Assembly (NCBI RefSeq): GCF_011047315.1
Contig: NZ_CP049259.1
Location: 1,798,001-1,862,000 of the forward strand
DNA length: 64,000 bases
Reading direction: 5' to 3'
From: Altererythrobacter sp. BO-6
Lineage (GTDB): Bacteria; Pseudomonadota; Alphaproteobacteria; Sphingomonadales; Sphingomonadaceae
The notes beneath the pieces are model-generated. The model was not told the DNA's origin and did no database searches. It saw only the letters and a program-made list of their open reading frames with translations. The translations under genes were made by a program, and so were the position numbers. Positions 1-64,000 of the stretch are shown one piece after another; position 1 is the stretch's first letter; each line of letters opens with the position of its first letter.

Positions 1-1257
1 TCCGCGCTGGGCATACATCAGCACGCAATCTACCAGCAGCGGATCCCGCTTCCACTTGTACCATAGGCCAACCTTGCGGCCGGCGACATAGGGGCTGTCA
101 CGTCGCTTCAGCACGAGCCCTTCGATGGCATCGTCACGGGCATTGGCGCGGATTTCTGCAAGATGCTCGAAATCGCGCGCCTGCACCAGTTCCGACAGGT
201 CAAAATGCGTCTCGGGCAAACGCGGATGGAGCGCCTCGAGTCGTGCGCGGCGATGTTGCCACGCGTGTTCGCGCAAATCCTCGCCGCAGATAATCAGCGC
301 ATCGTAAAGCCTTACAAATGCCGGATAATCAGCCAGCATCTTTTTCGACATGGCCTTGCGCCCGAGCCTCTGCTGGAGTGCGTTGAAGCTCGCTGCACCC
401 CCCGCTTCGCCGCCCTGCGTCGCGCCGCGCACCAACAGTTCGCCATCAAGCACCGCCGGAATGTCGAGCGCGCCGGTCAGTTCGGGGAAGCTGTGGCTGA
501 TGTCCTCGCCTCCGCGCGAATAGAGCCGCGTCTCACCGCCCGCATGCACCAATTGCACCCGGATCCCGTCCCATTTCCATTCGGCGGCAAAGTCATTGAG
601 GTCAACCTCACCTTGCTCCAGCGGGTGCGCCAGCATGAAAGGGCGAAACAGCGGCCGGTTCTCCAGATCGGGCGGATCGGCGCCCTCCGCCGCCCAGGCG
701 AACAGCTCGGTATAGGGCGGGGAAATCCCGTGCCAATACTCCTCGACCTGCTCGACTTCGACCCCGAAGGCCTGTGCGAATGCGGTCTTCGCAAGCCGTG
801 CGGAAACCCCGATCCGCATCCCCCCGGTGGCAAGCTTGATCAGCGCGAAGCGGCTCGAAGGATCGAGCCGGTCGAGCAGCGGGGGAAGTCGTGACGCCAC
901 ATCGGTGCGCGTCATCGTGCCAAGCAAATCAACCACTTCGCTTAAGGATAATGGCTGCGTGACGTCATCATTCCGTGCAGTTTGGGGTCCCGGCCAAAGC
1001 AGGCTGGCAGTTTCGGCCGTGTCGCCCACGAAATCGCGGCTGAGCATCCACAGCACGGGGTCGATCCGCTCTGCCATCAGCTTGCGGATGGTGGAACTCT
1101 TGACTGCGGGGAAGTCCAGCCCGCCGGTCAGCGCCGCCAGCGCCCAGCCGCGGTCTGGATCGGGCGTTGCGCGCAGATAGTCCGCGATCAGCGCCAGCTT
1201 GCGGTTGCGGCTGGTGGTGTAGACCAGTGCATCGAGCAGGGCGGCGAACTCAATCAT
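1..1257 (-). CDS. ATP-dependent DNA ligase (3' end cut by window start)
   Basis: The minus frame opens with ATG at 1257 and stays open to base 1, giving 419 visible codons; the family is usually about 530 residues, so roughly the last fifth lies outside. It seals nicks using ATP through a covalent lysyl-AMP. The adenylation motif EWKWDGIRVQL is visible with the nucleophile at Lys228, and the later nucleotidyltransferase motifs appear as EGLVLKRRDSPYVAG and WYKWKRDPL. An N-terminal helical DNA-binding region of about 200 residues precedes them. The start overlaps the end of the upstream exonuclease gene by 8 bases, so the two are probably translated together. This is the ligase class found beside an MBL-fold exonuclease in many alphaproteobacteria, acting in DNA repair. 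Identity is secure; the C-terminal OB-fold cannot be checked here. Confidence 0.93.
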   Translation of the reverse strand, partial: MIEFAALLDALVYTTSRNRKLALIADYLRATPDPDRGWALAALTGGLDFPAVKSSTIRKLMAERIDPVLWMLSRDFVGDTAETASLLWPGPQTARNDDVTQPLSLSEVVDLLGTMTRTDVASRLPPLLDRLDPSSRFALIKLATGGMRIGVSARLAKTAFAQAFGVEVEQVEEYWHGISPPYTELFAWAAEGADPPDLENRPLFRPFMLAHPLEQGEVDLNDFAAEWKWDGIRVQLVHAGGETRLYSRGGEDISHSFPELTGALDIPAVLDGELLVRGATQGGEAGGAASFNALQQRLGRKAMSKKMLADYPAFVRLYDALIICGEDLREHAWQHRRARLEALHPRLPETHFDLSELVQARDFEHLAEIRANARDDAIEGLVLKRRDSPYVAGRKVGLWYKWKRDPLLVDCVLMYAQRG

Positions 1258-2254
1258 CCTCGTCCTCGCGGCCCACCAATGCCAACGCCCGCGCCCGCCG
1301 CTGGTTCAGATCGCACCAGCGCAGCAACGCCTCTTCGCGGCCATGCGTGATCCAGGTCTCCTCGGCGCTGACCGTGCGGATCGTGTCGGTCAGCTCGTTC
1401 CAATCGGCATGGTCGGAGATGACCAGCGGCAGCTCGACATTGCGCTGGCGGGCGCGCTGGCGGATCCGCATCCACCCGCTCGCCATGGCGGTGATGGGAT
1501 CGGGCAGGCGGCGGCTCCAGCGATCATTGAGTGCAGACGGCGGGCAGATGACGATCGCACCGCGCATCTCGTCCCTCGTGTGCCCCGCCACCGGGCGCAG
1601 CTCACCCAGGTCGATGCCATGCTCCTGATAAAGCCGGCACATAGCTTCCATCGCGCCGTGGAGATAGATTGGATCGCGATGCCCGGCGGCGCGTAGCTCC
1701 GCGATAACGCGTTGTGCCTTGCCTAGCGCATAAGCGCCCACCAGCACGCAGCGATCGGGGTTGTCCGCCATTGTTTTCAGCAGTTTGGCGATTTCCTGAG
1801 CTATCGGCGGGTGGATAAACACCGGTAGGCCGAAAGTCGCTTCGGTAATGAAGATATCGCAGGATGTAACTTCGAAGGGCGGACATGTAGGGTCAGCGCG
1901 GCGTTTGTAGTCGCCGGTGACGATTACCCGCTCGCCGGCATGCTCCAGCAGGATCTGGGCGCTGCCCAGCACATGCCCGGCCGGCAGGAATGTCGCATCA
2001 ACCCCGCCCGGTAACCGAATTGTCTCGCCATGATGGAACGGCCTTGCCCCTTCGCGCGTGGCATAGCGCAATTCCATGATCGCCAGCGTTTCCGGCGTCG
2101 CGAATGTCTGCCCATGCCCGCCGCGGGCATGATCGGCATGGCCATGGGTCACCAGCGCAAGCTCGACCGCGCGGGCAGGATCGACCCAGGCATCGGCGGG
2201 GACGATATGGAGGCCCCAGGGCTCGGGCCGGATCCAGGAAAAGGGCGCACTCAC
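1250..2254 (-). CDS. Ligase-associated DNA exonuclease, MBL fold
   Basis: Metallo-beta-lactamase fold nuclease of the mRNA 3'-end-processing-like group that is found with ATP-dependent DNA ligases. The metal site motif THGHADHARGGH is visible (His37, His39, Asp41, His42 from the chosen start), followed by AGHVLGSAQ and VTGDYKRR further on, all typical of the family. The reading frame is open from 2335, but that would overlap the end of the S9 peptidase gene and add a low-complexity leader. I prefer the GTG at 2254, which begins just ahead of the conserved WIRPEPWGLH block and gives 334 residues, the usual size. It overlaps the ligase start by 8 bases. Presumed job: end processing before ligation. 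The start is uncertain, the function class is not. Confidence 0.88.
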   Translation of the reverse strand: MSAPFSWIRPEPWGLHIVPADAWVDPARAVELALVTHGHADHARGGHGQTFATPETLAIMELRYATREGARPFHHGETIRLPGGVDATFLPAGHVLGSAQILLEHAGERVIVTGDYKRRADPTCPPFEVTSCDIFITEATFGLPVFIHPPIAQEIAKLLKTMADNPDRCVLVGAYALGKAQRVIAELRAAGHRDPIYLHGAMEAMCRLYQEHGIDLGELRPVAGHTRDEMRGAIVICPPSALNDRWSRRLPDPITAMASGWMRIRQRARQRNVELPLVISDHADWNELTDTIRTVSAEETWITHGREEALLRWCDLNQRRARALALVGREDEDD

Positions 2255-2291
2255 GTTGGAATCAAGCGAGCGCGCCGCCAATGCGTTCCCG

Positions 2292-4361
2292 TCAGTCCTT
2301 CTTTGCGCCCTTTCGGTACTTATCGAACCAGGCAAGAACCGCAGCGGTTTTCTTTGCTTGCTGGCTGGGGCTCATGGAGAGGTCGGAGTGACTCGCGCCC
2401 GGCGTCACCACCAGCGCGGTGTCGATCCCCTGTACCTTCAGCGCGCCATAGAATTGCTCTGCCTCGCTGCGCGGCGTGCGGTAATCCTCTTCACCCACCA
2501 GCACCAGCGTGGGGGTCTTGATATTGCCCGCAGCGGCAAGCGGCGAGCGGCGCCAGTAATCGTCGGGCCGTTCCCACGGCTGGCCCTTCATCCAGTATTC
2601 GCCGAAGAAGGCATAGCCATCGCTCATCAGCGCCATGCTCGTCCAGTTGATCACCGGCTTGTAGGAGGCGGCGGCGGCAAAGCGATTGGTCTGGCCGACA
2701 ATCCAGGCGGTCAGGATGCCGCCACCCGATCCGCCGGTGACGAACAGCTGCTCCGGATCGGCATAGCCCGCCGCAATGGCGGCATCGACCGCCGCCATCA
2801 GCTCGTCATGGTTGGAAATCGGGTAATTGCCCTCGATCCGGTCAGCGAAGGCCTGCCCATAGCCGGTCGAGCCGCCGGGATTGGTGAACAGCGTGGCATA
2901 GCCTGCACCGGCGAAGAGCTGGTATTCCGATGAGAAGTGCGGCCCATAGGCGGCATAGGGGCCACCATGGATCTCAAGGATCAGCGGCAATTTGTCGCCG
3001 GGCTTATAGTCGGGCGGCAGCGTGATCCAGCTCGGGATTTTCGTTCCGTCGGCGGCGGTAACATCGAGCGCGACCGTCTTGCCCAGCCGCTTGCCAGACA
3101 GTTTCAGGTCGTTGAGCGCGGTCAGCCGCGTGACCTTCCCGCCGCGCAGCACCGATACGTCCGAGGGGCGAATGTCGCTACCGCTGGTAAAGGCGAGCGT
3201 GCCATTGTTCGATACGCTCCATTGCCCGCCGGCATAAGGGCGCGAGTAATAGGTATCGACGAGCGAGGCGGCGAGCGGCGTCACCGTGCCTGTGGGCGAG
3301 ATCCGCGCCACACGATAGGACCCCCCATCTTCATATCCGACGAAAAGGCCCGCGGCGGTCCATTCCATACTGGCGATATCGCGATCGAACCCCGCGGCGA
3401 TGCGCCGTTTGTTCGAGCCATCGACATTCATCAGGTAAAGCCCGTTCTGCTCATAGGCGAGCTTGCGGTCGTCATAACCGATATAGGCAATGGTCTTGCC
3501 ATCGGGCGAAGCCTCGGGGTGGAAGTCCGGCCCGTCACGGTCGGTCAGCGCGGTGATTTTCCCCGAAGCGATGTCGATCGCATAGATTTCGCTGTCCACC
3601 CCGGCCAGTTCCCAGTCCGCGTCGCGATTGCCGCTGATCAGGATGGTTGAGCCATCGGGGGTCCATTCCAGCGCGCCGTCATGGTTCCGGTCACCGGAGG
3701 TCAACTGGCGCGGCGCGCCGCCGGTCGCCGATACCAGGAAGATCTGCGTGAAGCCCGATTTGAGATAGCCCGCGCCATCGAAGCGATAGGTAACCCGGTC
3801 GATAATCGTCGGGCCGTCCTTCCACTTGGCGCCTTCGGGCATCTCGGGGCCGGAGCCGAGTGTCAGCGTTTCGCCCGGCACCCGCGCGGTGTAGGCGATC
3901 CGCGTGCCGTCGGGCGACCAGCTGATTCCGCCGGGCCCTTCGGGAAGAGCGGTAATATTGGCGCTCGCCCCGCTCGCCATCCAGCGCACATGCAGTTCGG
4001 GCCCGCCGCCGCTCTCGGTCGAGACATAGGCCAGGCGGCCACCATCGGGCGACCAGCGCGGCGCAAAATGCGCGCCTTCGCCGGTCACCAGCGGGGTTTC
4101 GGCGCCGCTCGCGACATCGACCAGCCAAATCGAGCTGACCGAACTGTCGGTCATGATGTCATTGGTCTGGCGGACGTAGGCGATTTTCGATCCGTCAGGG
4201 CTGATCTGCGGATCGGACGCTACGCTTAGCCCGAACAGGTCCGCCCCGGTGAACTTGCCAGGGTCTTCCGCCTTGTCCTCCGCCGCGAGCGGAGCGGCGA
4301 GGATTGCGCTCATGGGCGCGGCGAGCAGCAATGCGGCTGCGGAAAGTCGGTACGAACGCAT
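2292..4361 (-). CDS. S9 family peptidase (dipeptidyl aminopeptidase/acylaminoacyl peptidase), secreted
   Basis: A 689-residue serine peptidase of the prolyl oligopeptidase clan. It begins with a cleavable signal peptide of about 27 residues (MRSYRLSAAALLLAAPMSAI, ending near LAA), so it should act in the periplasm. The N-terminal 400 residues hold WD40/TolB-like beta-propeller repeats (several SPDG motifs). The C-terminal alpha/beta hydrolase domain has the nucleophile elbow GGSGGG with Ser545, then an Asp in GEEDYRTP and a His in GASHSDL that complete the triad. It probably trims short peptides for amino-acid uptake. It reads in the same direction as clpA but is separated from it by 58 bases containing a hairpin, and its Shine-Dalgarno AAGGGG lies inside one arm of that hairpin. 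Confidence 0.92.
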   Translation of the reverse strand: MRSYRLSAAALLLAAPMSAILAAPLAAEDKAEDPGKFTGADLFGLSVASDPQISPDGSKIAYVRQTNDIMTDSSVSSIWLVDVASGAETPLVTGEGAHFAPRWSPDGGRLAYVSTESGGGPELHVRWMASGASANITALPEGPGGISWSPDGTRIAYTARVPGETLTLGSGPEMPEGAKWKDGPTIIDRVTYRFDGAGYLKSGFTQIFLVSATGGAPRQLTSGDRNHDGALEWTPDGSTILISGNRDADWELAGVDSEIYAIDIASGKITALTDRDGPDFHPEASPDGKTIAYIGYDDRKLAYEQNGLYLMNVDGSNKRRIAAGFDRDIASMEWTAAGLFVGYEDGGSYRVARISPTGTVTPLAASLVDTYYSRPYAGGQWSVSNNGTLAFTSGSDIRPSDVSVLRGGKVTRLTALNDLKLSGKRLGKTVALDVTAADGTKIPSWITLPPDYKPGDKLPLILEIHGGPYAAYGPHFSSEYQLFAGAGYATLFTNPGGSTGYGQAFADRIEGNYPISNHDELMAAVDAAIAAGYADPEQLFVTGGSGGGILTAWIVGQTNRFAAAASYKPVINWTSMALMSDGYAFFGEYWMKGQPWERPDDYWRRSPLAAAGNIKTPTLVLVGEEDYRTPRSEAEQFYGALKVQGIDTALVVTPGASHSDLSMSPSQQAKKTAAVLAWFDKYRKGAKKD

Positions 4362-4366
4362 GAAAG

Positions 4367-4391
4367 GCCCCTTGGCTAAGTGCTAAGGGGC
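4367..4391 (-). promoter_or_regulatory. Hairpin covering the S9 peptidase ribosome-binding site
   Basis: Ten-base arms (4367-4376 and 4382-4391, one G-T type mismatch) with a five-base loop lie between the clpA stop and the S9 peptidase start. On the minus strand one arm contains AAGGGG, the only good Shine-Dalgarno for the peptidase. There is no T run after it, so it is not a classical terminator; it may end the clpA message weakly or limit translation of the peptidase. Confidence 0.4.
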
Positions 4392-4419
4392 GCGATCATG
4401 CATATCTGGCGAGGGAAAG

Positions 4420-6822
4420 CTAGCTGTTGTCCTCGTTGCCGCCGCCAGCGTCACTTCCTGCTCCGGCCTGCGGCTTCTTCGAAGCGGGTTTCTTTGCGGC
4501 TGGCTTTTTCTTGGCGGCGGCCTTTCTGGCGGGTTTCACCTTGGGCGCCGCCGGGGTCAGCTCGAAGCTCGGCTTGCCGTCCTTGATGCTGACATGCACC
4601 TCGCCGCCATCCGACAGCTTGCCGAACAGCAGCTCTTCGGCGAGCGGCTGCTTGATCTTTTCCTGCAGCAGGCGGCCCATCGGGCGCGCACCATAGAGCT
4701 TGTCGTAACCCTTGTCGGCCAGCCAGTCGCGCGCATCCTTGTCGAACTGGATGTGGACGTTCTGTTCGGCCAGCTGCAGCTCGAGCTGGAGGATGAACTT
4801 GTCGACCACGCGCGACACCGTGCTCTTGCCGAGATAGCTGAACGGCACGATCGCATCCAGGCGGTTGCGGAATTCCGGGGTGAACATCTTCTTCACCGCT
4901 TCTTCGCCCGCGTCTTCCTTCGACACGTCGCCGAACCCGATTCCCTGCGTTGCCATCATCGCGGCCCCGGCATTGGTGGTCATGATCAGCACGACATTGC
5001 GGAAATCGACCGTCTTGCCGTGATGGTCGGTCAGGCGGCCGTTATCCATCACCTGCAGCAGGATGTTGAACAGGTCAGGGTGGGCCTTCTCGATCTCGTC
5101 GAGCAGCAGCACGCAATGCGGGTTCTGGTCGATCGCATCGGTCAGGAGGCCGCCCTGGTCATAGCCGACATAGCCTGGAGGTGCGCCGATCAGCCGCGAA
5201 ACGCTGTGCCGCTCCATATATTCGGACATGTCGAACCGCTTGAGCTCGATCCCCATGATCGAGGCGAGCTGGCGCGCGACTTCGGTCTTGCCGACGCCGG
5301 TCGGGCCGCTGAACAGGAACGAACCGATCGGCTTGTCCGGATCGCGCAGGCCCGCGCGCGACAGCTTCATCGCAGTGGCAAGGCGAGTGATCGCCTCATC
5401 TTGCCCGAACACGACATGCTTCAGGTCGCGCTCGAGATTCTCCAGTGCCTTCTTGTCGTCGGAACTGACCGATTTGGGCGGGATCCGCGCCATCGTAGCA
5501 ATCACCGCTTCGATTTCCTTGGCGGTGATCTTCTTCTTGCGGCGGCTGGGCGGCACCAGCATCTGCATCGCGCCGACTTCGTCGATCACGTCGATCGCCT
5601 TGTCCGGCAGCTTGCGGTCATTGATGTAACGCGCGGACAGCTCGACCGCAGTCTTGATCGCATCGGGCGTATATTTGACCTTGTGATGATCCTCGAACGC
5701 GCTGCGCAGTCCTTTGAGGATCTTGATCGTGTCCTCGATCGTCGGCTCGTTCACATCGATCTTCTGGAACCGGCGCAGCAGCGCGCGATCCTTTTCGAAA
5801 TGGTTGCGGAATTCCTTGTAGGTGGTCGAACCGATGCAGCGGATCGCACCATTAGACAGCGCGGGCTTGAGAAGGTTCGACGCATCCATCGCGCCGCCGC
5901 TGGTCGCGCCCGCGCCGATCACCGTGTGGATCTCGTCGATGAACAGGATCGCCTCGGGCATGGCCTCCAGTTCGTTGACGACCTGCTTCAGCCGCTCCTC
6001 GAAGTCGCCGCGATAGCGCGTACCGGCTAGCAGAGCGCCCATGTCGAGCGAATAGATCACCGCATCCTGCAGCACTTCGGGCACATCGCCTTCCACGATC
6101 TTGCGCGCCAGCCCTTCCGCAATCGCGGTCTTGCCGACGCCGGGATCGCCGACATAGAGCGGGTTGTTCTTGCTGCGGCGGCACAGGATCTGGATCGTCC
6201 GGTCAACCTCCGGCCCGCGGCCGATCAGCGGATCGACCTTCCCGGCCTTGGCCTTGGCGTTGAGATTGACGGTAAACTGGTCGAGCGCGGTTTCCTTCTT
6301 GTTGCCGCTTTCCTTTGCCTGTTCGCCGCTTTCCGCCTGGGCCTCGTCGCTGCCTTGCGGCGTTTTCGATTCGAGCTGGCGCCCACCCTTGCCGATGCCG
6401 TGGCTGATATAGCTGACCGCATCGAGCCGGCTCATGTCCTGCTGCTGCAGGAAATAGACGGCGTAGGAATCGCGCTCCGAAAACAGCGCCACCAGCACAT
6501 TCGCGCCGGTCACCGTGTCCTTCCCTGAAGACTGGACGTGCAGGATTGCGCGCTGGATCACCCGCTGGAAACCGGCGGTCGGCTGCGGATCGGCGCCGTC
6601 CTCGGTCTTAAGCGACTGATATTCCTGGTCGAGATATTGCTTCACCACTTCGCCCAGTTCGGCGAGGTCCACGCCGCAGGCCGCCATCACCTGCGCTGCG
6701 TCCTCGTCATCGATCAGCGCCAGCAGCAAATGCTCGAGCGTGGCATATTCGTGCCGCCTCTCGGAGGCATTGCCGAGCGCGTTGTGCAGCGTTCTTTCAA
6801 GGTTCTGGGCGAAACTGGGCAT
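4420..6822 (-). CDS. clpA: ATP-dependent Clp protease ATP-binding subunit ClpA
   Basis: An 800-residue AAA+ unfoldase that feeds substrates to ClpP. The N-terminal Clp repeat domain (about 1-150), first AAA module with Walker A GDPGVGKT (Lys231), and second module with GPTGVGKT (Lys512) are all present, as is the C-terminal D2-small domain. There is no long M-domain coiled coil between the modules, which separates it from ClpB. The odd part is the C-terminus: about 45 residues rich in Lys, Ala and Pro (KPARKAAAKKKPAAKKP) and ending in a Gly/Asp/Asn-rich tail, longer than in E. coli ClpA. Such tails occur in Sphingomonadales. No clpS is adjacent. Start ATG at 6822 is the only sensible one. Confidence 0.96.
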   Translation of the reverse strand: MPSFAQNLERTLHNALGNASERRHEYATLEHLLLALIDDEDAAQVMAACGVDLAELGEVVKQYLDQEYQSLKTEDGADPQPTAGFQRVIQRAILHVQSSGKDTVTGANVLVALFSERDSYAVYFLQQQDMSRLDAVSYISHGIGKGGRQLESKTPQGSDEAQAESGEQAKESGNKKETALDQFTVNLNAKAKAGKVDPLIGRGPEVDRTIQILCRRSKNNPLYVGDPGVGKTAIAEGLARKIVEGDVPEVLQDAVIYSLDMGALLAGTRYRGDFEERLKQVVNELEAMPEAILFIDEIHTVIGAGATSGGAMDASNLLKPALSNGAIRCIGSTTYKEFRNHFEKDRALLRRFQKIDVNEPTIEDTIKILKGLRSAFEDHHKVKYTPDAIKTAVELSARYINDRKLPDKAIDVIDEVGAMQMLVPPSRRKKKITAKEIEAVIATMARIPPKSVSSDDKKALENLERDLKHVVFGQDEAITRLATAMKLSRAGLRDPDKPIGSFLFSGPTGVGKTEVARQLASIMGIELKRFDMSEYMERHSVSRLIGAPPGYVGYDQGGLLTDAIDQNPHCVLLLDEIEKAHPDLFNILLQVMDNGRLTDHHGKTVDFRNVVLIMTTNAGAAMMATQGIGFGDVSKEDAGEEAVKKMFTPEFRNRLDAIVPFSYLGKSTVSRVVDKFILQLELQLAEQNVHIQFDKDARDWLADKGYDKLYGARPMGRLLQEKIKQPLAEELLFGKLSDGGEVHVSIKDGKPSFELTPAAPKVKPARKAAAKKKPAAKKPASKKPQAGAGSDAGGGNEDNS

Positions 6823-6959
6823 GGAGGTACTCTATCTCGGGTGGCGGAAGTTCTCCCTTGCGGGAGAAAGTGAAGGCGAATGGTTAAGTGGCCGCTCGCG
6901 GTTACCCGCGATATGGGTGTCTTGCGCGCAATTGCGAATCTTCAATGCGCGAGCGGGCC

Positions 6960-7163
6960 TCATGGGTCCGGCTTCCTGAACAGCGCGTCGGCCGCGTTGC
7001 GGTGCGCAGCAGCCTTGAGCCGATGCTGTTCCACCCGGGCGATTTCCGCTTCGAGCAGGGCGATACGCTCTTCCAGCTCACCTTGCGAATAGGGTGACAG
7101 GTCTTCCGCAGCGAGTTTGCTGGCTGCATCGCCCCGGGGGCGGGGAAGATTGTCGTCATCCAT
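6960..7163 (-). CDS. DUF1192 domain-containing small protein
   Basis: A 67-residue acidic to neutral protein starting MDDDNLPRPRG. The central part LSPYSQGELEERIALLEAEI followed by ARVEQH is the DUF1192 signature and should form a short coiled-coil helix. The frame is open further upstream (to 7265) but the conserved start is the ATG at 7163. Function is unknown in this family, which is widespread in alphaproteobacteria. It stands alone between clpA and a divergent oxidoreductase; the 131 bases to that gene should hold both promoters. Confidence 0.8.
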   Translation of the reverse strand: MDDDNLPRPRGDAASKLAAEDLSPYSQGELEERIALLEAEIARVEQHRLKAAAHRNAADALFRKPDP

Positions 7164-7294
7164 CTGCGTGCAGCATCGCAATTCGTGTGGCTTGCTGTCA
7201 ATGGCAAGCGCAGCTAGTGCGCTGGCGAGGTGCAAAGGGCGCGTGGAGTGTCTCCCCCGTGCCACAGCACCGGCGAAGTGGGGGCGCAGACCGC

Positions 7295-8317
7295 ATGACC
7301 GACAGCAATTCGCAGCATTTACCTGAAACGATGCGGGCAGTGGGCTTTGATGCGCCCGGCGGGCCGGAAGTGCTGACCGTGCGCGAACTCGCCCTTCCCG
7401 AACTCAAACCTGCCGATGTGCTGATCAAGGTCGCCTATGCCGGGGTCAACCGGCCCGACTGTATCCAGCGCGCGGGGCACTATCCGCCGCCGCCGGGCGC
7501 TTCGCCGCTGCCGGGGCTGGAAGTGGCAGGCGAAGTGGTCGCGGTCGGCAGCGAGGTGCCGCGCGAATTGCTGGGGCAGACGGTAGCCGCGCTTACGCCC
7601 GGAGGGGGCTATGCCGAATATTGCGCCGCGCCCTGGGGCCATTGCCTGCCTGTTCCCGAAGGCATGCCGCTGGCCGAGGCGGCGGCGCTCCCTGAGACGC
7701 TATTCACCGTGTGGCACAATGTGTTCGAGCGCGGCATGCTATGCGACGGCGAGACCCTGCTGGTGCATGGCGGCACTTCGGGCATCGGGACCATGGCGAT
7801 CATGCTGGCCAAGGCGTTCGAAGCAAAGGTGATCGTGACCTGTGGCGATGAAGCCAAATGCGAGGCCGCGCGCGAGCTGGGTGCGGATTTGGCGATCAAT
7901 TACCGCGAGACCGATTTCGTCCAGGCGGCGAGGGATTTCACCGGCGGCAAGGGCGTCAATGTCGTGCTCGACATGGTGTCGGGCGATTATGTGGCGCGCG
8001 ACCTCCAGTGCCTCGCCGAAGATGGGCGCCATGTCACCATTGCGGTGCTGGGCGGGCCGAAGGCGGAACTCAACATGGCGCTGGTGATGATGAAGCGCCT
8101 TACGCTGACGGGCTCGACCTTGCGCCCGCGCAGCGATGCCTTCAAGACCGCGCTGGCGGACGAGATTGCGCAGAACGCTTGGCCGCTGTTCACCTCGGGC
8201 GAGCTCAAGCCGGTGATGGATCAGACCTTTGCGCTCGCCGATGCCGCTGCCGCGCATGCCCGGATGGAAGCTGGCGAGCATATCGGCAAGATCGTGCTAA
8301 AGGTGTCCGATGGCTGA
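7295..8317 (+). CDS. NAD(P)H-quinone oxidoreductase, zinc-free MDR family (PIG3/QOR type)
   Basis: A 340-residue medium-chain dehydrogenase/reductase. The N-terminal GroES-like domain carries GVNRPDCIQRAGHYPPPPGA, typical of the TP53I3/PIG3 subgroup; the Rossmann nucleotide site is VHGGTSGIGTMAIMLAK at roughly residues 157-173. No structural zinc cysteines are seen, as expected for quinone oxidoreductases. It probably reduces quinones with NADPH in the cytosol. The frame is open upstream of 7295, but the ATG there begins shortly before the conserved MRAVGFDAPGG block. Its end overlaps the following glutathione transferase gene by 8 bases, so the two form a small redox operon. Confidence 0.9.
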   Translation: MTDSNSQHLPETMRAVGFDAPGGPEVLTVRELALPELKPADVLIKVAYAGVNRPDCIQRAGHYPPPPGASPLPGLEVAGEVVAVGSEVPRELLGQTVAALTPGGGYAEYCAAPWGHCLPVPEGMPLAEAAALPETLFTVWHNVFERGMLCDGETLLVHGGTSGIGTMAIMLAKAFEAKVIVTCGDEAKCEAARELGADLAINYRETDFVQAARDFTGGKGVNVVLDMVSGDYVARDLQCLAEDGRHVTIAVLGGPKAELNMALVMMKRLTLTGSTLRPRSDAFKTALADEIAQNAWPLFTSGELKPVMDQTFALADAAAAHARMEAGEHIGKIVLKVSDG

Positions 8318-8939
8318 AATCTATACCCTCCATGAGGATCCGCGCAGCGGCAATTGCTACAAGATCAAGCTCACCGCGGCGCTGCTCGGCATCCCGCTCG
8401 AGACGCGCCAGTACGATATCCTGAAAGGCGAGACGCGCGATCCGGATTTCCTCGCCAATGTGAATGCCAACGGCCGCATTCCCGTGCTGGAAATTGCGCG
8501 CGAAGGGCGCACGCGCATGCTGCCGGAAAGCAATGCCGCCTGCTGGTACCTGGCCAGCGGGTCGCACCTGATCCCGGAAGGCCGGTTCGAACAGGCGGAC
8601 ATGCTGCGCTGGATGTTCTTCGAACAGTACAACCACGAGCCCAACGTCGCGACGCTGCGGTTCTGGCTCCATTTCGTGGGCGAAGCGAATTTGAGCGAGC
8701 AGCAGCGCGGGCAGATCCTCGCCAAGCGCGCCGCCGGGTGCGAGGCCTTGCGGCTGATGAACGGACACCTGGCGCGCAGCGAATGGATCGCCGGCAGTGC
8801 AGTGACGCTGGCTGACATTGCGCTGTTTCCTTACACCCATGTGGCAGAAGAAGGCGGCTTCGGGCTGGAGGATTATCCGCATATCTGCAGCTGGATCGAC
8901 CGGGTCCGGGGGCTGCCCGATTTTCTTGCGATGGATTGA
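8310..8939 (+). CDS. Glutathione S-transferase family protein
   Basis: A 209-residue protein with an N-terminal thioredoxin-like half (YTLHEDPRSGNCYKIKL, then GRIPVLEI carrying the cis-proline) and an all-helical C-terminal half with the N-capping region ITLADIALF-like WIAGSAVTLADIALFPYTH. The pattern fits bacterial GSTs that use the Ser/Asn near SGN for glutathione. Overlapped by 8 bases with the upstream quinone oxidoreductase, which suggests joint use in detoxifying electrophiles or quinones. The exact substrate cannot be told. Confidence 0.9.
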   Translation: MAEIYTLHEDPRSGNCYKIKLTAALLGIPLETRQYDILKGETRDPDFLANVNANGRIPVLEIAREGRTRMLPESNAACWYLASGSHLIPEGRFEQADMLRWMFFEQYNHEPNVATLRFWLHFVGEANLSEQQRGQILAKRAAGCEALRLMNGHLARSEWIAGSAVTLADIALFPYTHVAEEGGFGLEDYPHICSWIDRVRGLPDFLAMD

Positions 8940-9047
8940 CGCCAAACTGTCGCAGTGACCACGAACAGTCACAGCGTTGTGAATCCCCTGTAACAATTCG
9001 CTGCCAGGGATGTTCGGCGACAGATGCTTGTCGCAGGAGCATGAACC

Positions 9048-9980
9048 ATGGTCGAGCCACTCTCGCCAGCCTTGCCGCTTCCGGCAGAAGCGCCATCTTC
9101 CAGTCCCGTCGCCGCATTCCCGATGCGCCCGCTCAGCAAGCCTGAGCCAACCGGGATCGAACGGCGCCGCTATCGCACCATCTGGATCAGTGACGTGCAT
9201 TTGGGCACCAAGGGCTGCAATGCCGAATTGCTGATCGACTTCCTCGACCATACCGACAGCGACACCATGTACCTGGTGGGTGACATCATCGATGGCTGGC
9301 GACTGAAGAAGAAGTTTTACTGGCCCGCGGCGCATAACGACATCGTCTGGCGCGTGCTCAAGCGCGCCCGCCGCGGCACACGGATCGTCTATATCCCCGG
9401 CAATCATGATGAGATGTTCCGCCAGTTCACCGGGCTCGATTTCGGCGGGGTCGAGATCCGCCGCGCAGCGTTTCACGACACGGCAGACGGGCGGCGGCTG
9501 ATGGTGCTGCATGGCGACGAATTCGACGCAGTGATGCTGGCGCATCGCTGGCTCGCTTTCGTCGGCGACGCGCTTTACCACCTGATGATGGGGCTCAACA
9601 ATTGGGTAAATGCGGCGCGGCGGCGGCTGGGCCTGCCCTATTGGTCGCTGTCGAAAATGGCCAAGCACAAGGTCAAGAACGCGGTCGAATTCATCGGCCG
9701 CTACGAGCAGGTGGTGGCCAAGGCGGCGGGTGAACGCGGGGTCGACGGGGTGGTCTGCGGCCATATCCATACCGCCGAATTCCGCGAATTCGCGCATAAC
9801 GGCCGGCGCATCGAATACTGGAATGACGGCGACTGGGTGGAAGGCTGCACCGCGCTGGTCGAGCATTTCGACGGACGGATGGAGATTCTCCATTGGCCCG
9901 CGGAGGTCGCGCTGCGCGAACGCCAGGCCGAAGCTGTGTCGGCGGATGATGCGCACGAGCGGCAAAGGGAGGCGGCGTGA
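9048..9980 (+). CDS. UDP-2,3-diacylglucosamine diphosphatase-like metallophosphoesterase
   Basis: A 310-residue calcineurin-type phosphoesterase. All metal-binding blocks are present: SDVHLGT at Ser48, GDIIDGW near 79, GNHDE near 118, HGDEFD near 155 and GHIHTAE near 238. The central insert with WSLSKMAKHKVKNAVEF matches the LpxH-like group of alphaproteobacteria rather than a general phosphodiesterase. True lipid A function is not proven, since alphaproteobacteria often use LpxI. The start has a good Shine-Dalgarno (AGGAG about 8 bases ahead). The stop TGA overlaps the GTG start of the next gene, so a glycosyltransferase is translationally coupled, pointing to envelope lipid or glycolipid work. 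Confidence 0.85.
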   Translation: MVEPLSPALPLPAEAPSSSPVAAFPMRPLSKPEPTGIERRRYRTIWISDVHLGTKGCNAELLIDFLDHTDSDTMYLVGDIIDGWRLKKKFYWPAAHNDIVWRVLKRARRGTRIVYIPGNHDEMFRQFTGLDFGGVEIRRAAFHDTADGRRLMVLHGDEFDAVMLAHRWLAFVGDALYHLMMGLNNWVNAARRRLGLPYWSLSKMAKHKVKNAVEFIGRYEQVVAKAAGERGVDGVVCGHIHTAEFREFAHNGRRIEYWNDGDWVEGCTALVEHFDGRMEILHWPAEVALRERQAEAVSADDAHERQREAA

Positions 9981-11086
9981 ACCTGCTCGTGTCGCTCGAT
10001 GCCGGAATCAGCGCCGCGACTGGAGGGGAAGCATCGGCGGACCCGCAACACATCGCCATCGTCACCGATGCCTGGCATCCGCAGACCAATGGCGTGGTGC
10101 GTACGCTTGAGGCAACCAGCACAATCCTGCGCCACTGGGGGCATGAGGTTACCGTTATCTCGCCGGACAACTACCGTTCGTTGCCGTGCCCGACCTATCC
10201 CGAGATCCGGCTGGCGCTGACCTGGCCCGGCGCAGTCGGGCGGCGGCTGGCGCGGCTCAGGCCCGACGCGGTGCATATCGCCACAGAGGGGCCGCTCGGC
10301 CTTGCCGCACGCAACTTCTGCACGCGCCATGGCGTGCCTTTCACCACTGCCTATCACACGCAATTCCCCGATTATGTTGCCCGGCGGACCGGCCTCTCGC
10401 CAGACGTGTTCTGGCCCTATATCCGCTGGTTCCATCGCCCCGCCCGGCGCGTGATGGTGGCGACCGAGACGATCCGCAGCGAATTGCGCGCACATGGCGT
10501 GGAACGGCTGCATCATTGGAGCCGCGGGGTCGATCTCGATTGCTTTTCGGCCGATGCGCCGCCGCCGCCCGAATATGCGGCAATGGAGGTCCCGATCCTG
10601 CTCTATGTCGGCCGGGTCGCGGTCGAGAAGAATATCGAGGCTTTCCTTGGCTGCGAATATCCCGGCACCAAGGTGGTGGTGGGCGACGGGCCGGCGCTGG
10701 CCGAGCTTAGGGCGCGCTTCCCTGCGGCGCATTTCCTCGGGCGGCGCAGCGGGCGCGAGTTGGCGGGCTGCTATGCCGGGGCCGACGTTTTCGTGTTCCC
10801 CAGCCGCACCGACACTTTCGGGCTGGTGATGATCGAAGCGCTCGCCTGCGGCACCCCGGTCGCTGCCTTTCCCGTGCCCGGTCCGCTCGACATTGTCACC
10901 GACCGGGTCGGCGCGCTGTCCGCCCGCTTGCACCGGGCGATCGACGCCGCGCGCTACTGCGACCGCGACGAATGCGCGCGCTATGGCGCCAGCTTCAGCT
11001 GGGAAGCGGCCACAGCGCAGTTCCTCTCCGGCCTCGCCGCGCTCGATCCCGAGGTAGAGGAAGCGTTGGCCGCGTTGCCTGCCTGA
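9977..11086 (+). CDS. Glycosyltransferase family 4 protein (MgtA/SqdX-like)
   Basis: A 369-residue GT-B fold enzyme. The acceptor-side N-domain holds IAIVTDAWHPQTNGVVRTLE and the donor-side C-domain ends with the GT4 motif SRTDTFGLVMIEALACGTPV. This pattern is typical of glycolipid glycosyltransferases that use UDP-sugars on diacylglycerol or related lipids. The start is GTG at 9977, inside a GTGA overlap with the phosphoesterase and after a strong AAAGGGAGG Shine-Dalgarno. The C-terminus is followed by a clear terminator. I infer a role in membrane glycolipid synthesis; the precise product cannot be told. Confidence 0.88.
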   Translation: MNLLVSLDAGISAATGGEASADPQHIAIVTDAWHPQTNGVVRTLEATSTILRHWGHEVTVISPDNYRSLPCPTYPEIRLALTWPGAVGRRLARLRPDAVHIATEGPLGLAARNFCTRHGVPFTTAYHTQFPDYVARRTGLSPDVFWPYIRWFHRPARRVMVATETIRSELRAHGVERLHHWSRGVDLDCFSADAPPPPEYAAMEVPILLYVGRVAVEKNIEAFLGCEYPGTKVVVGDGPALAELRARFPAAHFLGRRSGRELAGCYAGADVFVFPSRTDTFGLVMIEALACGTPVAAFPVPGPLDIVTDRVGALSARLHRAIDAARYCDRDECARYGASFSWEAATAQFLSGLAALDPEVEEALAALPA

Positions 11087-11159
11087 GCCCCCTTCTTGCG
11101 CGTGCTGTGCCATTGCGCTTGCCGAATCCGTCTTCCTCCCCTATCTACCCGCCCACAAC

Positions 11160-11192
11160 GGCCGCTCCGCAAGGGGCGGCCCTTCTATTTTT
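11160..11192 (+). terminator. Rho-independent terminator after the glycosyltransferase
   Basis: Nine-base arms at 11160-11168 and 11173-11181 (one T-G pair) with a GCAA tetraloop, followed by CTTCTATTTTT. It ends the phosphoesterase/glycosyltransferase operon and sits only 15 bases before the start of trcR, so trcR either has its promoter upstream and is attenuated, or has one overlapping this site. Confidence 0.8.
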
Positions 11193-11206
11193 ACGGGAGT
11201 TTTATC

Positions 11207-11920
11207 ATGGGCCAGCCCACTCCGCTGATGCCGCACGCCACCGCCACCTGGCTGATCGACAACACCGCGCTCAGCTTTGAACAGATTGCCGAATTTTGCG
11301 GCCTGCATATCCTTGAAGTGCAGGCGATGGCGGACGATCTGGCCGGCAGCAAGTACACCGGCCGCGACCCGGTGCACGCGGGCGAGCTGACCCAGGCCGA
11401 GATCGAGCGCGGCCAGGCCGATCCCGAATACAAGCTGCAGATGCAGCAGGCCCCGGTCGAAGTGACCCGCACCAAAGGCCCGCGCTACACCCCGGTGTCG
11501 AAGCGGCAGGACAAGCCCGATGGCATCGCCTGGATCCTGCGCAGCCACCCGGAAATCTCCGATGCGCAGATCTCGAAGCTGATCGGCACCACCCGCAACA
11601 CCATCACCGCTATCCGCGAGCGCACCCACTGGAACATCCAGAACATCCAGCCGAAGGATCCGGTGACGCTGGGCCTGTGCTCGCAGCGCGAACTTGATGC
11701 GGTGGTGGCCAAGGCCGCCAAGCGCGCCGGGATCGAGGCGACCGCGGAAGCAGTCGAAGCCGACAACCGCAGCGACAAGGAAAAGCTGATCGAGCAGCTC
11801 CGCGCCGAACGCGATGCGAGCACCAAGGCAGCGTCCGAGGCCGCGCAGGAAGCCGAGGCCGAAGCCTGGCTGGCGGCGAAGCGCGCTGCGGAAGCGAGCG
11901 AGGCAGCCGGCGAAGACTAA
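11207..11920 (+). CDS. trcR: Cell cycle transcriptional regulator TrcR (DUF1013)
   Basis: A 237-residue protein of the DUF1013 family, found almost only in alphaproteobacteria and described as a CtrA-regulated cell-cycle factor. The conserved opening MPHATATWLIDNTALSFEQI and the block PRYTPVSKRQDKPDGIAWI are seen, followed by a helix-turn-helix-like segment (about residues 119-143, DAQISKLIGTTRNTITAIRE). The C-terminus from about residue 160 is Ala/Glu/Lys-rich and should be coiled coil. Start ATG at 11207 has GGGAG about 8 bases ahead; the frame is open further upstream through the terminator but that part is not coding-like. Confidence 0.9.
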   Translation: MGQPTPLMPHATATWLIDNTALSFEQIAEFCGLHILEVQAMADDLAGSKYTGRDPVHAGELTQAEIERGQADPEYKLQMQQAPVEVTRTKGPRYTPVSKRQDKPDGIAWILRSHPEISDAQISKLIGTTRNTITAIRERTHWNIQNIQPKDPVTLGLCSQRELDAVVAKAAKRAGIEATAEAVEADNRSDKEKLIEQLRAERDASTKAASEAAQEAEAEAWLAAKRAAEASEAAGED

Positions 11921-11971
11921 GCCGCTGCTCCGGCGCGCTTTTCGCTTGTGCGCCAGCGGGGTATCGGCCAT

Positions 11972-11995
11972 CCTGCTTACATGGATGTAAGCAGG
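11972..11995. promoter_or_regulatory. Perfect 24-bp inverted repeat over the acyl-CoA ligase start
   Basis: Two 11-base arms (CCTGCTTACAT and its exact complement) with a two-base GG spacer. The second base of the start codon of the acyl-CoA ligase falls inside it. Such long perfect palindromes are typical operators for TetR-type fatty-acid regulators, which is an inference; as RNA it would also form a hairpin over the start codon. Confidence 0.6.
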
Positions 11996-13654
11996 TCGGC
12001 ATATCATCATCCCACACCCTGGGACACGCAGTTCGAGCCGCTGACGCTGCCCGAATTGCTGGCGCGCACCGTCGCGCGGCGCGGCGATGCGCCGTTCCTG
12101 CACTTCCTGGGGCGGACCTATTCCTATCGCGCGATCCATGACGAGGCGCAGCGCTTTGCCAATGACCTGATTGCGCAGGGAATTTCCCCGGGTGACCGCG
12201 TCGGCCTGTTCCTGCCCAATGTCCCGATTTACGCCTCCGCCTATTATGGCGCGATGATGGCGGGTGCCGTGGTGGTGAACTTCTCGCCGCTCTACACGGT
12301 CGACGAGCTAAGCCACCAGGTGGCGGATTCGGGTACGCGGCTGCTGGTAACGCTCGACGTGCCGGAGCTTTATGGCAACGCCCGCGCCGTGCTCGAAGCG
12401 TCTGCCCTTGAAAGGCTGGTGGTCGGCTCGCTGGCGGACATGCTGCCGTGGTACAAAGGCCTGGCGCTGAAGGTGCTGGGCCGCAGCAAGATTGCCAAGG
12501 TCGATTATAGCACTGCCGTGCTGCGCTGGAGCGCCGTAACCAGCGGCGCGGCCGCTTCACCGCCCCAGGTTTCGCTTACCTCGCAGGATCTCGCGCTACT
12601 GCAATATACCGGCGGCACCACCGGGCGCCCCAAGGGGGCGATGCTGACCCATGCCAATTTGTCGATGAATGCGCAGCAGGTTGCGGCGATCAATCCTTTC
12701 GCCAACCCCGAAAACGAAGTGTTCATGGGCGCACTGCCGTTCTTCCACGTCTTCGCCAATACCGCGCTGCTCAACCATGCAGTGGCGAGCGGCGGCGCGA
12801 TCGCGATGGTCCCACGCTTCGAGGCCAGGCAGGTGCTGGCGACGATCGCGGGCAAGCGCACCACCGGCTTCCCCGGCGTGCCGACGATGTTCCAGGCCCT
12901 GCTCGACCATCCGGATTTCGCCCGCACCGATTTCTCCTCGCTCAAGGTCTGCATTTCGGGCGGTGCGCCGATGCCCGCGCCGGTGCATGCGAAATTCGAG
13001 GAGCAGACCGGGGTGCGGCTGGTCGAGGGCTATGGCCTCACGGAAAGCTCGGGCGTGGTCTCCGCCAATCCTTATGAGGGGATGCGTAAGCGCGGCACGA
13101 TCGGGCAGGTCGTGCCGGGTACGGAAGTGATCCTGCTCGACAAGGAAGACCCGGCGAAGCTCGCGCCTGCGGGTGAGCCGGGCGAGCTGGCGGTGCATGG
13201 CCCGCAGGTCATGAAAGGCTACTGGAACCGCCCGGAAGCCTCGGCCGAAGTGCTGATCGAGCGCGGCAGCAAGACCTGGCTGCGCACGGGCGATGTTGCC
13301 GTGATCGACGAAGACGGTTTCCTCAAGATCGTTGACCGGATCAAGGACATGATCGCCGTGGGCGGGTTCAAGGTTTTCCCGAGCCAGGTCGAAGATGTGA
13401 TCCTGCAGCATCCGGCGGTCAAGGAAGCGCTGGTGATTGGCGTGCCGCACGAATATCTGGGCGAAATGCCGCGTGCCTATGTAGTGCTCAATCCGGACCA
13501 GGCGGCGACGGCAGATGAACTGCGCGAATGGCTCAATAGCCATGTCGGCAAGCACGAGCGGGTCGATGAAATTGTGCTGCGCGACGGCCTGCCCAAGACC
13601 ATCATCGGCAAGCTCGATCGCAAGGCGCTGCGCGCAGAAGTGCTGCCGGGCTGA
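11981..13654 (+). CDS. fadD: Long-chain-fatty-acid--CoA ligase (AMP-binding)
   Basis: A 557-residue member of the ANL superfamily that activates fatty acids with ATP and CoA. The P-loop-like motif LQYTGGTTGRPKG lies at about residues 207-219, GYGLTESSG in the middle, LRTGDVAVIDEDGF and the hinge IVDRIKDMIAVGGFKV after it, and the C-terminal catalytic lysine region PKTIIGKLDRKALR. I chose ATG 11981; a GTG at 11948 in the same frame is possible. The conserved part begins at HPTPWDTQFEPL a few residues after this start. The start codon sits in a perfect palindrome, so expression is probably controlled by a fatty-acid-responsive repressor. It could equally be named fadD or a general acyl-CoA synthetase. 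Confidence 0.9.
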   Translation: MDVSRSAYHHPTPWDTQFEPLTLPELLARTVARRGDAPFLHFLGRTYSYRAIHDEAQRFANDLIAQGISPGDRVGLFLPNVPIYASAYYGAMMAGAVVVNFSPLYTVDELSHQVADSGTRLLVTLDVPELYGNARAVLEASALERLVVGSLADMLPWYKGLALKVLGRSKIAKVDYSTAVLRWSAVTSGAAASPPQVSLTSQDLALLQYTGGTTGRPKGAMLTHANLSMNAQQVAAINPFANPENEVFMGALPFFHVFANTALLNHAVASGGAIAMVPRFEARQVLATIAGKRTTGFPGVPTMFQALLDHPDFARTDFSSLKVCISGGAPMPAPVHAKFEEQTGVRLVEGYGLTESSGVVSANPYEGMRKRGTIGQVVPGTEVILLDKEDPAKLAPAGEPGELAVHGPQVMKGYWNRPEASAEVLIERGSKTWLRTGDVAVIDEDGFLKIVDRIKDMIAVGGFKVFPSQVEDVILQHPAVKEALVIGVPHEYLGEMPRAYVVLNPDQAATADELREWLNSHVGKHERVDEIVLRDGLPKTIIGKLDRKALRAEVLPG

Positions 13655-13673
13655 AGCAGCTGACCGCTCCAAC

Positions 13674-13702
13674 GAAAAAGGGCACCCGGCAAAGGGCGCC
13701 CT
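13674..13702 (-). terminator. Terminator of the bactofilin/M23 operon
   Basis: Nine-base arms at 13679-13687 and 13694-13702 (one mismatch), loop of six. Read on the minus strand the hairpin is followed by a run of five T, so it should terminate the bactofilin transcript; it may also slow the convergent acyl-CoA ligase transcript. Confidence 0.65.
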
Positions 13703-13728
13703 CTCTCTCCCAAAACCGAATGATCGGA

Positions 13729-14172
13729 TTAGCTGACGAGGCCCAACTTGGGCTCGTCGCCCGATGCCGGCTTGGCCGGAGCGTCGCTGGCGCGGTTGCG
13801 CGCGCCATGGGCAAAGCGCCCATCGACATGCGCACCCTGTTCGATCGTCAGCGCTTCGTAATGCACATCGCCTTCGATGCGGGCGCTGCGCAGGATCACC
13901 AGTTCGCGCGCGCGGATCGAGCCGGATACCTTGCCGGCCAGACGTGCGGTTTCAGCCGTGATGCCGCCGGTAATGGAGCTGGTTTCGCCCTGCACCAGCG
14001 AGGCGCAGGCGATGTCGCCTTCGATCGTGCCATCGACATGCAAATCGGCCGAGGCGGTGATGTCACCCTTGATGGTGACGTCGGATCCGATGACGGAAAA
14101 AGTGGAGTTGCTGGCCATAGAACTACTCGCCCCGATCGGCCGCGTCGGTTCCGCGGGCTTCTTTGAGAACAT
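13729..14172 (-). CDS. Bactofilin (polymer-forming cytoskeletal protein)
   Basis: A 147-residue protein with the typical order: short N-tail MFSKKPAEP, the core beginning NSTFSVIGSDVTIKGDI, then right-handed beta-helix repeats with regularly spaced glycines and hydrophobic residues to about residue 125, and a Pro/Ala/Lys-rich C-tail. Bactofilins polymerise without nucleotide and place cell-wall enzymes on the membrane. The start ATG 14172 overlaps the end of the upstream M23 peptidase gene by 50 bases; a shorter start at MASNSTF is possible. The tight pairing with an M23 endopeptidase is the usual bactofilin arrangement and implies that the two act together on peptidoglycan. Confidence 0.92.
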   Translation of the reverse strand: MFSKKPAEPTRPIGASSSMASNSTFSVIGSDVTIKGDITASADLHVDGTIEGDIACASLVQGETSSITGGITAETARLAGKVSGSIRARELVILRSARIEGDVHYEALTIEQGAHVDGRFAHGARNRASDAPAKPASGDEPKLGLVS

Positions 14173-15286
14173 TTTGCGCTGTCTCCAGGAAGGGGCGCGG
14201 ATTGACCGCGCGATCATTGATGCGCACTTCGAAATGCAGGTGCGGGCCGGTCGAGCGGCCGGTGTTGCCAAGCGCGGCGATCAGGTCGCCCGCTTCGACG
14301 TTCTGGCCCACCTTGGCATTGAAGCGCGAGAGGTGGGCATAGCGGGTCATCACACCGTTGCCGTGGCTCACCTCGACGACATTGCCATAACCGTGCTTGC
14401 GCCCGACGAAGCTGACGCGGCCCTTGGCGGCAGAATAGATCGGTGCGCCGATCGGCCCCTTGAAGTCGAGTCCCTGATGCATGGCGCCGCGGCGGGTGAA
14501 GGGGTCACGGCGATAGCCGAAACCGGAAGAAACCTGGGTCATGCGGCGGCTGGTGGGATTGACCTGCGGAATTCCGTCCAGGCTTTCCTCCAGCGCGGCC
14601 ATGCGGGCCAGGCTAAGCCCGAGCCGCTCGAACCGCGGGTCGACCTGGCCATTGGCGGAAGTGGCGAGGATTTCGAGCGGACCACCCATCGCCTGCTGTT
14701 CGGCGCGGCGCAGCATCGCCTTGGGATCGAGCCCCAGCTTGCGCATCGCCTGCGCGCTGCGTTCGGCGCGGCGATCGGCATAGCGGGTCAGGCGTTCGAC
14801 ATAGGCCAGCTGGCGTGCTTCGATCTGCGCGAGCGCGGCGGCTTCGGGAATGGCAGCGCTCACCTTGTCGACAGTGGCGGCCGCCTCAGTCGACGAATCC
14901 GACACCGCGCTTTCCGATTTGACGTCAGCCGGGATCGCTTCGGTGATCTGCTCGAGGAATTCCTGCCGCTTGACGAGATCCTGCGTCACCGCCTCCAGAT
15001 TGTCGCGATAGGCATTGACACGCTCCGTAGCGGTGGCGACGCGCGCCTCGCGCTCGAGCAGCGACAGCCGGTCGGCCTGCGCGCGATATTGCGTCCACGC
15101 CATGGCTGCCATGGAAATCGCCCAGCCGACCAGCAGCGCCAAGACGATGGCAGCAGCGGTCATCTGGACGCGCGAGGATATCTTGATGAAACGGACCTGA
15201 CCCTGCGACCGCATGAAGAATTCGCGATCCGGGAACCAGCGCCGCAAGCGTTCACCCCATCCGCTGGCGGGAAGTTGATTGTGCAA
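14123..15286 (-). CDS. M23 family metallopeptidase, membrane-anchored
   Basis: A 387-residue murein endopeptidase. After about 40 cytosolic residues comes one membrane span (around residues 41-63, TAAAIVLALLVGWAISMAA), a periplasmic coiled-coil of about 150 residues, and a C-terminal LytM domain with zinc motifs MHQGLDFKGP and HLHFEVR. I place the start at the TTG of 15286: it follows a strong GAGAGGGG Shine-Dalgarno and opens with HNQLPASGWGERL; upstream codons are not coding-like. It should cut peptide cross-links in the cell wall, localised by the overlapping bactofilin. Confidence 0.9.
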   Translation of the reverse strand: MHNQLPASGWGERLRRWFPDREFFMRSQGQVRFIKISSRVQMTAAAIVLALLVGWAISMAAMAWTQYRAQADRLSLLEREARVATATERVNAYRDNLEAVTQDLVKRQEFLEQITEAIPADVKSESAVSDSSTEAAATVDKVSAAIPEAAALAQIEARQLAYVERLTRYADRRAERSAQAMRKLGLDPKAMLRRAEQQAMGGPLEILATSANGQVDPRFERLGLSLARMAALEESLDGIPQVNPTSRRMTQVSSGFGYRRDPFTRRGAMHQGLDFKGPIGAPIYSAAKGRVSFVGRKHGYGNVVEVSHGNGVMTRYAHLSRFNAKVGQNVEAGDLIAALGNTGRSTGPHLHFEVRINDRAVNPRPFLETAQNVLKEARGTDAADRGE

Positions 15287-15536
15287 TGCGACCCCTCTCG
15301 GTGGTTTTTTACGAGCGTTCGACCCGGCGTGAGTGCCTATCGGCGTTACCGTGAGAGGTCGAATCAAATCTTAACGCACGGGGCGAGTCGAAACCTTCGC
15401 GCGATGAATCGTTTCATCTGAAAGAAACCCTAATTTTTCGCCGCGGAATCTTCACCAAGTCTCGCGGTTTTTCCGTGCGCCAGATTCGCAGATTCGACCG
15501 CTGACAGGATGCCGGCCGGCTGCTAAGGACCTAGCC

Positions 15537-16814
15537 ATGGCTACCCTTGCTGACAGCGCCGTTTCCGATCCCGTCGCCCTGGTTGAGCGGCTTGCGCGCA
15601 AGGCGCGGGCGGCGCAGCGCATGCTGGCAGCCGTGCCGAGTGACGCCAAGGCCGCAGCGCTGATAAGTGCCGCCAAGGCTCTGCGCGGGGATGCATCGGC
15701 GATCCTTGCGGCGAATGCGCGTGATATCGAGGCAGGTGAAGCGCGCGGGCTATCGCCCGCCATGCTTGACCGGTTGCGGCTGGATGAGGCGCGGCTTGAG
15801 GGCGTCGCTGCCGGGGTCGAGGCGGTGGCACAATTGCCCGATCCGGTCGGCGAAGTGATCGACACGACCGAGCGGCCCAATGGCTTGCGGCTCAGCCGGG
15901 TGCGCGTGCCGATCGGCACGATCGGGATCATCTACGAAAGCCGCCCCAATGTAACCGCCGATGCCGCCGCACTGTGCGTGCGCGCGGGCAATGCCGCGCT
16001 GCTGCGCGGGGGCAGTGAAGCGGTCCATTCCAACCGGGCGATCCACGCCGCGCTGGTGCGCGGGCTGGGTGCTGCCGGAGTCTCTCCCGAAGCAGTGCAG
16101 CTGATGCCGACGCAGGATCGCGCCGCAGTGGGCGCCATGCTCAAGGCCGCCGGGCTGATCGACATGATCGTGCCGCGTGGCGGCAAGAGCCTGGTCGAGC
16201 GGGTCCAGAATGACGCGCGCGTGCCTGTGCTCGCGCACCTCGACGGGATATGCCACACCTATGTCCATTCTGCTGCCGATCCGGCGATGGCGCGCGAAGT
16301 GGTGGTCAACGCCAAGATGCGGCGGACGGGCATCTGCGGCGCTCTGGAGACGCTGCTGGTCGACGCGGCCTATCCCGCTGCGGGCGAACTGGTCGCCGCG
16401 CTGATCGACGCCGGCTGCGAAGTGCGCGGCGACGCCCGTATCCAGGCGCTCGACAGCCGGGTGATCCCGGCGAGCGACAATGACTGGGACACCGAATATC
16501 TCGCCGCCGTGGCATCGGTGGCGATGGTCGACGGGCTGGATGCCGCGATGGAGCATATCGCGCGCCATTCTTCGCACCACACCGAAGCGATCATCACCGC
16601 GGATGTAGCCGCTGCCGACCGATTCCTGTCCGAAGTCGACAGCGCGATCGTGATGCACAATGCCTCGACCCAATACGCCGATGGCGGCGAATTCGGGCTG
16701 GGGGCGGAGATCGGCATCGCCACCGGGCGGTTGCACGCGCGCGGCCCGGTCGCGCTCGAAGGGCTGACGACCTACAAATGGCAGGTGCGCGGCAGCGGGC
16801 AGGCGCGCCCCTGA
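15537..16814 (+). CDS. proA: Glutamate-5-semialdehyde dehydrogenase (gamma-glutamyl phosphate reductase)
   Basis: A 425-residue enzyme of proline synthesis that reduces gamma-glutamyl phosphate with NADPH. The family motifs are clear: RVPIGTIGIIYESRPNVT, RGGSEAVHSN, and the catalytic cysteine at residue 267 in RRTGICGALETLL. Near the end, HNASTQYADGGEFGLGAEIG is the family C-terminal signature. AAGGA lies 8 bases before the start. nadD follows after 11 bases, so they are co-transcribed; proB is not in the window. Confidence 0.97.
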   Translation: MATLADSAVSDPVALVERLARKARAAQRMLAAVPSDAKAAALISAAKALRGDASAILAANARDIEAGEARGLSPAMLDRLRLDEARLEGVAAGVEAVAQLPDPVGEVIDTTERPNGLRLSRVRVPIGTIGIIYESRPNVTADAAALCVRAGNAALLRGGSEAVHSNRAIHAALVRGLGAAGVSPEAVQLMPTQDRAAVGAMLKAAGLIDMIVPRGGKSLVERVQNDARVPVLAHLDGICHTYVHSAADPAMAREVVVNAKMRRTGICGALETLLVDAAYPAAGELVAALIDAGCEVRGDARIQALDSRVIPASDNDWDTEYLAAVASVAMVDGLDAAMEHIARHSSHHTEAIITADVAAADRFLSEVDSAIVMHNASTQYADGGEFGLGAEIGIATGRLHARGPVALEGLTTYKWQVRGSGQARP

Positions 16815-16825
16815 CCCGGCGCAGC

Positions 16826-17476
16826 ATGATTCCCGTTCGCACCGGCCTGTTGGGCGGCAGCTTCAATCCGGCGCACGGCGGGCATCGCCGGATCACCCGC
16901 TTCGCGATTGAGGCGCTGGACCTGGACGAGGCGTGGTGGCTGGTTTCGCCCGGCAACCCGCTAAAGCCGAAAAAGGGGATGGCGCCGCTCGCCGCCCGGC
17001 TCGCTTCGGCGCAGGCAATCGCGCGCAGAACGCGCATCGTGCCGACGGCGATCGAGCGCGATCTGGGCACGCGCTACACGGTAGATACGCTGCGCGCGCT
17101 GCAGCGACGCTATCCCAAACGCGAATTTGTCTGGCTGATGGGATCGGACAATCTCGCGCAGTTTCACCTGTGGCGAAAATGGCGCACCATCGCCCGCATG
17201 ATGCCGATTGCGGTGATCGCCAGGCCGGGTTATGATGACACTGCCTTGGCGAGCCCCGCCATGGCTTGGCTCAGGCGCTACCGCGTGCCGAAGGCCAGTT
17301 TGTCAAAAGGGGGCAGATGGAGCGCACCGGCACTGGTGTTATTGCGATTTGATCCCGATCCACGCTCGGCCACGGCGATCCGCCGCGCCGATCCGGGCTG
17401 GGCTTTGCGCTATTCCGGCCACTCACCGCGAGACAATGTGACTCACCATCTCGTCGCTTGCGAGGAGGGTGCATGA
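16826..17476 (+). CDS. nadD: Nicotinate-nucleotide adenylyltransferase
   Basis: A 216-residue nucleotidyltransferase of NAD synthesis (NaMN + ATP to deamido-NAD). The opening TGLLGGSFNPAHGGHRRIT contains the adenylylation HxGH motif, and FVWLMGSDNLAQFHLWRKW matches the family's second half. The frame opens upstream inside proA, but ATG 16826 puts the Rossmann strand right at the N-terminus. The order proA-nadD-rsfS-rlmH is the common one in Sphingomonadales and related groups. Confidence 0.94.
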   Translation: MIPVRTGLLGGSFNPAHGGHRRITRFAIEALDLDEAWWLVSPGNPLKPKKGMAPLAARLASAQAIARRTRIVPTAIERDLGTRYTVDTLRALQRRYPKREFVWLMGSDNLAQFHLWRKWRTIARMMPIAVIARPGYDDTALASPAMAWLRRYRVPKASLSKGGRWSAPALVLLRFDPDPRSATAIRRADPGWALRYSGHSPRDNVTHHLVACEEGA

Positions 17477-17554
17477 GACGCAATTTCCGCGTTTCCGGCC
17501 CACCCGCGATCCTTCGCCTGCATTTCCCCACGCACAGGAGAACCGAAACCGCCT

Positions 17555-17983
17555 ATGAACCAGGCGCAAACCCTTTCGGCCACGGCCGATATCGCACGCA
17601 AGGCCCAGCCAGCGATGGCTAAGCCTGCGAAAACCGCCGATGTGCTGCACCAGCTGGTGCTGGCACAGCTCGATGACGACCAGGCGCAAGAAGTGGTCTC
17701 GATCCCGCTTGAGGGAAAGAGCTCCATTGCTGACCACATGGTGATCGCATCGGGCCGTTCGACCCGCCAGGTCGCCGCGATGGCGCAAAAGCTGGCTGAA
17801 AAGATCAAGCAGGAAGGCTTCGGCTCCGCCCGGATCGAAGGGCTGCCCGCTGCCGACTGGGTGCTGATCGATGCCGGCGATGTCGTGGTCCACCTGTTCC
17901 GCCCCGAAGTGCGCAGCTTCTACAACCTTGAGCGGATGTGGGGCTTCGGCGAAGGCGACAGCAAACAGGTCGGCACGGCGTAA
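17555..17983 (+). CDS. rsfS: Ribosomal silencing factor RsfS
   Basis: A 142-residue RsfS/Iojap protein, which binds L14 of the large ribosomal subunit and blocks subunit joining under nutrient limitation. The core is visible from about residue 28: HQLVLAQLDDDQAQEVVSI, DHMVIASGRSTRQVAAMA, and the end DWVLIDAGDVVVHLFRPEV followed by RSFYNLERMW. The N-terminal 27 residues (rich in Ala, Thr, Gln) are longer than in E. coli. AGGAGA stands about 12 bases before the ATG. Confidence 0.95.
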   Translation: MNQAQTLSATADIARKAQPAMAKPAKTADVLHQLVLAQLDDDQAQEVVSIPLEGKSSIADHMVIASGRSTRQVAAMAQKLAEKIKQEGFGSARIEGLPAADWVLIDAGDVVVHLFRPEVRSFYNLERMWGFGEGDSKQVGTA

Positions 17984-17992
17984 CCTTTTGCA

Positions 17993-18010
17993 CAGCCGCC
18001 TGCGCGGCTG
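17993..18010. other. Hairpin between rsfS and rlmH
   Basis: Seven-base perfect arms (CAGCCGC) with a CTGC loop, 9 bases after the rsfS stop. It lacks a T run, so it is more likely a processing or weak pausing site than a terminator. Confidence 0.35.
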
Positions 18011-18068
18011 CAAATCCTCGCTCACGCGACTTGACGGTCGCGTCGCTGCGGGCGGCCGGTTGCCCTTG

Positions 18069-18089
18069 CGGTCCGCCAGCCGCGGACCG
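18069..18089. promoter_or_regulatory. Hairpin just upstream of the rlmH start
   Basis: Perfect eight-base arms (CGGTCCGC) with a five-base loop, ending 14 bases before the rlmH ATG. No Shine-Dalgarno of note is seen between it and the start. It may restrict or shape translation initiation. Confidence 0.4.
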
Positions 18090-18103
18090 ATAGAGTGTCA
18101 TTG

Positions 18104-18526
18104 ATGCTGTTACACGTTATCGCCCGTGGCAAGATTGCGCGCTCGCCCGAGGAAGAACTCGTCGCGCGCTATGCCAAGCGGATCACATGGCCGGTAAAAC
18201 TGACCGAATTGCCTGAAACCGGTGGGCGCATTCCTGATCCGCAGACCCCCTGCAAGACCGTGCTACTCGACGAGAAGGGCCGCAACCTGACCTCCGAAGA
18301 ACTCGCCGAGATCATCGGTCGCTGGCGCGATGACGGAATGCGCGAGGCGCGCTTCGTGCTCGGCGCGGCGGACGGGCACAGCGAGGAGGATCGCGCCGGG
18401 GCAGACCTGCTGCTGGCCTTCGGCAAGGCGACATGGCCGCATCTGCTGGCACGCGCGATGCTGATGGAACAGCTCTATCGCGCTACGACAATCCTTGCAG
18501 GGCATCCTTATCATCGGGCAGGATAG
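18104..18526 (+). CDS. rlmH: 23S rRNA (pseudouridine(1915)-N3)-methyltransferase RlmH
   Basis: A 140-residue SPOUT methyltransferase that modifies helix 69 of 23S rRNA in the assembled 70S ribosome using SAM. Family landmarks are the start MLLHVIARGKIARSPEEELV, the knot region FVLGAADGHSEE, and the terminal ARAMLMEQLYRA followed by GHPYHRAG. A GTG nine bases upstream is in frame, but ATG 18104 matches the family start. Five bases after its stop the EnvC-like gene begins. Confidence 0.95.
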   Translation: MLLHVIARGKIARSPEEELVARYAKRITWPVKLTELPETGGRIPDPQTPCKTVLLDEKGRNLTSEELAEIIGRWRDDGMREARFVLGAADGHSEEDRAGADLLLAFGKATWPHLLARAMLMEQLYRATTILAGHPYHRAG

Positions 18527-18530
18527 GCCT

Positions 18531-19779
18531 GTGACTTTGCGCCAACCCTTTATGCTCGTCGGGCTATTGCTCCTGTGTGCTGCCCTGCTGGCTTTGCTGC
18601 CGCTTGGCGGGCCGACTGGCGCGCTTGCGCTGGCGACGGTTCCGGCATTGAGCGATCCCTCGACTGCGCGCGAAGCGGTAGACCGCGCCGAACGCGCTGC
18701 GCTGGACGCGGCAGAGCGGGCCGAGCGGCTCGAGCGCGAAGCTCAGGAGGCGGGTGCAGCGGCGAGCCGGAGCGCGCGCGAAGCAGCAGCACTGGCCGCG
18801 CGGATCCAGCAGGCCGAGGCCGATATCCTGGCGGCGCAGGCGCGCTACGTCCTCATCGCCGACCAGCGCCGCGTGCTTGATGCGCGGCTGGCCGAGAAGC
18901 AGCAACCGCTGGCGCAGCTGGCGGGCGCGCTGCAGAATATCGCGCGCCGCCCGCTGGTGCTTTCCGCGCTGCAACCGGGGTCGCTCAAGGATACGGTCTA
19001 TGTGCGCGCCGTGCTGGAAACCGCAGCGCCGCAAATACAGGCCCACACTGCGGGCCTGCGCAGCGAGCTTGACCGAGGCCGCGCGCTCGAGCGCGAGGCG
19101 GGTGAACAGCTCGCCCGCCTTAAGAACAGCGAAAGCCAGCTCGCCGAGCGGCGCAACCGGCTAGATGCGCTGGCGTCGCAGCAGCGGCTCGCCTCGCGCG
19201 AGGCACGCCAGATTGCCCAGCGCGAAAGCGAAAGGGCGCTGGCATTGACGGAGAATGCGCGGGACCTTGATGCGCTGGTCGGCGAACTTCGATCGCGCGG
19301 CCAGCCTTCGGCAGGAACTCGCCGCCCTGCCAGGGCCGGTGATCCGCCCTCCGCGCCCCGGCGCGTCCAAGGTGGTGATGACCGCCGCAGCCCGGCCCAC
19401 GCCAAGGTCAACCGGCCTTCCCGCCCCGCTCCAGCTGCCGGTGCAGGGGCGCACACTGGCCGGGTTCGGCGAAAGCGGCGAGGCGGGGCTTGCCGCCACC
19501 GGGCTGCAGCTGGCGCCCGCAGGCGGGGCACAGGTAATCGCGCCAACGCTGGGCCGCGTCGCCTATGCCGGGCCCTATCGCGGCTATGGCGAGATCGTGA
19601 TTATCGAGCACGGCAACGGCTTCACCAGCCTGATTACCGGCCTCGCGCGGGTGACGGTTGCGGCGGGAGACAGCGTGATCGGCGGCAGCCCGATCGGCAC
19701 CGCCCCGCCGCGCAATCCGGCGATTACCTTTGAGCTGCGCCGCGAGGGCAAGCCGGTCAACCCGCTCGACTTCATGTAA
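18531..19779 (+). pseudogene. EnvC-like murein hydrolase activator, split by a one-base frameshift
   Basis: Two overlapping frames together make one EnvC-type protein. From GTG 18531 the first frame encodes an N-terminal membrane or signal segment (MLVGLLLLCAALLALLPLGG) and about 230 residues of coiled coil (AERAERLEREAQEAGAAA and later). At about 19290 coding sense moves one base forward: the first frame stops looking coding after LVGEL, and the second continues DRAASLRQELAALPGPVIRP and then a LytM domain to the stop at 19779, ending TFELRREGKPVNPLDFM. Dropping one base near 19287-19290 joins them cleanly. The LytM domain seems degenerate (no HxxxD zinc pair), as in EnvC activators of amidases. 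It may be a real mutation or a sequence error. Confidence 0.82.
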
Positions 19780-19865
19780 GCGCACTGGGGTTGATGGTGC
19801 GCAAGGATCGGGACCGGTTTCGCACCGCTGCGGGACGCGCTTTCGCTCTCATCTGGCGTTAAGAC

Positions 19866-21287
19866 ATGCTGCGCGATACAGTTGCACAAGAACAGGAGCT
19901 TCAAAGCCTATGCGAGATCGCCGATCTTTTGCGCAGCGCCGCCCTTGTCACGGCCGTCGCGCTGATCCCCGTCACCACCGCCGGCATGGCGCAGGTCGAT
20001 GGGCGCGCCGGGCCGCAATTCGCAAAGCTTTTCGCGACTTACCAGCAGATCAAGGCCAATTACGTCGAGCCGGTCGATGACGAAGTGCTGATCCGCGGCG
20101 CGATTGACGGCATGCTCGGCGCGCTGGATCCGCATTCGGCCTATGTCGATGGCGCCGCATTGCAGCGGCTGACGACACTGATCGACGGCAATTATTCGGG
20201 CCTTGGCCTGTCGGTGGTGATGGAAGATGGCGCGGTGAAGGTGATCTCGCCTTTCCGTGGCAGCCCGGCGGAAAAGGCCGGGATCAAGGCTGGCGATTTC
20301 ATCACGCACCTCGATGGCAAGCTGATCTATGGCGGTGACCTGGATGACGCAGTCGCGCAAATGCGCGGGCCCGAGGGTTCTTCGATCAAGCTCACCATCT
20401 TCCGCCCCGGCCGCGACGAACCGCTGGAGCTTTCCGTAACGCGCGGCGTGATCGAGCTGGAGCCGGTCACTTACAAGCTGGAAAGCGGCAAGATCGGTGT
20501 GATCACCGTCAACGAATTCTCCACCAATGTCGGGCGTGACGTGTTTGCCGCATGGCAGGCGCTGCGCACCGAAGCGGCGGGCCGGATGAGCGGGCTGGTA
20601 CTGGACTTGCGCTCTAACCCGGGCGGCTCACTTGATGAAGCGATTGCGCTGTCGGACCTGTTCCTCGATGAAGGGCGGATCGTGTCGCAGCGCGGCCGCG
20701 CGCAGGGCGAGAATGCGCATTACAACGCCGATGACTGGAGCAATTATCGCCACCTGCCGCGTCAGGAAGGGCAGAAATTCATGGGCCAGATCGCTGAAGG
20801 CGTGCCGCTGATCGTGCTGATCGATGCGGGCTCGGCTTCGGCTTCCGAAATCGTCGCCGGTGCGCTGCAGGACCACCGCCGTGCGCTGATCATGGGCGAT
20901 CGCAGCTTCGGCAAGGGTAGCGTCCAGTCGCTGCTGCCGCTGGGCCGCGAAGCCGCGCTCAAGCTCACCACCGCGCGCTACTACACGCCGGCCGGGCATT
21001 CGGTGCAGGAAGGCGGGATAAAGCCCGATATCGAAGTGCCGCAGCTGTCGGATCCCGATCTCGAGCGGCGCAACAAATATGTGATGCGCGAGAGCGACCT
21101 GCGCGGCCACCTGGTCAACGAGCTGGGCCTGAGCGACGACGCGCTGGAGGCCGACAAGAAGGTCGATCCGCGCTTCCGCCTCACTGCGGCAGAACTGGAA
21201 GAGCAGGGCGTGAAGGACTTCCAGCTGCACTATGCGCTGGAAACCCTGCGCCGCACCACGCGCGCTACGGTGGCGCTGCGCAAATAA
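19866..21287 (+). CDS. ctpA: S41 family carboxy-terminal processing peptidase
   Basis: A 473-residue periplasmic serine protease. A signal or anchor segment lies at about residues 22-42 (LLRSAALVTAVALIPVTTAG). A PDZ domain follows (NYSGLGLSVVMEDGAVKVIS, about 105-190) and then the catalytic domain with Ser325 in GSASASEIVAG and Lys350 in FGKGSVQSLLP, the 25-residue spacing expected for the Ser/Lys dyad. It trims C-termini of envelope proteins, and in other bacteria controls wall endopeptidases. It follows the EnvC-like gene by 86 bases, which fits a wall-remodelling group. Confidence 0.95.
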   Translation: MLRDTVAQEQELQSLCEIADLLRSAALVTAVALIPVTTAGMAQVDGRAGPQFAKLFATYQQIKANYVEPVDDEVLIRGAIDGMLGALDPHSAYVDGAALQRLTTLIDGNYSGLGLSVVMEDGAVKVISPFRGSPAEKAGIKAGDFITHLDGKLIYGGDLDDAVAQMRGPEGSSIKLTIFRPGRDEPLELSVTRGVIELEPVTYKLESGKIGVITVNEFSTNVGRDVFAAWQALRTEAAGRMSGLVLDLRSNPGGSLDEAIALSDLFLDEGRIVSQRGRAQGENAHYNADDWSNYRHLPRQEGQKFMGQIAEGVPLIVLIDAGSASASEIVAGALQDHRRALIMGDRSFGKGSVQSLLPLGREAALKLTTARYYTPAGHSVQEGGIKPDIEVPQLSDPDLERRNKYVMRESDLRGHLVNELGLSDDALEADKKVDPRFRLTAAELEEQGVKDFQLHYALETLRRTTRATVALRK

Positions 21288-21305
21288 ATCGGCTAGCCGC
21301 GGGTC

Positions 21306-21794
21306 ATGGATACGACACCGGGCGGGCGCACCGCCGATCTGCTTGCACAACACCTGGCGCTCGCCATTCCCGCACTGCTACTGGGCGGGGCCTATCTCGC
21401 GCAATATGGCTTCGGCCTTTACCCATGCGAGATGTGCTGGTGGCAGCGTTATCCGCATTTCGCCGCGCTGGCCTTGGCGTTGCTTTCCTTCATTGCGCCG
21501 CCTCGCCGCGCGTGGATTGGGCTGGCGGGCCTCGCGATCTTCGTCTCCGGGGCGATCGGTGGCTTTCACGCCGGGGTGGAATATGGCTGGTGGGAAGGGC
21601 TGACCGCCTGTTCGACTACGGTGCCGCTTGACGGCAATCCGCTTGACGCGATCATGAATGCGCCGATTATTCGCTGCGATGCTGCCCCGTGGGACCTGTT
21701 CGGCGTGTCGCTCGCCGGATGGAACTTCCTTATCTCCTGCGGCGTTGGTGTGATGATACTGGCGCTGCTGCGCCGCAGCGCAAACGCGAACTGA
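21306..21794 (+). CDS. Disulfide bond formation protein B
   Basis: A 162-residue membrane protein with about four spans. The first periplasmic pair is in CEMCWWQRYPH, where the CxxC plus WQR block is the DsbB quinone-site signature. A second pair is given by the Cys in TACSTTVPLD and the Cys in IIRCDAAPWDLFG. It passes electrons from DsbA-like proteins to quinone. Coq7, a ubiquinone synthesis enzyme, starts 11 bases later, so the pair may be co-expressed. Confidence 0.92.
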   Translation: MDTTPGGRTADLLAQHLALAIPALLLGGAYLAQYGFGLYPCEMCWWQRYPHFAALALALLSFIAPPRRAWIGLAGLAIFVSGAIGGFHAGVEYGWWEGLTACSTTVPLDGNPLDAIMNAPIIRCDAAPWDLFGVSLAGWNFLISCGVGVMILALLRRSANAN

Positions 21795-21804
21795 AGGCCT
21801 GCCG

Positions 21805-22341
21805 ATGACCACATCTTCGATCCCGCGCGACGAAATGCACAAGATGATCCGGGTGGATCAGGCGGGCGAGTTCGGCGCGACGCGGATCTATGCCGGTCAG
21901 CTCGCGGTGATGGGCAATCGCGGCCCGCATGCGCAGGAAATCCTGCATATGGCCGAACAGGAAGCGGGCCATCGCGCGCGGTTCGATGCGCTGATGGCGC
22001 AGCGCGGCGTGCGCCCCACGGCCTTGCAGCCGTTCTGGTCGGTCGCAGGCTATGCGCTGGGCGCGGCGACCGCGCTGATCGGCCCCGAAGCGGCGATGGC
22101 GTGTACCGCCGCGGTCGAAGAGGAAATCGATCGCCATTATTCGGAACAGCTCGACCGCCTGCAGGAAACCGGCGCCGATCCCGAGCTGGCCGAGATGATC
22201 CACGAATTCCGCGAGGACGAGCGCCAACACCGCGATGCCGCGCTGGCTGCCGGGGCAGAACGGGCGCCGGCCTATCCGCTGCTGTCAGGCGTGATCCGGC
22301 TGGGCTGTCGCGCGGCGATCAAGCTGGCCGAACGGATTTGA
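21805..22341 (+). CDS. coq7: Demethoxyubiquinone hydroxylase
   Basis: A 178-residue ferritin-like di-iron enzyme that adds the last hydroxyl in ubiquinone synthesis. The carboxylate and histidine motifs are present: IRVDQAGEFGATRIYAGQL, MAEQEAGHRARFD, and in the second half AVEEEIDRHYSEQL and EFREDERQHRDAAL. Length and motif order match bacterial Coq7. It lies directly behind the DsbB-like gene. Confidence 0.96.
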   Translation: MTTSSIPRDEMHKMIRVDQAGEFGATRIYAGQLAVMGNRGPHAQEILHMAEQEAGHRARFDALMAQRGVRPTALQPFWSVAGYALGAATALIGPEAAMACTAAVEEEIDRHYSEQLDRLQETGADPELAEMIHEFREDERQHRDAALAAGAERAPAYPLLSGVIRLGCRAAIKLAERI

Positions 22342-22437
22342 GCAGCATCAAAGCGCGGACATTCGCCGCTTCATATGCTATTCAACTGACATGCGGTGTT
22401 ATGCCGCCCAATTGGACACTTTCTCGAGGAATCTGAG

Positions 22438-23034
22438 ATGATCGCTCGCCCACTCGCCGCTTCCCTGCTGGTCGCTGCTCCGCTGCTCGCCGCTGCCCCC
22501 GTCGCTGCGCAAGACACCGGCAGCGACAAGGTCAACATGGTGATTGCCTATAGCGAAGAGGAATGCCCGCAGCCTGAGGGTGACGAGATCATCATCTGCG
22601 AAATCCTGGTGGAGGCCGAACGCTATCGCATCCCGGAAAACCTGCGCAGCAGTGGCAGCCCGCAGAACACCGCCTGGAGCCGCAGGGTCGAAAGCTACAA
22701 GATGATCGGCGCATTCGGCACCATGTCGTGCGATGCGGCCGGGGCAGGCGGCTGGACCGGCTGCACCCAGCAGATGATCGAGGCGGCCTATGCCGATCGC
22801 AGCGAAAGCTCGAAAGTGCGGTTCGGGCAGCTGATCGAAGAGGCGCGGGCCAAGCGCCTCTCCACCATCGACCAAAGCGCGGCGGAGGAACAGGCACGGG
22901 TCGAGCAGATCGAGCGCGAATATATGGAGCGGCTCGAGCGCGAGCGGCAGCAGCCGCTGCCCGGCGAGGAAGCGCTACCTTCCGTGGCCGGCGAGGGCGC
23001 GGCTGAACCCGACAGCGGTCCTGGCGGACAGTAA
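22438..23034 (+). CDS. Secreted protein of unknown function
   Basis: A 198-residue protein with a signal peptide (about 1-24, IARPLAASLLVAAPLLAAAP, cut after VAA). The mature part has five cysteines near CPQPEGDEIIICEILVE and MSCDAAGAGGWTGC, then a charged helical stretch of about 60 residues (EEQARVEQIEREYMERLERE), and a Gly/Pro-rich tail. I do not recognise a named domain, though similar proteins are common in Erythrobacteraceae. The ATG at 22438 is preceded by GAGGAATCTG. It faces the convergent usher-like gene, 16 bases away. Confidence 0.75.
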   Translation: MIARPLAASLLVAAPLLAAAPVAAQDTGSDKVNMVIAYSEEECPQPEGDEIIICEILVEAERYRIPENLRSSGSPQNTAWSRRVESYKMIGAFGTMSCDAAGAGGWTGCTQQMIEAAYADRSESSKVRFGQLIEEARAKRLSTIDQSAAEEQARVEQIEREYMERLERERQQPLPGEEALPSVAGEGAAEPDSGPGGQ

Positions 23035-24204
23035 TCCGGACAAAGCCGGATCAGCGAGATCCGCTGGCGGGGCCCGGTTGAGGACCTTGCCCGTCCTGAT
23101 CGGCCTGTGCGATAACCGGCCGGGGATTGGTGCAGCTGCGAATTTCGATATCGCGCACCACCACATCGGGCTCATAACCCACAGTGATCGTGCCTGGTTC
23201 GACCGGGCACAGATTGAGCCGGCCCGCCTGTTCCGGGTCGATCGACAAGCGATAGCGGCCCGGCAACACCCGTTCGAAGAAGTAATACCCATCCACTTCG
23301 GTGCGCACCATTCCGGCAAGTTTGCCATTCTCATCGGTCAGCGTCAGGCGCACGCCCGACACTTCCTTGCTGCCCGTATCGGAAACGAAACGCGCTACCC
23401 CTTCCACTTCGCTGACCGCCAGCACTGGATAGTCGAGCGCCTGCAAACGCCCGGCGCGCGGCACAACTTCTAGCCCCGGTTTCGCCGGCGCCAGGTTGAT
23501 ATCGGGCAGGCTGGTCGGGTCGATCTGGATCCCGACGCTGCGGCCCGTGCCAAGCCCTTGTACCCGGGCGATGCCGGATGCATCGGTCGTTGCGGTCTGG
23601 TTGAAAGCCACGAAATCGACGTCAGGCAGCAGCTTGTCGCTCGGGCCATAGGTGCCATCGCCGTCCAGGTCCTGGAAGGCGCGCAGGGCCGCCCCGCCTT
23701 GCGTCGCCATGCCCGGACGCGCCATGAACACGCGCTTGCTTAAGGGGTCGCGGCCCAGGCTGAATCCGAGCCGCAAACCAACGTAATAATTGTCGTTCGA
23801 GAAGGTGTAATTGCCATCCAGCGCCAGGCTGAAGCGCTCGAACTCGCGCACCGCCGAAGCCCCGAAGCCGGGGGACTTGCTGGTAAAGTCATAGCTGGCC
23901 GATCCGCGCAGCGAGGTTCGTTCATCAAGGGCATGATCGACTTGCAGACCTGCGGTGGTCAGCTTCGTGGTGGGGGAAAGCTGGTAACCGAGCGAGAGGC
24001 GCGCCCGCGTATCGGAACTGCCGAGCGTCGTCAGGTCGAAATTGCCAAACAGCCGCGCGTTCGCTTCGAAATCGGGCGATTGCGTGCGCGCATAGTCGAG
24101 CGTGTTGGACAGCAGCAGGCCTGAGGAGCGGGTTGAAGCGCGCAGCGAAGCCTGCAGCGTGTCGCGCCCGTCGACCCCGGTATAGTTGCGCAGCCGCGCG
24201 CTCA

Positions 24205-24209
24205 GGGGG
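24205..24209 (-). other. Homopolymer run at the usher frameshift
   Basis: Five G on the plus strand (C5 in the message). With four instead of five the upstream and downstream halves of the usher-like gene read in one frame through VVPLSARLRNYTG. Confidence 0.7.
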
Positions 24210-25779
24210 AACGACCAGGCCGGATACCTCATTGCCCAACTTGAGCGTGGTGTTGAAATCCACTTCGGTCGCGCGGCGCAGGTATTGCAGGCCGATGAAC
24301 TTGGTCTCGTCCGGGAACAGGCCGCTGTATTCGGTGTGGCTCAGCGTTACCGCCGAAGCCCCGAAGCGCCCGCCGATCCCGCCAGCCAACGCTGTAGCGC
24401 CGCCATCGGCAATGCCTACGTCGCCTTTCACGGCCAGGCCGCTGATGCCGGTGCGGATCCCCGCGGAGGTGACCCAGCGGTCTCCTTCGCGCTCGAACCA
24501 GGCGCCGCTCAGCAAGGCGGTGAGACCTTCGCTCACCCCGTAAGCCAACTGGCCGCCCGCGCGCCATTCGCCATATTCGCGCGGCGGGATGAAATCGGGC
24601 GGGGTCACGCCCAGCAGATTGCGCTCACGCTGCGCCGCGCCAAAATTATAGACCAGCTTGCCCTTGGCGACGCGCCCGTCGCCCACGCTGATCCGGCGCA
24701 CGCTTTCGCTGCGCTGGCCCTGCGGCCCGTAGAACACCAGCCGAAACACGTTGAGCCCGAAATCCACCGGCACCTGCAGGAATTCATACTGGCCATTCAC
24801 TGCTTCTCGGGTCGAACCGATCAGCACCTCGTTGCGGTAGAGCTCGACTTCGTATCCGGTCGGCAGGATGCCGCGCAGGTCGACCCGGTCGAACACCGAG
24901 GTCAGCTGCGATTCGGCATTGGTAACGTTGAAGCCGCGCCCGGAGACACTGCGCAGGCCAAGCGGCATGCTCTCGGTCGACACGTCGCCAAACGAGAAGG
25001 CCGTGGCCTTGAGTGGGCCGAGCAATTCACCATCGGGGTCGACCCGCCCCAGTTCGAGCAGCGAGGCAGTGAGGCCGTTCTTGGTCTCACCGCTCAGGAA
25101 GGCTACGGCGGTGAGATATCCCAGGTCGCCAGCGAGTCGCAGGTCCCCTTCGATGCGCGGGCCGTTGCCGCTATCGGACACCGCGCGCAGCTCGACATCG
25201 GCGGCAGGCACGCTCACCGCTTCCCACGGCAGGTCAACGCGTTCGTACTCGCGGCCTTCGGGCCGTCCCTCGCGCGCTTCCAGCCGCTTGCGCTGCGCTT
25301 CGCGCTGCGCCCGCAATTCGAAGGGGAAGGGCTGCAGCGTGGTGATCAGCACCGCCATGGAGCGAAGATCGGCCTTGATCTCGATCGGCAGGAAGCGCGC
25401 GAACTGGTCGATATGGAGATACATCTCGCCTTCGAACGCCGCGACCAGCGACCGGTCGAGCTCAAGCTTGCGGCCTTCGAATTCCAGGATGCCCTGGCGC
25501 AGGTCGATCGACAGCACCCGGTCTTCTTCCAGCAGCCAGCCGTGGGCGTAATGCCCGTCATCGCTGACGGTCAGTGCCAGGTCGAGGATGCGCGCCATGG
25601 TGCCAAGCGGCAGGTACACTCCATCCGGCGTGCCATAGGCGATGATGGTGTCGCTGGCGTCGACACCCTTCACCTTCACTTCCAGGATCAGCTCGTCCTG
25701 CGGGCTGATCACTAGCGGTGCGCCGGAATGGGCGCGCTGTGGCGAGGCGGGCGCCAGAGCTTCGGCGTCTTCATAGAGC

Positions 25780-26333
25780 GGCTTGCCCGTGGCGAAATCC
25801 CAAACGCGGGCCTTCGGTGTTGCGGTTGGCTCAATCTTCTCTGCCGCAGTCGCAGGTGTTGCAGCGGGTGCCTCGGTTTGCGGCTCGCTTTCAACCTGTG
25901 GCGCGGCAGTCACCGGCTCGCTCGCTTGAGCCGTCGCAGCCGGATGTAGCGGCTTGCCGGTGGCAAAATCCCACACCCGCGCGCTGTCTTGCGGCGAGGA
26001 TGATTGTGAAGCGTCGATTTCCTCGCTGGCTAATACTGTATCGACCACTTGCACAGTTTCGGAATGCGCAATTTCGCTTGTGTCGGTGTCAGCCGGGATC
26101 GGTTCTGCGGCCAGCTGGGGCTCGGGGGCGACCGCGATTTCCATCGGTGCGTCAACCTCGTCCGCTACCGCAGCCGATTCGGGTTGATCGACGAGCACCG
26201 GTTCGGGCGCAGGTTCCGCGCCCACCTCTGCAATCGCCGCTGGCGCCGCTTCGCCATTGTCGTTGGTTTCCAGCCCCTGATACGCCGGAGTAACGGGGCT
26301 GATCCGCACCCCGGTGGCAAAGTCCCACACCTT
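25780..26333 (-). repeat. Three VWDFATG peptide repeats in the usher N-terminal region
   Basis: The motif occurs as KVWDFATGVRISP (about 26305-26333), ARVWDFATGKPLHP (about 25950-25983) and ARVWDFATGKPLYED (about 25780-25812), each in a stretch otherwise of Pro/Ala/Glu/Val. Spacing is roughly 170 and 350 bases. The motif resembles a single WD-repeat strand but no propeller is present; role unknown. Confidence 0.75.
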
Positions 26334-27010
26334 GACTGCCGAGCGATCCTCGCTTTGGTCGATTGGATCGCCGAACGGCACCGGAGGCGCTTCTTCGACC
26401 GCCACAGCGGCCTGAGCGATGACGGGCAGCGCCACGGCCGGAGCGGGGGATTCATCGGCTACAACGACAGGAGCGGGGCCGATCGCCACCGCGTCCAGTT
26501 CGCTTTCCGATTCCGGTTCCGCTCGCTCCGCGGCGATTTGTGCAACCGGCTCCGGCTCGTCCATTGCGATCGGGATGGACGGCGCGGCGACGGGCGCCTG
26601 AACGGGCGGCGGTGCAATCACGGGTTCGGCGCGCGGTTGTGGCTTCGGCTCAAGTACGGGCAAAGCCGGTACCACCGGAGCCGCCGGTTCCGGCAACACG
26701 GCTGGCGGCGCGGGTGCGGGCGGCTTTGTCTGCGCAGCGGGCGGCGCTATGACCGGCTCCACCACGGCGGCATCGTTCGCGGCCTTGGCCGGTCTGGCCA
26801 GGCCTGCGGGGGCTTTCGCATTCAGACCGAAAGCGGGCTTCGGGATCTCGGCCCGCTCAGGGGCTGGTTGCTTCTTTGCGCCCTGTTCATCTGGCGAGGG
26901 CATGGGCATGCGTTTGCTCTCGCTATCCTCCTGACGAGGAAGCGAGCACAGCGCGAGGGCAACCGCCCCCAGACTGACGGCGCTGATGTTCCGGATGAGT
27001 TTCCGGTTGC

Positions 27011-27964
27011 TCAAGGCACCACGAATTCTTGCGCGGCGAGCGTGGTGCCAGGCTCGAAGTCATCGTCGACGAATTCGATTTTCAGCCGGGCCCCCGATGC
27101 AACCAGCGCGGGGTCGATTTCGGGATTCACGGCAATCGCGACATCCCTGCTGTCGACCTCGGGATAGACGCCGATGCCCTTGGCAATCGCGACCGGTTCG
27201 CTCGATCCGCGGGCGGTGATCACCACATTGCCATAGGCGGAGCGGGTGCCTGCGCGGGTCAGGGTGAAAGCGATCGCTTTCGACCCATCGGCTTCGGTGA
27301 TGACCGAAGGATTGATGATGCCGGTCTGCAGCGTGGTTGCGCCGATGCGGACGATCACCGGGATGGAGATGCCGAAGCGCGGCCGGATCGACACGGCGAT
27401 GCTGTTCTCGTCGACTTGGCCAGAGGCATTTTCGATGGAAAATCCACCGGCGGCTTGCGGCACTGAGCTGACCACGAAATGCGACCGGTATTCCCCGTCC
27501 GGAACTTCGGCCGGTACACGTGCCATGACGCGGACCAGCTGGGATTCGCTGCCGCGCAGGGCCACCCGGCGCGGGGAATGGCGCAGCAGCCCGCTGGCGG
27601 TCTTGACCCGCGCCTTCATCGTTTCATCGGCAATATTGGCAAACTGCACCACGCGTCCGTCCGCCGTCATCGCCATGTCGACGATCTTGATCTCGTAATC
27701 GCCGTCATTGGTGGTCTTGTTGTAGAGGCCGATCGAAGCGATCTCGCGGCGCCCGTTGAGGACCACGCGTTTCGGGAACAGGTTCACGTCACCCATGCCG
27801 CCGACAGAACCCGCGGGCGGCGGAGGCGGGGCGGGCTGCGCCGTGTTTTGCGTTTCCTGGGCGGTGGAGCCCGATGGTGTGAAGGCAAGGACGCTGGCCA
27901 GCGCGCAGCTGGCGGCCATGATCGCGCCGGTGCGGGCGAGTGGCGTTCGGGATAGCGATATCAT
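27011..27964 (-). CDS. PapD-like periplasmic pilus chaperone
   Basis: A 317-residue protein with a signal peptide (about 1-36) and a Gln/Pro-rich linker (QPAPPPPPAGS), then two Ig-like domains. The first has the usual strand pattern RVVLNGRREIASIGLYNKTT and later LRHSPRRVALRGSESQLVRV, where the Arg-rich pre-G1 strand fits binding of subunit C-termini. It would hold fimbrial-type subunits in the periplasm and pass them to the usher, whose start overlaps its stop by 4 bases. It is longer than classical PapD (about 230) because of the leader and extended second domain. Its ribosome-binding site lies in a hairpin. Confidence 0.85.
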   Translation of the reverse strand: MISLSRTPLARTGAIMAASCALASVLAFTPSGSTAQETQNTAQPAPPPPPAGSVGGMGDVNLFPKRVVLNGRREIASIGLYNKTTNDGDYEIKIVDMAMTADGRVVQFANIADETMKARVKTASGLLRHSPRRVALRGSESQLVRVMARVPAEVPDGEYRSHFVVSSVPQAAGGFSIENASGQVDENSIAVSIRPRFGISIPVIVRIGATTLQTGIINPSVITEADGSKAIAFTLTRAGTRSAYGNVVITARGSSEPVAIAKGIGVYPEVDSRDVAIAVNPEIDPALVASGARLKIEFVDDDFEPGTTLAAQEFVVP

Positions 27965-27967
27965 GTC

Positions 27968-27992
27968 AGGTGACCCCCGGTTTGTGTCACCT
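27968..27992 (-). promoter_or_regulatory. Hairpin enclosing the chaperone ribosome-binding site
   Basis: Perfect seven-base arms AGGTGAC / GTCACCT with an 11-base loop, ending 4 bases before the chaperone ATG. On the minus strand the G5 stretch that would serve as Shine-Dalgarno lies at the loop-arm junction, so folding should limit initiation. Confidence 0.55.
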
Positions 27993-28048
27993 TGTTTATG
28001 ATTTGTTATGGTTAATTACGGGTAAACACCTAGGCGTGCGGCAACAGG

Positions 28049-28597
28049 TCAGAGAAAGACGATTACGACGTCGAATTCGCCGCTGTAAGACCCGGCTTCC
28101 TGGTTGGCCCGAACATTGAGCGTTCCGCCGACATAGAGGTTAAACACGCCGTTTTGATTGGTGCGATTGAACTGGTTCTGCCCGTTGCCGCCACTGGTCG
28201 GGCGGGTGAAGGTTACGTTGTTCACTGTCATCGCGGTGCCGTTGGCGTTCGTGATGAGGAAGCTGGGCGATACCGTAGTCACGAACCGGCTGTTTCGCTC
28301 CCCGATGACAAGGAAACGCGCGGGCGCTCTGACACTGGGGAAAGCGGTCAGGTCAAGCGCGCTGGTGACCGCGCCGGTGTGCGATACCGTTACAGTGGAG
28401 TCGGCCGTCGGCGACGGGAGCGTGCCGAAGCGGAGATCGTCGATAGCTTCGACCTGCGGCGGCTGAACGACCAGCGCCCTGGCCGTGCCATTGATGGTCG
28501 TGGTCTCGCCTGGAGCAGCATGGCCGGCAACTGCCAGACACGCTGCGCCCAGTGCGAAAAGCCCCTTGAGCATTCTGATGGAGTTGGGATGCGCCAT
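28049..28597 (-). CDS. DUF4402-type secreted subunit, fourth of the locus
   Basis: A 182-residue protein with a signal peptide (SIRMLKGLFALGAACLAVAG, cut after HAA), then the DUF4402 pattern: TINGTARALVVQPPQVEAID near the start, LRFGTLPSP, and the C-terminal strand AGSYSGEFDVVIVFL. Conserved beta strands and the GxYSGxxxVxV ending resemble pilus subunits that complement each other by donor strands. AAGGAC lies 9 bases before the ATG. It is separated from the preceding subunit gene by a strong hairpin and lies 84 bases before the chaperone start. Confidence 0.82.
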   Translation of the reverse strand: MAHPNSIRMLKGLFALGAACLAVAGHAAPGETTTINGTARALVVQPPQVEAIDDLRFGTLPSPTADSTVTVSHTGAVTSALDLTAFPSVRAPARFLVIGERNSRFVTTVSPSFLITNANGTAMTVNNVTFTRPTSGGNGQNQFNRTNQNGVFNLYVGGTLNVRANQEAGSYSGEFDVVIVFL

Positions 28598-28614
28598 GGG
28601 GCAGGTCCTTATGC

Positions 28615-28652
28615 GGGGTGGCCGCGCGCCAGTTCAGGCTGGCGGCCACCCC
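28615..28652 (-). other. Strong hairpin between two DUF4402 genes
   Basis: A ten-base GC-rich arm (GGGGTGGCCG) plus a four-base inner pair with a small bulge and TTCAGG loop, located 10 bases after the stop of the upstream subunit and 18 bases before the next start. There is no T run, so a message-stabilising or partial-termination element is more likely than a full terminator. Confidence 0.6.
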
Positions 28653-28662
28653 GAAAGAAGGA

Positions 28663-29166
28663 TCAGTCGTAGGTTGCAGTGACCGTGTAGGTGCCGCTGT
28701 AGCTACCGGCCACCTGGCCGGCGCCAACGGTCAGCTCACCCCCAACGGCGAAGACATCATTGCCGTCGCCGATGATGTCGCCGGCCGATTCGGCATCAAG
28801 GGTAGCGGTCATCGTCTCGGTGCCCCCAGCCCGTGTGAGCGTAACATCGGTGTCGATGTCGATCGTGTAAGCCTGGCCATCCTCACCGCTGACGGTGAAT
28901 TCGTCCGCGCTCGGCGTTGTCGCACCAGCGACCAGGACGACGCCACTTGGGGTGGCGGTGCCGGTGTAGCCGATGGTCACCGTGCCTGACGCAGTGTCGT
29001 CGGGGGCGATGGTGCCGAAATTCAAGCCCGAACCGGTGTTGGTAATCGTGATCGGCGCAACGATCACTGCGGTTGCAGTGCCGGTGGCGTCGTCAGTATC
29101 GCCCGGCGCTGCGGCTGCCGGAAATGCGACGGCGGCCGCAAAGGCTGCCAGAACGATCTTTTTCAT
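28663..29166 (-). CDS. DUF4402-type secreted subunit, likely major
   Basis: A 167-residue protein with an ideal signal peptide (MKKIVLAAFAAAVAFPAAAA) and a Gly/Thr/Ala/Asp-rich beta domain of DUF4402: ATAVIVAPITITNTGSGLNF, GTIAPDDTASGTVTIGYTG, and the end VAGSYSGTYTVTATYD. It has no cysteines in the mature part. It is the most regular member, has its own upstream region of 135 bases with a strong AGGAGA Shine-Dalgarno, and is followed by a stable hairpin; these features suggest the most abundant subunit, which is an inference. Confidence 0.85.
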   Translation of the reverse strand: MKKIVLAAFAAAVAFPAAAAPGDTDDATGTATAVIVAPITITNTGSGLNFGTIAPDDTASGTVTIGYTGTATPSGVVLVAGATTPSADEFTVSGEDGQAYTIDIDTDVTLTRAGGTETMTATLDAESAGDIIGDGNDVFAVGGELTVGAGQVAGSYSGTYTVTATYD

Positions 29167-29251
29167 TACATAGTCTCCTGATGTCTTCTTCGCCCAGCTC
29201 TTGCCGGTGCAGACATAGGTATAACTACGTGGGCCTTAAAAATTGGTTCTT

Positions 29252-29265
29252 AGGGATAAATCCCT
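29252..29265. promoter_or_regulatory. AGGGAT palindrome upstream of the likely major subunit gene
   Basis: AGGGAT and ATCCCT around an AA spacer in an AT-richer stretch about 90 bases before the subunit start at 29166. On the minus strand TTAAGG and TATACC-like hexamers lie between it and the start, so it could be an operator of a promoter there; inference only. Confidence 0.35.
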
Positions 29266-29301
29266 GTTTATCATGCTGTTAGGTGCGTTCCTAAATCGCC
29301 C

Positions 29302-29889
29302 TTAATCATAAGATACAACCACATCCAGTGTCGCCCGGTAGGTTCCGGCCGGTGTCCCACCCGGAATCTGCAGCGTGCCGCCGATTCGGAATCCGTCAGT
29401 CCCGTCGGGCCCTAGCAGGCCGCGAGCACTCTCCCCGCCCAGGCTTTCGGTGGCGACCGAAATTTGCGTTACGGCCAAAAGTGGCGCTGAGCCGCGGACG
29501 GCCTGTGCCGTCGCCTCGGATGGATGCTCGATCCGGTAATGCCGCCCGGGCGCGCCGGTTACTGCGAACTTTGCCGGCTGGGCCCGGCAGAATGCCGTGG
29601 CAGAGCAGCTGGCGGAAAGTGCACCTGAATAGGTGGCTGGCGAGGTCGAGGGAGGCACAGTGATCGATCCGCTGGCATTGGGCGCGACAGCGATCGTGCC
29701 GAATTCCAGCGGCTCAAGTGTCTCAAGCTTGAGCGGGGCAATCACCTCTGCGGTGGCGACACCGACCGCAGTGCCCTCGCTGCCTGGCGCGGCATGCAGG
29801 GGCGCGGCAAGCACGACGGCGGGGGCCGCCGTCAAATGGCGCCAACGCGCTGCAAGGCCCAAGAATGCCCTGATTGTTCCTGCCTCCAC
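29302..29889 (-). CDS. DUF4402-type secreted subunit, second of the locus
   Basis: A 195-residue protein. After an N-terminal export segment (HLTAAPAVVLAAPLHAA, about 17-35) comes the DUF4402 pattern: GVATAEVIAPLKLETLEPLE, FGTIAVAPNASGSI, and the end GGTPAGTYRATLDVVVSYD. Two cysteines (SASCSATAFC) distinguish it from the likely major subunit. The GTG at 29889 is the first start; TTG codons a little downstream are alternatives and the ribosome-binding site is weak. It could be an adaptor or tip component. Confidence 0.78.
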   Translation of the reverse strand: MEAGTIRAFLGLAARWRHLTAAPAVVLAAPLHAAPGSEGTAVGVATAEVIAPLKLETLEPLEFGTIAVAPNASGSITVPPSTSPATYSGALSASCSATAFCRAQPAKFAVTGAPGRHYRIEHPSEATAQAVRGSAPLLAVTQISVATESLGGESARGLLGPDGTDGFRIGGTLQIPGGTPAGTYRATLDVVVSYD

Positions 29890-29968
29890 AATGGCCTGGG
29901 TCGACCATCAGGACGACGCGTGACATTGTCCAGACAGGTAGGCTCCGTAACTCTACCTATGTCCCAAA

Positions 29969-30424
29969 TCAGCGCACCGATACGAGGACAGCGTTAACCG
30001 GGATGGGGATTGCCACCCGCGCGCCGCCAAAGCTGCGGTCGATGTCGAGCCGCCCGCCAACATTGAAGGTCCTGGAGCAAACCCGCTGCAGGCAGTTGGG
30101 CATCTCGATCCGGATGACCTGCCCTGCCTCGATCACGCCATATCCCGGCAGATCGGTCTGGTAACGGCTAAGCTGCGCCACCACGCCCCCGTTGTTAAAC
30201 ACGGGCGCAGCGGAGAAGACCAGCTCGATCACGAGATCCAACCGCTTGCGGCCATTGTTTCCGCGATCATACTGGACGGTAAAGCGCGCTGGCCCGGTGC
30301 CCGTATCGGACAGGGCAAAGATACCCGAGCTGGTGACCGCACCGGTTGGCGATACCTCGCGAAACCCGCGGGAAGGCACAGCGAAAGTGCCGAAACTCAG
30401 CTCTGACTGCGGGATGATTTGCAC
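29969..30424 (-). CDS. DUF4402-like secreted subunit, first of the locus, N-terminus unclear
   Basis: From the GTG at 30424 the frame gives 151 residues: QSELSFGTFAVPSRGFREVS, a beta-rich middle, a Cys pair in NCLQRVCSRTFNVGGRLDI and the end ARVAIPIPVNAVLVSVR. The same frame continues upstream to about 30520 and there encodes an obvious signal peptide (RAKAVLAFAGFGLLSAPAA then QAEPAQ), yet no ATG, GTG or TTG occurs in that frame before the stop at about 30608. So the listed start lacks the export signal, and the real N-terminus needs a rare start codon or a sequence correction. The domain matches its three downstream relatives. Confidence 0.7.
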   Translation of the reverse strand: MQIIPQSELSFGTFAVPSRGFREVSPTGAVTSSGIFALSDTGTGPARFTVQYDRGNNGRKRLDLVIELVFSAAPVFNNGGVVAQLSRYQTDLPGYGVIEAGQVIRIEMPNCLQRVCSRTFNVGGRLDIDRSFGGARVAIPIPVNAVLVSVR

Positions 30425-30630
30425 CTGCGCCGGTTCTGCCTGTGCCGCTGGCGCGGAAAGCAGGCCAAACCCGGCGAACGCGAGAACGGCTTTGGCACGG
30501 CGCCAGGGGCGAGGTTTTGGACGTGCGAAGGAGGGGGGTGACTCAAGATGTGCTGCGGCCCAAAAACCAAAGGAGTTGTGTAACCATAACGTCAGCGGAA
30601 AGCCTTGTCAGCAATCGCGGTTCGCACCTT

Positions 30631-31644
30631 TCAGACCCCGTAATAGTCGCGATACCAGGCCACGAACTGGGCAATGCCATCGCGAACGCCGGTTTGTGGC
30701 GCATAGCCGGTCAATTCGCGCAGCAAAGTGTTATCCGCCCAGGTTGCCGGGACATCGCCCTTCTGCATCGGAAGGTGATACTTGATGGCATCGCGCCCAC
30801 AAGCCTCCTCGATCGCCTCGATGAAATCGAGCAGGCGGACTTTCTCGCCGTTGCCGATATTGACCACCCGCCACGGCGCGGCCGGAGACAGGCTGTCATG
30901 GGCGGAGATCTTGCCGCCCGAACCGGGCGCGGGGGGCGGCGCATCGAGCAAAAGCCTTATCCCGCGAACCAGGTCACTCACGTAAGTAAAGTCGCGGTAC
31001 ATTTCGCCATGGTTGAAGACATCGATCGGCGTGCCTTCGAGCACCTTTCTGGTGAAATCGAAATAGGCCATGTCCGGCCGCCCCCATGGCCCGTAGACGG
31101 TGAAGAAGCGGAACATTGTTGTCGGCAGTTGCCACAGATGGGCGTAGCTGTGCGCCATCGCTTCATTTGCCTTCTTGGTTGCCGCGTAGAAGGTCAGCGG
31201 CGTGTCGCAGGCGTCAGTTTCGGCAAAGGGCATCCGCGTATTGGCCCCATAGACCGAACTGGTCGACGCCATCAGCAGATGTTCGACGGCAAGCTCGCGC
31301 GCGACTTCCATTACATTGAAGGTGCCGACCAGATTGGCATCGAGATAGGCGCGAGGATGTTCGAGGCTGTAGCGCACGCCTGCTTGCGCGGCGAGATGCA
31401 CGATCACGTCGGGCTTTGCGTCGAGCGCCAAGCCGCGCAGGCGGTCGAAGTCCTCAAGCATGCCCTCAACCGCTTCGAAGCGCGCATTTTCCCGCAGCAA
31501 TGCATGGCGCCGACGCTTGAGCTCGACATCGTAATAGTCGGTCAGCCCGTCATAGCCGACCACCGTGAAGCCTTCGTCGAGCAAGAGCTGCGAGAGGTGG
31601 AAGCCGATGAAGCCCGCTGAACCTGTGACGAGAGCTTTGCGCAT
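30631..31644 (-). CDS. NAD-dependent epimerase (UDP-glucuronate 4-epimerase-like), copy A
   Basis: A 337-residue extended short-chain dehydrogenase/reductase. The Rossmann glycine motif GSAGFIGFHL is at residues 8-17, and YAATKKANE with the catalytic Tyr and Lys lies mid-protein, after the Ser/Thr block ASTSSVYGANTRMPF. The DYYDVELKRRRHALL block is typical of the enzymes that turn UDP-GlcA into UDP-GalA. A close paralogue lies at 36458. Here it follows the DUF4402 locus but faces the same way as the sugar transferase upstream, so it belongs to the EPS locus. Confidence 0.9.
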   Translation of the reverse strand: MRKALVTGSAGFIGFHLSQLLLDEGFTVVGYDGLTDYYDVELKRRRHALLRENARFEAVEGMLEDFDRLRGLALDAKPDVIVHLAAQAGVRYSLEHPRAYLDANLVGTFNVMEVARELAVEHLLMASTSSVYGANTRMPFAETDACDTPLTFYAATKKANEAMAHSYAHLWQLPTTMFRFFTVYGPWGRPDMAYFDFTRKVLEGTPIDVFNHGEMYRDFTYVSDLVRGIRLLLDAPPPAPGSGGKISAHDSLSPAAPWRVVNIGNGEKVRLLDFIEAIEEACGRDAIKYHLPMQKGDVPATWADNTLLRELTGYAPQTGVRDGIAQFVAWYRDYYGV

Positions 31645-31711
31645 CAGGTTGCTTTAGCGGGCGAGTTAAGGCTTGGCGAGGCGTGTTGGCGGGCGGGCCC
31701 CACCACCCGAA

Positions 31712-33016
31712 TTACTTTGCACCGATGCCGCGCACCATTACGCGCAGGGTCTTGAGCGCAATCAAAATATCGAGCCACAGCGAGAGGTTCTTTACGTAAT
31801 AGAAGTCGAGCCGCAGCTTGGCATGGATATCATCCAGATCGGTAACATGGCCCTGGTTCACCTGCGACCAGCCGGTAATCCCGGGCCTGACGATATGCCG
31901 ATAGCTGTAGAACGGGATTTCCCCTTCGTGCCATTCGGCCAGCTGGATTGCATCGGGCCGCGGGCCGATCCAGCTCATTTCGCCGACCAGCACGTTCCAT
32001 GCCTGCGGCAGTTCGTCGAGCCGGGTCTTGCGCAGGAAGCGGCCGACACGCGTGATCCGCACGTCGTTTTCCTTGGTCATCGCGTCTTCGCGGCGAGCCG
32101 CCGCGTCATCGGCTACGACCCGATCGTGCATTGTGCGCAGCTTGACCATGCGAAAGGTCTCGCCGCGAAAGCCGATCCGCTGCTGGAAATAAAACGCTGA
32201 TCCAGGTGAATCGAGCTTTACTGCCAAAGCAAGAACGCCGATCACCGGCGCGAGTATCGGTGCCAACAGCAGCACGCTCGCCACATCGAACATGCGCTTC
32301 GCATAGCGATAGGGCAGGTTGGGAATCAGCGAGCCCAGCTCGTTCTCGCGCAAATGGTTGATCCGCACTTCGCCGGTGAGCGATTCCTCGATCAGGCGAT
32401 AGTGATAAACCGGAATGCCCTTGAGTGCGGCCTTGGCCAGTAATCGCTCCCACTCCGCGGGATGATCGTGATGCAGATCGGCGACGATCGATCCGGTAAT
32501 CCCGTCCCGCTCGATCAGGCCTTCGAGTTGCTCGACCGATTCCGCTTCGACAAATCCTTGCTGGCCGAGGATCTGGCCGATCGAGCCACCGGGTATGGTG
32601 TAATGCCTGAGCGCGGGATTGGCATGGCGGATACGCGTGGTAACCAGGTAGCTGATCCCGAGTGTCGCCAGCGAACAGGCGAAGAAAAGCGTATAGGAGA
32701 ATTCGGTGCGCAAGACGCTGTTGCCAGCGAGGATTGCCCCGAACGCGAACAGATTGACCGGCAGGACATAGGATAGCAGCCGCGCCCTCGCGTAGGTGCG
32801 CAATCGCCCCAGCGTATACCAGCAAACCAGGTTTGCGGCGATTGCTTGGCCCAAAGTGAACTGCACATTCGGTTCGGTCAGCGGAACGCCCCGCCAAAGC
32901 GCCCAGAGTGCTGCCGGCAGCAAGATCCCGGAAAAAATATAGAAAGCGATCTGCTCGGTCACGCTCATTAGTGGCGCAGACTTGGCAGTCGCAAGGGAAA
33001 CCGGCGGGCGATTCAT
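31712..33016 (-). CDS. EPS initiating sugar-1-phosphate transferase (polyprenyl-phosphate glycosylphosphotransferase)
   Basis: A 434-residue membrane enzyme that starts polymer repeat synthesis by moving a sugar-1-phosphate onto undecaprenyl phosphate. There are about four to five N-terminal spans (residues 20-150), a CoA-binding-like middle domain, one span near YAKRMFDVASVLLLAPILAP, and the C-terminal bacterial sugar transferase domain with YFQQRIGFRGETFRMVKLRT, RKTRLDELPQAWNVL and WIGPRP. ATG 33016 is preferred over the TTG 17 codons earlier. It is separated by 152 bases from the VanZ-like gene. Confidence 0.92.
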   Translation of the reverse strand: MNRPPVSLATAKSAPLMSVTEQIAFYIFSGILLPAALWALWRGVPLTEPNVQFTLGQAIAANLVCWYTLGRLRTYARARLLSYVLPVNLFAFGAILAGNSVLRTEFSYTLFFACSLATLGISYLVTTRIRHANPALRHYTIPGGSIGQILGQQGFVEAESVEQLEGLIERDGITGSIVADLHHDHPAEWERLLAKAALKGIPVYHYRLIEESLTGEVRINHLRENELGSLIPNLPYRYAKRMFDVASVLLLAPILAPVIGVLALAVKLDSPGSAFYFQQRIGFRGETFRMVKLRTMHDRVVADDAAARREDAMTKENDVRITRVGRFLRKTRLDELPQAWNVLVGEMSWIGPRPDAIQLAEWHEGEIPFYSYRHIVRPGITGWSQVNQGHVTDLDDIHAKLRLDFYYVKNLSLWLDILIALKTLRVMVRGIGAK

Positions 33017-33168
33017 GGGAATTCCGGATTTTGACTTTCGAGCAATTGGAGAAAGACTGACCGGCAATTAGGCGCGCTTCCGGACAATCGCAAGAATTCG
33101 CGGCTCAAGAGTTCCTGACCGACAGCTAGGCAAGGCAGGCTGTCGGATTCCGACAAAATCAAAAGCCA

Positions 33169-33558
33169 TTAGGATGGTGAGTTAGTTGGGCGAAACAGTG
33201 TCCTTGATACGCCTGCCATCGCCAGAACAAAGCCAATTGCAAAGACGTCTGCAATCCAGTCTGCAAGGCTCGGCTCGCGCCCGATGGCGGGCAAGGATTG
33301 CAGAAACTCGATTGCGGCGCCGAGCAATGCCATGGCGCCCATCAAATACCAGGCGGATGCGCGCGGATAGGCGATGCGCGCCAGCAAGGTCAGAACAGCA
33401 AAAGCCGCCATATGGACCAGCTTGTCGGACGGGTCGCCCGGAAGCCTCGGGGGCTGAGGCAGGCAGGCCATGACAACCGCGAACGCAATGGCGGCGTAGA
33501 GCGCAAGCCGCCACAAACGCGCCCAGGGCAGCGTTTCCTTGTCGAGTTGTGATGCCAT
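33169..33558 (-). CDS. VanZ-like family membrane protein
   Basis: A 129-residue protein with about four membrane spans and the VanZ signature DKLVHMAAFAVLTLLAR and GAAIEFLQSLP followed by SLADWIADVFAIGFVLA. The ATG at 33558 overlaps the TGA of the NusG-like gene by one base, so it is coupled to it. VanZ-like proteins are often found in EPS loci, their role unclear. A longer frame to 33633 would run into the NusG-like gene and is not used. Confidence 0.88.
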   Translation of the reverse strand: MASQLDKETLPWARLWRLALYAAIAFAVVMACLPQPPRLPGDPSDKLVHMAAFAVLTLLARIAYPRASAWYLMGAMALLGAAIEFLQSLPAIGREPSLADWIADVFAIGFVLAMAGVSRTLFRPTNSPS

Positions 33559-34073
33559 CAGCTCGCCAGCCTGAGATCGCCACGCGACACCAGCACCCGC
33601 GTCTGCTTGCCCATGATATCGAGCAGGACCCATGCGCGTTGATCGGGCCCAAGCTTGACGATGCGCCCCCAGAAATCGGCCAGTGGACCATTAGCGATGC
33701 GAATCTCGTCGCCTTCCGCCATTTCGGTTAGCGGCCCCATGCACCCATCGTCGTCGCAATGGCGCTGCAGCTCTTCGACAATCTCCGACGGCACAGGGGC
33801 CGGGCTTGGGCCAAAACTGACAAGACGCGAAACGCCAAGAGTTGAAGCGATCTCGCGCCAAGGCGCGGCGCCATCACCCACCTGGACAAATAGGTAGCCC
33901 GGAAAGAACGGGCGGGTCGCGCTGATGAACTTGCCGCCCCGCGCCCTCGTTATGCGTTCAAGCGGGCAGAACACATGGAATCCCTGCCGCTCGAGGTTGC
34001 GCTGCGCAATCGCTACCGAATTTGGTTTGACCTGGGCCAGGTACCATAAATCTGTAGTTTGAGAGAGGTCCAT
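33558..34073 (-). CDS. NusG/RfaH-like transcription antiterminator
   Basis: About 171 residues from ATG 34073 (the frame is open to a GTG at 34154). It has the NGN domain (WYLAQVKPNSVAIAQRNLER, then FFPGYLFVQV) and a C-terminal KOW domain (MAEGDEIRIANGPLADFWGR). It is shorter than housekeeping NusG and lies in the EPS locus, so it is a specialised paralogue that probably keeps polymerase going through the long operon. Two sequences on the transcribed plus strand (36283 and 46574) match the ops core that RfaH recognises. The divergent MarR regulator begins 300 bases away. Confidence 0.9.
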   Translation of the reverse strand: MDLSQTTDLWYLAQVKPNSVAIAQRNLERQGFHVFCPLERITRARGGKFISATRPFFPGYLFVQVGDGAAPWREIASTLGVSRLVSFGPSPAPVPSEIVEELQRHCDDDGCMGPLTEMAEGDEIRIANGPLADFWGRIVKLGPDQRAWVLLDIMGKQTRVLVSRGDLRLAS

Positions 34074-34373
34074 CGGGGAGGGCGTTCGTCCTTCTGTCGC
34101 TTCCCAGTGGCGGCAATATTGCTGCACCGCAAGTAGATTGGTCGCAAAAAACACTCGGCAAGGCTTGCCAGCTTTTCCAATTCACCAAGCGCCGCGACTG
34201 GCGGCCCCAAAGTTATTTCCGGCTTCGAGATTTTCTCTTGATCGACGCCAACATCATGCTAGCGCTCAAAATTGAACGATGCAACTTTCGAGGCGCATCC
34301 TGTCCGACAACCAGATCCCCGGGGCTGCGCGCTGCAGGCCTCGTGCGGTAGCCTGCCTGAAGTCCTAGCGCCC
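34074..34373. promoter_or_regulatory. Divergent intergenic region between the NusG-like and MarR genes
   Basis: About 300 bases with no credible gene. It holds a 13-base palindrome at 34157-34169 (GGCAAG, G, CTTGCC) and a ten-base palindrome at 34113-34122 (GCAATATTGC). Both divergent promoters must lie here; the first palindrome would suit a MarR-type dimer, but no experimental site is known to me. Confidence 0.5.
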
Positions 34374-34778
34374 GTGGCTTCTGCCGGCAGCAAACGCAAG
34401 GAAGATACGCGCTTTCGCATTCTGCGCTTGCTTGAGGACAACCCGACCATGTCGCAGCGCGAACTCGCCGAAGCGGTGGGCATAAGTGTCGGTAGCGCAC
34501 ATTATTTGCTGAACGCGCTGATCCAACGCGGAATGGTGAAGTTGGGCAATTTCAGTGCATCGGAGGACAAGCGGCGCTATGCCTATGTCCTGACGCCCAA
34601 AGGGCTGGCAGAGAAAGCGGCCATCACCGGCAGGTTCTTGGCGCGAAAGCTGGAAGAGTATGAAGCACTGAAAGCCGAGATCGAAGCGTTGCGTGAAGAG
34701 GTTGGGAATTCCGGTATGGAGCAGCGCCAAGGCGCCAATACCGAGGCACCGTCAAGCAGAGTGAGGGCAGGCCGATGA
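34374..34778 (+). CDS. MarR family EPS-associated transcriptional regulator
   Basis: About 134 residues from GTG 34374; the frame is open to a TTG at 34272 without coding quality. A winged helix appears in RFRILRLLEDNPTMSQRELA, then AEAVGISVGSAHYLLNALIQ, and wing residues RRYAYVLTPKGLAEKA, followed by a C-terminal coiled coil (RFLARKLEEYEALKAEIEAL). The pattern agrees with the MarR subfamily found inside EPS loci. Its end overlaps the first UDP-glucose dehydrogenase gene by 4 bases, so the regulator and sugar precursor gene share a message. Confidence 0.85.
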   Translation: MASAGSKRKEDTRFRILRLLEDNPTMSQRELAEAVGISVGSAHYLLNALIQRGMVKLGNFSASEDKRRYAYVLTPKGLAEKAAITGRFLARKLEEYEALKAEIEALREEVGNSGMEQRQGANTEAPSSRVRAGR

Positions 34779-36085
34779 AAATTGCCATGGTGGGCTCCGG
34801 CTATGTCGGTCTGGTATCGGGCGCGTGCTTCGCCGATTTCGGACATGACGTCGTGTGCATCGACAAGGATCAGTCGAAGATCGACCGGCTTCATCAGGAA
34901 ATCATGCCGATCTATGAGCCGGGACTTGACGCCCTCGTTGACAGCAACGTCAAGGCCGGCAGGCTGAGCTTTACGACAGACCTGGCTGATGGGATCAGCG
35001 GGGCACAGGCGATCTTTATTGCCGTCGGCACGCCAAGTCGCCGGGGCGATGGCCACGCGGACCTGTCCTATGTTTACGCGGTCGCACAGGAAATCGGCGA
35101 CAGCCTTGGCCATGATGCCGTTGTCGTTACCAAGTCCACGGTACCGGTTGGTACCGGAGACGAGGTCGAGCGGATTATCCGCAGCAGCGGCACGCCGCAT
35201 CGGGTTTCGGTTGTTTCGAACCCGGAATTCCTGCGCGAAGGTGCCGCAATCGGCGATTTCAAGCGCCCGGACCGGATCGTGATCGGGGCCGAGGACGACT
35301 TCGGTCGCGAAGTGATGAGCGAGGTCTATCGCCCGCTGTTTCTCAACGAGAGCCCGATCCTGTTCGTCAACCGGCGCTCTTCGGAGCTGATCAAATACGC
35401 TGCCAACGCCTTCCTCGCGACCAAGATCACCTTCATCAACGAGATGGCCGATCTCTGTGAAAAAGTCGGCGCTGATGTCCAGGACGTCAGCCGCGGGATC
35501 GGGATGGACGGCCGCATCGGCGCGAAATTCCTGCATGCCGGGCCGGGCTATGGCGGCTCGTGCTTTCCCAAGGATACCCTTGCCCTGCTCAAGACGGCTG
35601 AGGATTACGACAGCCCCACCCGCATCGTGGAGGCGGTGGTTAAGGTCAACGAAAGCCGCAAACGGGCGATGGGCCGCAAGGTGATCGACGCGCTCGGCGG
35701 GGCCATGGTTGCGCGCGGGAGAAAGGTCGCGCTGCTCGGCCTGACTTTCAAGCCCAATACGGACGACATGCGGGATTCGCCGTCGATCGCGATCGCGCAG
35801 GCGCTGGCCGATGCCGGCGTTCAAATGGCGGCCTATGATCCGGAAGGGATGGAGCAGGCACGCCCGCTGATGCCCAAGGTGGAAATGTGCGAGAGCCCCT
35901 ATGCCGCGATCGAAGGTGCTGACGCGGTGGTGATTGTTACCGAGTGGGACGCCTTCCGCGCGCTTGACCTCGACCGGGTGAGGTCGCTGGTCAAAGCCCC
36001 GCTGCTGGTGGACCTGCGCAACATCTACAATCCCGATGATGTACGCGCCAAAGGTTTCACTTACGAAAGCGTGGGGCGGGCATAG
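34775..36085 (+). CDS. ugd: UDP-glucose 6-dehydrogenase, copy 1
   Basis: A 436-residue enzyme that makes UDP-glucuronate from UDP-glucose with two NAD. The Rossmann start MVGSGYVGLVSGACFADFGH, the block KYAANAFLATKITFINEMA and the catalytic cysteine in GPGYGGSCFPKDTLALL are all present, as is the C-terminal UDP-binding half (LGLTFKPNTDDMRDSPS). It shares about nine in ten residues by eye with the second copy at 37558, same length. Start is within an ATGA overlap with the MarR gene. Confidence 0.96.
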   Translation: MKIAMVGSGYVGLVSGACFADFGHDVVCIDKDQSKIDRLHQEIMPIYEPGLDALVDSNVKAGRLSFTTDLADGISGAQAIFIAVGTPSRRGDGHADLSYVYAVAQEIGDSLGHDAVVVTKSTVPVGTGDEVERIIRSSGTPHRVSVVSNPEFLREGAAIGDFKRPDRIVIGAEDDFGREVMSEVYRPLFLNESPILFVNRRSSELIKYAANAFLATKITFINEMADLCEKVGADVQDVSRGIGMDGRIGAKFLHAGPGYGGSCFPKDTLALLKTAEDYDSPTRIVEAVVKVNESRKRAMGRKVIDALGGAMVARGRKVALLGLTFKPNTDDMRDSPSIAIAQALADAGVQMAAYDPEGMEQARPLMPKVEMCESPYAAIEGADAVVIVTEWDAFRALDLDRVRSLVKAPLLVDLRNIYNPDDVRAKGFTYESVGRA

Positions 36086-36457
36086 GCCTGGAACGCAAGG
36101 GCACAGGCATCCCTGCGATAGTTTGCGTTATCGGGCATTTAGTTGGGTCTATAAATGGAGGCCTGCGCGCTGGCCGCTTGCAGCGTGCGATTGCAGGTTT
36201 TGCGCCGCTAAAAATAGGGCACTCTTGGTGGCCTGCAATGACGCATTGCATCGCTCGACAGCGGCCGAAGAGAAATGCAACTGGCGGTAGCACGGCGCGA
36301 GACGCGGCTCCTTTCCCAAGCGCTGCAATGGTCGCCGAAATGCGGCGTGCGACAACCGTCGTCGTTGGATCGTTGAACGGGCAACGCCAATTAAGAAGAT
36401 TGTTGCAGCAGTATCCCGACGCTGCAGGCTGAGATCTTGAGAGACCATCAGGTAGCA
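36086..36457. promoter_or_regulatory. Long non-coding leader before the second epimerase gene
   Basis: 372 bases with no plausible gene. It contains a 17-base palindrome at 36234-36250 (TGCAATG, ACG, CATTGCA) and, at 36283-36291, the sequence GGCGGTAGC, equal to the ops core read by RfaH-type factors and oriented along the EPS transcript. The region may hold a promoter and the antitermination signal for the downstream operon; this is inference. Confidence 0.5.
36283..36291 (+). promoter_or_regulatory. ops-like element in the EPS leader
   Basis: GGCGGTAGC matches the conserved part of the E. coli ops pause site, lies untranslated about 165 bases before the epimerase start and is in the same locus as a NusG/RfaH-like gene. 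A chance match of 8-9 bases somewhere in a GC-rich window is likely, but its place is fitting. Confidence 0.4.
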
Positions 36458-37471
36458 ATGAAGCGCGTTTTGATCACTGGGACGGCCGGATTTATCGGTT
36501 TCCATCTAGCTAGGCTCCTCCTTGCAGAGGGCTTCGTAGTCCATGGCATAGATGCCATGACCGACTATTACGACGTGAACCTCAAGCGACGACGGCACCA
36601 AATGCTTCTCCAGTCGCAGGGCTTCACTGCAACCGAGTGCTGGCTAGAGGATGCTGATCGCCTGGCTGAGGTGGCTCGTGAATTCAAACCTGACGTGATT
36701 GTTCACCTCGCGGCGCAAGCAGGCGTGCGCTACTCGCTCGAAAATCCGCGCGCCTATCTCGAGAGCAATATCGTGGGCACGTTCAACATCCTCGAGATAG
36801 CGAGGGAGCTCGACGTCGAGCATCTCCTGATGGCGTCCACTTCCTCGGTCTACGGCGCCAACGAACACATGCCATTTCGCGAAACCGACAAGTGCGACAC
36901 GCCGCTGACTTTCTACGCGGCAACCAAGAAGGCAAACGAAAGCATGGCGCACAGCTATTCCCATCTGTGGGGGCTGCCGACCACCATGTTTCGCTTCTTT
37001 ACTGTCTACGGTCCATGGGGCAGGCCGGACCTTGCCCTGTTCAAGTTCGTCGATGCCATGCTCGAAAGCAGGCCTATCGATATCTACAACCACGGCGACA
37101 TGTATCGCGACTTCACCTACGTTGAGGATCTGGTGCGAGGTATCAGGTTGCTGATCGACGCAGTACCCGCCCGGGTGAAGAGCCCCGATGAGATCGAAGA
37201 GTGGGACAGTCTCTCGCCCGTAGCGCCCTATCGTATCGTCAATATCGGCAACTCCGAGAAAGTCCGGCTTCTCGACTTTGTTGATGCCATCGAAGGTGAA
37301 CTGGGGCTCAAGGCAAAGCGCAACTACATGGAAATGCAGAAAGGCGATGTGCCGGCCACCTGGGCGGATGCGACGCTTCTGAAGAAACTCACTGGCTATC
37401 AACCCCAAACTGACGTGCGCGACGGGATTGCCAAGTTCGTGGCTTGGTTTCGCGATTATCATGCAAAATAG
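36458..37471 (+). CDS. NAD-dependent epimerase (UDP-glucuronate 4-epimerase-like), copy B
   Basis: A 337-residue paralogue of the gene at 30631. Shared landmarks: ITGTAGFIGFHLARLLLAEG, the DYYDVNLKRRRHQML block, ASTSSVYGANEHMPF and YAATKKANESMAHSY. ATG 36458 is chosen over an in-frame ATG 21 bases earlier because the Rossmann strand follows at once. It lies between the two ugd copies, which produce its likely substrate UDP-glucuronate; the product would be UDP-galacturonate. Copies A and B are on opposite strands. Confidence 0.92.
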   Translation: MKRVLITGTAGFIGFHLARLLLAEGFVVHGIDAMTDYYDVNLKRRRHQMLLQSQGFTATECWLEDADRLAEVAREFKPDVIVHLAAQAGVRYSLENPRAYLESNIVGTFNILEIARELDVEHLLMASTSSVYGANEHMPFRETDKCDTPLTFYAATKKANESMAHSYSHLWGLPTTMFRFFTVYGPWGRPDLALFKFVDAMLESRPIDIYNHGDMYRDFTYVEDLVRGIRLLIDAVPARVKSPDEIEEWDSLSPVAPYRIVNIGNSEKVRLLDFVDAIEGELGLKAKRNYMEMQKGDVPATWADATLLKKLTGYQPQTDVRDGIAKFVAWFRDYHAK

Positions 37472-37557
37472 GCCAAAGGTTAGTTTCGCAACAGAATGCG
37501 CGAGGGTGCGAACTTCGCGATATATTGTAGCTAAGATAGACAACTGGTGATGGTTGA

Positions 37558-38868
37558 ATGAAAATCGCAATGGTGGGATCGGGCTATGTCGGCCTTGTCT
37601 CAGGCGCCTGCTTTGCCGATTTCGGGCATGACGTGGTGTGCATCGACAAGGACCAGTCGAAGATCGACCGGCTGCATGCGGGTGTGATGCCGATTTACGA
37701 GCCCGGGCTCGATGCGCTGGTCGAAAGCAATGTGAAGGCCGGCCGGCTCAGCTTCACCACCGACCTTGCCGAAGGGATCAGGGGCGCCGCGGCAATCTTC
37801 ATCGCGGTCGGCACACCCAGTCGGCGCGGCGACGGCCATGCCGACCTGTCGTTCGTCTATGCTGTGGCCGGGGAAATCGGCGCCAGCCTCGCCAACGATG
37901 CCGTGGTAGTCACCAAGTCGACTGTGCCTGTCGGCACCGGCGACGAGGTCGAGCGGATCATTGGCGCCAGCGGCACGCCCCACCGGGTTTCGGTGGTCTC
38001 GAACCCCGAGTTCTTGCGCGAAGGCGCCGCGATCGGCGACTTCAAGCGCCCGGATCGGATCGTGATCGGCGCAGAGGACGATTTCGGTCGCGACGTGATG
38101 CGTGAGGTTTATCGCCCGCTGTTCCTCAACGAGAGCCCGATCCTCTTCACCGGGCGCCGCTCGAGCGAGCTGATCAAATATGCTGCCAATGCGTTCCTCG
38201 CGACCAAGATCACGTTTATCAACGAGATGGCCGATCTGTGTGAGAAGGTCGGGGCGGACGTGCAGGATGTCAGTCGCGGCATCGGCATGGATGGCCGGAT
38301 CGGCTCCAAGTTTCTGCACGCCGGGCCAGGATATGGCGGCTCGTGCTTCCCCAAGGACACGCTGGCGCTGCTCAAGACCGCCGAAGATTATGACAGTCCG
38401 GTGCGGATCGTCGAAGCGGTGGTCAAGGTCAACGAAAGCCGCAAGCGGGCGATGGGCCGCAAGGTGATCGATGCGCTGGGCGGGGCCAAGGCCGCTCGCG
38501 GCAAGCGGGTTGCGCTCTTGGGCCTGACCTTCAAGCCCAATACCGATGACATGCGCGATTCCCCGTCGATCGCGATCGCGCAGACGCTCAGCGATGCCGG
38601 GGTGAGCATCGCCGCCTACGATCCCGAAGGGATGGAGCAGGCCAGGCCGCTGATGCCCGAAGTGGCGATATGCGACAGCCCCTATGCCGCGATCGAAGGC
38701 GCCGACGCCATCGTCATCGTGACCGAATGGGACGCCTTCCGCGCACTCGACCTCGACCGCGTCAAGACGCTCGCCAAGACCCCGCTGCTGGTCGACCTCA
38801 GAAACATCTACAAACCCGACGATGTGCGCGGCAAGGGTTTCACCTACGAAAGTATCGGACGGGTTTAG
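37558..38868 (+). CDS. ugd: UDP-glucose 6-dehydrogenase, copy 2
   Basis: A 436-residue near-duplicate of the enzyme at 34775. Catalytic Cys region GPGYGGSCFPKDTLALL is the same, and changes are scattered and mostly conservative (HAGVMPIYEPG against HQEIMPIYEPG). The DNA also differs at many third positions, so the duplication is not recent, or one copy came by transfer from a relative. The gene follows the epimerase by 86 bases that include an AT-richer stretch (ATATATTGTAGC) that could be its own promoter. Confidence 0.96.
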   Translation: MKIAMVGSGYVGLVSGACFADFGHDVVCIDKDQSKIDRLHAGVMPIYEPGLDALVESNVKAGRLSFTTDLAEGIRGAAAIFIAVGTPSRRGDGHADLSFVYAVAGEIGASLANDAVVVTKSTVPVGTGDEVERIIGASGTPHRVSVVSNPEFLREGAAIGDFKRPDRIVIGAEDDFGRDVMREVYRPLFLNESPILFTGRRSSELIKYAANAFLATKITFINEMADLCEKVGADVQDVSRGIGMDGRIGSKFLHAGPGYGGSCFPKDTLALLKTAEDYDSPVRIVEAVVKVNESRKRAMGRKVIDALGGAKAARGKRVALLGLTFKPNTDDMRDSPSIAIAQTLSDAGVSIAAYDPEGMEQARPLMPEVAICDSPYAAIEGADAIVIVTEWDAFRALDLDRVKTLAKTPLLVDLRNIYKPDDVRGKGFTYESIGRV

Positions 38869-39022
38869 GCCAGAGCGCCCCGGCGCGGTGAAATTCGGAA
38901 TAAGCAAAGTGACCTTGGCAGACCTTGCCGGGACCTCGGGGTGCTCGAGATTTCAGATCAATATCTAACGACACTCGCCGGATTGCACATAGCGAAGGCG
39001 TCAGTAATTAAGAAGACCAAGC

Positions 39023-40159
39023 ATGTCACAGAAGTTTACAGTTCTAATAATATTTGGCACCCGGCCGGAGGCCATCAAGATGGCGCCCGTCGTGAAAGCA
39101 TTGCGGGCAGAGGCATCCATCGATGCGCGTGTCTGTGTCACAGCCCAGCATCGTGAAATGCTCGATCAGGTCTTGAGCCTGTTTGAAATCGTGCCGGATT
39201 ATGATCTCGATCTAATGAAGCCGGGCCAAGGTCTATTTGAGATCACTAACGGAGTGCTGGCAGGATTGAAGGGTGTATTGTCAGACGCGGCACCTGATCT
39301 GGTGCTCGTGCATGGAGATACCAGCACTACGCTCGCCGCCTCGTTGGCTGCTTATTATGAGCGCATTCCTGTCGGACATGTCGAGGCGGGGCTGCGGACC
39401 GGAAATATCTATTCGCCTTGGCCTGAGGAGATCAATCGAAAGGTTGCCGGTGCGATCAGCCGGCTGCACTTTACACCGACAGTAAAGTCCAAACAGAACC
39501 TGCTCTTGGAGAACACTCCAGGGGACCATATCATCGTCACGGGAAACACCGTGATCGACGCATTGCTTGAGGTGGTCGAGATTCTTGAGGCCAACGAAGA
39601 TTTAAGTAGAAAGTTTGACGAAGCCTTCGGTATCGACACGTCACAAAAATTGGTGCTGGTAACCGGCCATCGGCGTGAAAGTTTTGGGGACGGATTTCAA
39701 CGGATTTGCGATGCGCTGGAGCATTTGGCTGAGCGTGATGGCATGCGGATCATCTATCCGGTTCATTTGAATCCAAATGTCAAAGGACCGATTGAAGAGC
39801 GTTTGGGCTCGCTCGAGCGGGTCACGTTAATCCCGCCACAGGATTATCTGCCGTTCGTTCATCTGATGCGCCGAGCCGACGTCATTCTGACGGATTCCGG
39901 CGGCGTACAAGAGGAAGCGCCCTCGCTGGGCAAGCCCGTCCTGGTTATGCGGGACACGACCGAAAGGCCCGAGGCAGTTGATGCAGGAACGGTAATGCTC
40001 GTTGGGACTGACGCCGAACTGATTGTGCAAGAGGTATTTCGTCTTCTTGATGATCGTGAGGCTTATCTAGCCATGTCTCGGGCCCATAATCCTTACGGAG
40101 ATGGTCTGGCCTCTGGCCGTATTCGTGACGCGATCCTCGAATTTTTCAGCTCCAAATAA
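39023..40159 (+). CDS. wecB: UDP-N-acetylglucosamine 2-epimerase (non-hydrolysing)
   Basis: A 378-residue enzyme that converts UDP-GlcNAc to UDP-ManNAc. The pattern is standard: [20 protein letters not shown] at the start, [37 protein letters not shown] with the following NR, and [20 protein letters not shown], then [20 protein letters not shown]. wecC follows after 17 bases, so together they make UDP-ManNAcA. From here on base use is clearly less GC-rich than upstream. Confidence 0.97.
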
Positions 40160-40176
40160 TCGAAGGTAATACAGAA

Positions 40177-41421
40177 ATGCAGTTCGAAAAGATCTCGGTC
40201 ATTGGATTGGGATATATTGGCTTGCCGACGGCTGCCATGTTCGCATCACGAAAGATTCAGGTAGTGGGGGTGGATGTGAACGAAGTCGCGGTAGAGACTA
40301 TCAACCGTGGCCAAATCCACATTGTCGAGCCGGACCTTGATATGGTGGTGCATGCCGCGGTGAACGAAGGCTATTTACGCGCTACGACCACCCCTGAGCC
40401 AGCCGATGCGTTTCTGATTGCTGTGCCGACGCCGTTCAAGGGTGAGAACCATGAGCCAGACCTGTCATATATCGAGGCGGCCTCGAAAGCGATTGCGCCA
40501 TTTCTTGAAAAGGGAAATCTGGTAGTATTGGAATCGACGTCTCCAGTGGGGGCGACCGAGGCAATGGCTGATTGGCTCGCTGCCGCGAGGCCGGACCTCA
40601 GCTTTCCGCAAAATGCTGGCGAGGACTCAGATGTTCGCATCGCCCATTGCCCGGAGCGCGTGCTTCCGGGCAAAATTATGCAGGAACTTGTCTCAAATGA
40701 CCGCGTGATAGGTGGGGTGACTCCACGCTGCTCTCAGATTGCGGCAGCACTTTATGGGACCTTTGTAACCGGAGAATGTGTCGTTGCATCGAGCCCACGC
40801 GTCGCGGAGATGGCGAAGCTCACAGAAAACAGTTTTCGCGATGTGAACATTGCATTTGCGAATGAGCTGTCAATGATCTGTGACAAACTGGACATTGATG
40901 TTTGGGAACTACTTTCGCTGGCAAACAGACACCCCCGCGTAAATATCCTTCGGCCGGGGCCAGGTGTCGGCGGGCATTGTATAGCTGTCGATCCATGGTT
41001 CATCGTCTCATCGGCGCCTGATCAAACGAAATTGATCCGAATTGCGCGAGAGGTGAATGACAAGAAGCCTCAATATGTCATCGATAAGATCGTAGAGGCA
41101 GCAAGAAAGATTCCGAGGCCCCAAATTGTTTGCTTGGGGTTGAGCTACAAGGCCGACGTGGATGACCTGCGCGAAAGTCCCGCCGTCGGGATCGTTAAAC
41201 AGTTGGTTGATCTAGAGATCGGCGAAATCATTGTTGTGGAGCCATTCATTGAGGAAATCCCGATCGATTTGGCCAAGCAAGGCATCATTCTAGGCAATCT
41301 GGAAAGCGCGATAGCAGAGGCGAATATCATCGTTCTTCTCGTCGATCACGCTCCCTTTCTGCGCATTGACCGTTCAGCATTAGAGGGAAAGACGCTCATC
41401 GATACAAGAGGCGCCTGGTGA
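40177..41421 (+). CDS. wecC: UDP-N-acetyl-D-mannosamine dehydrogenase
   Basis: A 414-residue member of the UDP-sugar dehydrogenase family, oxidising UDP-ManNAc to UDP-ManNAcA. Motifs: ISVIGLGYIGLPTAAMFASR, AHCPERVLPGKIMQEL (typical for WecC rather than Ugd), LTENSFRDVNIAFANEL, and the catalytic Cys in GPGVGGHCIAVDPWF. It is coupled in position to wecB. Its uronic acid product is a natural substrate for the amidotransferases in the same cluster. Confidence 0.96.
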   Translation: MQFEKISVIGLGYIGLPTAAMFASRKIQVVGVDVNEVAVETINRGQIHIVEPDLDMVVHAAVNEGYLRATTTPEPADAFLIAVPTPFKGENHEPDLSYIEAASKAIAPFLEKGNLVVLESTSPVGATEAMADWLAAARPDLSFPQNAGEDSDVRIAHCPERVLPGKIMQELVSNDRVIGGVTPRCSQIAAALYGTFVTGECVVASSPRVAEMAKLTENSFRDVNIAFANELSMICDKLDIDVWELLSLANRHPRVNILRPGPGVGGHCIAVDPWFIVSSAPDQTKLIRIAREVNDKKPQYVIDKIVEAARKIPRPQIVCLGLSYKADVDDLRESPAVGIVKQLVDLEIGEIIVVEPFIEEIPIDLAKQGIILGNLESAIAEANIIVLLVDHAPFLRIDRSALEGKTLIDTRGAW

Positions 41422-41461
41422 CCGCTTCCGCCAATCTGCTCCGAATGGAAGGCTTCGCGTA

Positions 41462-43369
41462 ATGTGCGGGATCGCCGGGGTCTACGCCCCCGACGTGTCT
41501 CCAGGACATCTGGATGGTGCCATTAATCGTATGATTGAAGCACAGCGTCATCGTGGGCCCGACTCCTTTGGAAAGTTTATCGACCCTGCGCTGTCCTGTG
41601 GCCTCGGCCATGATCGCCTGAGCATACTTGATCTAAGCGCGGCTGGCCATCAACCCATGTCCAACGAAGGCGAACTACAGGTTATTTGCTATAATGGAGA
41701 AGTCTATAACTTCGACACTTTGCGAGCGGAGTTGGAGCAATCCCGTTCGTTTTTAAGTCATACAGACACCGAGGTAATTCTCGCAGCATATGAACGCTGG
41801 GGCACTCGCGCCTTTGAACGCCTCAACGGAATGTTCGCATTCGCCATCCTTGACCGCACTCGCCGTAAGCTCATTCTTGTACGCGATCGCCTTGGCATCA
41901 AGCCGCTATTCTATACGGAATCGAACGGAAATTTCATCTTTGGCTCCGAGATCAAAACTATTTTGGCGAGCGGACTGGTGGGCGCGGAACCCAATTTTGG
42001 GGCAATGAGTGAATTCATTTACTTTGGGAATACGCTGGGGACTCGTACACTCTATTCTAATATTCGCCAGTTGCTGCCCGGGCATTGGATATCCCTTGAT
42101 CTCGCGTCGGGGGAACTTGCAAGACCGGTCCCATATTGGACCGTAGCAGGCCTGCCGAAGTGGGAAGAGCCGATCGATGAAGGTTCGATCGTTGAAAAGA
42201 CCAAAGATCTACTGGACAAAGCGGTTCAACGGCAACTGCACAGCGACGTGCCCGTCGGTGCCTTTTTAAGCGGTGGGGTCGACTCTTCGGCAATTGTGGC
42301 GCTAGCGAGCCGGCATTACGCTGGAAAGTTACGTACCTATACGGTCGGCTTTGACTATATCGGATCGCGTAACGAACTTCCGTTGGCGGCTAGGGTTGCC
42401 CGTCATTTCAATACAGACCATCATGAATTGCATGTTGCCGGAGACAAAATCGAAGAGACGATAGAGCGATTAGCGATTGCTCATGATCAACCTTTTGCCG
42501 ATGCCGCCAATCTCCCGCTGTTCCAGCTCTGCGAAGTGCTTGGCGGAGAGACCAAGGTCATTTTGCAGGGCGACGGCGGCGATGAGCTCTTCGGTGGCTA
42601 CAGGCGCTACGGATATCTTGGCTTGCCGCGTGTTGGCAGACCGTTGGCCACTCTAGCGGATTGGGCCTTGGGCGCATTGAGCGGTCATTATGGCAGGCGG
42701 GGATTCGGAGCGCATCGCTTTTTTCACGCCCTAGCACAAAATGATCCTGCCGAGCGGATGGCCCTATTGCTCAGTGTCGAGGGACCACTCAGCCCACCTC
42801 ACCGTGTTTTCAGTCCCGGACTTCGGCATATCATTGAGGCTCAGGATCCATTCGAACGGTATCGAGAAGTTGCCGAGGCCCTGCCGCGCCTAGATGACCT
42901 ACAGCTGATGTTGCACACTGATCTACAGATACTTCTTCCCGACATCTTCCTTCAAAAGGTCGACAGATCCACTATGGCGATGAGCACAGAAGTGCGAGTG
43001 CCGTTCTTGGACTTTGACCTTGTCGATTATGTTGCCACGGTTCCGGCTCGAACGAAGATAGGCCTGAAATGCCGCAAGAAGCTGCTACGCAAAGTTCTTA
43101 AGGGGATCGTGCCGCAGGAGGTGCTGGATGCGCCCAAGTCAGGTTTTGGGGTGCCCATAAGAGATTGGCTGGCAGGACCACTACGCTCCTTTGCCGAAAG
43201 TCGTATCTTAGCGCATGCTGGACCAGTTGGGTGGTTTGATGGTGCAGTCGTAAGAAATCTCTTTAACGAGCACTCCACAGGACGACGGGACCATTCGCAG
43301 ATTTTGTGGAAAGCACTGCAATTGGCTCTTTGGCGTGAGAATAGCAGATTCGAGATGGTTGCGCCCTGA
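41462..43369 (+). CDS. asnB: Asparagine synthase-like glutamine amidotransferase 1
   Basis: A 635-residue class II amidotransferase. The N-terminal Cys2 (MCGIAGVYAPD) is the glutaminase nucleophile, with HRGPDSFG and CYNGEVYNFDTLR of the Ntn domain; the synthetase domain has the PP-loop FLSGGVDSSAIVALA. In EPS loci such enzymes probably amidate uronic acid carboxyls instead of free aspartate, as WbpS-type proteins do; here WecBC and Ugd give the acids. A second, different copy is at 47641. GGAAGG lies 9 bases before the ATG. Confidence 0.93.
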   Translation: MCGIAGVYAPDVSPGHLDGAINRMIEAQRHRGPDSFGKFIDPALSCGLGHDRLSILDLSAAGHQPMSNEGELQVICYNGEVYNFDTLRAELEQSRSFLSHTDTEVILAAYERWGTRAFERLNGMFAFAILDRTRRKLILVRDRLGIKPLFYTESNGNFIFGSEIKTILASGLVGAEPNFGAMSEFIYFGNTLGTRTLYSNIRQLLPGHWISLDLASGELARPVPYWTVAGLPKWEEPIDEGSIVEKTKDLLDKAVQRQLHSDVPVGAFLSGGVDSSAIVALASRHYAGKLRTYTVGFDYIGSRNELPLAARVARHFNTDHHELHVAGDKIEETIERLAIAHDQPFADAANLPLFQLCEVLGGETKVILQGDGGDELFGGYRRYGYLGLPRVGRPLATLADWALGALSGHYGRRGFGAHRFFHALAQNDPAERMALLLSVEGPLSPPHRVFSPGLRHIIEAQDPFERYREVAEALPRLDDLQLMLHTDLQILLPDIFLQKVDRSTMAMSTEVRVPFLDFDLVDYVATVPARTKIGLKCRKKLLRKVLKGIVPQEVLDAPKSGFGVPIRDWLAGPLRSFAESRILAHAGPVGWFDGAVVRNLFNEHSTGRRDHSQILWKALQLALWRENSRFEMVAP

Positions 43370-43374
43370 TCCCT

Positions 43375-44754
43375 ATGACAGCGACCGTACGAGATAGCCC
43401 GCGCGGCCTGCTGGCGGCTATGTCGCTCAATGTTCTGGGTTCTATTCTGACCGCCATTGCCGCGGTTGGTGCGACTGCTCTTATGGCGCGTAACATGCCG
43501 GTTGCGGATTTTGGACGCGTTCTGCTCTTGCTGACTGCTGTAAACGCTTTTGCCATTTTTGAAGGCGTTCGTCCGGTTGTGATCCACCGCGTGGCGGTGG
43601 GGCGCGAGTCTCCGCATAAGTTGTTCCGGGCGGCCGCCCAGATTAACGCCGGCATGGTCGGCGCGACGCTCTTATGCCTGCTGATTGCGTACCTCGCCGG
43701 CGCTGGGTCAGACCTGCCGCCGCTGTCCGACTTCTTTCTGGCAGCAACGGCCGTCGCATTCTTTGTTATGATGCAATATTGGATGTTTCTCGACGCGGAG
43801 CAGGACACCGTCTTCACCGGTCTATCTCGGGCGTGCGGGTGGACGCTGCTTTATCTTACGTTCGGGATCCTTTCCGAGTTACAGGCGGATATTCTGTGGT
43901 ACATCCTGTCCTTGTTTTTGATGCATATCCTGCTGATCTTGGCTTTGCGTATCCGCTTTGAGAAGCGCGGGTTGGTCACAAAATATCGGTCACTGGGGAG
44001 CGATGATCCTATTGAACCGCTGCTAAAAGCGGCGATCAACAACATCGTTTTCAATGTCAGTGCGGTCACCATAAATGTCGCCGATCGCGCAATCGTTGGC
44101 ATCGTTATGGGAGCAAGGTCGGCAGGTTTCTACTCAGGCCCGAGCGAATTGGCGTTGCGCGCGAATGGTTTGGTTAGGGCGGGAGTGCAGGTGATCCTGC
44201 CGTGGGCTGCGCGGCTATCGGCCCGAGACCAGGATCGCTATTGGTCGTTCGGCGCTGCGGCCAGCCTCGTTTTTGTTGGTAGCGGTTGTGCCATCCTACT
44301 ACTCGTGCGGGACTGGGCAACCGCGCTTTTCCTGGGGCCAGCTTTCCGTATGATGGGCGATTTGCTTGGCCTGTTCGGTCTGGGCATCGTCGCCTCAACG
44401 CTCGGCTACGTTTGCGTCGTCCATTTAAATGCGCGCGGCGACTTCAGGACGCAGCGACAACTCTACATTGGGGGCGCAATCGTTTTGCTAGCAGGGGGTA
44501 TAGTGGGTGCATTATCCGGTAATTTGACCTATGTCGCCATTGCCTATCTTACGGCCCGGAGCGTCGACTTGGTTCTTCTACTTCTGATTTTGAAACGTCT
44601 TCCGACCTCAATACAGCGCTGGTTTATAGCGATCGGAGCAGTTGTCTTTCTAGCCCTTGTTGCTGGTTGGAATGGATGGGCCTGGTCGGCGGCAGCGCTA
44701 CTTGCAGCCACCTGGGCCTTGGGTTGGGGTTTTTGGCGGGCGGTGCGAGTTTAA
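43375..44754 (+). CDS. Wzx-like polysaccharide flippase
   Basis: A 459-residue membrane protein with about 12-14 predicted spans and the MATE/MVF superfamily opening (LLAAMSLNVLGSILTAIAAV, then GATALMARNMPVADFGRVLL). Near the middle, AIVGIVMGARSAGFYSGPSE is the usual loop of O-antigen translocases. It should move lipid-linked repeat units across the inner membrane. It starts 5 bases after the amidotransferase stop and is followed after 2 bases by the putative polymerase. Confidence 0.88.
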   Translation: MTATVRDSPRGLLAAMSLNVLGSILTAIAAVGATALMARNMPVADFGRVLLLLTAVNAFAIFEGVRPVVIHRVAVGRESPHKLFRAAAQINAGMVGATLLCLLIAYLAGAGSDLPPLSDFFLAATAVAFFVMMQYWMFLDAEQDTVFTGLSRACGWTLLYLTFGILSELQADILWYILSLFLMHILLILALRIRFEKRGLVTKYRSLGSDDPIEPLLKAAINNIVFNVSAVTINVADRAIVGIVMGARSAGFYSGPSELALRANGLVRAGVQVILPWAARLSARDQDRYWSFGAAASLVFVGSGCAILLLVRDWATALFLGPAFRMMGDLLGLFGLGIVASTLGYVCVVHLNARGDFRTQRQLYIGGAIVLLAGGIVGALSGNLTYVAIAYLTARSVDLVLLLLILKRLPTSIQRWFIAIGAVVFLALVAGWNGWAWSAAALLAATWALGWGFWRAVRV

Positions 44755-44756
44755 AA

Positions 44757-46076
44757 ATGTCCCTTACGGCACGCTATTACGTAATCGGGGTCTCAATATT
44801 CATAGGCACTCTGATTTTCGGTTTATTGGAATTGACCCCAGCGCTTCATTTTTTTCTTGGCGTATTTTCAATTTGGTATCTGGGGAAAGCGTGCTCGGTC
44901 AAAGACGGATCGAACAGTGTTATTGTTCTTTATCTAATTTTTTCCGGCCTATATGTCTTTGCAGCTTATTCCGAGGTGGCCTTTTTGGGGAACAGGCTAA
45001 ATTTTGATACGACGCTGATGGCAAATCTAGCCAATATGGGATTGCTATTCCTGGTTGCCGTCACTTCCGGTTATCTCGTTTGTCGGAAAAATACATCAAT
45101 GAGTGGCCGCGTCCACCATGTCAGTGGCGAGATGGTCAGTGCTGCAATTTATACATGTGTAGTGCTTTTCGTCACCTCTACGCTTCTTACGATCTCGCTT
45201 TATGGCACAGAGGTGGGGGCTATTAGCCGAGGCGAACTATATTCCAACTACAGTTCGACGTTGACACTCCTTCGTGGAATTCTTGCTATTGGATTCGGCG
45301 TCGCAGCGGCCCTTCTCGTGAGTCATGAAAAGCGCATCGGTCAAGGGCGTCGTGGCCACCGCACGCTCCTGTTCGCAACACTGAGTGCCTATATAATCAT
45401 CGACCTGCTTATCCTAGGGGATCGACGGCTCCCGCTAATGGCGATACTGGGCGTTGCTGTAGTGATGCTCCCAAAGAGCTTTACATGGAAGCAAATTTGC
45501 GCCGCCATTATTATTGCTTTTGCACTGTTCATTTACGGCTTTGTTCGAAACACGCCGCCAAGCCAGTGGCTCGATACAATTACCAGTGGCGATATCCTGC
45601 TGGTATTCAGCCCAGCGTCCACCGAGTTTGGCGGACTAGCAACAATTGGGCAGGCAATCGGTAACTTCGACTATCCGCTCTCCGGGTTCCCGACGTATTT
45701 GGATGGTGTGCCCCAGCTTTTTCCGCAGGCATTAATCGATGACAGACCGCTCAGTCCTACGGAATGGTTCGTGCAAAACTACTATCCAGAATTGGCGGCA
45801 ATTGGCGCCAGCTTTGCCTTCAACCAGGTCATTGAGGCACGCTTGAATTTAGGGTTACTCGGCGTCGCTTTCGTTGGAGTGATAACAGGGATTGGAATCT
45901 CGCTGCTGTCGCGCTTGCGCTATTGCGGCGCAGCGATTGGTGCTCCGTTGTGCCTACAGGTCTTCTGCTTCTCGATGCGTATGGATTTGGTGTCGATCCT
46001 TCGTACCAGTATTATCGCGGGCTTGGGAGCAGCTCTCGTTCTAATGGTGGCGACATTGGCACGGCGCGGTACTTGA
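44757..46076 (+). CDS. Wzy-like polysaccharide polymerase
   Basis: A 439-residue protein with about ten to eleven membrane spans and a large periplasmic loop around residues 260-340 (FPTYLDGVPQLFPQALIDDR). It lacks strong sequence motifs, as usual for Wzy. The neighbours (flippase before, acetyltransferase and glycosyltransferase after) and the topology make a polymerase the best reading; an O-antigen ligase is less likely. Start ATG 44757 lies two bases after the flippase stop. Confidence 0.75.
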   Translation: MSLTARYYVIGVSIFIGTLIFGLLELTPALHFFLGVFSIWYLGKACSVKDGSNSVIVLYLIFSGLYVFAAYSEVAFLGNRLNFDTTLMANLANMGLLFLVAVTSGYLVCRKNTSMSGRVHHVSGEMVSAAIYTCVVLFVTSTLLTISLYGTEVGAISRGELYSNYSSTLTLLRGILAIGFGVAAALLVSHEKRIGQGRRGHRTLLFATLSAYIIIDLLILGDRRLPLMAILGVAVVMLPKSFTWKQICAAIIIAFALFIYGFVRNTPPSQWLDTITSGDILLVFSPASTEFGGLATIGQAIGNFDYPLSGFPTYLDGVPQLFPQALIDDRPLSPTEWFVQNYYPELAAIGASFAFNQVIEARLNLGLLGVAFVGVITGIGISLLSRLRYCGAAIGAPLCLQVFCFSMRMDLVSILRTSIIAGLGAALVLMVATLARRGT

Positions 46077-46100
46077 AAACTTTGGATCGGGATAAATTTA

Positions 46101-46562
46101 ATGATCAATGCCATTCAGGTTTATCGTGTTGGGCGATGGGCATTTGAACATCGCATTCCCATTATACCTCGCCTGTTGGACTATGTCAGTCGCCTCCTCT
46201 TTTCGTGTTGGATACCGCACAGAGCACGCATCGGCCGAAATGTGATCGTCGGCTACGGAGGATTGTCTATCGTAATCCACGACGAAGCGATTATTGGCGA
46301 AGGCACCGAGATCGATCAGGGTGTTACTATTGGAGGGAATGCACGTGGGGAAGGCGTGGCAAAGATTGGCAATCACGTCTATATTGGCGCCGGCGCTAAG
46401 ATCTTAGGTCCCATCACGATCGGCGACGGCGCGGTGATCGGGGCCAATGCCGTTGTCACGCGAGACGTCCCCCCCAGCTGCGTTGCAGTCGGCGTTCCTG
46501 CAAGAATTGTTCGCACCAATATTAACGCGTCTGACTATCTCTACCATCGCGCAAACCATTGA
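46101..46562 (+). CDS. Serine acetyltransferase-like (LbH) O-acetyltransferase
   Basis: A 153-residue left-handed beta-helix protein. The hexapeptide repeats are plain in [40 protein letters not shown] and [20 protein letters not shown]. It is shorter than CysE and lacks its N-terminal helical domain, so an acetyltransferase of polysaccharide sugars is more likely than one of serine. Its TGA overlaps the ATG of the following gene by one base. Confidence 0.88.
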
Positions 46563-47638
46563 TGACCAAGGCCGGCGGTAGCATGCAGAAGCCGTGTGAT
46601 GAGCTTCGCGTTGTCATGGTGGGCCCAATGCCCCCACCGTTGGGCGGCACTACCGTTTCGTTCGAGGCACTATGCGGCTTCTTGGGTTCGCGATCATGCA
46701 ACTGTATTGTAATCGATACCGTTCGGCGCCGTAACGGAAAAGTCCTGACGGCGCTGGGCACACTCTGGCATCTGTTCAGAGTCTTGCGAAGCAGCGATGT
46801 TGTTGCCGTGCACTTCAGTGATCAGGCGGCTGTAACTATTGCTCCGATCATGTGGATCATATGCCGCGTCGTAGGTAAGCCGTTTGTGTTTCGTCAGTTC
46901 GGAGGTGAGTTCCATCGGACTTTCGCCGCTCTTCCGCGATGGCGACAATTGATTGTTACTAGGACAATCCTACGAAGCGATGCAGTTTTTTTGCAAACTA
47001 AAGAAATGATGAGGGCATTCTCTTCTTTCTCCAATAATCTGCATTGGTTCCCTACCGCTCGGCGCAATTACGGCGCCAACTACCGTGGAGGGTTCGCAAA
47101 TGGTGAGTATTCAAAGCTGCGCTGTCTATTCCTTGGACATGTCAGCAAGGCGAAAGGCATAATGGTCGCAGCCCAGGCAGCCAATACAATCCCGAACATC
47201 GTCCTCGACGTTTATGGGCCACTTATCGATGTGGATACGGAGGACTTCGTCAACGAAAGTGTTGAGTATCGAGGCATTGTCGAGCCAAACGAAGTTCACG
47301 AAATTTTTGCAGCATACGATGTGTTGTTGTTCCCAACTTCGCATCCCGGCGAGGGATATTCGGGCACCTTGGTGGAGGCAGCAATGGCGGGCCTGCCGAT
47401 TATTGCTTCCCGATGGCAGAGTCTGCCAGAGATGTTCGCTGACGATGAAGCGATCTTTATCGATGCCGTATGTGTAGATCAATTGGTCGCAGCATTGCGT
47501 GCCATCATCGATCGTCCCGAAGACTTACATGCTCGCTCGCATCGCTTGGTCGAAAGGTCGAAGATTTTCGATGCAGACCGTGTCTTTGGCGATTTTCTGG
47601 CAGCATGCCGTAAACTTACGTTGAACAAAAGAACCTAA
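46562..47638 (+). CDS. Glycosyltransferase family 4 protein
   Basis: A 358-residue GT-B enzyme. The N-terminus VVMVGPMPPPLGGTTVSFEA is the glycine-rich loop of the family, and the donor domain shows LFLGHVSKAKGIMVAAQAAN and the GT4 motif SHPGEGYSGTLVEAAMAGLP. I use ATG 46562, overlapping the acetyltransferase stop; a second ATG at 46583 is possible and would place an ops-like sequence (46574-46586) just ahead of translation. It adds one sugar of the repeat unit, which one is unknown. Confidence 0.88.
   Translation: MTKAGGSMQKPCDELRVVMVGPMPPPLGGTTVSFEALCGFLGSRSCNCIVIDTVRRRNGKVLTALGTLWHLFRVLRSSDVVAVHFSDQAAVTIAPIMWIICRVVGKPFVFRQFGGEFHRTFAALPRWRQLIVTRTILRSDAVFLQTKEMMRAFSSFSNNLHWFPTARRNYGANYRGGFANGEYSKLRCLFLGHVSKAKGIMVAAQAANTIPNIVLDVYGPLIDVDTEDFVNESVEYRGIVEPNEVHEIFAAYDVLLFPTSHPGEGYSGTLVEAAMAGLPIIASRWQSLPEMFADDEAIFIDAVCVDQLVAALRAIIDRPEDLHARSHRLVERSKIFDADRVFGDFLAACRKLTLNKRT
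46574..46586 (+). promoter_or_regulatory. ops-like element at the start of a glycosyltransferase gene
   Basis: GGCGGTAGCATGC differs at one of 13 bases from the E. coli ops sequence GGCGGTAGCGTGC, on the transcribed strand and inside the EPS operon. It lies within or just ahead of the coding region depending on the start used. Confidence 0.35.
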
Positions 47639-47640
47639 AC

Positions 47641-49479
47641 ATGTGTGGAATTGTTGGCTCGATTTCGCGAAGCAACTCAGAGAGCTTTGCGCTTGCAGTT
47701 GACGCGATGAAACACCGTGGTCCCGATGCCGCTGTCATCGAACATTGGGAACTAGAGGGTTGGAGGGTGTCACTGGGCCACAGGCGATTAAGCATCCTCG
47801 ACCTTAGCGAAGCGGCGAACCAGCCTTTCACAAGCGAATGCGGTAACTTCACGCTAATTTTTAATGGCGAGATCTATAATCACAACGACTTGCGTGAATT
47901 GCTGACCGCTAAGGGCAATCGTTTCCGAACGCGTTCGGATACAGAGGTCCTGCTAGCCGGGCTAATCTACGAAGGGATCTCATTTCTTGCCAAGGCCAAT
48001 GGAATGTTCGCTGTCGCCCTTCTCGATCGGAGAAACCGGCGCTTGCTTCTCGCGCGCGATCCGTTCGGGATCAAACCATTGTACGTCTCTCGTAATGATG
48101 ACGGAGGATTGATCTTCGCCTCGGAGATGCAGGCGCTCGCTCTGGCCGCTGGAGTAACTCTGGTGCCAGACGAGGCCGTTTTTTCTGAATTCTTGCTCAA
48201 CGGGTTCGTGTATGAACCTTCTTCTGGCTTTCGAGGAGTGGAAAAAGTGCCGCCGGGCTCGGTGGTCGAGTTTAGCCTAGCCGACGCCCAAGTTCACCAT
48301 AGACGTTTCTACAATCCCTTGACGGCGCCCCCAAAAAGGGAGTCGCTAGATACGTTGCTCACAAGACAGATCGGACTAGAAATTGAGGCCGATGTGCCAG
48401 TTGGTGTGTTTTTTAGTGGCGGCATTGACTCCTCCGTTCTCGTCGCTGCGTGCCCGCGCGATTTAGAAGCATTCTTCGTTGATTATGGTGACGAACAGAT
48501 CGGTGATCTTCAGTATGCCGAAGCTATCGCCGCCAAATTCAAAGTTCCGCTCAAGCGGGTGCACCATCGCTCCGAAACGCTAACGGCTGATGGCATCATC
48601 GAGGAATTTCGAGAGGTGGCGCGCGGCACCGAAGAGCCCATTTCGGATTACACTTATCTTGCAACCCGCGCGATCTCCCGCCTTGCTCGGGAGGCGGGCT
48701 ATAAAGTGATGTTAAGCGGCATGGGCGGCGACGAGCTGTTCGCTGGATATCCGCGCCACGCCGTCGCCAAATACTGGCATGCCCTTCGATTGGCTGGCCG
48801 GGGATTAGGCGTAGGGGCCGAGCTACTTAAGCGCCTTCCAAGACTAAGCAAACGTGCCGGACGATTGAAGGCCTACTTGGGCGCCCCCGACTTTGCCCAA
48901 GCATATACAGCGCTAGTAGGCTACTTTTCGGCAGAAGAAGTCTCCCAAATGACGGGTTCGCATCAAGGGGTCGAAGATGCCTTCGATCGCATTCGCACCC
49001 TGCTCTCTCCAGTTCGTGAGAGATCTGCACTTCGTCAGGCAATGTACCTAGATAGATTTGGCTTTCTAGCGCACAATCTCACCGTCACGGATCGAGCTAG
49101 CATGGCGGAAAGCATTGAAGTTCGGGTTCCTTTGCTGAACGCGGCGGCTGAGGCATTTGTGTGGGGCGAAACCGATCGTGAGCTTGTGCGTGGGCTATCG
49201 GGTAAATTACCCCTCAAGGCTTACCTGGAGCGACACCTCCCGAAGCAATTAATTTATAGACCGAAGGTAGGATTCAACCCTCCGCTTGATGGCCGTATCG
49301 CCAAGATCGGTAAGGATCGATGCGTCGATCTCATTACTAAAGGACGCATCGCTAACGTGGTTGACCCCTCTGTCACGCGGCCATGGGTCTTTGAGCATTT
49401 TGAAGGGCGTGCGAATAATACATATCGCTTGTGGCAGCTGATATATTTCTCGCTTTGGCTCGACGAGTGGCAGAGGTAA
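47641..49479 (+). CDS. asnB: Asparagine synthase-like glutamine amidotransferase 2
   Basis: A 612-residue relative of the enzyme at 41462, clearly not a recent duplicate. Cys2 in MCGIVGSISRSN, HRGPDAAVIEHWE and FNGEIYNHNDLRELL mark the glutaminase domain; the PP-loop is FFSGGIDSSVLVAA, and GMGGDELFAGYPRHAVAKYW lies further on. It likely makes a second amide or acts on a different sugar acid. It starts 2 bases after the glycosyltransferase stop; the following gene is 116 bases away across an AT-rich gap. Confidence 0.92.
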   Translation: MCGIVGSISRSNSESFALAVDAMKHRGPDAAVIEHWELEGWRVSLGHRRLSILDLSEAANQPFTSECGNFTLIFNGEIYNHNDLRELLTAKGNRFRTRSDTEVLLAGLIYEGISFLAKANGMFAVALLDRRNRRLLLARDPFGIKPLYVSRNDDGGLIFASEMQALALAAGVTLVPDEAVFSEFLLNGFVYEPSSGFRGVEKVPPGSVVEFSLADAQVHHRRFYNPLTAPPKRESLDTLLTRQIGLEIEADVPVGVFFSGGIDSSVLVAACPRDLEAFFVDYGDEQIGDLQYAEAIAAKFKVPLKRVHHRSETLTADGIIEEFREVARGTEEPISDYTYLATRAISRLAREAGYKVMLSGMGGDELFAGYPRHAVAKYWHALRLAGRGLGVGAELLKRLPRLSKRAGRLKAYLGAPDFAQAYTALVGYFSAEEVSQMTGSHQGVEDAFDRIRTLLSPVRERSALRQAMYLDRFGFLAHNLTVTDRASMAESIEVRVPLLNAAAEAFVWGETDRELVRGLSGKLPLKAYLERHLPKQLIYRPKVGFNPPLDGRIAKIGKDRCVDLITKGRIANVVDPSVTRPWVFEHFEGRANNTYRLWQLIYFSLWLDEWQR

Positions 49480-49595
49480 ATCTATTTGCCCGAGATTTTA
49501 CGTATAAATAAGTAATATGGGACTGTAGCTTTAAGGACTTCGCAGCTAATAGCAATTTTCATTCTCAGTCCAAGATCGACACTAAGGTAGAAAAA

Positions 49596-50315
49596 ATGGG
49601 AATCGTAGAAACTTTCGACCGGCGATTTTATCCTCAGTTTGATGGAAGTTGGGATGATGTGATTTTCAGAAGACATATCTTGCAGGCGATCACCCCGGAA
49701 ATGGAGATACTCGACTTAGGCGCGGGCGCGGGTATCGTTGAGGCAATGAATTTCCGCGGGCTGGTGCGCCGTGTCTGTGGCGTCGATCTCGACCCGCGTG
49801 TTGCCGACAATCCATTCCTCGACGAAGGTCTGGTCGCAGATGCCAGGAATATTCCTTATCCAGATTGCAGCTTCGATCTAGTTTTTGCCGACAATGTGAT
49901 GGAACACATTGAAGAGCCAGATTTGGTGTTCGCAGAAATAGCGCGCATCTTGCGACCCGGAGGTAAGTTCCTCTTCAAGACGCCCAACAAGACCCATTAT
50001 ATGCCTTTGATCGCGCAACTAACCCCGCACCGTTTCCACCAATGGATCAATCGGAAACGAGGACGGAACGAGGTTGACACCTTTCCGACTCGCTACAAGT
50101 GCAATACACCCAATAGGGTAAAAAAAATCTCTAATCCAATCGGATTTTATGTTGATTATATTGAATTAATTGAGGGGAGGCCTGAATACTTGAGGATAAA
50201 TGGCGCGATTTATATTTTCGGAATATTATATGAGCGGCTAGTCAATTCTACAAATTTTCTTCGAAATTTTCGAATACTGATGATTGCGAGATTGTCAAAG
50301 CCGGCAAGATCTTGA
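49596..50315 (+). CDS. Class I SAM-dependent methyltransferase
   Basis: A 239-residue protein. The SAM site is MEILDLGAGAGIVEAMNFRG with acidic residue of motif II in VCGVDLDPRV, and FDLVFADNVMEHIEEPDLVF is the motif IV region of the UbiE/type-11 fold. The last 70 residues are AT-rich and basic. Its substrate is presumably a sugar of the polymer. It is coupled to the next gene through a TTGA or close overlap. Confidence 0.88.
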   Translation: MGIVETFDRRFYPQFDGSWDDVIFRRHILQAITPEMEILDLGAGAGIVEAMNFRGLVRRVCGVDLDPRVADNPFLDEGLVADARNIPYPDCSFDLVFADNVMEHIEEPDLVFAEIARILRPGGKFLFKTPNKTHYMPLIAQLTPHRFHQWINRKRGRNEVDTFPTRYKCNTPNRVKKISNPIGFYVDYIELIEGRPEYLRINGAIYIFGILYERLVNSTNFLRNFRILMIARLSKPARS

Positions 50316-50326
50316 GCTCTAGGCTT

Positions 50327-51970
50327 ATGTGGCGACTTGGGCGCTTCTGGCGGACGATAAAATATCTCAGGCTGCAACAAGTCATGGGGCGCATTCGCCT
50401 TCGCTTGGCAAAGCCGCGGCTAGATTTGTCGCCAGCCCCTCAGTTGCGTCAAATGGAAGGGTCGTGGTCGTTGCCAGCTCGAAGAAGGCCGAGCATGACC
50501 AGCCCAATTGGCTTTCGATTGCTCAATAGCGAGGGCGACTTGTTGCGACACGGGTGGGGTGGGGAAACCAAGCCCAGACTTTGGCGTTATAATCAGCACT
50601 ATTTCGATGATCTCAACGCCTACGCTGCAGAAGATAGAAGGCAATGGCACTCCGACCTGCTCGGGCAATGGGTTACGGATAACCCGCCGGCGAGTGGAGT
50701 GGGCTGGGAGTCCTACCCCACATCGCTTAGGATAGTGAATTGGGTAAAGTGGGCGTTGGCAAACAATGCGTTGTCTGACGAAGTGATCCATAGCCTTGCG
50801 GTGCAGTCACGCTGGCTACGAAAGCGGCTCGAATGGCACCTTTTAGGCAATCATCTATTTGCGAACGCAAAGGCGCTGGTTTTTGCTGGGCTCTTTTTCT
50901 CGGGCGAAGAAGCGGACGCATGGCTGCGAACTGGTGTTGAAATCTTGCATGAGCAATTGCCAGAACAGGTGCTCGATGACGGCGCTCAATTCGAGCTCAG
51001 CCCAATGTATCATGCGCTCGCTCTCGAGGATTTACTGGACTTGGTTAATGTGACCCGCGCCTATGGTCGGGACAATCTTGCTCGGGAATTCGCATCTCGC
51101 ATATCGGCCATGCTCAAATGGCTGCTTGGGATGAGCCACCCTGACGGCGATGTCGCTTTCTTCAACGATGCGGCGATCGGGATCGCGCCCGGCAATGCTG
51201 AGCTGCTGCGCTATGCGCAGGATCTGGGCTTCAACCTAGAGCCGCCGGCTGATGGGATCACTTATCATGTACAATCCGGCTATTTACGGATGGCTCTTGG
51301 GCCTGCGGTCGTAGTTGCTGACCTTGCTCGTATCGGCCCTGACTATCTGCCAGGCCATGCACATGCGGACACGCTCAGTTTTGAACTCTCTCTTTATGGG
51401 AAGCGCTTCGTCGTAAACTCGGGGACGTCCGTGTACGGAACTGGCCCCGAAAGGCAGCGTCAGCGTGGAACCGCAGCGCATTCAACGTTGGTCGTAGATG
51501 ACGAAGATTCGTCGGAGGTGTGGTCAGGTTTTCGTGTCGGACGGAGAGCTAAGCCGTTCGATGTCGCTGCTTATGAAGACGGGACCAACCTGATCGCGCA
51601 CGGTGCGCATGATGGGTACACCCACTTGCCGGGTAGTCCGGTGCATCGGCGCAGATGGCGCCTCAGCGAAGACCGGCTGTTTGTTGAGGACACAGTTGAA
51701 GGTTTCGGCGCTCACCAGCTCGAGGCCTATTTCCACTTGGGCCCTGGGATATGCACCGTCGCCGAAACGGCAAATGGTATTGTGGAGCTCAGGGATATCA
51801 ATAGCGGACACCAGGCTACATTTTCAGCTGAAGGTGGAACTGTTGAAGTCATGCCGTCGAGCTGGCATCCGGAATTCGGTTTAAGTGTTGCGACTAAAGT
51901 GATCCGCGTTAGCGCTGAAGTATCGTTACCCCATACCCTGCGATGCGAGTTGGCTTGGAGCGCGCAATGA
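50327..51970 (+). CDS. Heparinase II/III family protein
   Basis: About 547 residues from ATG 50327; a TTG at 50312 that overlaps the methyltransferase stop is also possible. The N-terminal half is an alpha/alpha toroid (LWRYNQHYFDDLNAYAAEDR, WLRKRLEWHLLGNHLFANAK), and the C-terminal half is a beta-sandwich with DYLPGHAHADTLSFELSLYG, the conserved heparinase II/III region. No signal peptide is seen, odd for a lyase; such proteins are common in EPS clusters and may edit or epimerise uronate-rich chains. The next gene overlaps it by 4 bases. Confidence 0.87.
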   Translation: MWRLGRFWRTIKYLRLQQVMGRIRLRLAKPRLDLSPAPQLRQMEGSWSLPARRRPSMTSPIGFRLLNSEGDLLRHGWGGETKPRLWRYNQHYFDDLNAYAAEDRRQWHSDLLGQWVTDNPPASGVGWESYPTSLRIVNWVKWALANNALSDEVIHSLAVQSRWLRKRLEWHLLGNHLFANAKALVFAGLFFSGEEADAWLRTGVEILHEQLPEQVLDDGAQFELSPMYHALALEDLLDLVNVTRAYGRDNLAREFASRISAMLKWLLGMSHPDGDVAFFNDAAIGIAPGNAELLRYAQDLGFNLEPPADGITYHVQSGYLRMALGPAVVVADLARIGPDYLPGHAHADTLSFELSLYGKRFVVNSGTSVYGTGPERQRQRGTAAHSTLVVDDEDSSEVWSGFRVGRRAKPFDVAAYEDGTNLIAHGAHDGYTHLPGSPVHRRRWRLSEDRLFVEDTVEGFGAHQLEAYFHLGPGICTVAETANGIVELRDINSGHQATFSAEGGTVEVMPSSWHPEFGLSVATKVIRVSAEVSLPHTLRCELAWSAQ

Positions 51971-53169
51971 AGCTTTTGATGCTCTCCAACTACTTTACGC
52001 CGGACTTGAGCGCTGGTTCATTCCGCATGCAAGCGCTGATCGATGCCCTGGAGCCTTGGGGCGCCAAGGGGCTCGAAGTCGACCTCGTCACAACTCGGCC
52101 AAACCGCTATGCTAGTCTGCGCGCAGAGGCGCCAGCCTTCGAAGATCGCGGCTGGCTCAAGGTGCATCGAATAGAGCTTCCTTCCCACAAAAGCGGAATG
52201 GCTGACCAGGCACGAGCTTATGTCCGTTACGCCCAAGGCGTTCGGAAGCTTACACGCTCACGGCAATGGGATGCGGTCTTTGCTACCTCGTCTCGACTGA
52301 TGACTGCAGGTTTGGGCGCCCACATATCGCGGCGACTGGGTGTCCCTCTCTATCTGGATATCCGCGACTTATTCACTGACAATATGAACGAGCTCTTGGC
52401 GGGTAGCCCGATCAAGTCCCTCATGCCGGTCTTTCGCATGATAGAGCGCAGAGCTTTTGGTCGAGCCTCGCGTATCAATGTGGTTTCGCAAGGTTTCGCA
52501 CCGCATATTCAATCAACCGCACCGAAGGCGCAGCTGAGAGTATTGACCAACGGTATCGATTCGATTTTCTCAGAGTCGGATTTCCGCAAGCCCAGTGGTG
52601 GCGGCCAGCAGCCACTCATCGTCTATGCCGGGAATATGGGAGAGGGCCAGGGGCTGCATAGGATCGTCCCGCAAGTGGCCAAACAACTGGAGGGCAGGGC
52701 TCGTTTTCGCCTGATCGGAGATGGCGGGCGAAAGAGGGCTTTGGAGGCCGCTATTGCCGCTGCCGGATTGGGCCATGTTGAATTATTTCCGCCGGTTCCG
52801 AGGGCGAGCTTACTTGATCATTATCGCGAGGCCGACATTCTTTTTCTTCACCTTAATGACCTTGATGCCTTTCTCAAGGTAATACCTTCGAAGATCTTCG
52901 AATACGCCGCTACAGAGAAGCCGATCCTTGCGGGTGTTGCGGGACATGCGGCGGAGTTCCTGACAGAGCATCTCCCCGATGCAGAAGTCTTCGAGCCGCT
53001 CGATGCTGACGCGATGGCACGGGCTATAGATCGGCTCATTGAAAGCCCCCCCAAGCTAGACCGCTCCGAGTTCCGAAAAGCGTTTGCGCGCAGCCAGATC
53101 ATGGAGCGTCTGGCGCGCGATATCATAGAAATGATTGATGAACCTCGCAGGCTTCGCGTTTCCGCATAA
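51967..53169 (+). CDS. Glycosyltransferase family 4 protein (WbuB-like)
   Basis: A 400-residue GT-B enzyme resembling WbuB (L-FucNAc transferase type). It has MLSNYFTPDLSAGSFRMQAL at the start, YLDIRDLFTDNMNELLAGSP in the middle, and donor-domain motifs IVYAGNMGEGQGLHRIVPQ and VIPSKIFEYAATEKPILAGV. ATG 51967 lies in an ATGA overlap with the heparinase gene. It is the last gene of the less GC-rich EPS block; the accessory insert starts 84 bases later. Confidence 0.9.
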   Translation: MKLLMLSNYFTPDLSAGSFRMQALIDALEPWGAKGLEVDLVTTRPNRYASLRAEAPAFEDRGWLKVHRIELPSHKSGMADQARAYVRYAQGVRKLTRSRQWDAVFATSSRLMTAGLGAHISRRLGVPLYLDIRDLFTDNMNELLAGSPIKSLMPVFRMIERRAFGRASRINVVSQGFAPHIQSTAPKAQLRVLTNGIDSIFSESDFRKPSGGGQQPLIVYAGNMGEGQGLHRIVPQVAKQLEGRARFRLIGDGGRKRALEAAIAAAGLGHVELFPPVPRASLLDHYREADILFLHLNDLDAFLKVIPSKIFEYAATEKPILAGVAGHAAEFLTEHLPDAEVFEPLDADAMARAIDRLIESPPKLDRSEFRKAFARSQIMERLARDIIEMIDEPRRLRVSA

Positions 53170-53253
53170 CGCGACCATGTCGAGAACTGTGCTCAAGCTG
53201 ATAGATCCACAAATCACGTTGTCGCGCCTAGCGGTCGGTCTGCGTGCCCCTAT

Positions 53254-54162
53254 TCAGGCCCAGACGTTGTGCTCGGCCTTTTCAAGATAGCGCGCCAACA
53301 CATTCACGGACTTCCACCCTCCCGCCCGCATGATGGCTGCGGTGTCGAAGCCTCGCCTCAAGAGATCCTGCGCTGCGCCCACTCGCATCGAGTGCCCGCT
53401 GAATGAAGCGACCTGCTCTGCCCGTAGGCCGCAGCGTTGCGCCGCTTCCTTGATCACCCGCCGCACAGTCGTTGTCTCTAGACAGCGATCGATCACCTTG
53501 CCTTGGTAGATCGGACAGAACAGCCACTCGATTTCGGGGCCGCGGTAGGAAAGCCATTCCCCAAGCAAGTCGGCAGTGCGCTTTGATGTGAAGGCGATAC
53601 GCCCCTGGCCGTAGGGATCGGCCTTGCTTCGACGGATCAGCACTCTCAGCGTGCCATCCGCTCGCTCGACGATATCCCGATTGCGCAGCGCAATGAGTTC
53701 TGATCGACGGGTCAGCAATTCATAGCCGAGCGCGAGCATGGCGCGATTGCGCAGACCCCATGGCGTATCGGGCTCGCTTTCCAGGAAACTATCGAGATAG
53801 TTGCGCGTCAACCCCTTGGCCTGGCGTGGGCGAATACTGCGGGCCCGCCTGACCTTGCGCATGGCAAGATTGATATCCTCGTCATAGGTCGGGTCTGGTA
53901 GCCGTAATAACCGGTGGACCTTTCGAATGGCATAAAGCCGACGCTGGACGGTGGACGACGCCCTGGATTGACCCTGGTCCTCGAGAAAGCGGCAGACGGT
54001 CTCGACGCTGGCGGGGAAAGGCTGCCTGATGCAATTCTCCACGCACCAGTCTTCGAAAGCCTCGACATCGGCGCGGTAACTACGCATTGTTGATGGCGCA
54101 TAGGCACCCTCAAGACGCTGGAATTCAGAGCGCCAATCCAAGCCTATTCGTTGAGCATCCAT
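53254..54162 (-). CDS. Tyrosine-type site-specific recombinase
   Basis: A 302-residue integrase-like protein. The N-terminal SAM-like DNA-binding domain holds YAPSTMRSYRADVEAFEDWC. The catalytic domain shows the first Arg in LLTRRSELIALR, a Lys in RRSKADPYGQG, then GHSMRVGAAQDLLRRGFDT with the His-x-x-Arg, GGWKSVN, and the Tyr in ARYLEKAEH. ATG 54162 is used rather than a TTG eight codons earlier. An XRE regulator diverges from it only 29 bases away. I found no attachment-site repeat, so whether it moves the neighbouring genes is unclear. Confidence 0.92.
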   Translation of the reverse strand: MDAQRIGLDWRSEFQRLEGAYAPSTMRSYRADVEAFEDWCVENCIRQPFPASVETVCRFLEDQGQSRASSTVQRRLYAIRKVHRLLRLPDPTYDEDINLAMRKVRRARSIRPRQAKGLTRNYLDSFLESEPDTPWGLRNRAMLALGYELLTRRSELIALRNRDIVERADGTLRVLIRRSKADPYGQGRIAFTSKRTADLLGEWLSYRGPEIEWLFCPIYQGKVIDRCLETTTVRRVIKEAAQRCGLRAEQVASFSGHSMRVGAAQDLLRRGFDTAAIMRAGGWKSVNVLARYLEKAEHNVWA

Positions 54163-54191
54163 GTGGCCAATATGATAGAAAATCAATCATA
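54163..54191. promoter_or_regulatory. Very short divergent spacer between recombinase and XRE gene
   Basis: 29 AT-rich bases must contain or touch both translation starts. It includes ATGAT and ATCAT half-sites nine bases apart (54172-54190), a natural target for the XRE protein to control both directions. Inference. Confidence 0.4.
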
Positions 54192-54449
54192 ATGCAAGTC
54201 CAGGGACTGACCGCGCATCAGATAAAGGCCGCTCGCGGAGCACTTGGTTGGTCTGTTCAAGATTTGGCCGACAGAACCGGCGTGGGAACCGCTACAATCT
54301 CAAGGTACGAACTAGCAAACGCAGTTCCCCGGTCACGCAAAGACAATCTCGAGAAGATCAAGGCGGCTTTTGAAGCCGAAGGTATTGAGTTTATCGGCTC
54401 GCCCGACGACCGGCCAGGTATTCGCATCGGCAAGCCGCCAGGCTCCTGA
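54192..54449 (+). CDS. XRE family helix-turn-helix regulator
   Basis: An 85-residue protein: helix-turn-helix IKAARGALGWSVQDLADRTG followed by VGTATISRYE, and the tail AAFEAEGIEFIGSPDDRPGI, which is the usual ending of small phage or island repressors in alphaproteobacteria. ATG 54192 is used; the frame is open to 54087 but there it overlaps the recombinase. It probably controls itself and the divergent recombinase. Confidence 0.88.
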   Translation: MQVQGLTAHQIKAARGALGWSVQDLADRTGVGTATISRYELANAVPRSRKDNLEKIKAAFEAEGIEFIGSPDDRPGIRIGKPPGS

Positions 54450-54466
54450 GCCTCAAACCCATCCCC

Positions 54467-54733
54467 TCAGAAATCGTCGAGCATCTCCTTGCCGCTCCTG
54501 AGCAGTTCGCGGACATGCTTGCGAAACTCTCGCGCCTCACGAGTAAACTCGCCATGCTTTAGTGCATTGCGATTGCCTTTGGGGGCGCCCGACCCTCTCG
54601 CGCCGCCATGCATGCGGCACCTCTTCCTGCCGCTCACTGCAGGTGCCTCACAGGCGGTCCCTCGGCGCGTCCTGGCGCCGCAGCGCGGGCTTTGACGCAT
54701 CGGGCCGGTATTGCGTGGATGCATCGTGATCAC
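54467..54733 (-). CDS. HGG-motif small basic protein of unknown function
   Basis: An 88-residue protein. The first half has a Cys/His pattern (SPRCGARTRRGTACEAPAV and KRCRMHGGARGSG) that may bind zinc, followed by GAPKGNRNALKHGEFTREA, the known HGG...GNxNAxKHG signature common in phages and islands. Its function is not established. ATGA overlap with the gene at 54730 shows translational coupling. Alternative starts MHPRN and MRQSPR lie a few codons downstream. Confidence 0.8.
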   Translation of the reverse strand: MITMHPRNTGPMRQSPRCGARTRRGTACEAPAVSGRKRCRMHGGARGSGAPKGNRNALKHGEFTREAREFRKHVRELLRSGKEMLDDF

Positions 54734-55326
54734 TTGGCCTTCCCTTGGCTTACTGTTTTCGCCTCGGGCATCTCCAGCGGAACTGAATCATCGGGCTTGT
54801 GATCAAGCTCAGGTGGATGGGCTCCCGCATTTCGCTTGCCGCTCGCCTCGACGTTACCAACGATCGCCTGGCCGCCCCTTTCGACACGGATGTGCTCGAC
54901 TGTGACTTTCTGCTGACCCTTCCCGCGGTGCTTGTTGAGCGTTTCGAGCTGGCGGGCGTAGAGCGTCATCAGCTTGTGTGCGTGCTTCAGGGCCATGTCT
55001 CGACCCTCAAACGTCTGGTTTGGCAAGGCCGCTCGGCGCAGACATTCCATTGCCGCGAAATGCGTACCAACCATTTGCTGGGCGAGCATTCCCTCAGCTC
55101 CGTCGGACGGCTTGAGGCTGTTGTAATGCTCGATCGCGCGCGTGATCCGAACGTTGAGCTCCGCTTTGTCCATACCCTCGTGGCGCCAAAGGATATTCGC
55201 GAGCTCATTAATCCGATTATTGAGAATACTAAGCTCTTCAACCTTCAGGAACTCACGTGCCTGTTCATCTGTAACCAGGTTATGGGGAGGGGTTGGCGGG
55301 AGCTTTTCGGTTTCCTTCTTGGGCAT
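54730..55326 (-). CDS. Conserved protein of unknown function coupled to the HGG protein
   Basis: A 198-residue, mostly helical protein. It has a Pro-rich start, an Asp/Glu-rich helix LKVEELSILNNRINELANIL, then GRDMALKHAHKLMTLYARQ and the striking block KVTVEHIRVERGGQAIVGNV, which I recall as a conserved phrase in proteins next to HGG-motif genes. No catalytic motif is visible. It overlaps the HGG gene by 4 bases; together they form a conserved two-gene unit of unknown role, here with a recombinase and XRE regulator. Confidence 0.78.
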   Translation of the reverse strand: MPKKETEKLPPTPPHNLVTDEQAREFLKVEELSILNNRINELANILWRHEGMDKAELNVRITRAIEHYNSLKPSDGAEGMLAQQMVGTHFAAMECLRRAALPNQTFEGRDMALKHAHKLMTLYARQLETLNKHRGKGQQKVTVEHIRVERGGQAIVGNVEASGKRNAGAHPPELDHKPDDSVPLEMPEAKTVSQGKAK

Positions 55327-55628
55327 GCCATTCCGCCTTGCAGTCTCGACGTTGTCGCAAGGTATAGTGCAAAAAGAACGTAATTGCAGCAGGGCTTCTC
55401 GTCACAGACTTACTGTGTATGGGGTTGTATTTGAATTTCCCATTTTTATCCCCCCCACCCCTGGCTACTGGGCGCATCGCCTCAAGCCTGTGAGACAGGG
55501 AGGTAGTGCGTTGGGGAGGTGTTGGGCAAATGCCCGATAACGCGCACTCCTGTCCGCCCCAGCGAAAGGGCTTGCGCCGCGGCCATTAACCTTGTGCAAA
55601 AAGCACCGCGCCTATCTATGCTGACGCC
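55327..55628. other. Intergenic region before manC
   Basis: 302 bases with no credible gene. It includes an AT-rich part (55380-55450), a C-rich run, a small hairpin at 55487-55499 (CCTGT, GAG, ACAGG) and a second at 55524-55535 (GGGCA, AA, TGCCC). It should hold the manC promoter and that of the minus-strand unknown pair. I looked for a direct repeat matching the sequence at 53170-53260 (other end of the insert) and found none. Confidence 0.5.
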
Positions 55629-56663
55629 ATGAACAAGATCCACCCAGTTATCCTGTGCGGCGGGGGCGGCACGCGGCTCTGGCCAAAAAGTCGTGCCAGC
55701 CACCCCAAGCCGTTCCATCGGCTGGTCGGCGATGCCACGCTGTTCGAGCAGACACTCGATCGCCTGCAGGGCGAGCGCTTTGCCGCTCCGCTGATCGTCG
55801 CCGGCGAGGCGCATGTCGACCTGATCTGCGCCAGCATGCGGGAGAGCCCCTCGTGGGAGCTGGTGGTCGAACCGGCGGCAAGGAATACCGCGCCCGCCAT
55901 TGCCCTCGCCGCCGCGCGCCTCGATCCTAAGGCGGTGATGGTGGTCTGCCCCAGCGATCACCATATTGCCGACCTGCCCGAGTTCCACGCTGCTATCGCC
56001 CGCGCCGCCGAGCTCGCAGGATCGGGCTGGCTCGTCACGCTCGGCATCAACCCTACGGGTCCGGAAACCGGGTTTGGCTATATCGAGCGCGGCGCCGCGC
56101 TGGGCGAGGGGGCGTTCAAGGTCCAGCGCTTCGTCGAAAAGCCTGACCTGGCGACAGCAGAACGCTTCCTCGAGAGCGGCACCTTCAGCTGGAACAGCGG
56201 CATCTTCCTGTTCGAGGCCGGGGTGTTCCTCGAACAATTGGCGCTCCACCGACCGGCCATGGCGCAAGCGGCAAGGCGCAGCGTTGCCGAGGGCGGGCTG
56301 GAAGCGAACCTGTTCCATCCCGCCGCGTTTCCCTTCGCCGAGATCGAAGGCGAGTCGGTCGATTATGCCGTGATGGAGCATGCCGAGCGCGTGGCGGTGG
56401 TTCCGGTATCAATGGGCTGGTCGGACATCGGCAACTGGCAAGCGCTGCGCGATGCCCAGGTGGCCGATGCGAATGGAAATGCGTCACAAGGACAGGCCGA
56501 ACTGATCGACTGCGAGGGCGTGTTCGCTGTCAGCGATGGCCCGCGGATTTCGGCCATCGGCCTTGAGGATGTCATCATCGTGGTGGATGGCGATGAGGTG
56601 CTGGTCACCTCGGCGAAGCATGCGCAGAAGGTCGGCCAGCTCAAGGGAGCCAAAGGCCAATGA
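55629..56663 (+). CDS. manC: Mannose-1-phosphate guanylyltransferase
   Basis: A 344-residue nucleotidyltransferase that makes GDP-mannose. The signature VILCGGGGTRLWPKSRASHP is at residues 8-27, VVEPAARNTAPAIALAAARL and the FVEKPD substrate motif follow, and NSGIFLFEAGVFLEQL lies after them. It lacks the C-terminal isomerase domain of two-domain AlgA-type enzymes; instead a separate isomerase follows with a 4-base overlap. GC use returns to the high level of the chromosome here. Confidence 0.95.
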   Translation: MNKIHPVILCGGGGTRLWPKSRASHPKPFHRLVGDATLFEQTLDRLQGERFAAPLIVAGEAHVDLICASMRESPSWELVVEPAARNTAPAIALAAARLDPKAVMVVCPSDHHIADLPEFHAAIARAAELAGSGWLVTLGINPTGPETGFGYIERGAALGEGAFKVQRFVEKPDLATAERFLESGTFSWNSGIFLFEAGVFLEQLALHRPAMAQAARRSVAEGGLEANLFHPAAFPFAEIEGESVDYAVMEHAERVAVVPVSMGWSDIGNWQALRDAQVADANGNASQGQAELIDCEGVFAVSDGPRISAIGLEDVIIVVDGDEVLVTSAKHAQKVGQLKGAKGQ

Positions 56664-57454
56664 GCAGGCGGCTCGAGACCAAGACTCTGGAAAAGGTCTG
56701 GGGCCGCAAAGGCATTAGCGCGCCTTTCTCGAACGATCCCGAATTGCAGATCGGCGAGATCTGGTTCGAACCGCAAGCTCCGGTTGAAGACCTGCTGGTG
56801 AAGTATCTCTTCACGTCGGAAAAACTTTCCGTTCAGGTCCATCCCTGTGATGCCGATGCTCAAAGGATGGGGCTGGGCACGGTGGGCAAGGAAGAATGCT
56901 GGCTTATTCTGGACGCGGAACCGGGCGCGGCGGTGGCGCTTGGCCTAGACGATGAATACTCTGCCGAAGCAGTGCGAGCGGCTGCGATCGATGGCTCGAT
57001 CGAGGAGATGCTGGTCTGGCACGAGGCCAGACCGGGCGATTTCTTCCATGTCCCGCCCGGAACCATTCACGCGATTGGACCAGGTCTGACCCTGCTAGAG
57101 ATCCAGCAAAACACGGATATCACGTTCCGCCTGTTCGACTACGGCCGGCCCCGCGAACTCCATCTCGACCAGGCCATGGAATGCGCCGATTTCGCGCCCT
57201 ATCCCGCCCAGTACCGCAGCCACGTGCGCGGCGATGCGAGCGAGGTGTTGCTTGACGGAGCAGCCTTCACCGTGACCTTGCTCAAGGGACCACATGAGAT
57301 GGTCGGTCTCGAGGACGCGCTCGTCATCCCGCTGCGTGGCTATCTTGCGCTGGGTGATGAGCGGATCGACGCAGGGAGCTGTGCAATGCTTGCCAGCGGC
57401 GATCTGCTGACGACGAGTGAAGATGCCGAAGCGATCGTGGCGCAATCCGACTAG
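56660..57454 (+). CDS. manA: Class I mannose-6-phosphate isomerase
   Basis: A 264-residue cupin enzyme interconverting fructose-6-P and mannose-6-P. The zinc motif region KLSVQVHPCDADAQRMGLGT and later HVPPGTIHAIGPGLTLLEIQ are present. It is shorter than E. coli ManA (391), matching the short bacterial form. Overlap ATGA with manC shows they are expressed together to supply GDP-mannose for the EPS. The 106 bases after its stop show no terminator I can recognise. Confidence 0.94.
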   Translation: MSRRLETKTLEKVWGRKGISAPFSNDPELQIGEIWFEPQAPVEDLLVKYLFTSEKLSVQVHPCDADAQRMGLGTVGKEECWLILDAEPGAAVALGLDDEYSAEAVRAAAIDGSIEEMLVWHEARPGDFFHVPPGTIHAIGPGLTLLEIQQNTDITFRLFDYGRPRELHLDQAMECADFAPYPAQYRSHVRGDASEVLLDGAAFTVTLLKGPHEMVGLEDALVIPLRGYLALGDERIDAGSCAMLASGDLLTTSEDAEAIVAQSD

Positions 57455-57560
57455 CCGAAGTGCGACAAGCATCTGGCTGCCTCACCATCCCAGAGAAACG
57501 GATTGAGGCGTTTTCCGACCACAGCTCAGCATGCGGTTGGCGAGCAATGGATCGAAGGAA

Positions 57561-58781
57561 TCACCTGCTCGAAGGGGCAAACTCGATCTGTTCCAGGCTG
57601 AGATTGGCCGGGGGCTGGCTCTCGGGGCCGGTCCCGCTCAGCGTGAGGGTGACCAGGTTACAGCCTGTCGGCACGCTTATGGTCGAGCGATAGGTCGTCG
57701 CTTCGGAACGCGGTGGGATCGGCTGGTCCCAAATGCGCTTGGCCGGCTTGTCAGCGGCGGCAACGCAGTCTGCGCGCCAGGCGATGCGGACCCGCTCCGC
57801 CCTGCCGGAGAATTTCACGCGCTGTGTCAGTGTGTAGTCGCGGCCGCCCTGAACCGGGAAATCGCGCGACGCGAGCGATCCGCGGGCAAGCGGGTCGATT
57901 GAGACGTTCATCAGGCCTTCGTCATTGGTGCGCACACTGATGCCGCCACCATTGGCGAGCGACCAGGCGAGCCGCCCGAGCCGTTCGTCGGTCGTGATCT
58001 TGTTGGGTGCGGATGAGGCGAATGCCTTTGCGTCGAAATCGCCCCAGGTCGCCTCTGCTAGCTTCAGCGCATCCCCCGATCGTCCGTCAGCAGCCAGGCG
58101 ATACGCCAGTTGCGCGATCGCTGGTTGATACTGCTTGCCACTGAGCCAGCGGGCCACGGGCAGGGTCATCTCGAATGCATCGCCAGGCTCAGCATCAATC
58201 GCAGCCTTCGCCATGAAGGCCGGTGCCCACGGCGCATTGTTACGAAGGTAAGGCTGGGCTGCTTCCCTGACCTGGGGATATTTGACGGCTGAAACCAGGA
58301 TCGGCCGCAGAACTTCGCCGAGCTCAGGGGTAACCGAAAGCGCGGCATGATAATGCGCGAGGAACCCCTCGAAATCGTCGCGCTCTGCCGCCCGTTCCAG
58401 CAGCCAGACCTGCGCCAGGCTGTCCCGGCGCGAGACGCGATCCGACAGCTGCATCGCGCTTCTCGCGCGCGCTCGATCTCCACTCAGTTCGGCGTTCAGA
58501 CCGATAATGCGCAGCGAGGAGCGATTGAGCGGCGTCGCGATGAGCGAGCGCAGCGCCGTGCGCGTGTCCTCGGCATTGGCCTTGTAGATGCGATCCTTCT
58601 CGATCCGCCGATTGACCAGCTTGGCAAGGGCGGGCCCATCGCCCGGTCGCCACTCAAGCGCGGCTTCGGGGTCCGCCACGCGAAGCGTCGAGACGAGTGC
58701 AAATTCAAAGGCGGGCCAGGCGGCGGCCAGCGAAGCGACGGCGGCTACGGCGTATCTGACTGTTTGCTGGCTACCCGCCAT
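57561..58781 (-). CDS. Membrane-anchored protein of unknown function in the EPS locus
   Basis: A 406-residue protein with one N-terminal membrane anchor (about 8-30, YAVAAVASLAAAWPAFEFAL). The middle is helical and repeat-like, probably tetratricopeptide-type (SLRIIGLNAELSGDRARARS, ALKLAEATWGDF), and the last 120 residues look like a beta-sandwich, perhaps carbohydrate-binding (RDFPVQGGRDYTLTQRVKFS). Its ATG overlaps the stop of wzc by one base, so it is made with the export proteins. I do not recognise a named family; a role in polymer assembly is inferred from place only. Confidence 0.75.
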   Translation of the reverse strand: MAGSQQTVRYAVAAVASLAAAWPAFEFALVSTLRVADPEAALEWRPGDGPALAKLVNRRIEKDRIYKANAEDTRTALRSLIATPLNRSSLRIIGLNAELSGDRARARSAMQLSDRVSRRDSLAQVWLLERAAERDDFEGFLAHYHAALSVTPELGEVLRPILVSAVKYPQVREAAQPYLRNNAPWAPAFMAKAAIDAEPGDAFEMTLPVARWLSGKQYQPAIAQLAYRLAADGRSGDALKLAEATWGDFDAKAFASSAPNKITTDERLGRLAWSLANGGGISVRTNDEGLMNVSIDPLARGSLASRDFPVQGGRDYTLTQRVKFSGRAERVRIAWRADCVAAADKPAKRIWDQPIPPRSEATTYRSTISVPTGCNLVTLTLSGTGPESQPPANLSLEQIEFAPSSR

Positions 58782-61015
58782 TATGCGCGACCGGCCTCTT
58801 CGTAATCTTCGCCATAGCGCTGACCATAGCCATAGCCATAGCCATAGCCATAGCCATAACCGTAGCCCTTGGAGCCGCTATCGACCTTGGTCAGGATAAT
58901 GCCGAAGATATGGGCGTTGACCATCTGGATGCGCTTGATCGAGGCCCTGATCCCGCGTGCAGCCGGTCCGGCCGATTGGACGACGTAGACCACGCCTTCA
59001 ACAGCGCGGGCGATCAGCGGGGCATCGGTCATGCCCAGCACTGGCGGGCTGTCGATGACGATGTGATCGAACTGTTCCAGTCCCTCGCGCACGAACTGGT
59101 TGAGCCGGTCGCCGCTGAGCAGTTCTGCGGCGCTGGGCGGCACGGGGCCGGCGGCAATGATCGACAGGTTCTTGCGATCGGTTTCCTGCACCAGCCCAGC
59201 CCAGTCGCCATCGCCGGCGAGGTAATTGCTGAAGCCACGCTCGTTGCTGGCGTCGAAAAAGCCATGGATCGACGGCGAGCGCAGGTCAGCATCGACCAGC
59301 AACACGCGCCTGTCGGTCCGGCCCAGCACCGTGGCAAGCGCCATGGCGGTCGAGGACTTGCCCTCGCCAGGCCGGGTACTGGCGACCGCGATCGATTTCG
59401 GGAAGCCATGATTGGTGGAGAAAGCCAGGCTCGAACGGATCGAGAAATAGGCATCGTAATAGTTGGATTTGACGTCCTGCAATTCCTCGAGGACGTCGTC
59501 TTCCTCGACCATCGGCGTGATGCCAAGCAGCGGCAGCTTGAGCAGCGGCTCGACCTGCCCCGGTTCACGGATGCCTTCGTCGATCTGTTCGAGCGCGAAG
59601 GCAGTCGCGGCGGCAAGGCCAAGCCCGAGCATGAGCGCAATGGCCAGGTTGATCAGCAATCTGGGCGATGACGGTTTGTCAGGCGCAATCGCGGGCTCGA
59701 CAATGGCGATGTTGTTGACGCCGATGGTGCCGGCAACGCCGATCTCCTTGTAGCGCTGCAGCAGCGCATCATAGAGTTCGCGGTTGGTGTCCGCCTCGCG
59801 CTGGAAGATCGCGTACTGGATATTGGCCTGGTTCTGGGTGTCCAGCTCGCGCTTGAGCTCGTTGACCTGCTGCTCCAGCTGGCGCTCGCGCTGCAGGGCT
59901 TCGGTGTATTCGCGCGAGCGCGCCTGCGAGATGCGGGCGGTTTCGGCGGCAATCGCAGCTTCGATCGCGCTCAATTGCTGCTTGAGCTCGATGACCGCGG
60001 GATATTCCGGCGCAAACTGCACCTGCATCTTGGCATAATCCCCGGCCACGATCGCCCGTTCGCGCCTCAGGTTGGCTAGCGTATTGCTCGTCACAGCCTC
60101 GGAGGTGCTATCGCCGCGCGCACCGGCACGGGTTTCTGCAGCGATCCGGGCCGCCTTGGCCGCATTGAGTTCGCCAGCGAGCTGCTCCAGATTTGCCCCG
60201 GTCAGCGTCCGATTGGCGATCGCGCGCCCATTGGGGTCCCTGATCTGGTCAAGCGTTACGATGCCCGATTCCGACCCGTAAAGGACAACCTGCCGTTCCG
60301 ATTCCTCCAAGCGCTCGCGCAAGGTAGCCAGGCGCTCTTCGAGGAAAGCGCGGGCGTCTGCCGTGGAGGCGAACTGGCGCTCAACGCTGAGGTCGACAAA
60401 GGCCGACGCCCACTGGTTGGCGATGCGGGCGGAAAGGGCAGGGTCGCGGCTGGTATAATTGATGTTGACCAGCTTTGAGAGCCGGATCGGGGAAATCTCG
60501 ACCGTATCCAGCAGCTCTTTCACCACCAATCGACGGCGCTCTTGCTCAAGCTGGGCCTCGGTTTTCCCGGAGTCAGTTTCCTCGAGAATGTCCGGGTTGA
60601 TGCCATGCGCCTCGAAAAAGGCCGGGTCCTCATAGAGATTCAGTTCCGAAGCCACGCGTTCGGCCAATGGCCGCGCTTCGAGCAGCGCGTACTGGGTGGC
60701 GTAAAACTCCAGGTCCTGCCCCTGGACCTCGGCCTCGAGACCCTCGACATTGGTGATCTGCTTTTGCTGGCGGTCGATCTGCACCTGAGTCTTCGCCGTA
60801 TAGAGCGGCGCCATCAGCAGCGTGATCGCGACACCCAAAATGACGCAGGCGGCAACAATGCCGGCCATCAGCCAGCGCCAACGCAGCACCGTGAACCAGT
60901 ACTGGATGAGCACCGGCGGCAGATGGAAGCCTTCGTCACGGCCTTCAGGCTGGAAGTCCGGCATCGCTGGATCGCGGGTAAGTGAGGCGTTGTCGTTCAT
61001 GAAATTGGAGGCCAT
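58781..61015 (-). CDS. wzc: Wzc-type polysaccharide co-polymerase and tyrosine autokinase
   Basis: A 744-residue two-part protein. The Wzz domain has membrane spans at about 45-65 and 470-490 with a long coiled coil between them. The kinase has Walker A PGEGKSSTAMA with Lys553, Walker A-prime LLVDADLRSPS and Walker B IVIDSPP. The C-tail is remarkable: seven consecutive Gly-Tyr units, then QRYGEDYEEAGRA, giving nine tyrosines for autophosphorylation. It controls chain length and export together with Wza. Stop and start overlap with the following unknown gene. Confidence 0.95.
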   Translation of the reverse strand: MASNFMNDNASLTRDPAMPDFQPEGRDEGFHLPPVLIQYWFTVLRWRWLMAGIVAACVILGVAITLLMAPLYTAKTQVQIDRQQKQITNVEGLEAEVQGQDLEFYATQYALLEARPLAERVASELNLYEDPAFFEAHGINPDILEETDSGKTEAQLEQERRRLVVKELLDTVEISPIRLSKLVNINYTSRDPALSARIANQWASAFVDLSVERQFASTADARAFLEERLATLRERLEESERQVVLYGSESGIVTLDQIRDPNGRAIANRTLTGANLEQLAGELNAAKAARIAAETRAGARGDSTSEAVTSNTLANLRRERAIVAGDYAKMQVQFAPEYPAVIELKQQLSAIEAAIAAETARISQARSREYTEALQRERQLEQQVNELKRELDTQNQANIQYAIFQREADTNRELYDALLQRYKEIGVAGTIGVNNIAIVEPAIAPDKPSSPRLLINLAIALMLGLGLAAATAFALEQIDEGIREPGQVEPLLKLPLLGITPMVEEDDVLEELQDVKSNYYDAYFSIRSSLAFSTNHGFPKSIAVASTRPGEGKSSTAMALATVLGRTDRRVLLVDADLRSPSIHGFFDASNERGFSNYLAGDGDWAGLVQETDRKNLSIIAAGPVPPSAAELLSGDRLNQFVREGLEQFDHIVIDSPPVLGMTDAPLIARAVEGVVYVVQSAGPAARGIRASIKRIQMVNAHIFGIILTKVDSGSKGYGYGYGYGYGYGYGQRYGEDYEEAGRA
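58824..58865 (-). repeat. Hexanucleotide repeat coding the Gly-Tyr tail of Wzc
   Basis: Five exact CCATAG units and two variants (CCATAA, CCGTAG) in a row on the plus strand, coding seven Gly-Tyr pairs on the minus strand. Slippage by whole units would change the tyrosine number without breaking the frame. Confidence 0.9.
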
Positions 61016-61029
61016 TCGAATGTGCTAGC

Positions 61030-61761
61030 TTAATTGTTGCGGTCGAGCAGCAGGACGACAGGCGCCAGCAATGGGGTGGCGGCCAGGAAGTCCTTGAAAA
61101 TTCTGCGGCTGTTCGAATTGCCGACGACGACGACGTCGCTCGCGAAAATTTCGGGATCGGCGTAGCGCCCTTTCTCGATCGCACGGACATCGTAGAGCGC
61201 GGCGTAGTCCTGTCCCTCGACGGTCCGCAGGACCACAACTTCACCCTTCTTGGAGAATTCGGTCCAGCCTTCAGCCGACGCGATCGCGGTCATCAGCGTC
61301 ATGCGGCCAACAATCGGATAGACGCCAGCCTTCTTGACTTCGCCGCTTATGGTGACCGTCTGGCTGACGATTTCCTTGAGGTTCACTGTAACCTGTGGAT
61401 CATGGATATAGCGGCCGCGGAAGCGATCCGCCATCATCTCGCCAACTTCTCCCGGCGTCCTGCCGGCAACCTCGAGCGTGCCGATCAGCGGGAAGGTCAT
61501 GCGACCGCTGGCATCGACCTGGACCTCTTTCTTGGAGAGCTCCTCGCTGCCGAACACATCGATGGTCAGTATGTCGAACGGCCCGACGCGATAGGGGCGC
61601 TCGTTGGCGGCAAGGTCCGCCACGGTCGGTTCCGGCAGGGCGTCGCCCGCAACCACTTCGAGGCCCGGCGCGCCGCCAATATCCGGAGACGACGATGCGC
61701 AGCCCGCCAGCAGCAACGCGAGGCCAATGGAGTATGGGGCAATTGATTTTAGCCTAGGCAT
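61030..61761 (-). CDS. wza: Polysaccharide export lipoprotein (Wza-like)
   Basis: A 243-residue outer-membrane export protein. The lipobox LLLAGC with Cys21 marks a lipoprotein signal. Mature part: YRVGPFDILTIDVFGSEELS and FPLIGTLEVAGRTPGEV (the poly_export domain), then an SLBB-like repeat YPIVGRMTLMTAIASAEGW. It is shorter than E. coli Wza (379), as in many alphaproteobacteria. It precedes wzc by 14 bases and overlaps the end of the O-antigen-ligase-type gene by 8 bases. Confidence 0.93.
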   Translation of the reverse strand: MPRLKSIAPYSIGLALLLAGCASSSPDIGGAPGLEVVAGDALPEPTVADLAANERPYRVGPFDILTIDVFGSEELSKKEVQVDASGRMTFPLIGTLEVAGRTPGEVGEMMADRFRGRYIHDPQVTVNLKEIVSQTVTISGEVKKAGVYPIVGRMTLMTAIASAEGWTEFSKKGEVVVLRTVEGQDYAALYDVRAIEKGRYADPEIFASDVVVVGNSNSRRIFKDFLAATPLLAPVVLLLDRNN

Positions 61762-63172
61762 CCCGCTGATTGCTTTCCTTGACTTGTGATTGACTGAAAG
61801 GACTCCAGGCCCAGATCGCGGCTATCGCTAACAAAGCAGACAGGATTGGAGTTCGAAGCGGATAGTCGGTCACGCTGGCAAAAGCCAGCAGGAGAATCAC
61901 GATCACACCGGCACGGCGCAGATGGCCTGCAGCGCTTCGCGCCCCAAGCGCGGCTTTGGCTGCCACGACGAACATCACCGCAGCGACCAGCGCAAGGATT
62001 ACGCCTGGCAGGCCAGCTGTCAGAACGAGGTCGAGCCAGTCGTTGTGTGCTTGGTTGAAATACTGCTCCATCAACAGGCGCGATTCCTCATGGATCTGGT
62101 AGACTGGTACGAAAGAACCAATGCCCGAGCCCCACGGCAGGTAGCTAGGCAGGAAGTCAACTATGCTTTCCCAAGCCGGAATGCGCGGCTCATTCGCTAA
62201 TCCGTCGACCCGGTCGAAGGCCTTGTCGCGTGCCATGAAAACAGTCCCGGCGACCATCCCGGCGGCGATCAGTAACGCCACGGCGCCCTGGATCAGCCTG
62301 CCAATGGCGAAGGCGTCGCTCCGCTTTGCGCCGCTGAAGAACATGAAGGCGAGGGACATGAAGGAAATGGCACCGACGATCAGTCCCATCCGCGAACCGG
62401 TCACGAGGATCAGCGGGACGAGCGCGATCATGCCCGCCGCCGCGATCAGCCGAGTCGCGCGCGGATCGATCTTGAAGCGCCCGGCGCTCAGCGCAATCGC
62501 TGCCAGCATCGGAAACAGGCAGGCCAGCATCGCTGCCTGGTGGTTGCGGTTGGCAAAGAACCCGCTCGCGTCTCCGGCAAAGCGGTAGAAGCGGATGTCC
62601 GTGCCGCCCGCCTGGATAACCCCCACAAACCCGCTGAGCATGCACAACACGATCACAACTGCCAGCAGCCGCATCCGGTCTTCCTCGCCGAGCTGCGAGG
62701 CCAGCAGCAATGCAGCAAACGGCACACTCAGCGCATAGAGCGCGTTCCAAGTGCCTTCCGGATGCATCGAAAGCGGTCTCCAGATCCCCTCCAATCCGGC
62801 AAGCGTATCGATCTCGACCAGGATCTCGCGGCCCGGCAACGACTGCCATACACCCGGCGGCAGCGGAACCAGATGCGCGACCGTCAGCAATACAACAGCA
62901 CCGAACAACAGCCAGATCGGCCGATAAGTGGCGAAGTCTTCCTTGCGTATAGTGGCCAGTCCATAGCCCGCGGCGAGGACGGCAAGTGGGCGCAGCACGA
63001 TCAGTTTCGACACGTCAGCTCGCGAACTTCCGCCAGTAAGGAACAGCAATGCCAGGAACAGCGCCAGGACCGCCAGTTGCGGGCTCCAGCTGCTCACCGC
63101 GAAAAGGCTGTACCCGCCATGTTCTCGGCGGCTGCGCGAAGCATGTTTCCGATGGCTGCGCGACGACGACAT
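61754..63172 (-). CDS. O-antigen ligase/polymerase family membrane protein
   Basis: A 472-residue protein with about eleven to twelve spans after a basic N-terminus (SSSRSHRKHASRSRREH). The Wzy_C domain is seen in FFANRNHQAAMLACLFPMLA, VTGSRMGLIVGAI and the periplasmic loop FNQAHNDWLDLVLTAGLPGV, where the conserved His of NHxA and AHN are visible. It may be a second polymerase or a ligase; since a separate Wzy-like protein is encoded at 44757, one of the two may be specialised. It is first of the operon with wza, wzc and the unknown gene. Confidence 0.88.
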   Translation of the reverse strand: MSSSRSHRKHASRSRREHGGYSLFAVSSWSPQLAVLALFLALLFLTGGSSRADVSKLIVLRPLAVLAAGYGLATIRKEDFATYRPIWLLFGAVVLLTVAHLVPLPPGVWQSLPGREILVEIDTLAGLEGIWRPLSMHPEGTWNALYALSVPFAALLLASQLGEEDRMRLLAVVIVLCMLSGFVGVIQAGGTDIRFYRFAGDASGFFANRNHQAAMLACLFPMLAAIALSAGRFKIDPRATRLIAAAGMIALVPLILVTGSRMGLIVGAISFMSLAFMFFSGAKRSDAFAIGRLIQGAVALLIAAGMVAGTVFMARDKAFDRVDGLANEPRIPAWESIVDFLPSYLPWGSGIGSFVPVYQIHEESRLLMEQYFNQAHNDWLDLVLTAGLPGVILALVAAVMFVVAAKAALGARSAAGHLRRAGVIVILLLAFASVTDYPLRTPILSALLAIAAIWAWSPFSQSQVKESNQRDA

Positions 63173-63371
63173 TTTGCTTTCGGGGGCTCCGCAACTATTC
63201 GGATGAACTGGGCTGAAAACGACGCGGCTTCCTAAAGTAGCGCAGCGCGGTATTCCACCCCCAATTCGAGTTTCGCTGGAATTTCTTGGACTAGGTCATC
63301 GCGCACAATGAACCTTGCGTCGCCGTCACGCCTATCTTGCCCTTTAATCTTGCCAGATGTAGCGCAAGCGC

Positions 63372-63554
63372 ATGACGAATCTTCTGTCCAGGGCCATTGG
63401 CGTCACATTTCGTTGCTCGCGCGGGCGGCATGAGCGCAGCGATGCCAATATCCGCAAATTCGGCGACACCTACAAATCGACCTGCCGCTTTTGCGGCAAA
63501 CCGATGATCCGCGTCACCAAGCGCAGGTGGAAAATCATCGAAGACGATGAATAG
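63372..63554 (+). CDS. Small zinc-ribbon-like protein
   Basis: A 60-residue basic protein. It contains a CSRGRH segment and TCRFCGKPMIRVTKRRWKII, a Cys-x-x-Cys knuckle preceded by Cys/His, which suggests a zinc ribbon. I do not know a function. It stands alone between the divergent EPS operon and the convergent fabI gene; coding quality is good through its length. Confidence 0.7.
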   Translation: MTNLLSRAIGVTFRCSRGRHERSDANIRKFGDTYKSTCRFCGKPMIRVTKRRWKIIEDDE

Positions 63555-63575
63555 GCGATGCGGCCACTGCTCGCG

Positions 63576-64000
<425 letters not shown>

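Follow-up and report, generated by a model that had tools for sequence, protein, structure and literature searches.

The 64,000 nucleotides of Altererythrobacter sp. BO-6 DNA analyzed here (the window) carry a compact locus on the minus strand, in which four DUF4402 genes are followed by a chaperone gene and an usher gene, the usher start overlapping the chaperone stop at 27011-27014. The features are, in gene order:

29969..30604, minus strand: subunit 1, divergent DUF4402 protein, proposed tip, coordinates of the open frame (PF14352, E 1.1e-10)
29302..29889, minus strand: subunit 2, DUF4402 pilin-like protein, 195 aa, GTG start (PF14352, E 3.5e-20)
28663..29166, minus strand: subunit 3, DUF4402 pilin-like protein, 167 aa (PF14352, E 8.6e-27; model pLDDT 89.8)
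28049..28597, minus strand: subunit 4, DUF4402 pilin-like protein, 182 aa (PF14352, E 1.1e-24)
27011..27964, minus strand: periplasmic PapD-like chaperone, 317 aa (profile comparison)
25725..27014, minus strand: usher N-terminal extension, Pro/Ala-rich, ~430 residues (sequence, alignment, composition)
24212..25724, minus strand: N-terminal domain and plug of the usher, with the beginning of its barrel (alignment; model of a relative)
24195..24232, minus strand: one-base break of the usher frame, located at a short run of C (ORFs, codon-usage HMM, 17/17 fetched usher loci unbroken)
23051..24232, minus strand: remaining barrel and C-terminal domains of the usher, 3' ORF, 393 aa (ORF, Pfam, structure alignment)

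All four DUF4402 proteins matched PF14352 above the cut-off (E 9e-27 to 1e-10), and they are the only matches to this family in the whole genome (E ≤ 0.001). These matches and the ORF layout agree with the initial annotation, which had placed four DUF4402 proteins, a PapD-like chaperone, and an usher-like protein consecutively on one strand. The arrangement is not a chance one, as its order and linkage recur in relatives: usher, chaperone, and DUF4402 co-occurred in the same 16 of 61 genomes, and the usher lay downstream in 77 of the 80 named loci. The conserved linkage that the annotation had proposed to look for across genomes is thus present. Of the 12 genomes in the class sample that carry DUF4402, 2 showed no chaperone or usher within the stretch fetched.

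Searched singly, the chaperone and usher of the window matched no chaperone or usher family, the chaperone gave nothing useful in single-protein searches of PDB and Pfam, and sequence-profile searches of PDB recovered no chaperone-usher (CU) proteins. The identity of the two proteins rests on profile and structure comparison. A profile of the chaperones matched that of chaperones located beside Pfam ushers (probability 98.3, E 1.7e-14), and PapD_N was detected in 6 of the 18 family chaperones (E ≤ 0.1), the window chaperone not being among them; by these comparisons, the gene next to the usher appears to encode a PapD-like chaperone. For the usher, the intact protein of a relative modeled as a FimD/PapC barrel (E 4e-28), superposing on FimD with an rmsd of 8.9 over 547 residues (model residues 171-872) or 4.8 over 473 residues (residues 171-778). 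The barrel that the initial annotation had asked for in the large protein is therefore there, with ~24 strands counted by eye from the DSSP line, and the model also contains the plug, the N-terminal domain, which aligned only loosely, and two C-terminal domains; the window copy is frame-broken. The same annotation had described an Ig-like end added to the usher, but this part aligns with the normal C-terminal usher domains of FimD. The last domain, encoded by the 3' ORF, is SdrD_B/CarboxypepD_reg-like, and the significant PDB matches of the usher profile were SdrD- and NOMO-like domains aligned to the usher tail. A surface-adhesin reading of this SdrD-like tail was rejected on the strength of the structural match to FimD. 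A Foldseek comparison with viral proteins gave no match named usher among the 50 listed of 457.

The usher gene falls into two ORFs that do not share a frame, 27014-23925 (1029 aa) and 24232-23051 (393 aa). A codon-usage HMM placed the switch at 24,212, the 5' ORF being off frame beyond approximately that point, and the ~1320-residue usher of the initial annotation stands with the qualification that here it is not one open frame, owing to a one-base break near 24,212. The usher loci in the first set fetched from related genomes were unbroken in 17 of 17, and a programmed frameshift was rejected since the gene is one continuous frame in the relatives. Erythrobacter rubeus KMU-140 is an example of a relative whose locus is intact. 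Three other usher loci (L044, L051, and L103) are split as well. One could take the locus as a decaying or switched-off copy with a truly broken usher frame, and the absence of an in-frame ATG, GTG, or TTG ahead of the signal peptide of subunit 1 would fit that together with the break itself; the nearest relative has an in-frame TTG at the site equivalent to the missing start. We consider decay unlikely. The window contains 25 frame switches on the same strand, and in two of them the stop lay far past the switch, at 24,212 (288 bases, the usher) and at 19,287 (446 bases). The latter splits a coiled-coil/M23 peptidase (cell-wall hydrolase) gene at 18,495-19,779, a type of gene whose loss would not be expected. 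As this second, unrelated gene is split in the same way, a sequencing error is the likelier cause; in addition, the usher break sits at a short C run and the other four genes of the locus are intact.

The Pro/Ala-rich front of the usher, put at ~400 residues in the initial annotation, is real and extends to ~430 residues, carrying three copies of VWDFATG.

The DUF4402 proteins resemble pilins in fold and in their end motifs. For the model of subunit 3, 49 of the best 50 PDB matches were CU pilins, and CsuA/B, CupE, and CfaB were among the PDB matches of the DUF4402 model. The Foldseek E-values for this model were weak (best 1.3e-3, none ≤ 0.001), the TM values mostly 0.3-0.5, and intimin tied for the best VIA Z (8.3). 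Ig-like folds are also common. When aligned to CU pilin domains, the model leaves its N-terminal extension outside the strands, and pilin-like end motifs were conserved in a 59-row alignment (A4) chosen from the loci and 120 listed proteins, without the subunit-1 types. The N-terminal extension and the C-terminal zipper residues were found in the pilin-fold subunits with the exception of subunit 1. The C-terminal Gly/Tyr, which we take to be a pilin-like zipper motif, was retained in 166 of 191 subunits other than the first and in 0 of 29 first subunits. In subunit 1, only ~14 residues separate the signal peptide from the domain (by eye), and this lack of a donor extension suggests, on sequence grounds, a role at the tip.

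The chaperones share with PapD an Arg like R8, and our own alignment also showed an invariant Glu and Pro; their G1-type strand has an alternating V-x-I-x-L pattern. The classical G1 lysine is absent and its place is taken by an invariant Pro. Non-classical chaperones have a conserved Arg89-type carboxylate anchor, according to PMC4654587; at its ungapped equivalent, the chaperones have an invariant His, not Arg, with an Arg two residues earlier in 17 of 18. The Glu-to-Arg stretch across F1-G1, counted by hand, spans 42-52 residues vs. 37 in FimC. PMC4133393 describes for FGA chaperones a long F1-G1 loop and a disulfide in the C2-D2' insertion; no Cys was found after residue 30 in any of the 18 chaperones.

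These features place the locus close to, but apart from, the known CU systems. The usher fold aligns to FimD of the gamma type 1 system (FimD/FimC/FimA), and the chaperone Arg, Glu, and Pro and the C-terminal Gly/Tyr of the subunits are shared with gamma systems, whereas the usher lacks a PF00577 match, branches separately, and has the long Pro/Ala-rich N-terminus, and the chaperone lacks the G1 Lys and has the longer F1-G1 stretch. PF00577 (Pfam Usher) matched 0 of the 18 family ushers (E ≤ 0.1) and nothing in the BO-6 genome; it matched in 13 of 61 genomes, at loci other than the DUF4402-linked ones. The alternate alpha systems (EcpABCDE, CFA/I) share the CU logic, CfaB is a fold match, and a long F1-G1 loop is likewise described for their FGA chaperones, while they differ in the FGA disulfide and in EcpC grouping with other ushers on the opposite side of the usher-tree split.

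There are also likenesses to the archaic sigma systems (Csu, CupE; PF05229), and the locus might be an ordinary member of that clade with DUF4402 as a divergent spore-coat-U-like pilin. Profiles of archaic-type subunits do match DUF4402 (probability 96.1), PF14352 picks up one SCPU subunit (L063, E 0.0072), a C-terminal AG-x-Y pattern is common to both kinds, and the fold matches take in CsuA/B and CupE. Yet the subunits belong to PF14352 and none of the four matched PF05229 (SCPU), an ungapped alignment shows no Arg at the place of the non-classical anchor, and, besides the lack of PF00577 matches, the usher tree separated the DUF4402-linked ushers from FimD, ElfC, EcpC, and the archaic-type ushers with support of 100/100, which makes sigma membership distinctly improbable. 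The archaic-type comparators were L063 and L065, ushers adjoining SCPU genes in relatives; EcpC entered as one usher on a long branch. Set A6 comprised 13 of the 14 PF00577 loci, L069 (cut by a contig end) being left out, and sets A7 and A8 were chosen because profiles from the analysis had touched them.

We rated the locus as part of a new, widespread CU branch with DUF4402 pilins, and consider it very probable that it is a CU operon of a distinct branch using DUF4402 proteins as its pilins. The initial annotation had proposed that DUF4402 domains work as donor-strand subunits of a separate CU pathway, and the computed folds, motifs, profile homology, usher tree, and linkage all support it. 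Counting against it are the weak fold matches of the subunit, the departures of the chaperone at the G1 lysine and the anchor Arg, the C-terminal motif missing from subunit 1, the two DUF4402 genomes in which no chaperone or usher was found, and the split usher loci. In such a pathway, the subunits would reach the periplasm via Sec, where the chaperone would hold each one as an incomplete Ig fold and fill its groove with the G1-type strand. The usher would be a gated barrel in the outer membrane, with a plug, and would receive the chaperone-subunit complexes. There the chaperone strand would give way to the alternating N-terminal extension of the next subunit to arrive, the fibre growing outwards. 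Lacking the extension, subunit 1 would go first and end at the tip, followed by subunits 2-4. Its function is probably in adhesion or in the growth of biofilms.

Conceivably, what the usher brings to the surface is not long pili but a coat, or short adhesins made of a few DUF4402 units. Only one or two DUF4402 genes were present in 38 of the 71 loci measured, and subunit 1 has no donor extension; in known CU systems, however, a single self-polymerising subunit such as Caf1 is enough for fibres, and the C-terminal motif is kept in most non-first subunits, leaving a non-fibrous role very unlikely.

Neither DUF4402 nor PF14352 appeared in any paper of the literature searched, which had most subscription journals outside its scope; the titles and abstract openings searched contained no description of a CU system of the DUF4402 type and named no CU pili in environmental Sphingomonadales. 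The locus provides a specific functional proposal for DUF4402, a domain of unknown function, and indicates a surface-fibre system in environmental Sphingomonadales. As the standard usher profile misses the DUF4402-linked branch, CU systems can be under-counted. The many-subunit form, which combines an extension-less first subunit with a long usher arm, provides a new context for testing how CU assembly orders its subunits. More speculatively, and with the balance against it, the DUF4402 systems may amount to a seventh main branch of the CU superfamily that is widespread in Sphingomonadales, occurs also in other Proteobacteria, and has a pilin family (DUF4402) and a chaperone anchor chemistry of its own; in its many-subunit form, the N-terminal arm of the usher, long and disordered, could extend into the periplasm and gather or sort several kinds of chaperone-subunit complexes. 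Across 71 loci, in a comparison that is confounded by kinship and mostly contrasts two groups, usher length correlated with subunit number (Spearman 0.61).

The chaperone-usher (CU) locus runs as the initial annotation had described it, with its genes consecutive on one strand, and a Pfam search assigned DUF4402 (PF14352) to all four subunit proteins:

~30,600 to 23,051, minus strand: four DUF4402 genes, then the chaperone gene, then the usher gene.

Beyond these four, a genome-wide search gave no DUF4402 match at E ≤ 0.001, and Pfam found no convincing family match for the chaperone or usher, except SdrD_B/CarboxypepD_reg at the usher end. No in-frame ATG, GTG or TTG lies ahead of the signal peptide of the first DUF4402 gene. 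Directly upstream, 30631-34154 (minus strand) encodes an NAD-dependent epimerase, a bacterial sugar transferase and a NusG-like factor, an exopolysaccharide-type neighbourhood, and convergent with the usher is a 212-aa ORF (22396-23034, plus strand) that begins like a signal peptide and matched nothing in Pfam.

The search for conserved linkage that had been proposed beforehand found it: 16 of 61 related genomes, our own included, have the usher, and the same 16 have DUF4402 and the chaperone. Among the best 80 of 355 chaperone relatives in named genomes (Erythrobacter, Qipengyuania, Novosphingobium, Sphingorhabdus, Sphingopyxis and kin), DUF4402 lies upstream of the chaperone in 79 and the usher downstream in 77, the four exceptions having the chaperone at or near a contig end. 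The class sample (289 genomes) contained 12 others with DUF4402, and for each of these the neighbourhood of one or more matches was fetched; chaperone and usher share the DUF4402 stretch in 10 of the 12, sometimes on differing strands, and neither occurs in the stretches fetched from G204 and G171. Both are present in one of the five stretches initially fetched from G341 (L048-L052); this 0.9-Mb genome of the same class has 14 DUF4402 matches, an unusual load for such a size. Seven other genomes matched in the phylum sample (299 genomes); leaving out G377 and G422, whose DUF4402 matches fall below the cut-off, chaperone and usher adjoin a match in all five, three of the same family and two outside the class, with a weak usher match in G577 (E 0.0025). 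Searching with the usher profile also recovered loci in genomes lacking a PF14352 match, and by our own profile five of the seven fetched have DUF4402-like neighbours (E ≤ 2.6e-6 for the best match at each locus); that profile found no such neighbour at L183 and L187, nor at L189, a second locus of G296. DUF4402 genes standing alone or as groups of two or three also occur with neither chaperone nor usher in the fetched stretch (L058, L059, L060, L061, L062, L193), in genomes with a DUF4402 CU locus elsewhere, and are possibly unlinked subunits.

PapD_N matched 6 of 18 chaperone family members at E ≤ 0.1 (best 2.8e-6) but not the window chaperone. Profile comparison of the family with seven chaperones adjoining PF00577 (Usher) proteins, each previously matched singly by the same profile (E 2.9e-7 to 4.2e-5), gave a probability of 98.3 and E 1.7e-14. 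Pro131, Arg66 and Glu158 are kept in all 18; aligned with FimC and EcpB, the first would be the superfamily proline and the others the equivalents of PapD R8 and E83. Residues 189-193 form a V-x-I-x-L strand at the position of the FimC donor strand, and none of the 18 has a Cys after residue 30. As the PapD G1 Lys is absent, and an invariant His occupies the site at which non-classical chaperones carry an anchor Arg (PMC4654587), 17 of 18 having an Arg two positions before it, the anchor appears to fit neither published set cleanly.

The C-terminal Gly/aromatic pair is found in 0 of 29 first subunits (loci with at least four subunits) versus 166 of 191 other subunits (80 loci), and the stretch from signal peptide to domain is shorter in the first (median 19 versus 33 residues; 29/29 and 183/191 measured with a crude cleavage rule). 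From these two features we infer that the first subunit probably lacks a donor strand and sits at the tip.

A 30-usher maximum-likelihood tree, midpoint-drawn, with long branches, uneven letter make-up and no usher of the beta, kappa or pi clades, separated 15 DUF4402-linked ushers with 100/100 support from 15 others: E. coli K-12 FimD, ElfC and EcpC, and 12 from relatives, at least two of which adjoin spore coat U (SCPU) genes. Six CU clades have been published (PMC3559732). Given the split and its caveats, we place the locus among CU systems on the strength of fold and homology, but assign it to none of the branches compared. By analogy with the family, it would make an adhesive fibre. Nine ushers from L066-L076, with weak or moderate PF00577 matches and varied subunits, formed a separate, well-supported group that may be another little-studied CU group.

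The single giant usher of about 1320 residues annotated initially has no continuous frame here, being made up of two frames split near 24,212 with coding signal persisting on either side (codon-usage model). The five closest relatives in the protein database have 1296-1429 residues, the entry matching this genome 992. The first set fetched from related genomes (L026-L042) comprises 17 usher loci, every one with an unbroken frame. Split ushers do occur elsewhere: L044 and L051 are examples from the class sample. Of the 77 named loci that have an usher, L103 has it in two pieces and L124 has it beginning 1060 bases late; in four others it reaches the locus edge and in one it enters masked sequence. 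The 64 kb contain 25 same-strand frame switches, and in two of them the upstream stop lies far past the switch, namely in the usher and in the gene given next:

18495-19779, plus strand: second frame-broken gene, break near 19,287, C-terminal Peptidase M23.

Its last part is the Peptidase M23 match (E 6.8e-18) and its first part looks to us like a coiled coil, a layout known from EnvC-type cell-division factors. A truly broken usher frame would make the window locus a decaying copy, which we consider unlikely because of this second break; two such breaks within 64 kb make sequencing error in the assembly the likelier cause of both.

Across 71 loci measured, ushers have 893-943 residues with one or two subunits, 903-1334 with three, 953-1361 with four and 1204-1370 with seven. 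The added length is a Pro/Ala-rich N-terminal extension; the giant usher is therefore the many-subunit form. In the window this arm carries a VWDFATG-type motif three times (26336-25780, minus strand); of 120 usher proteins examined, the 6 closest, window entry included, have retained two or three copies.
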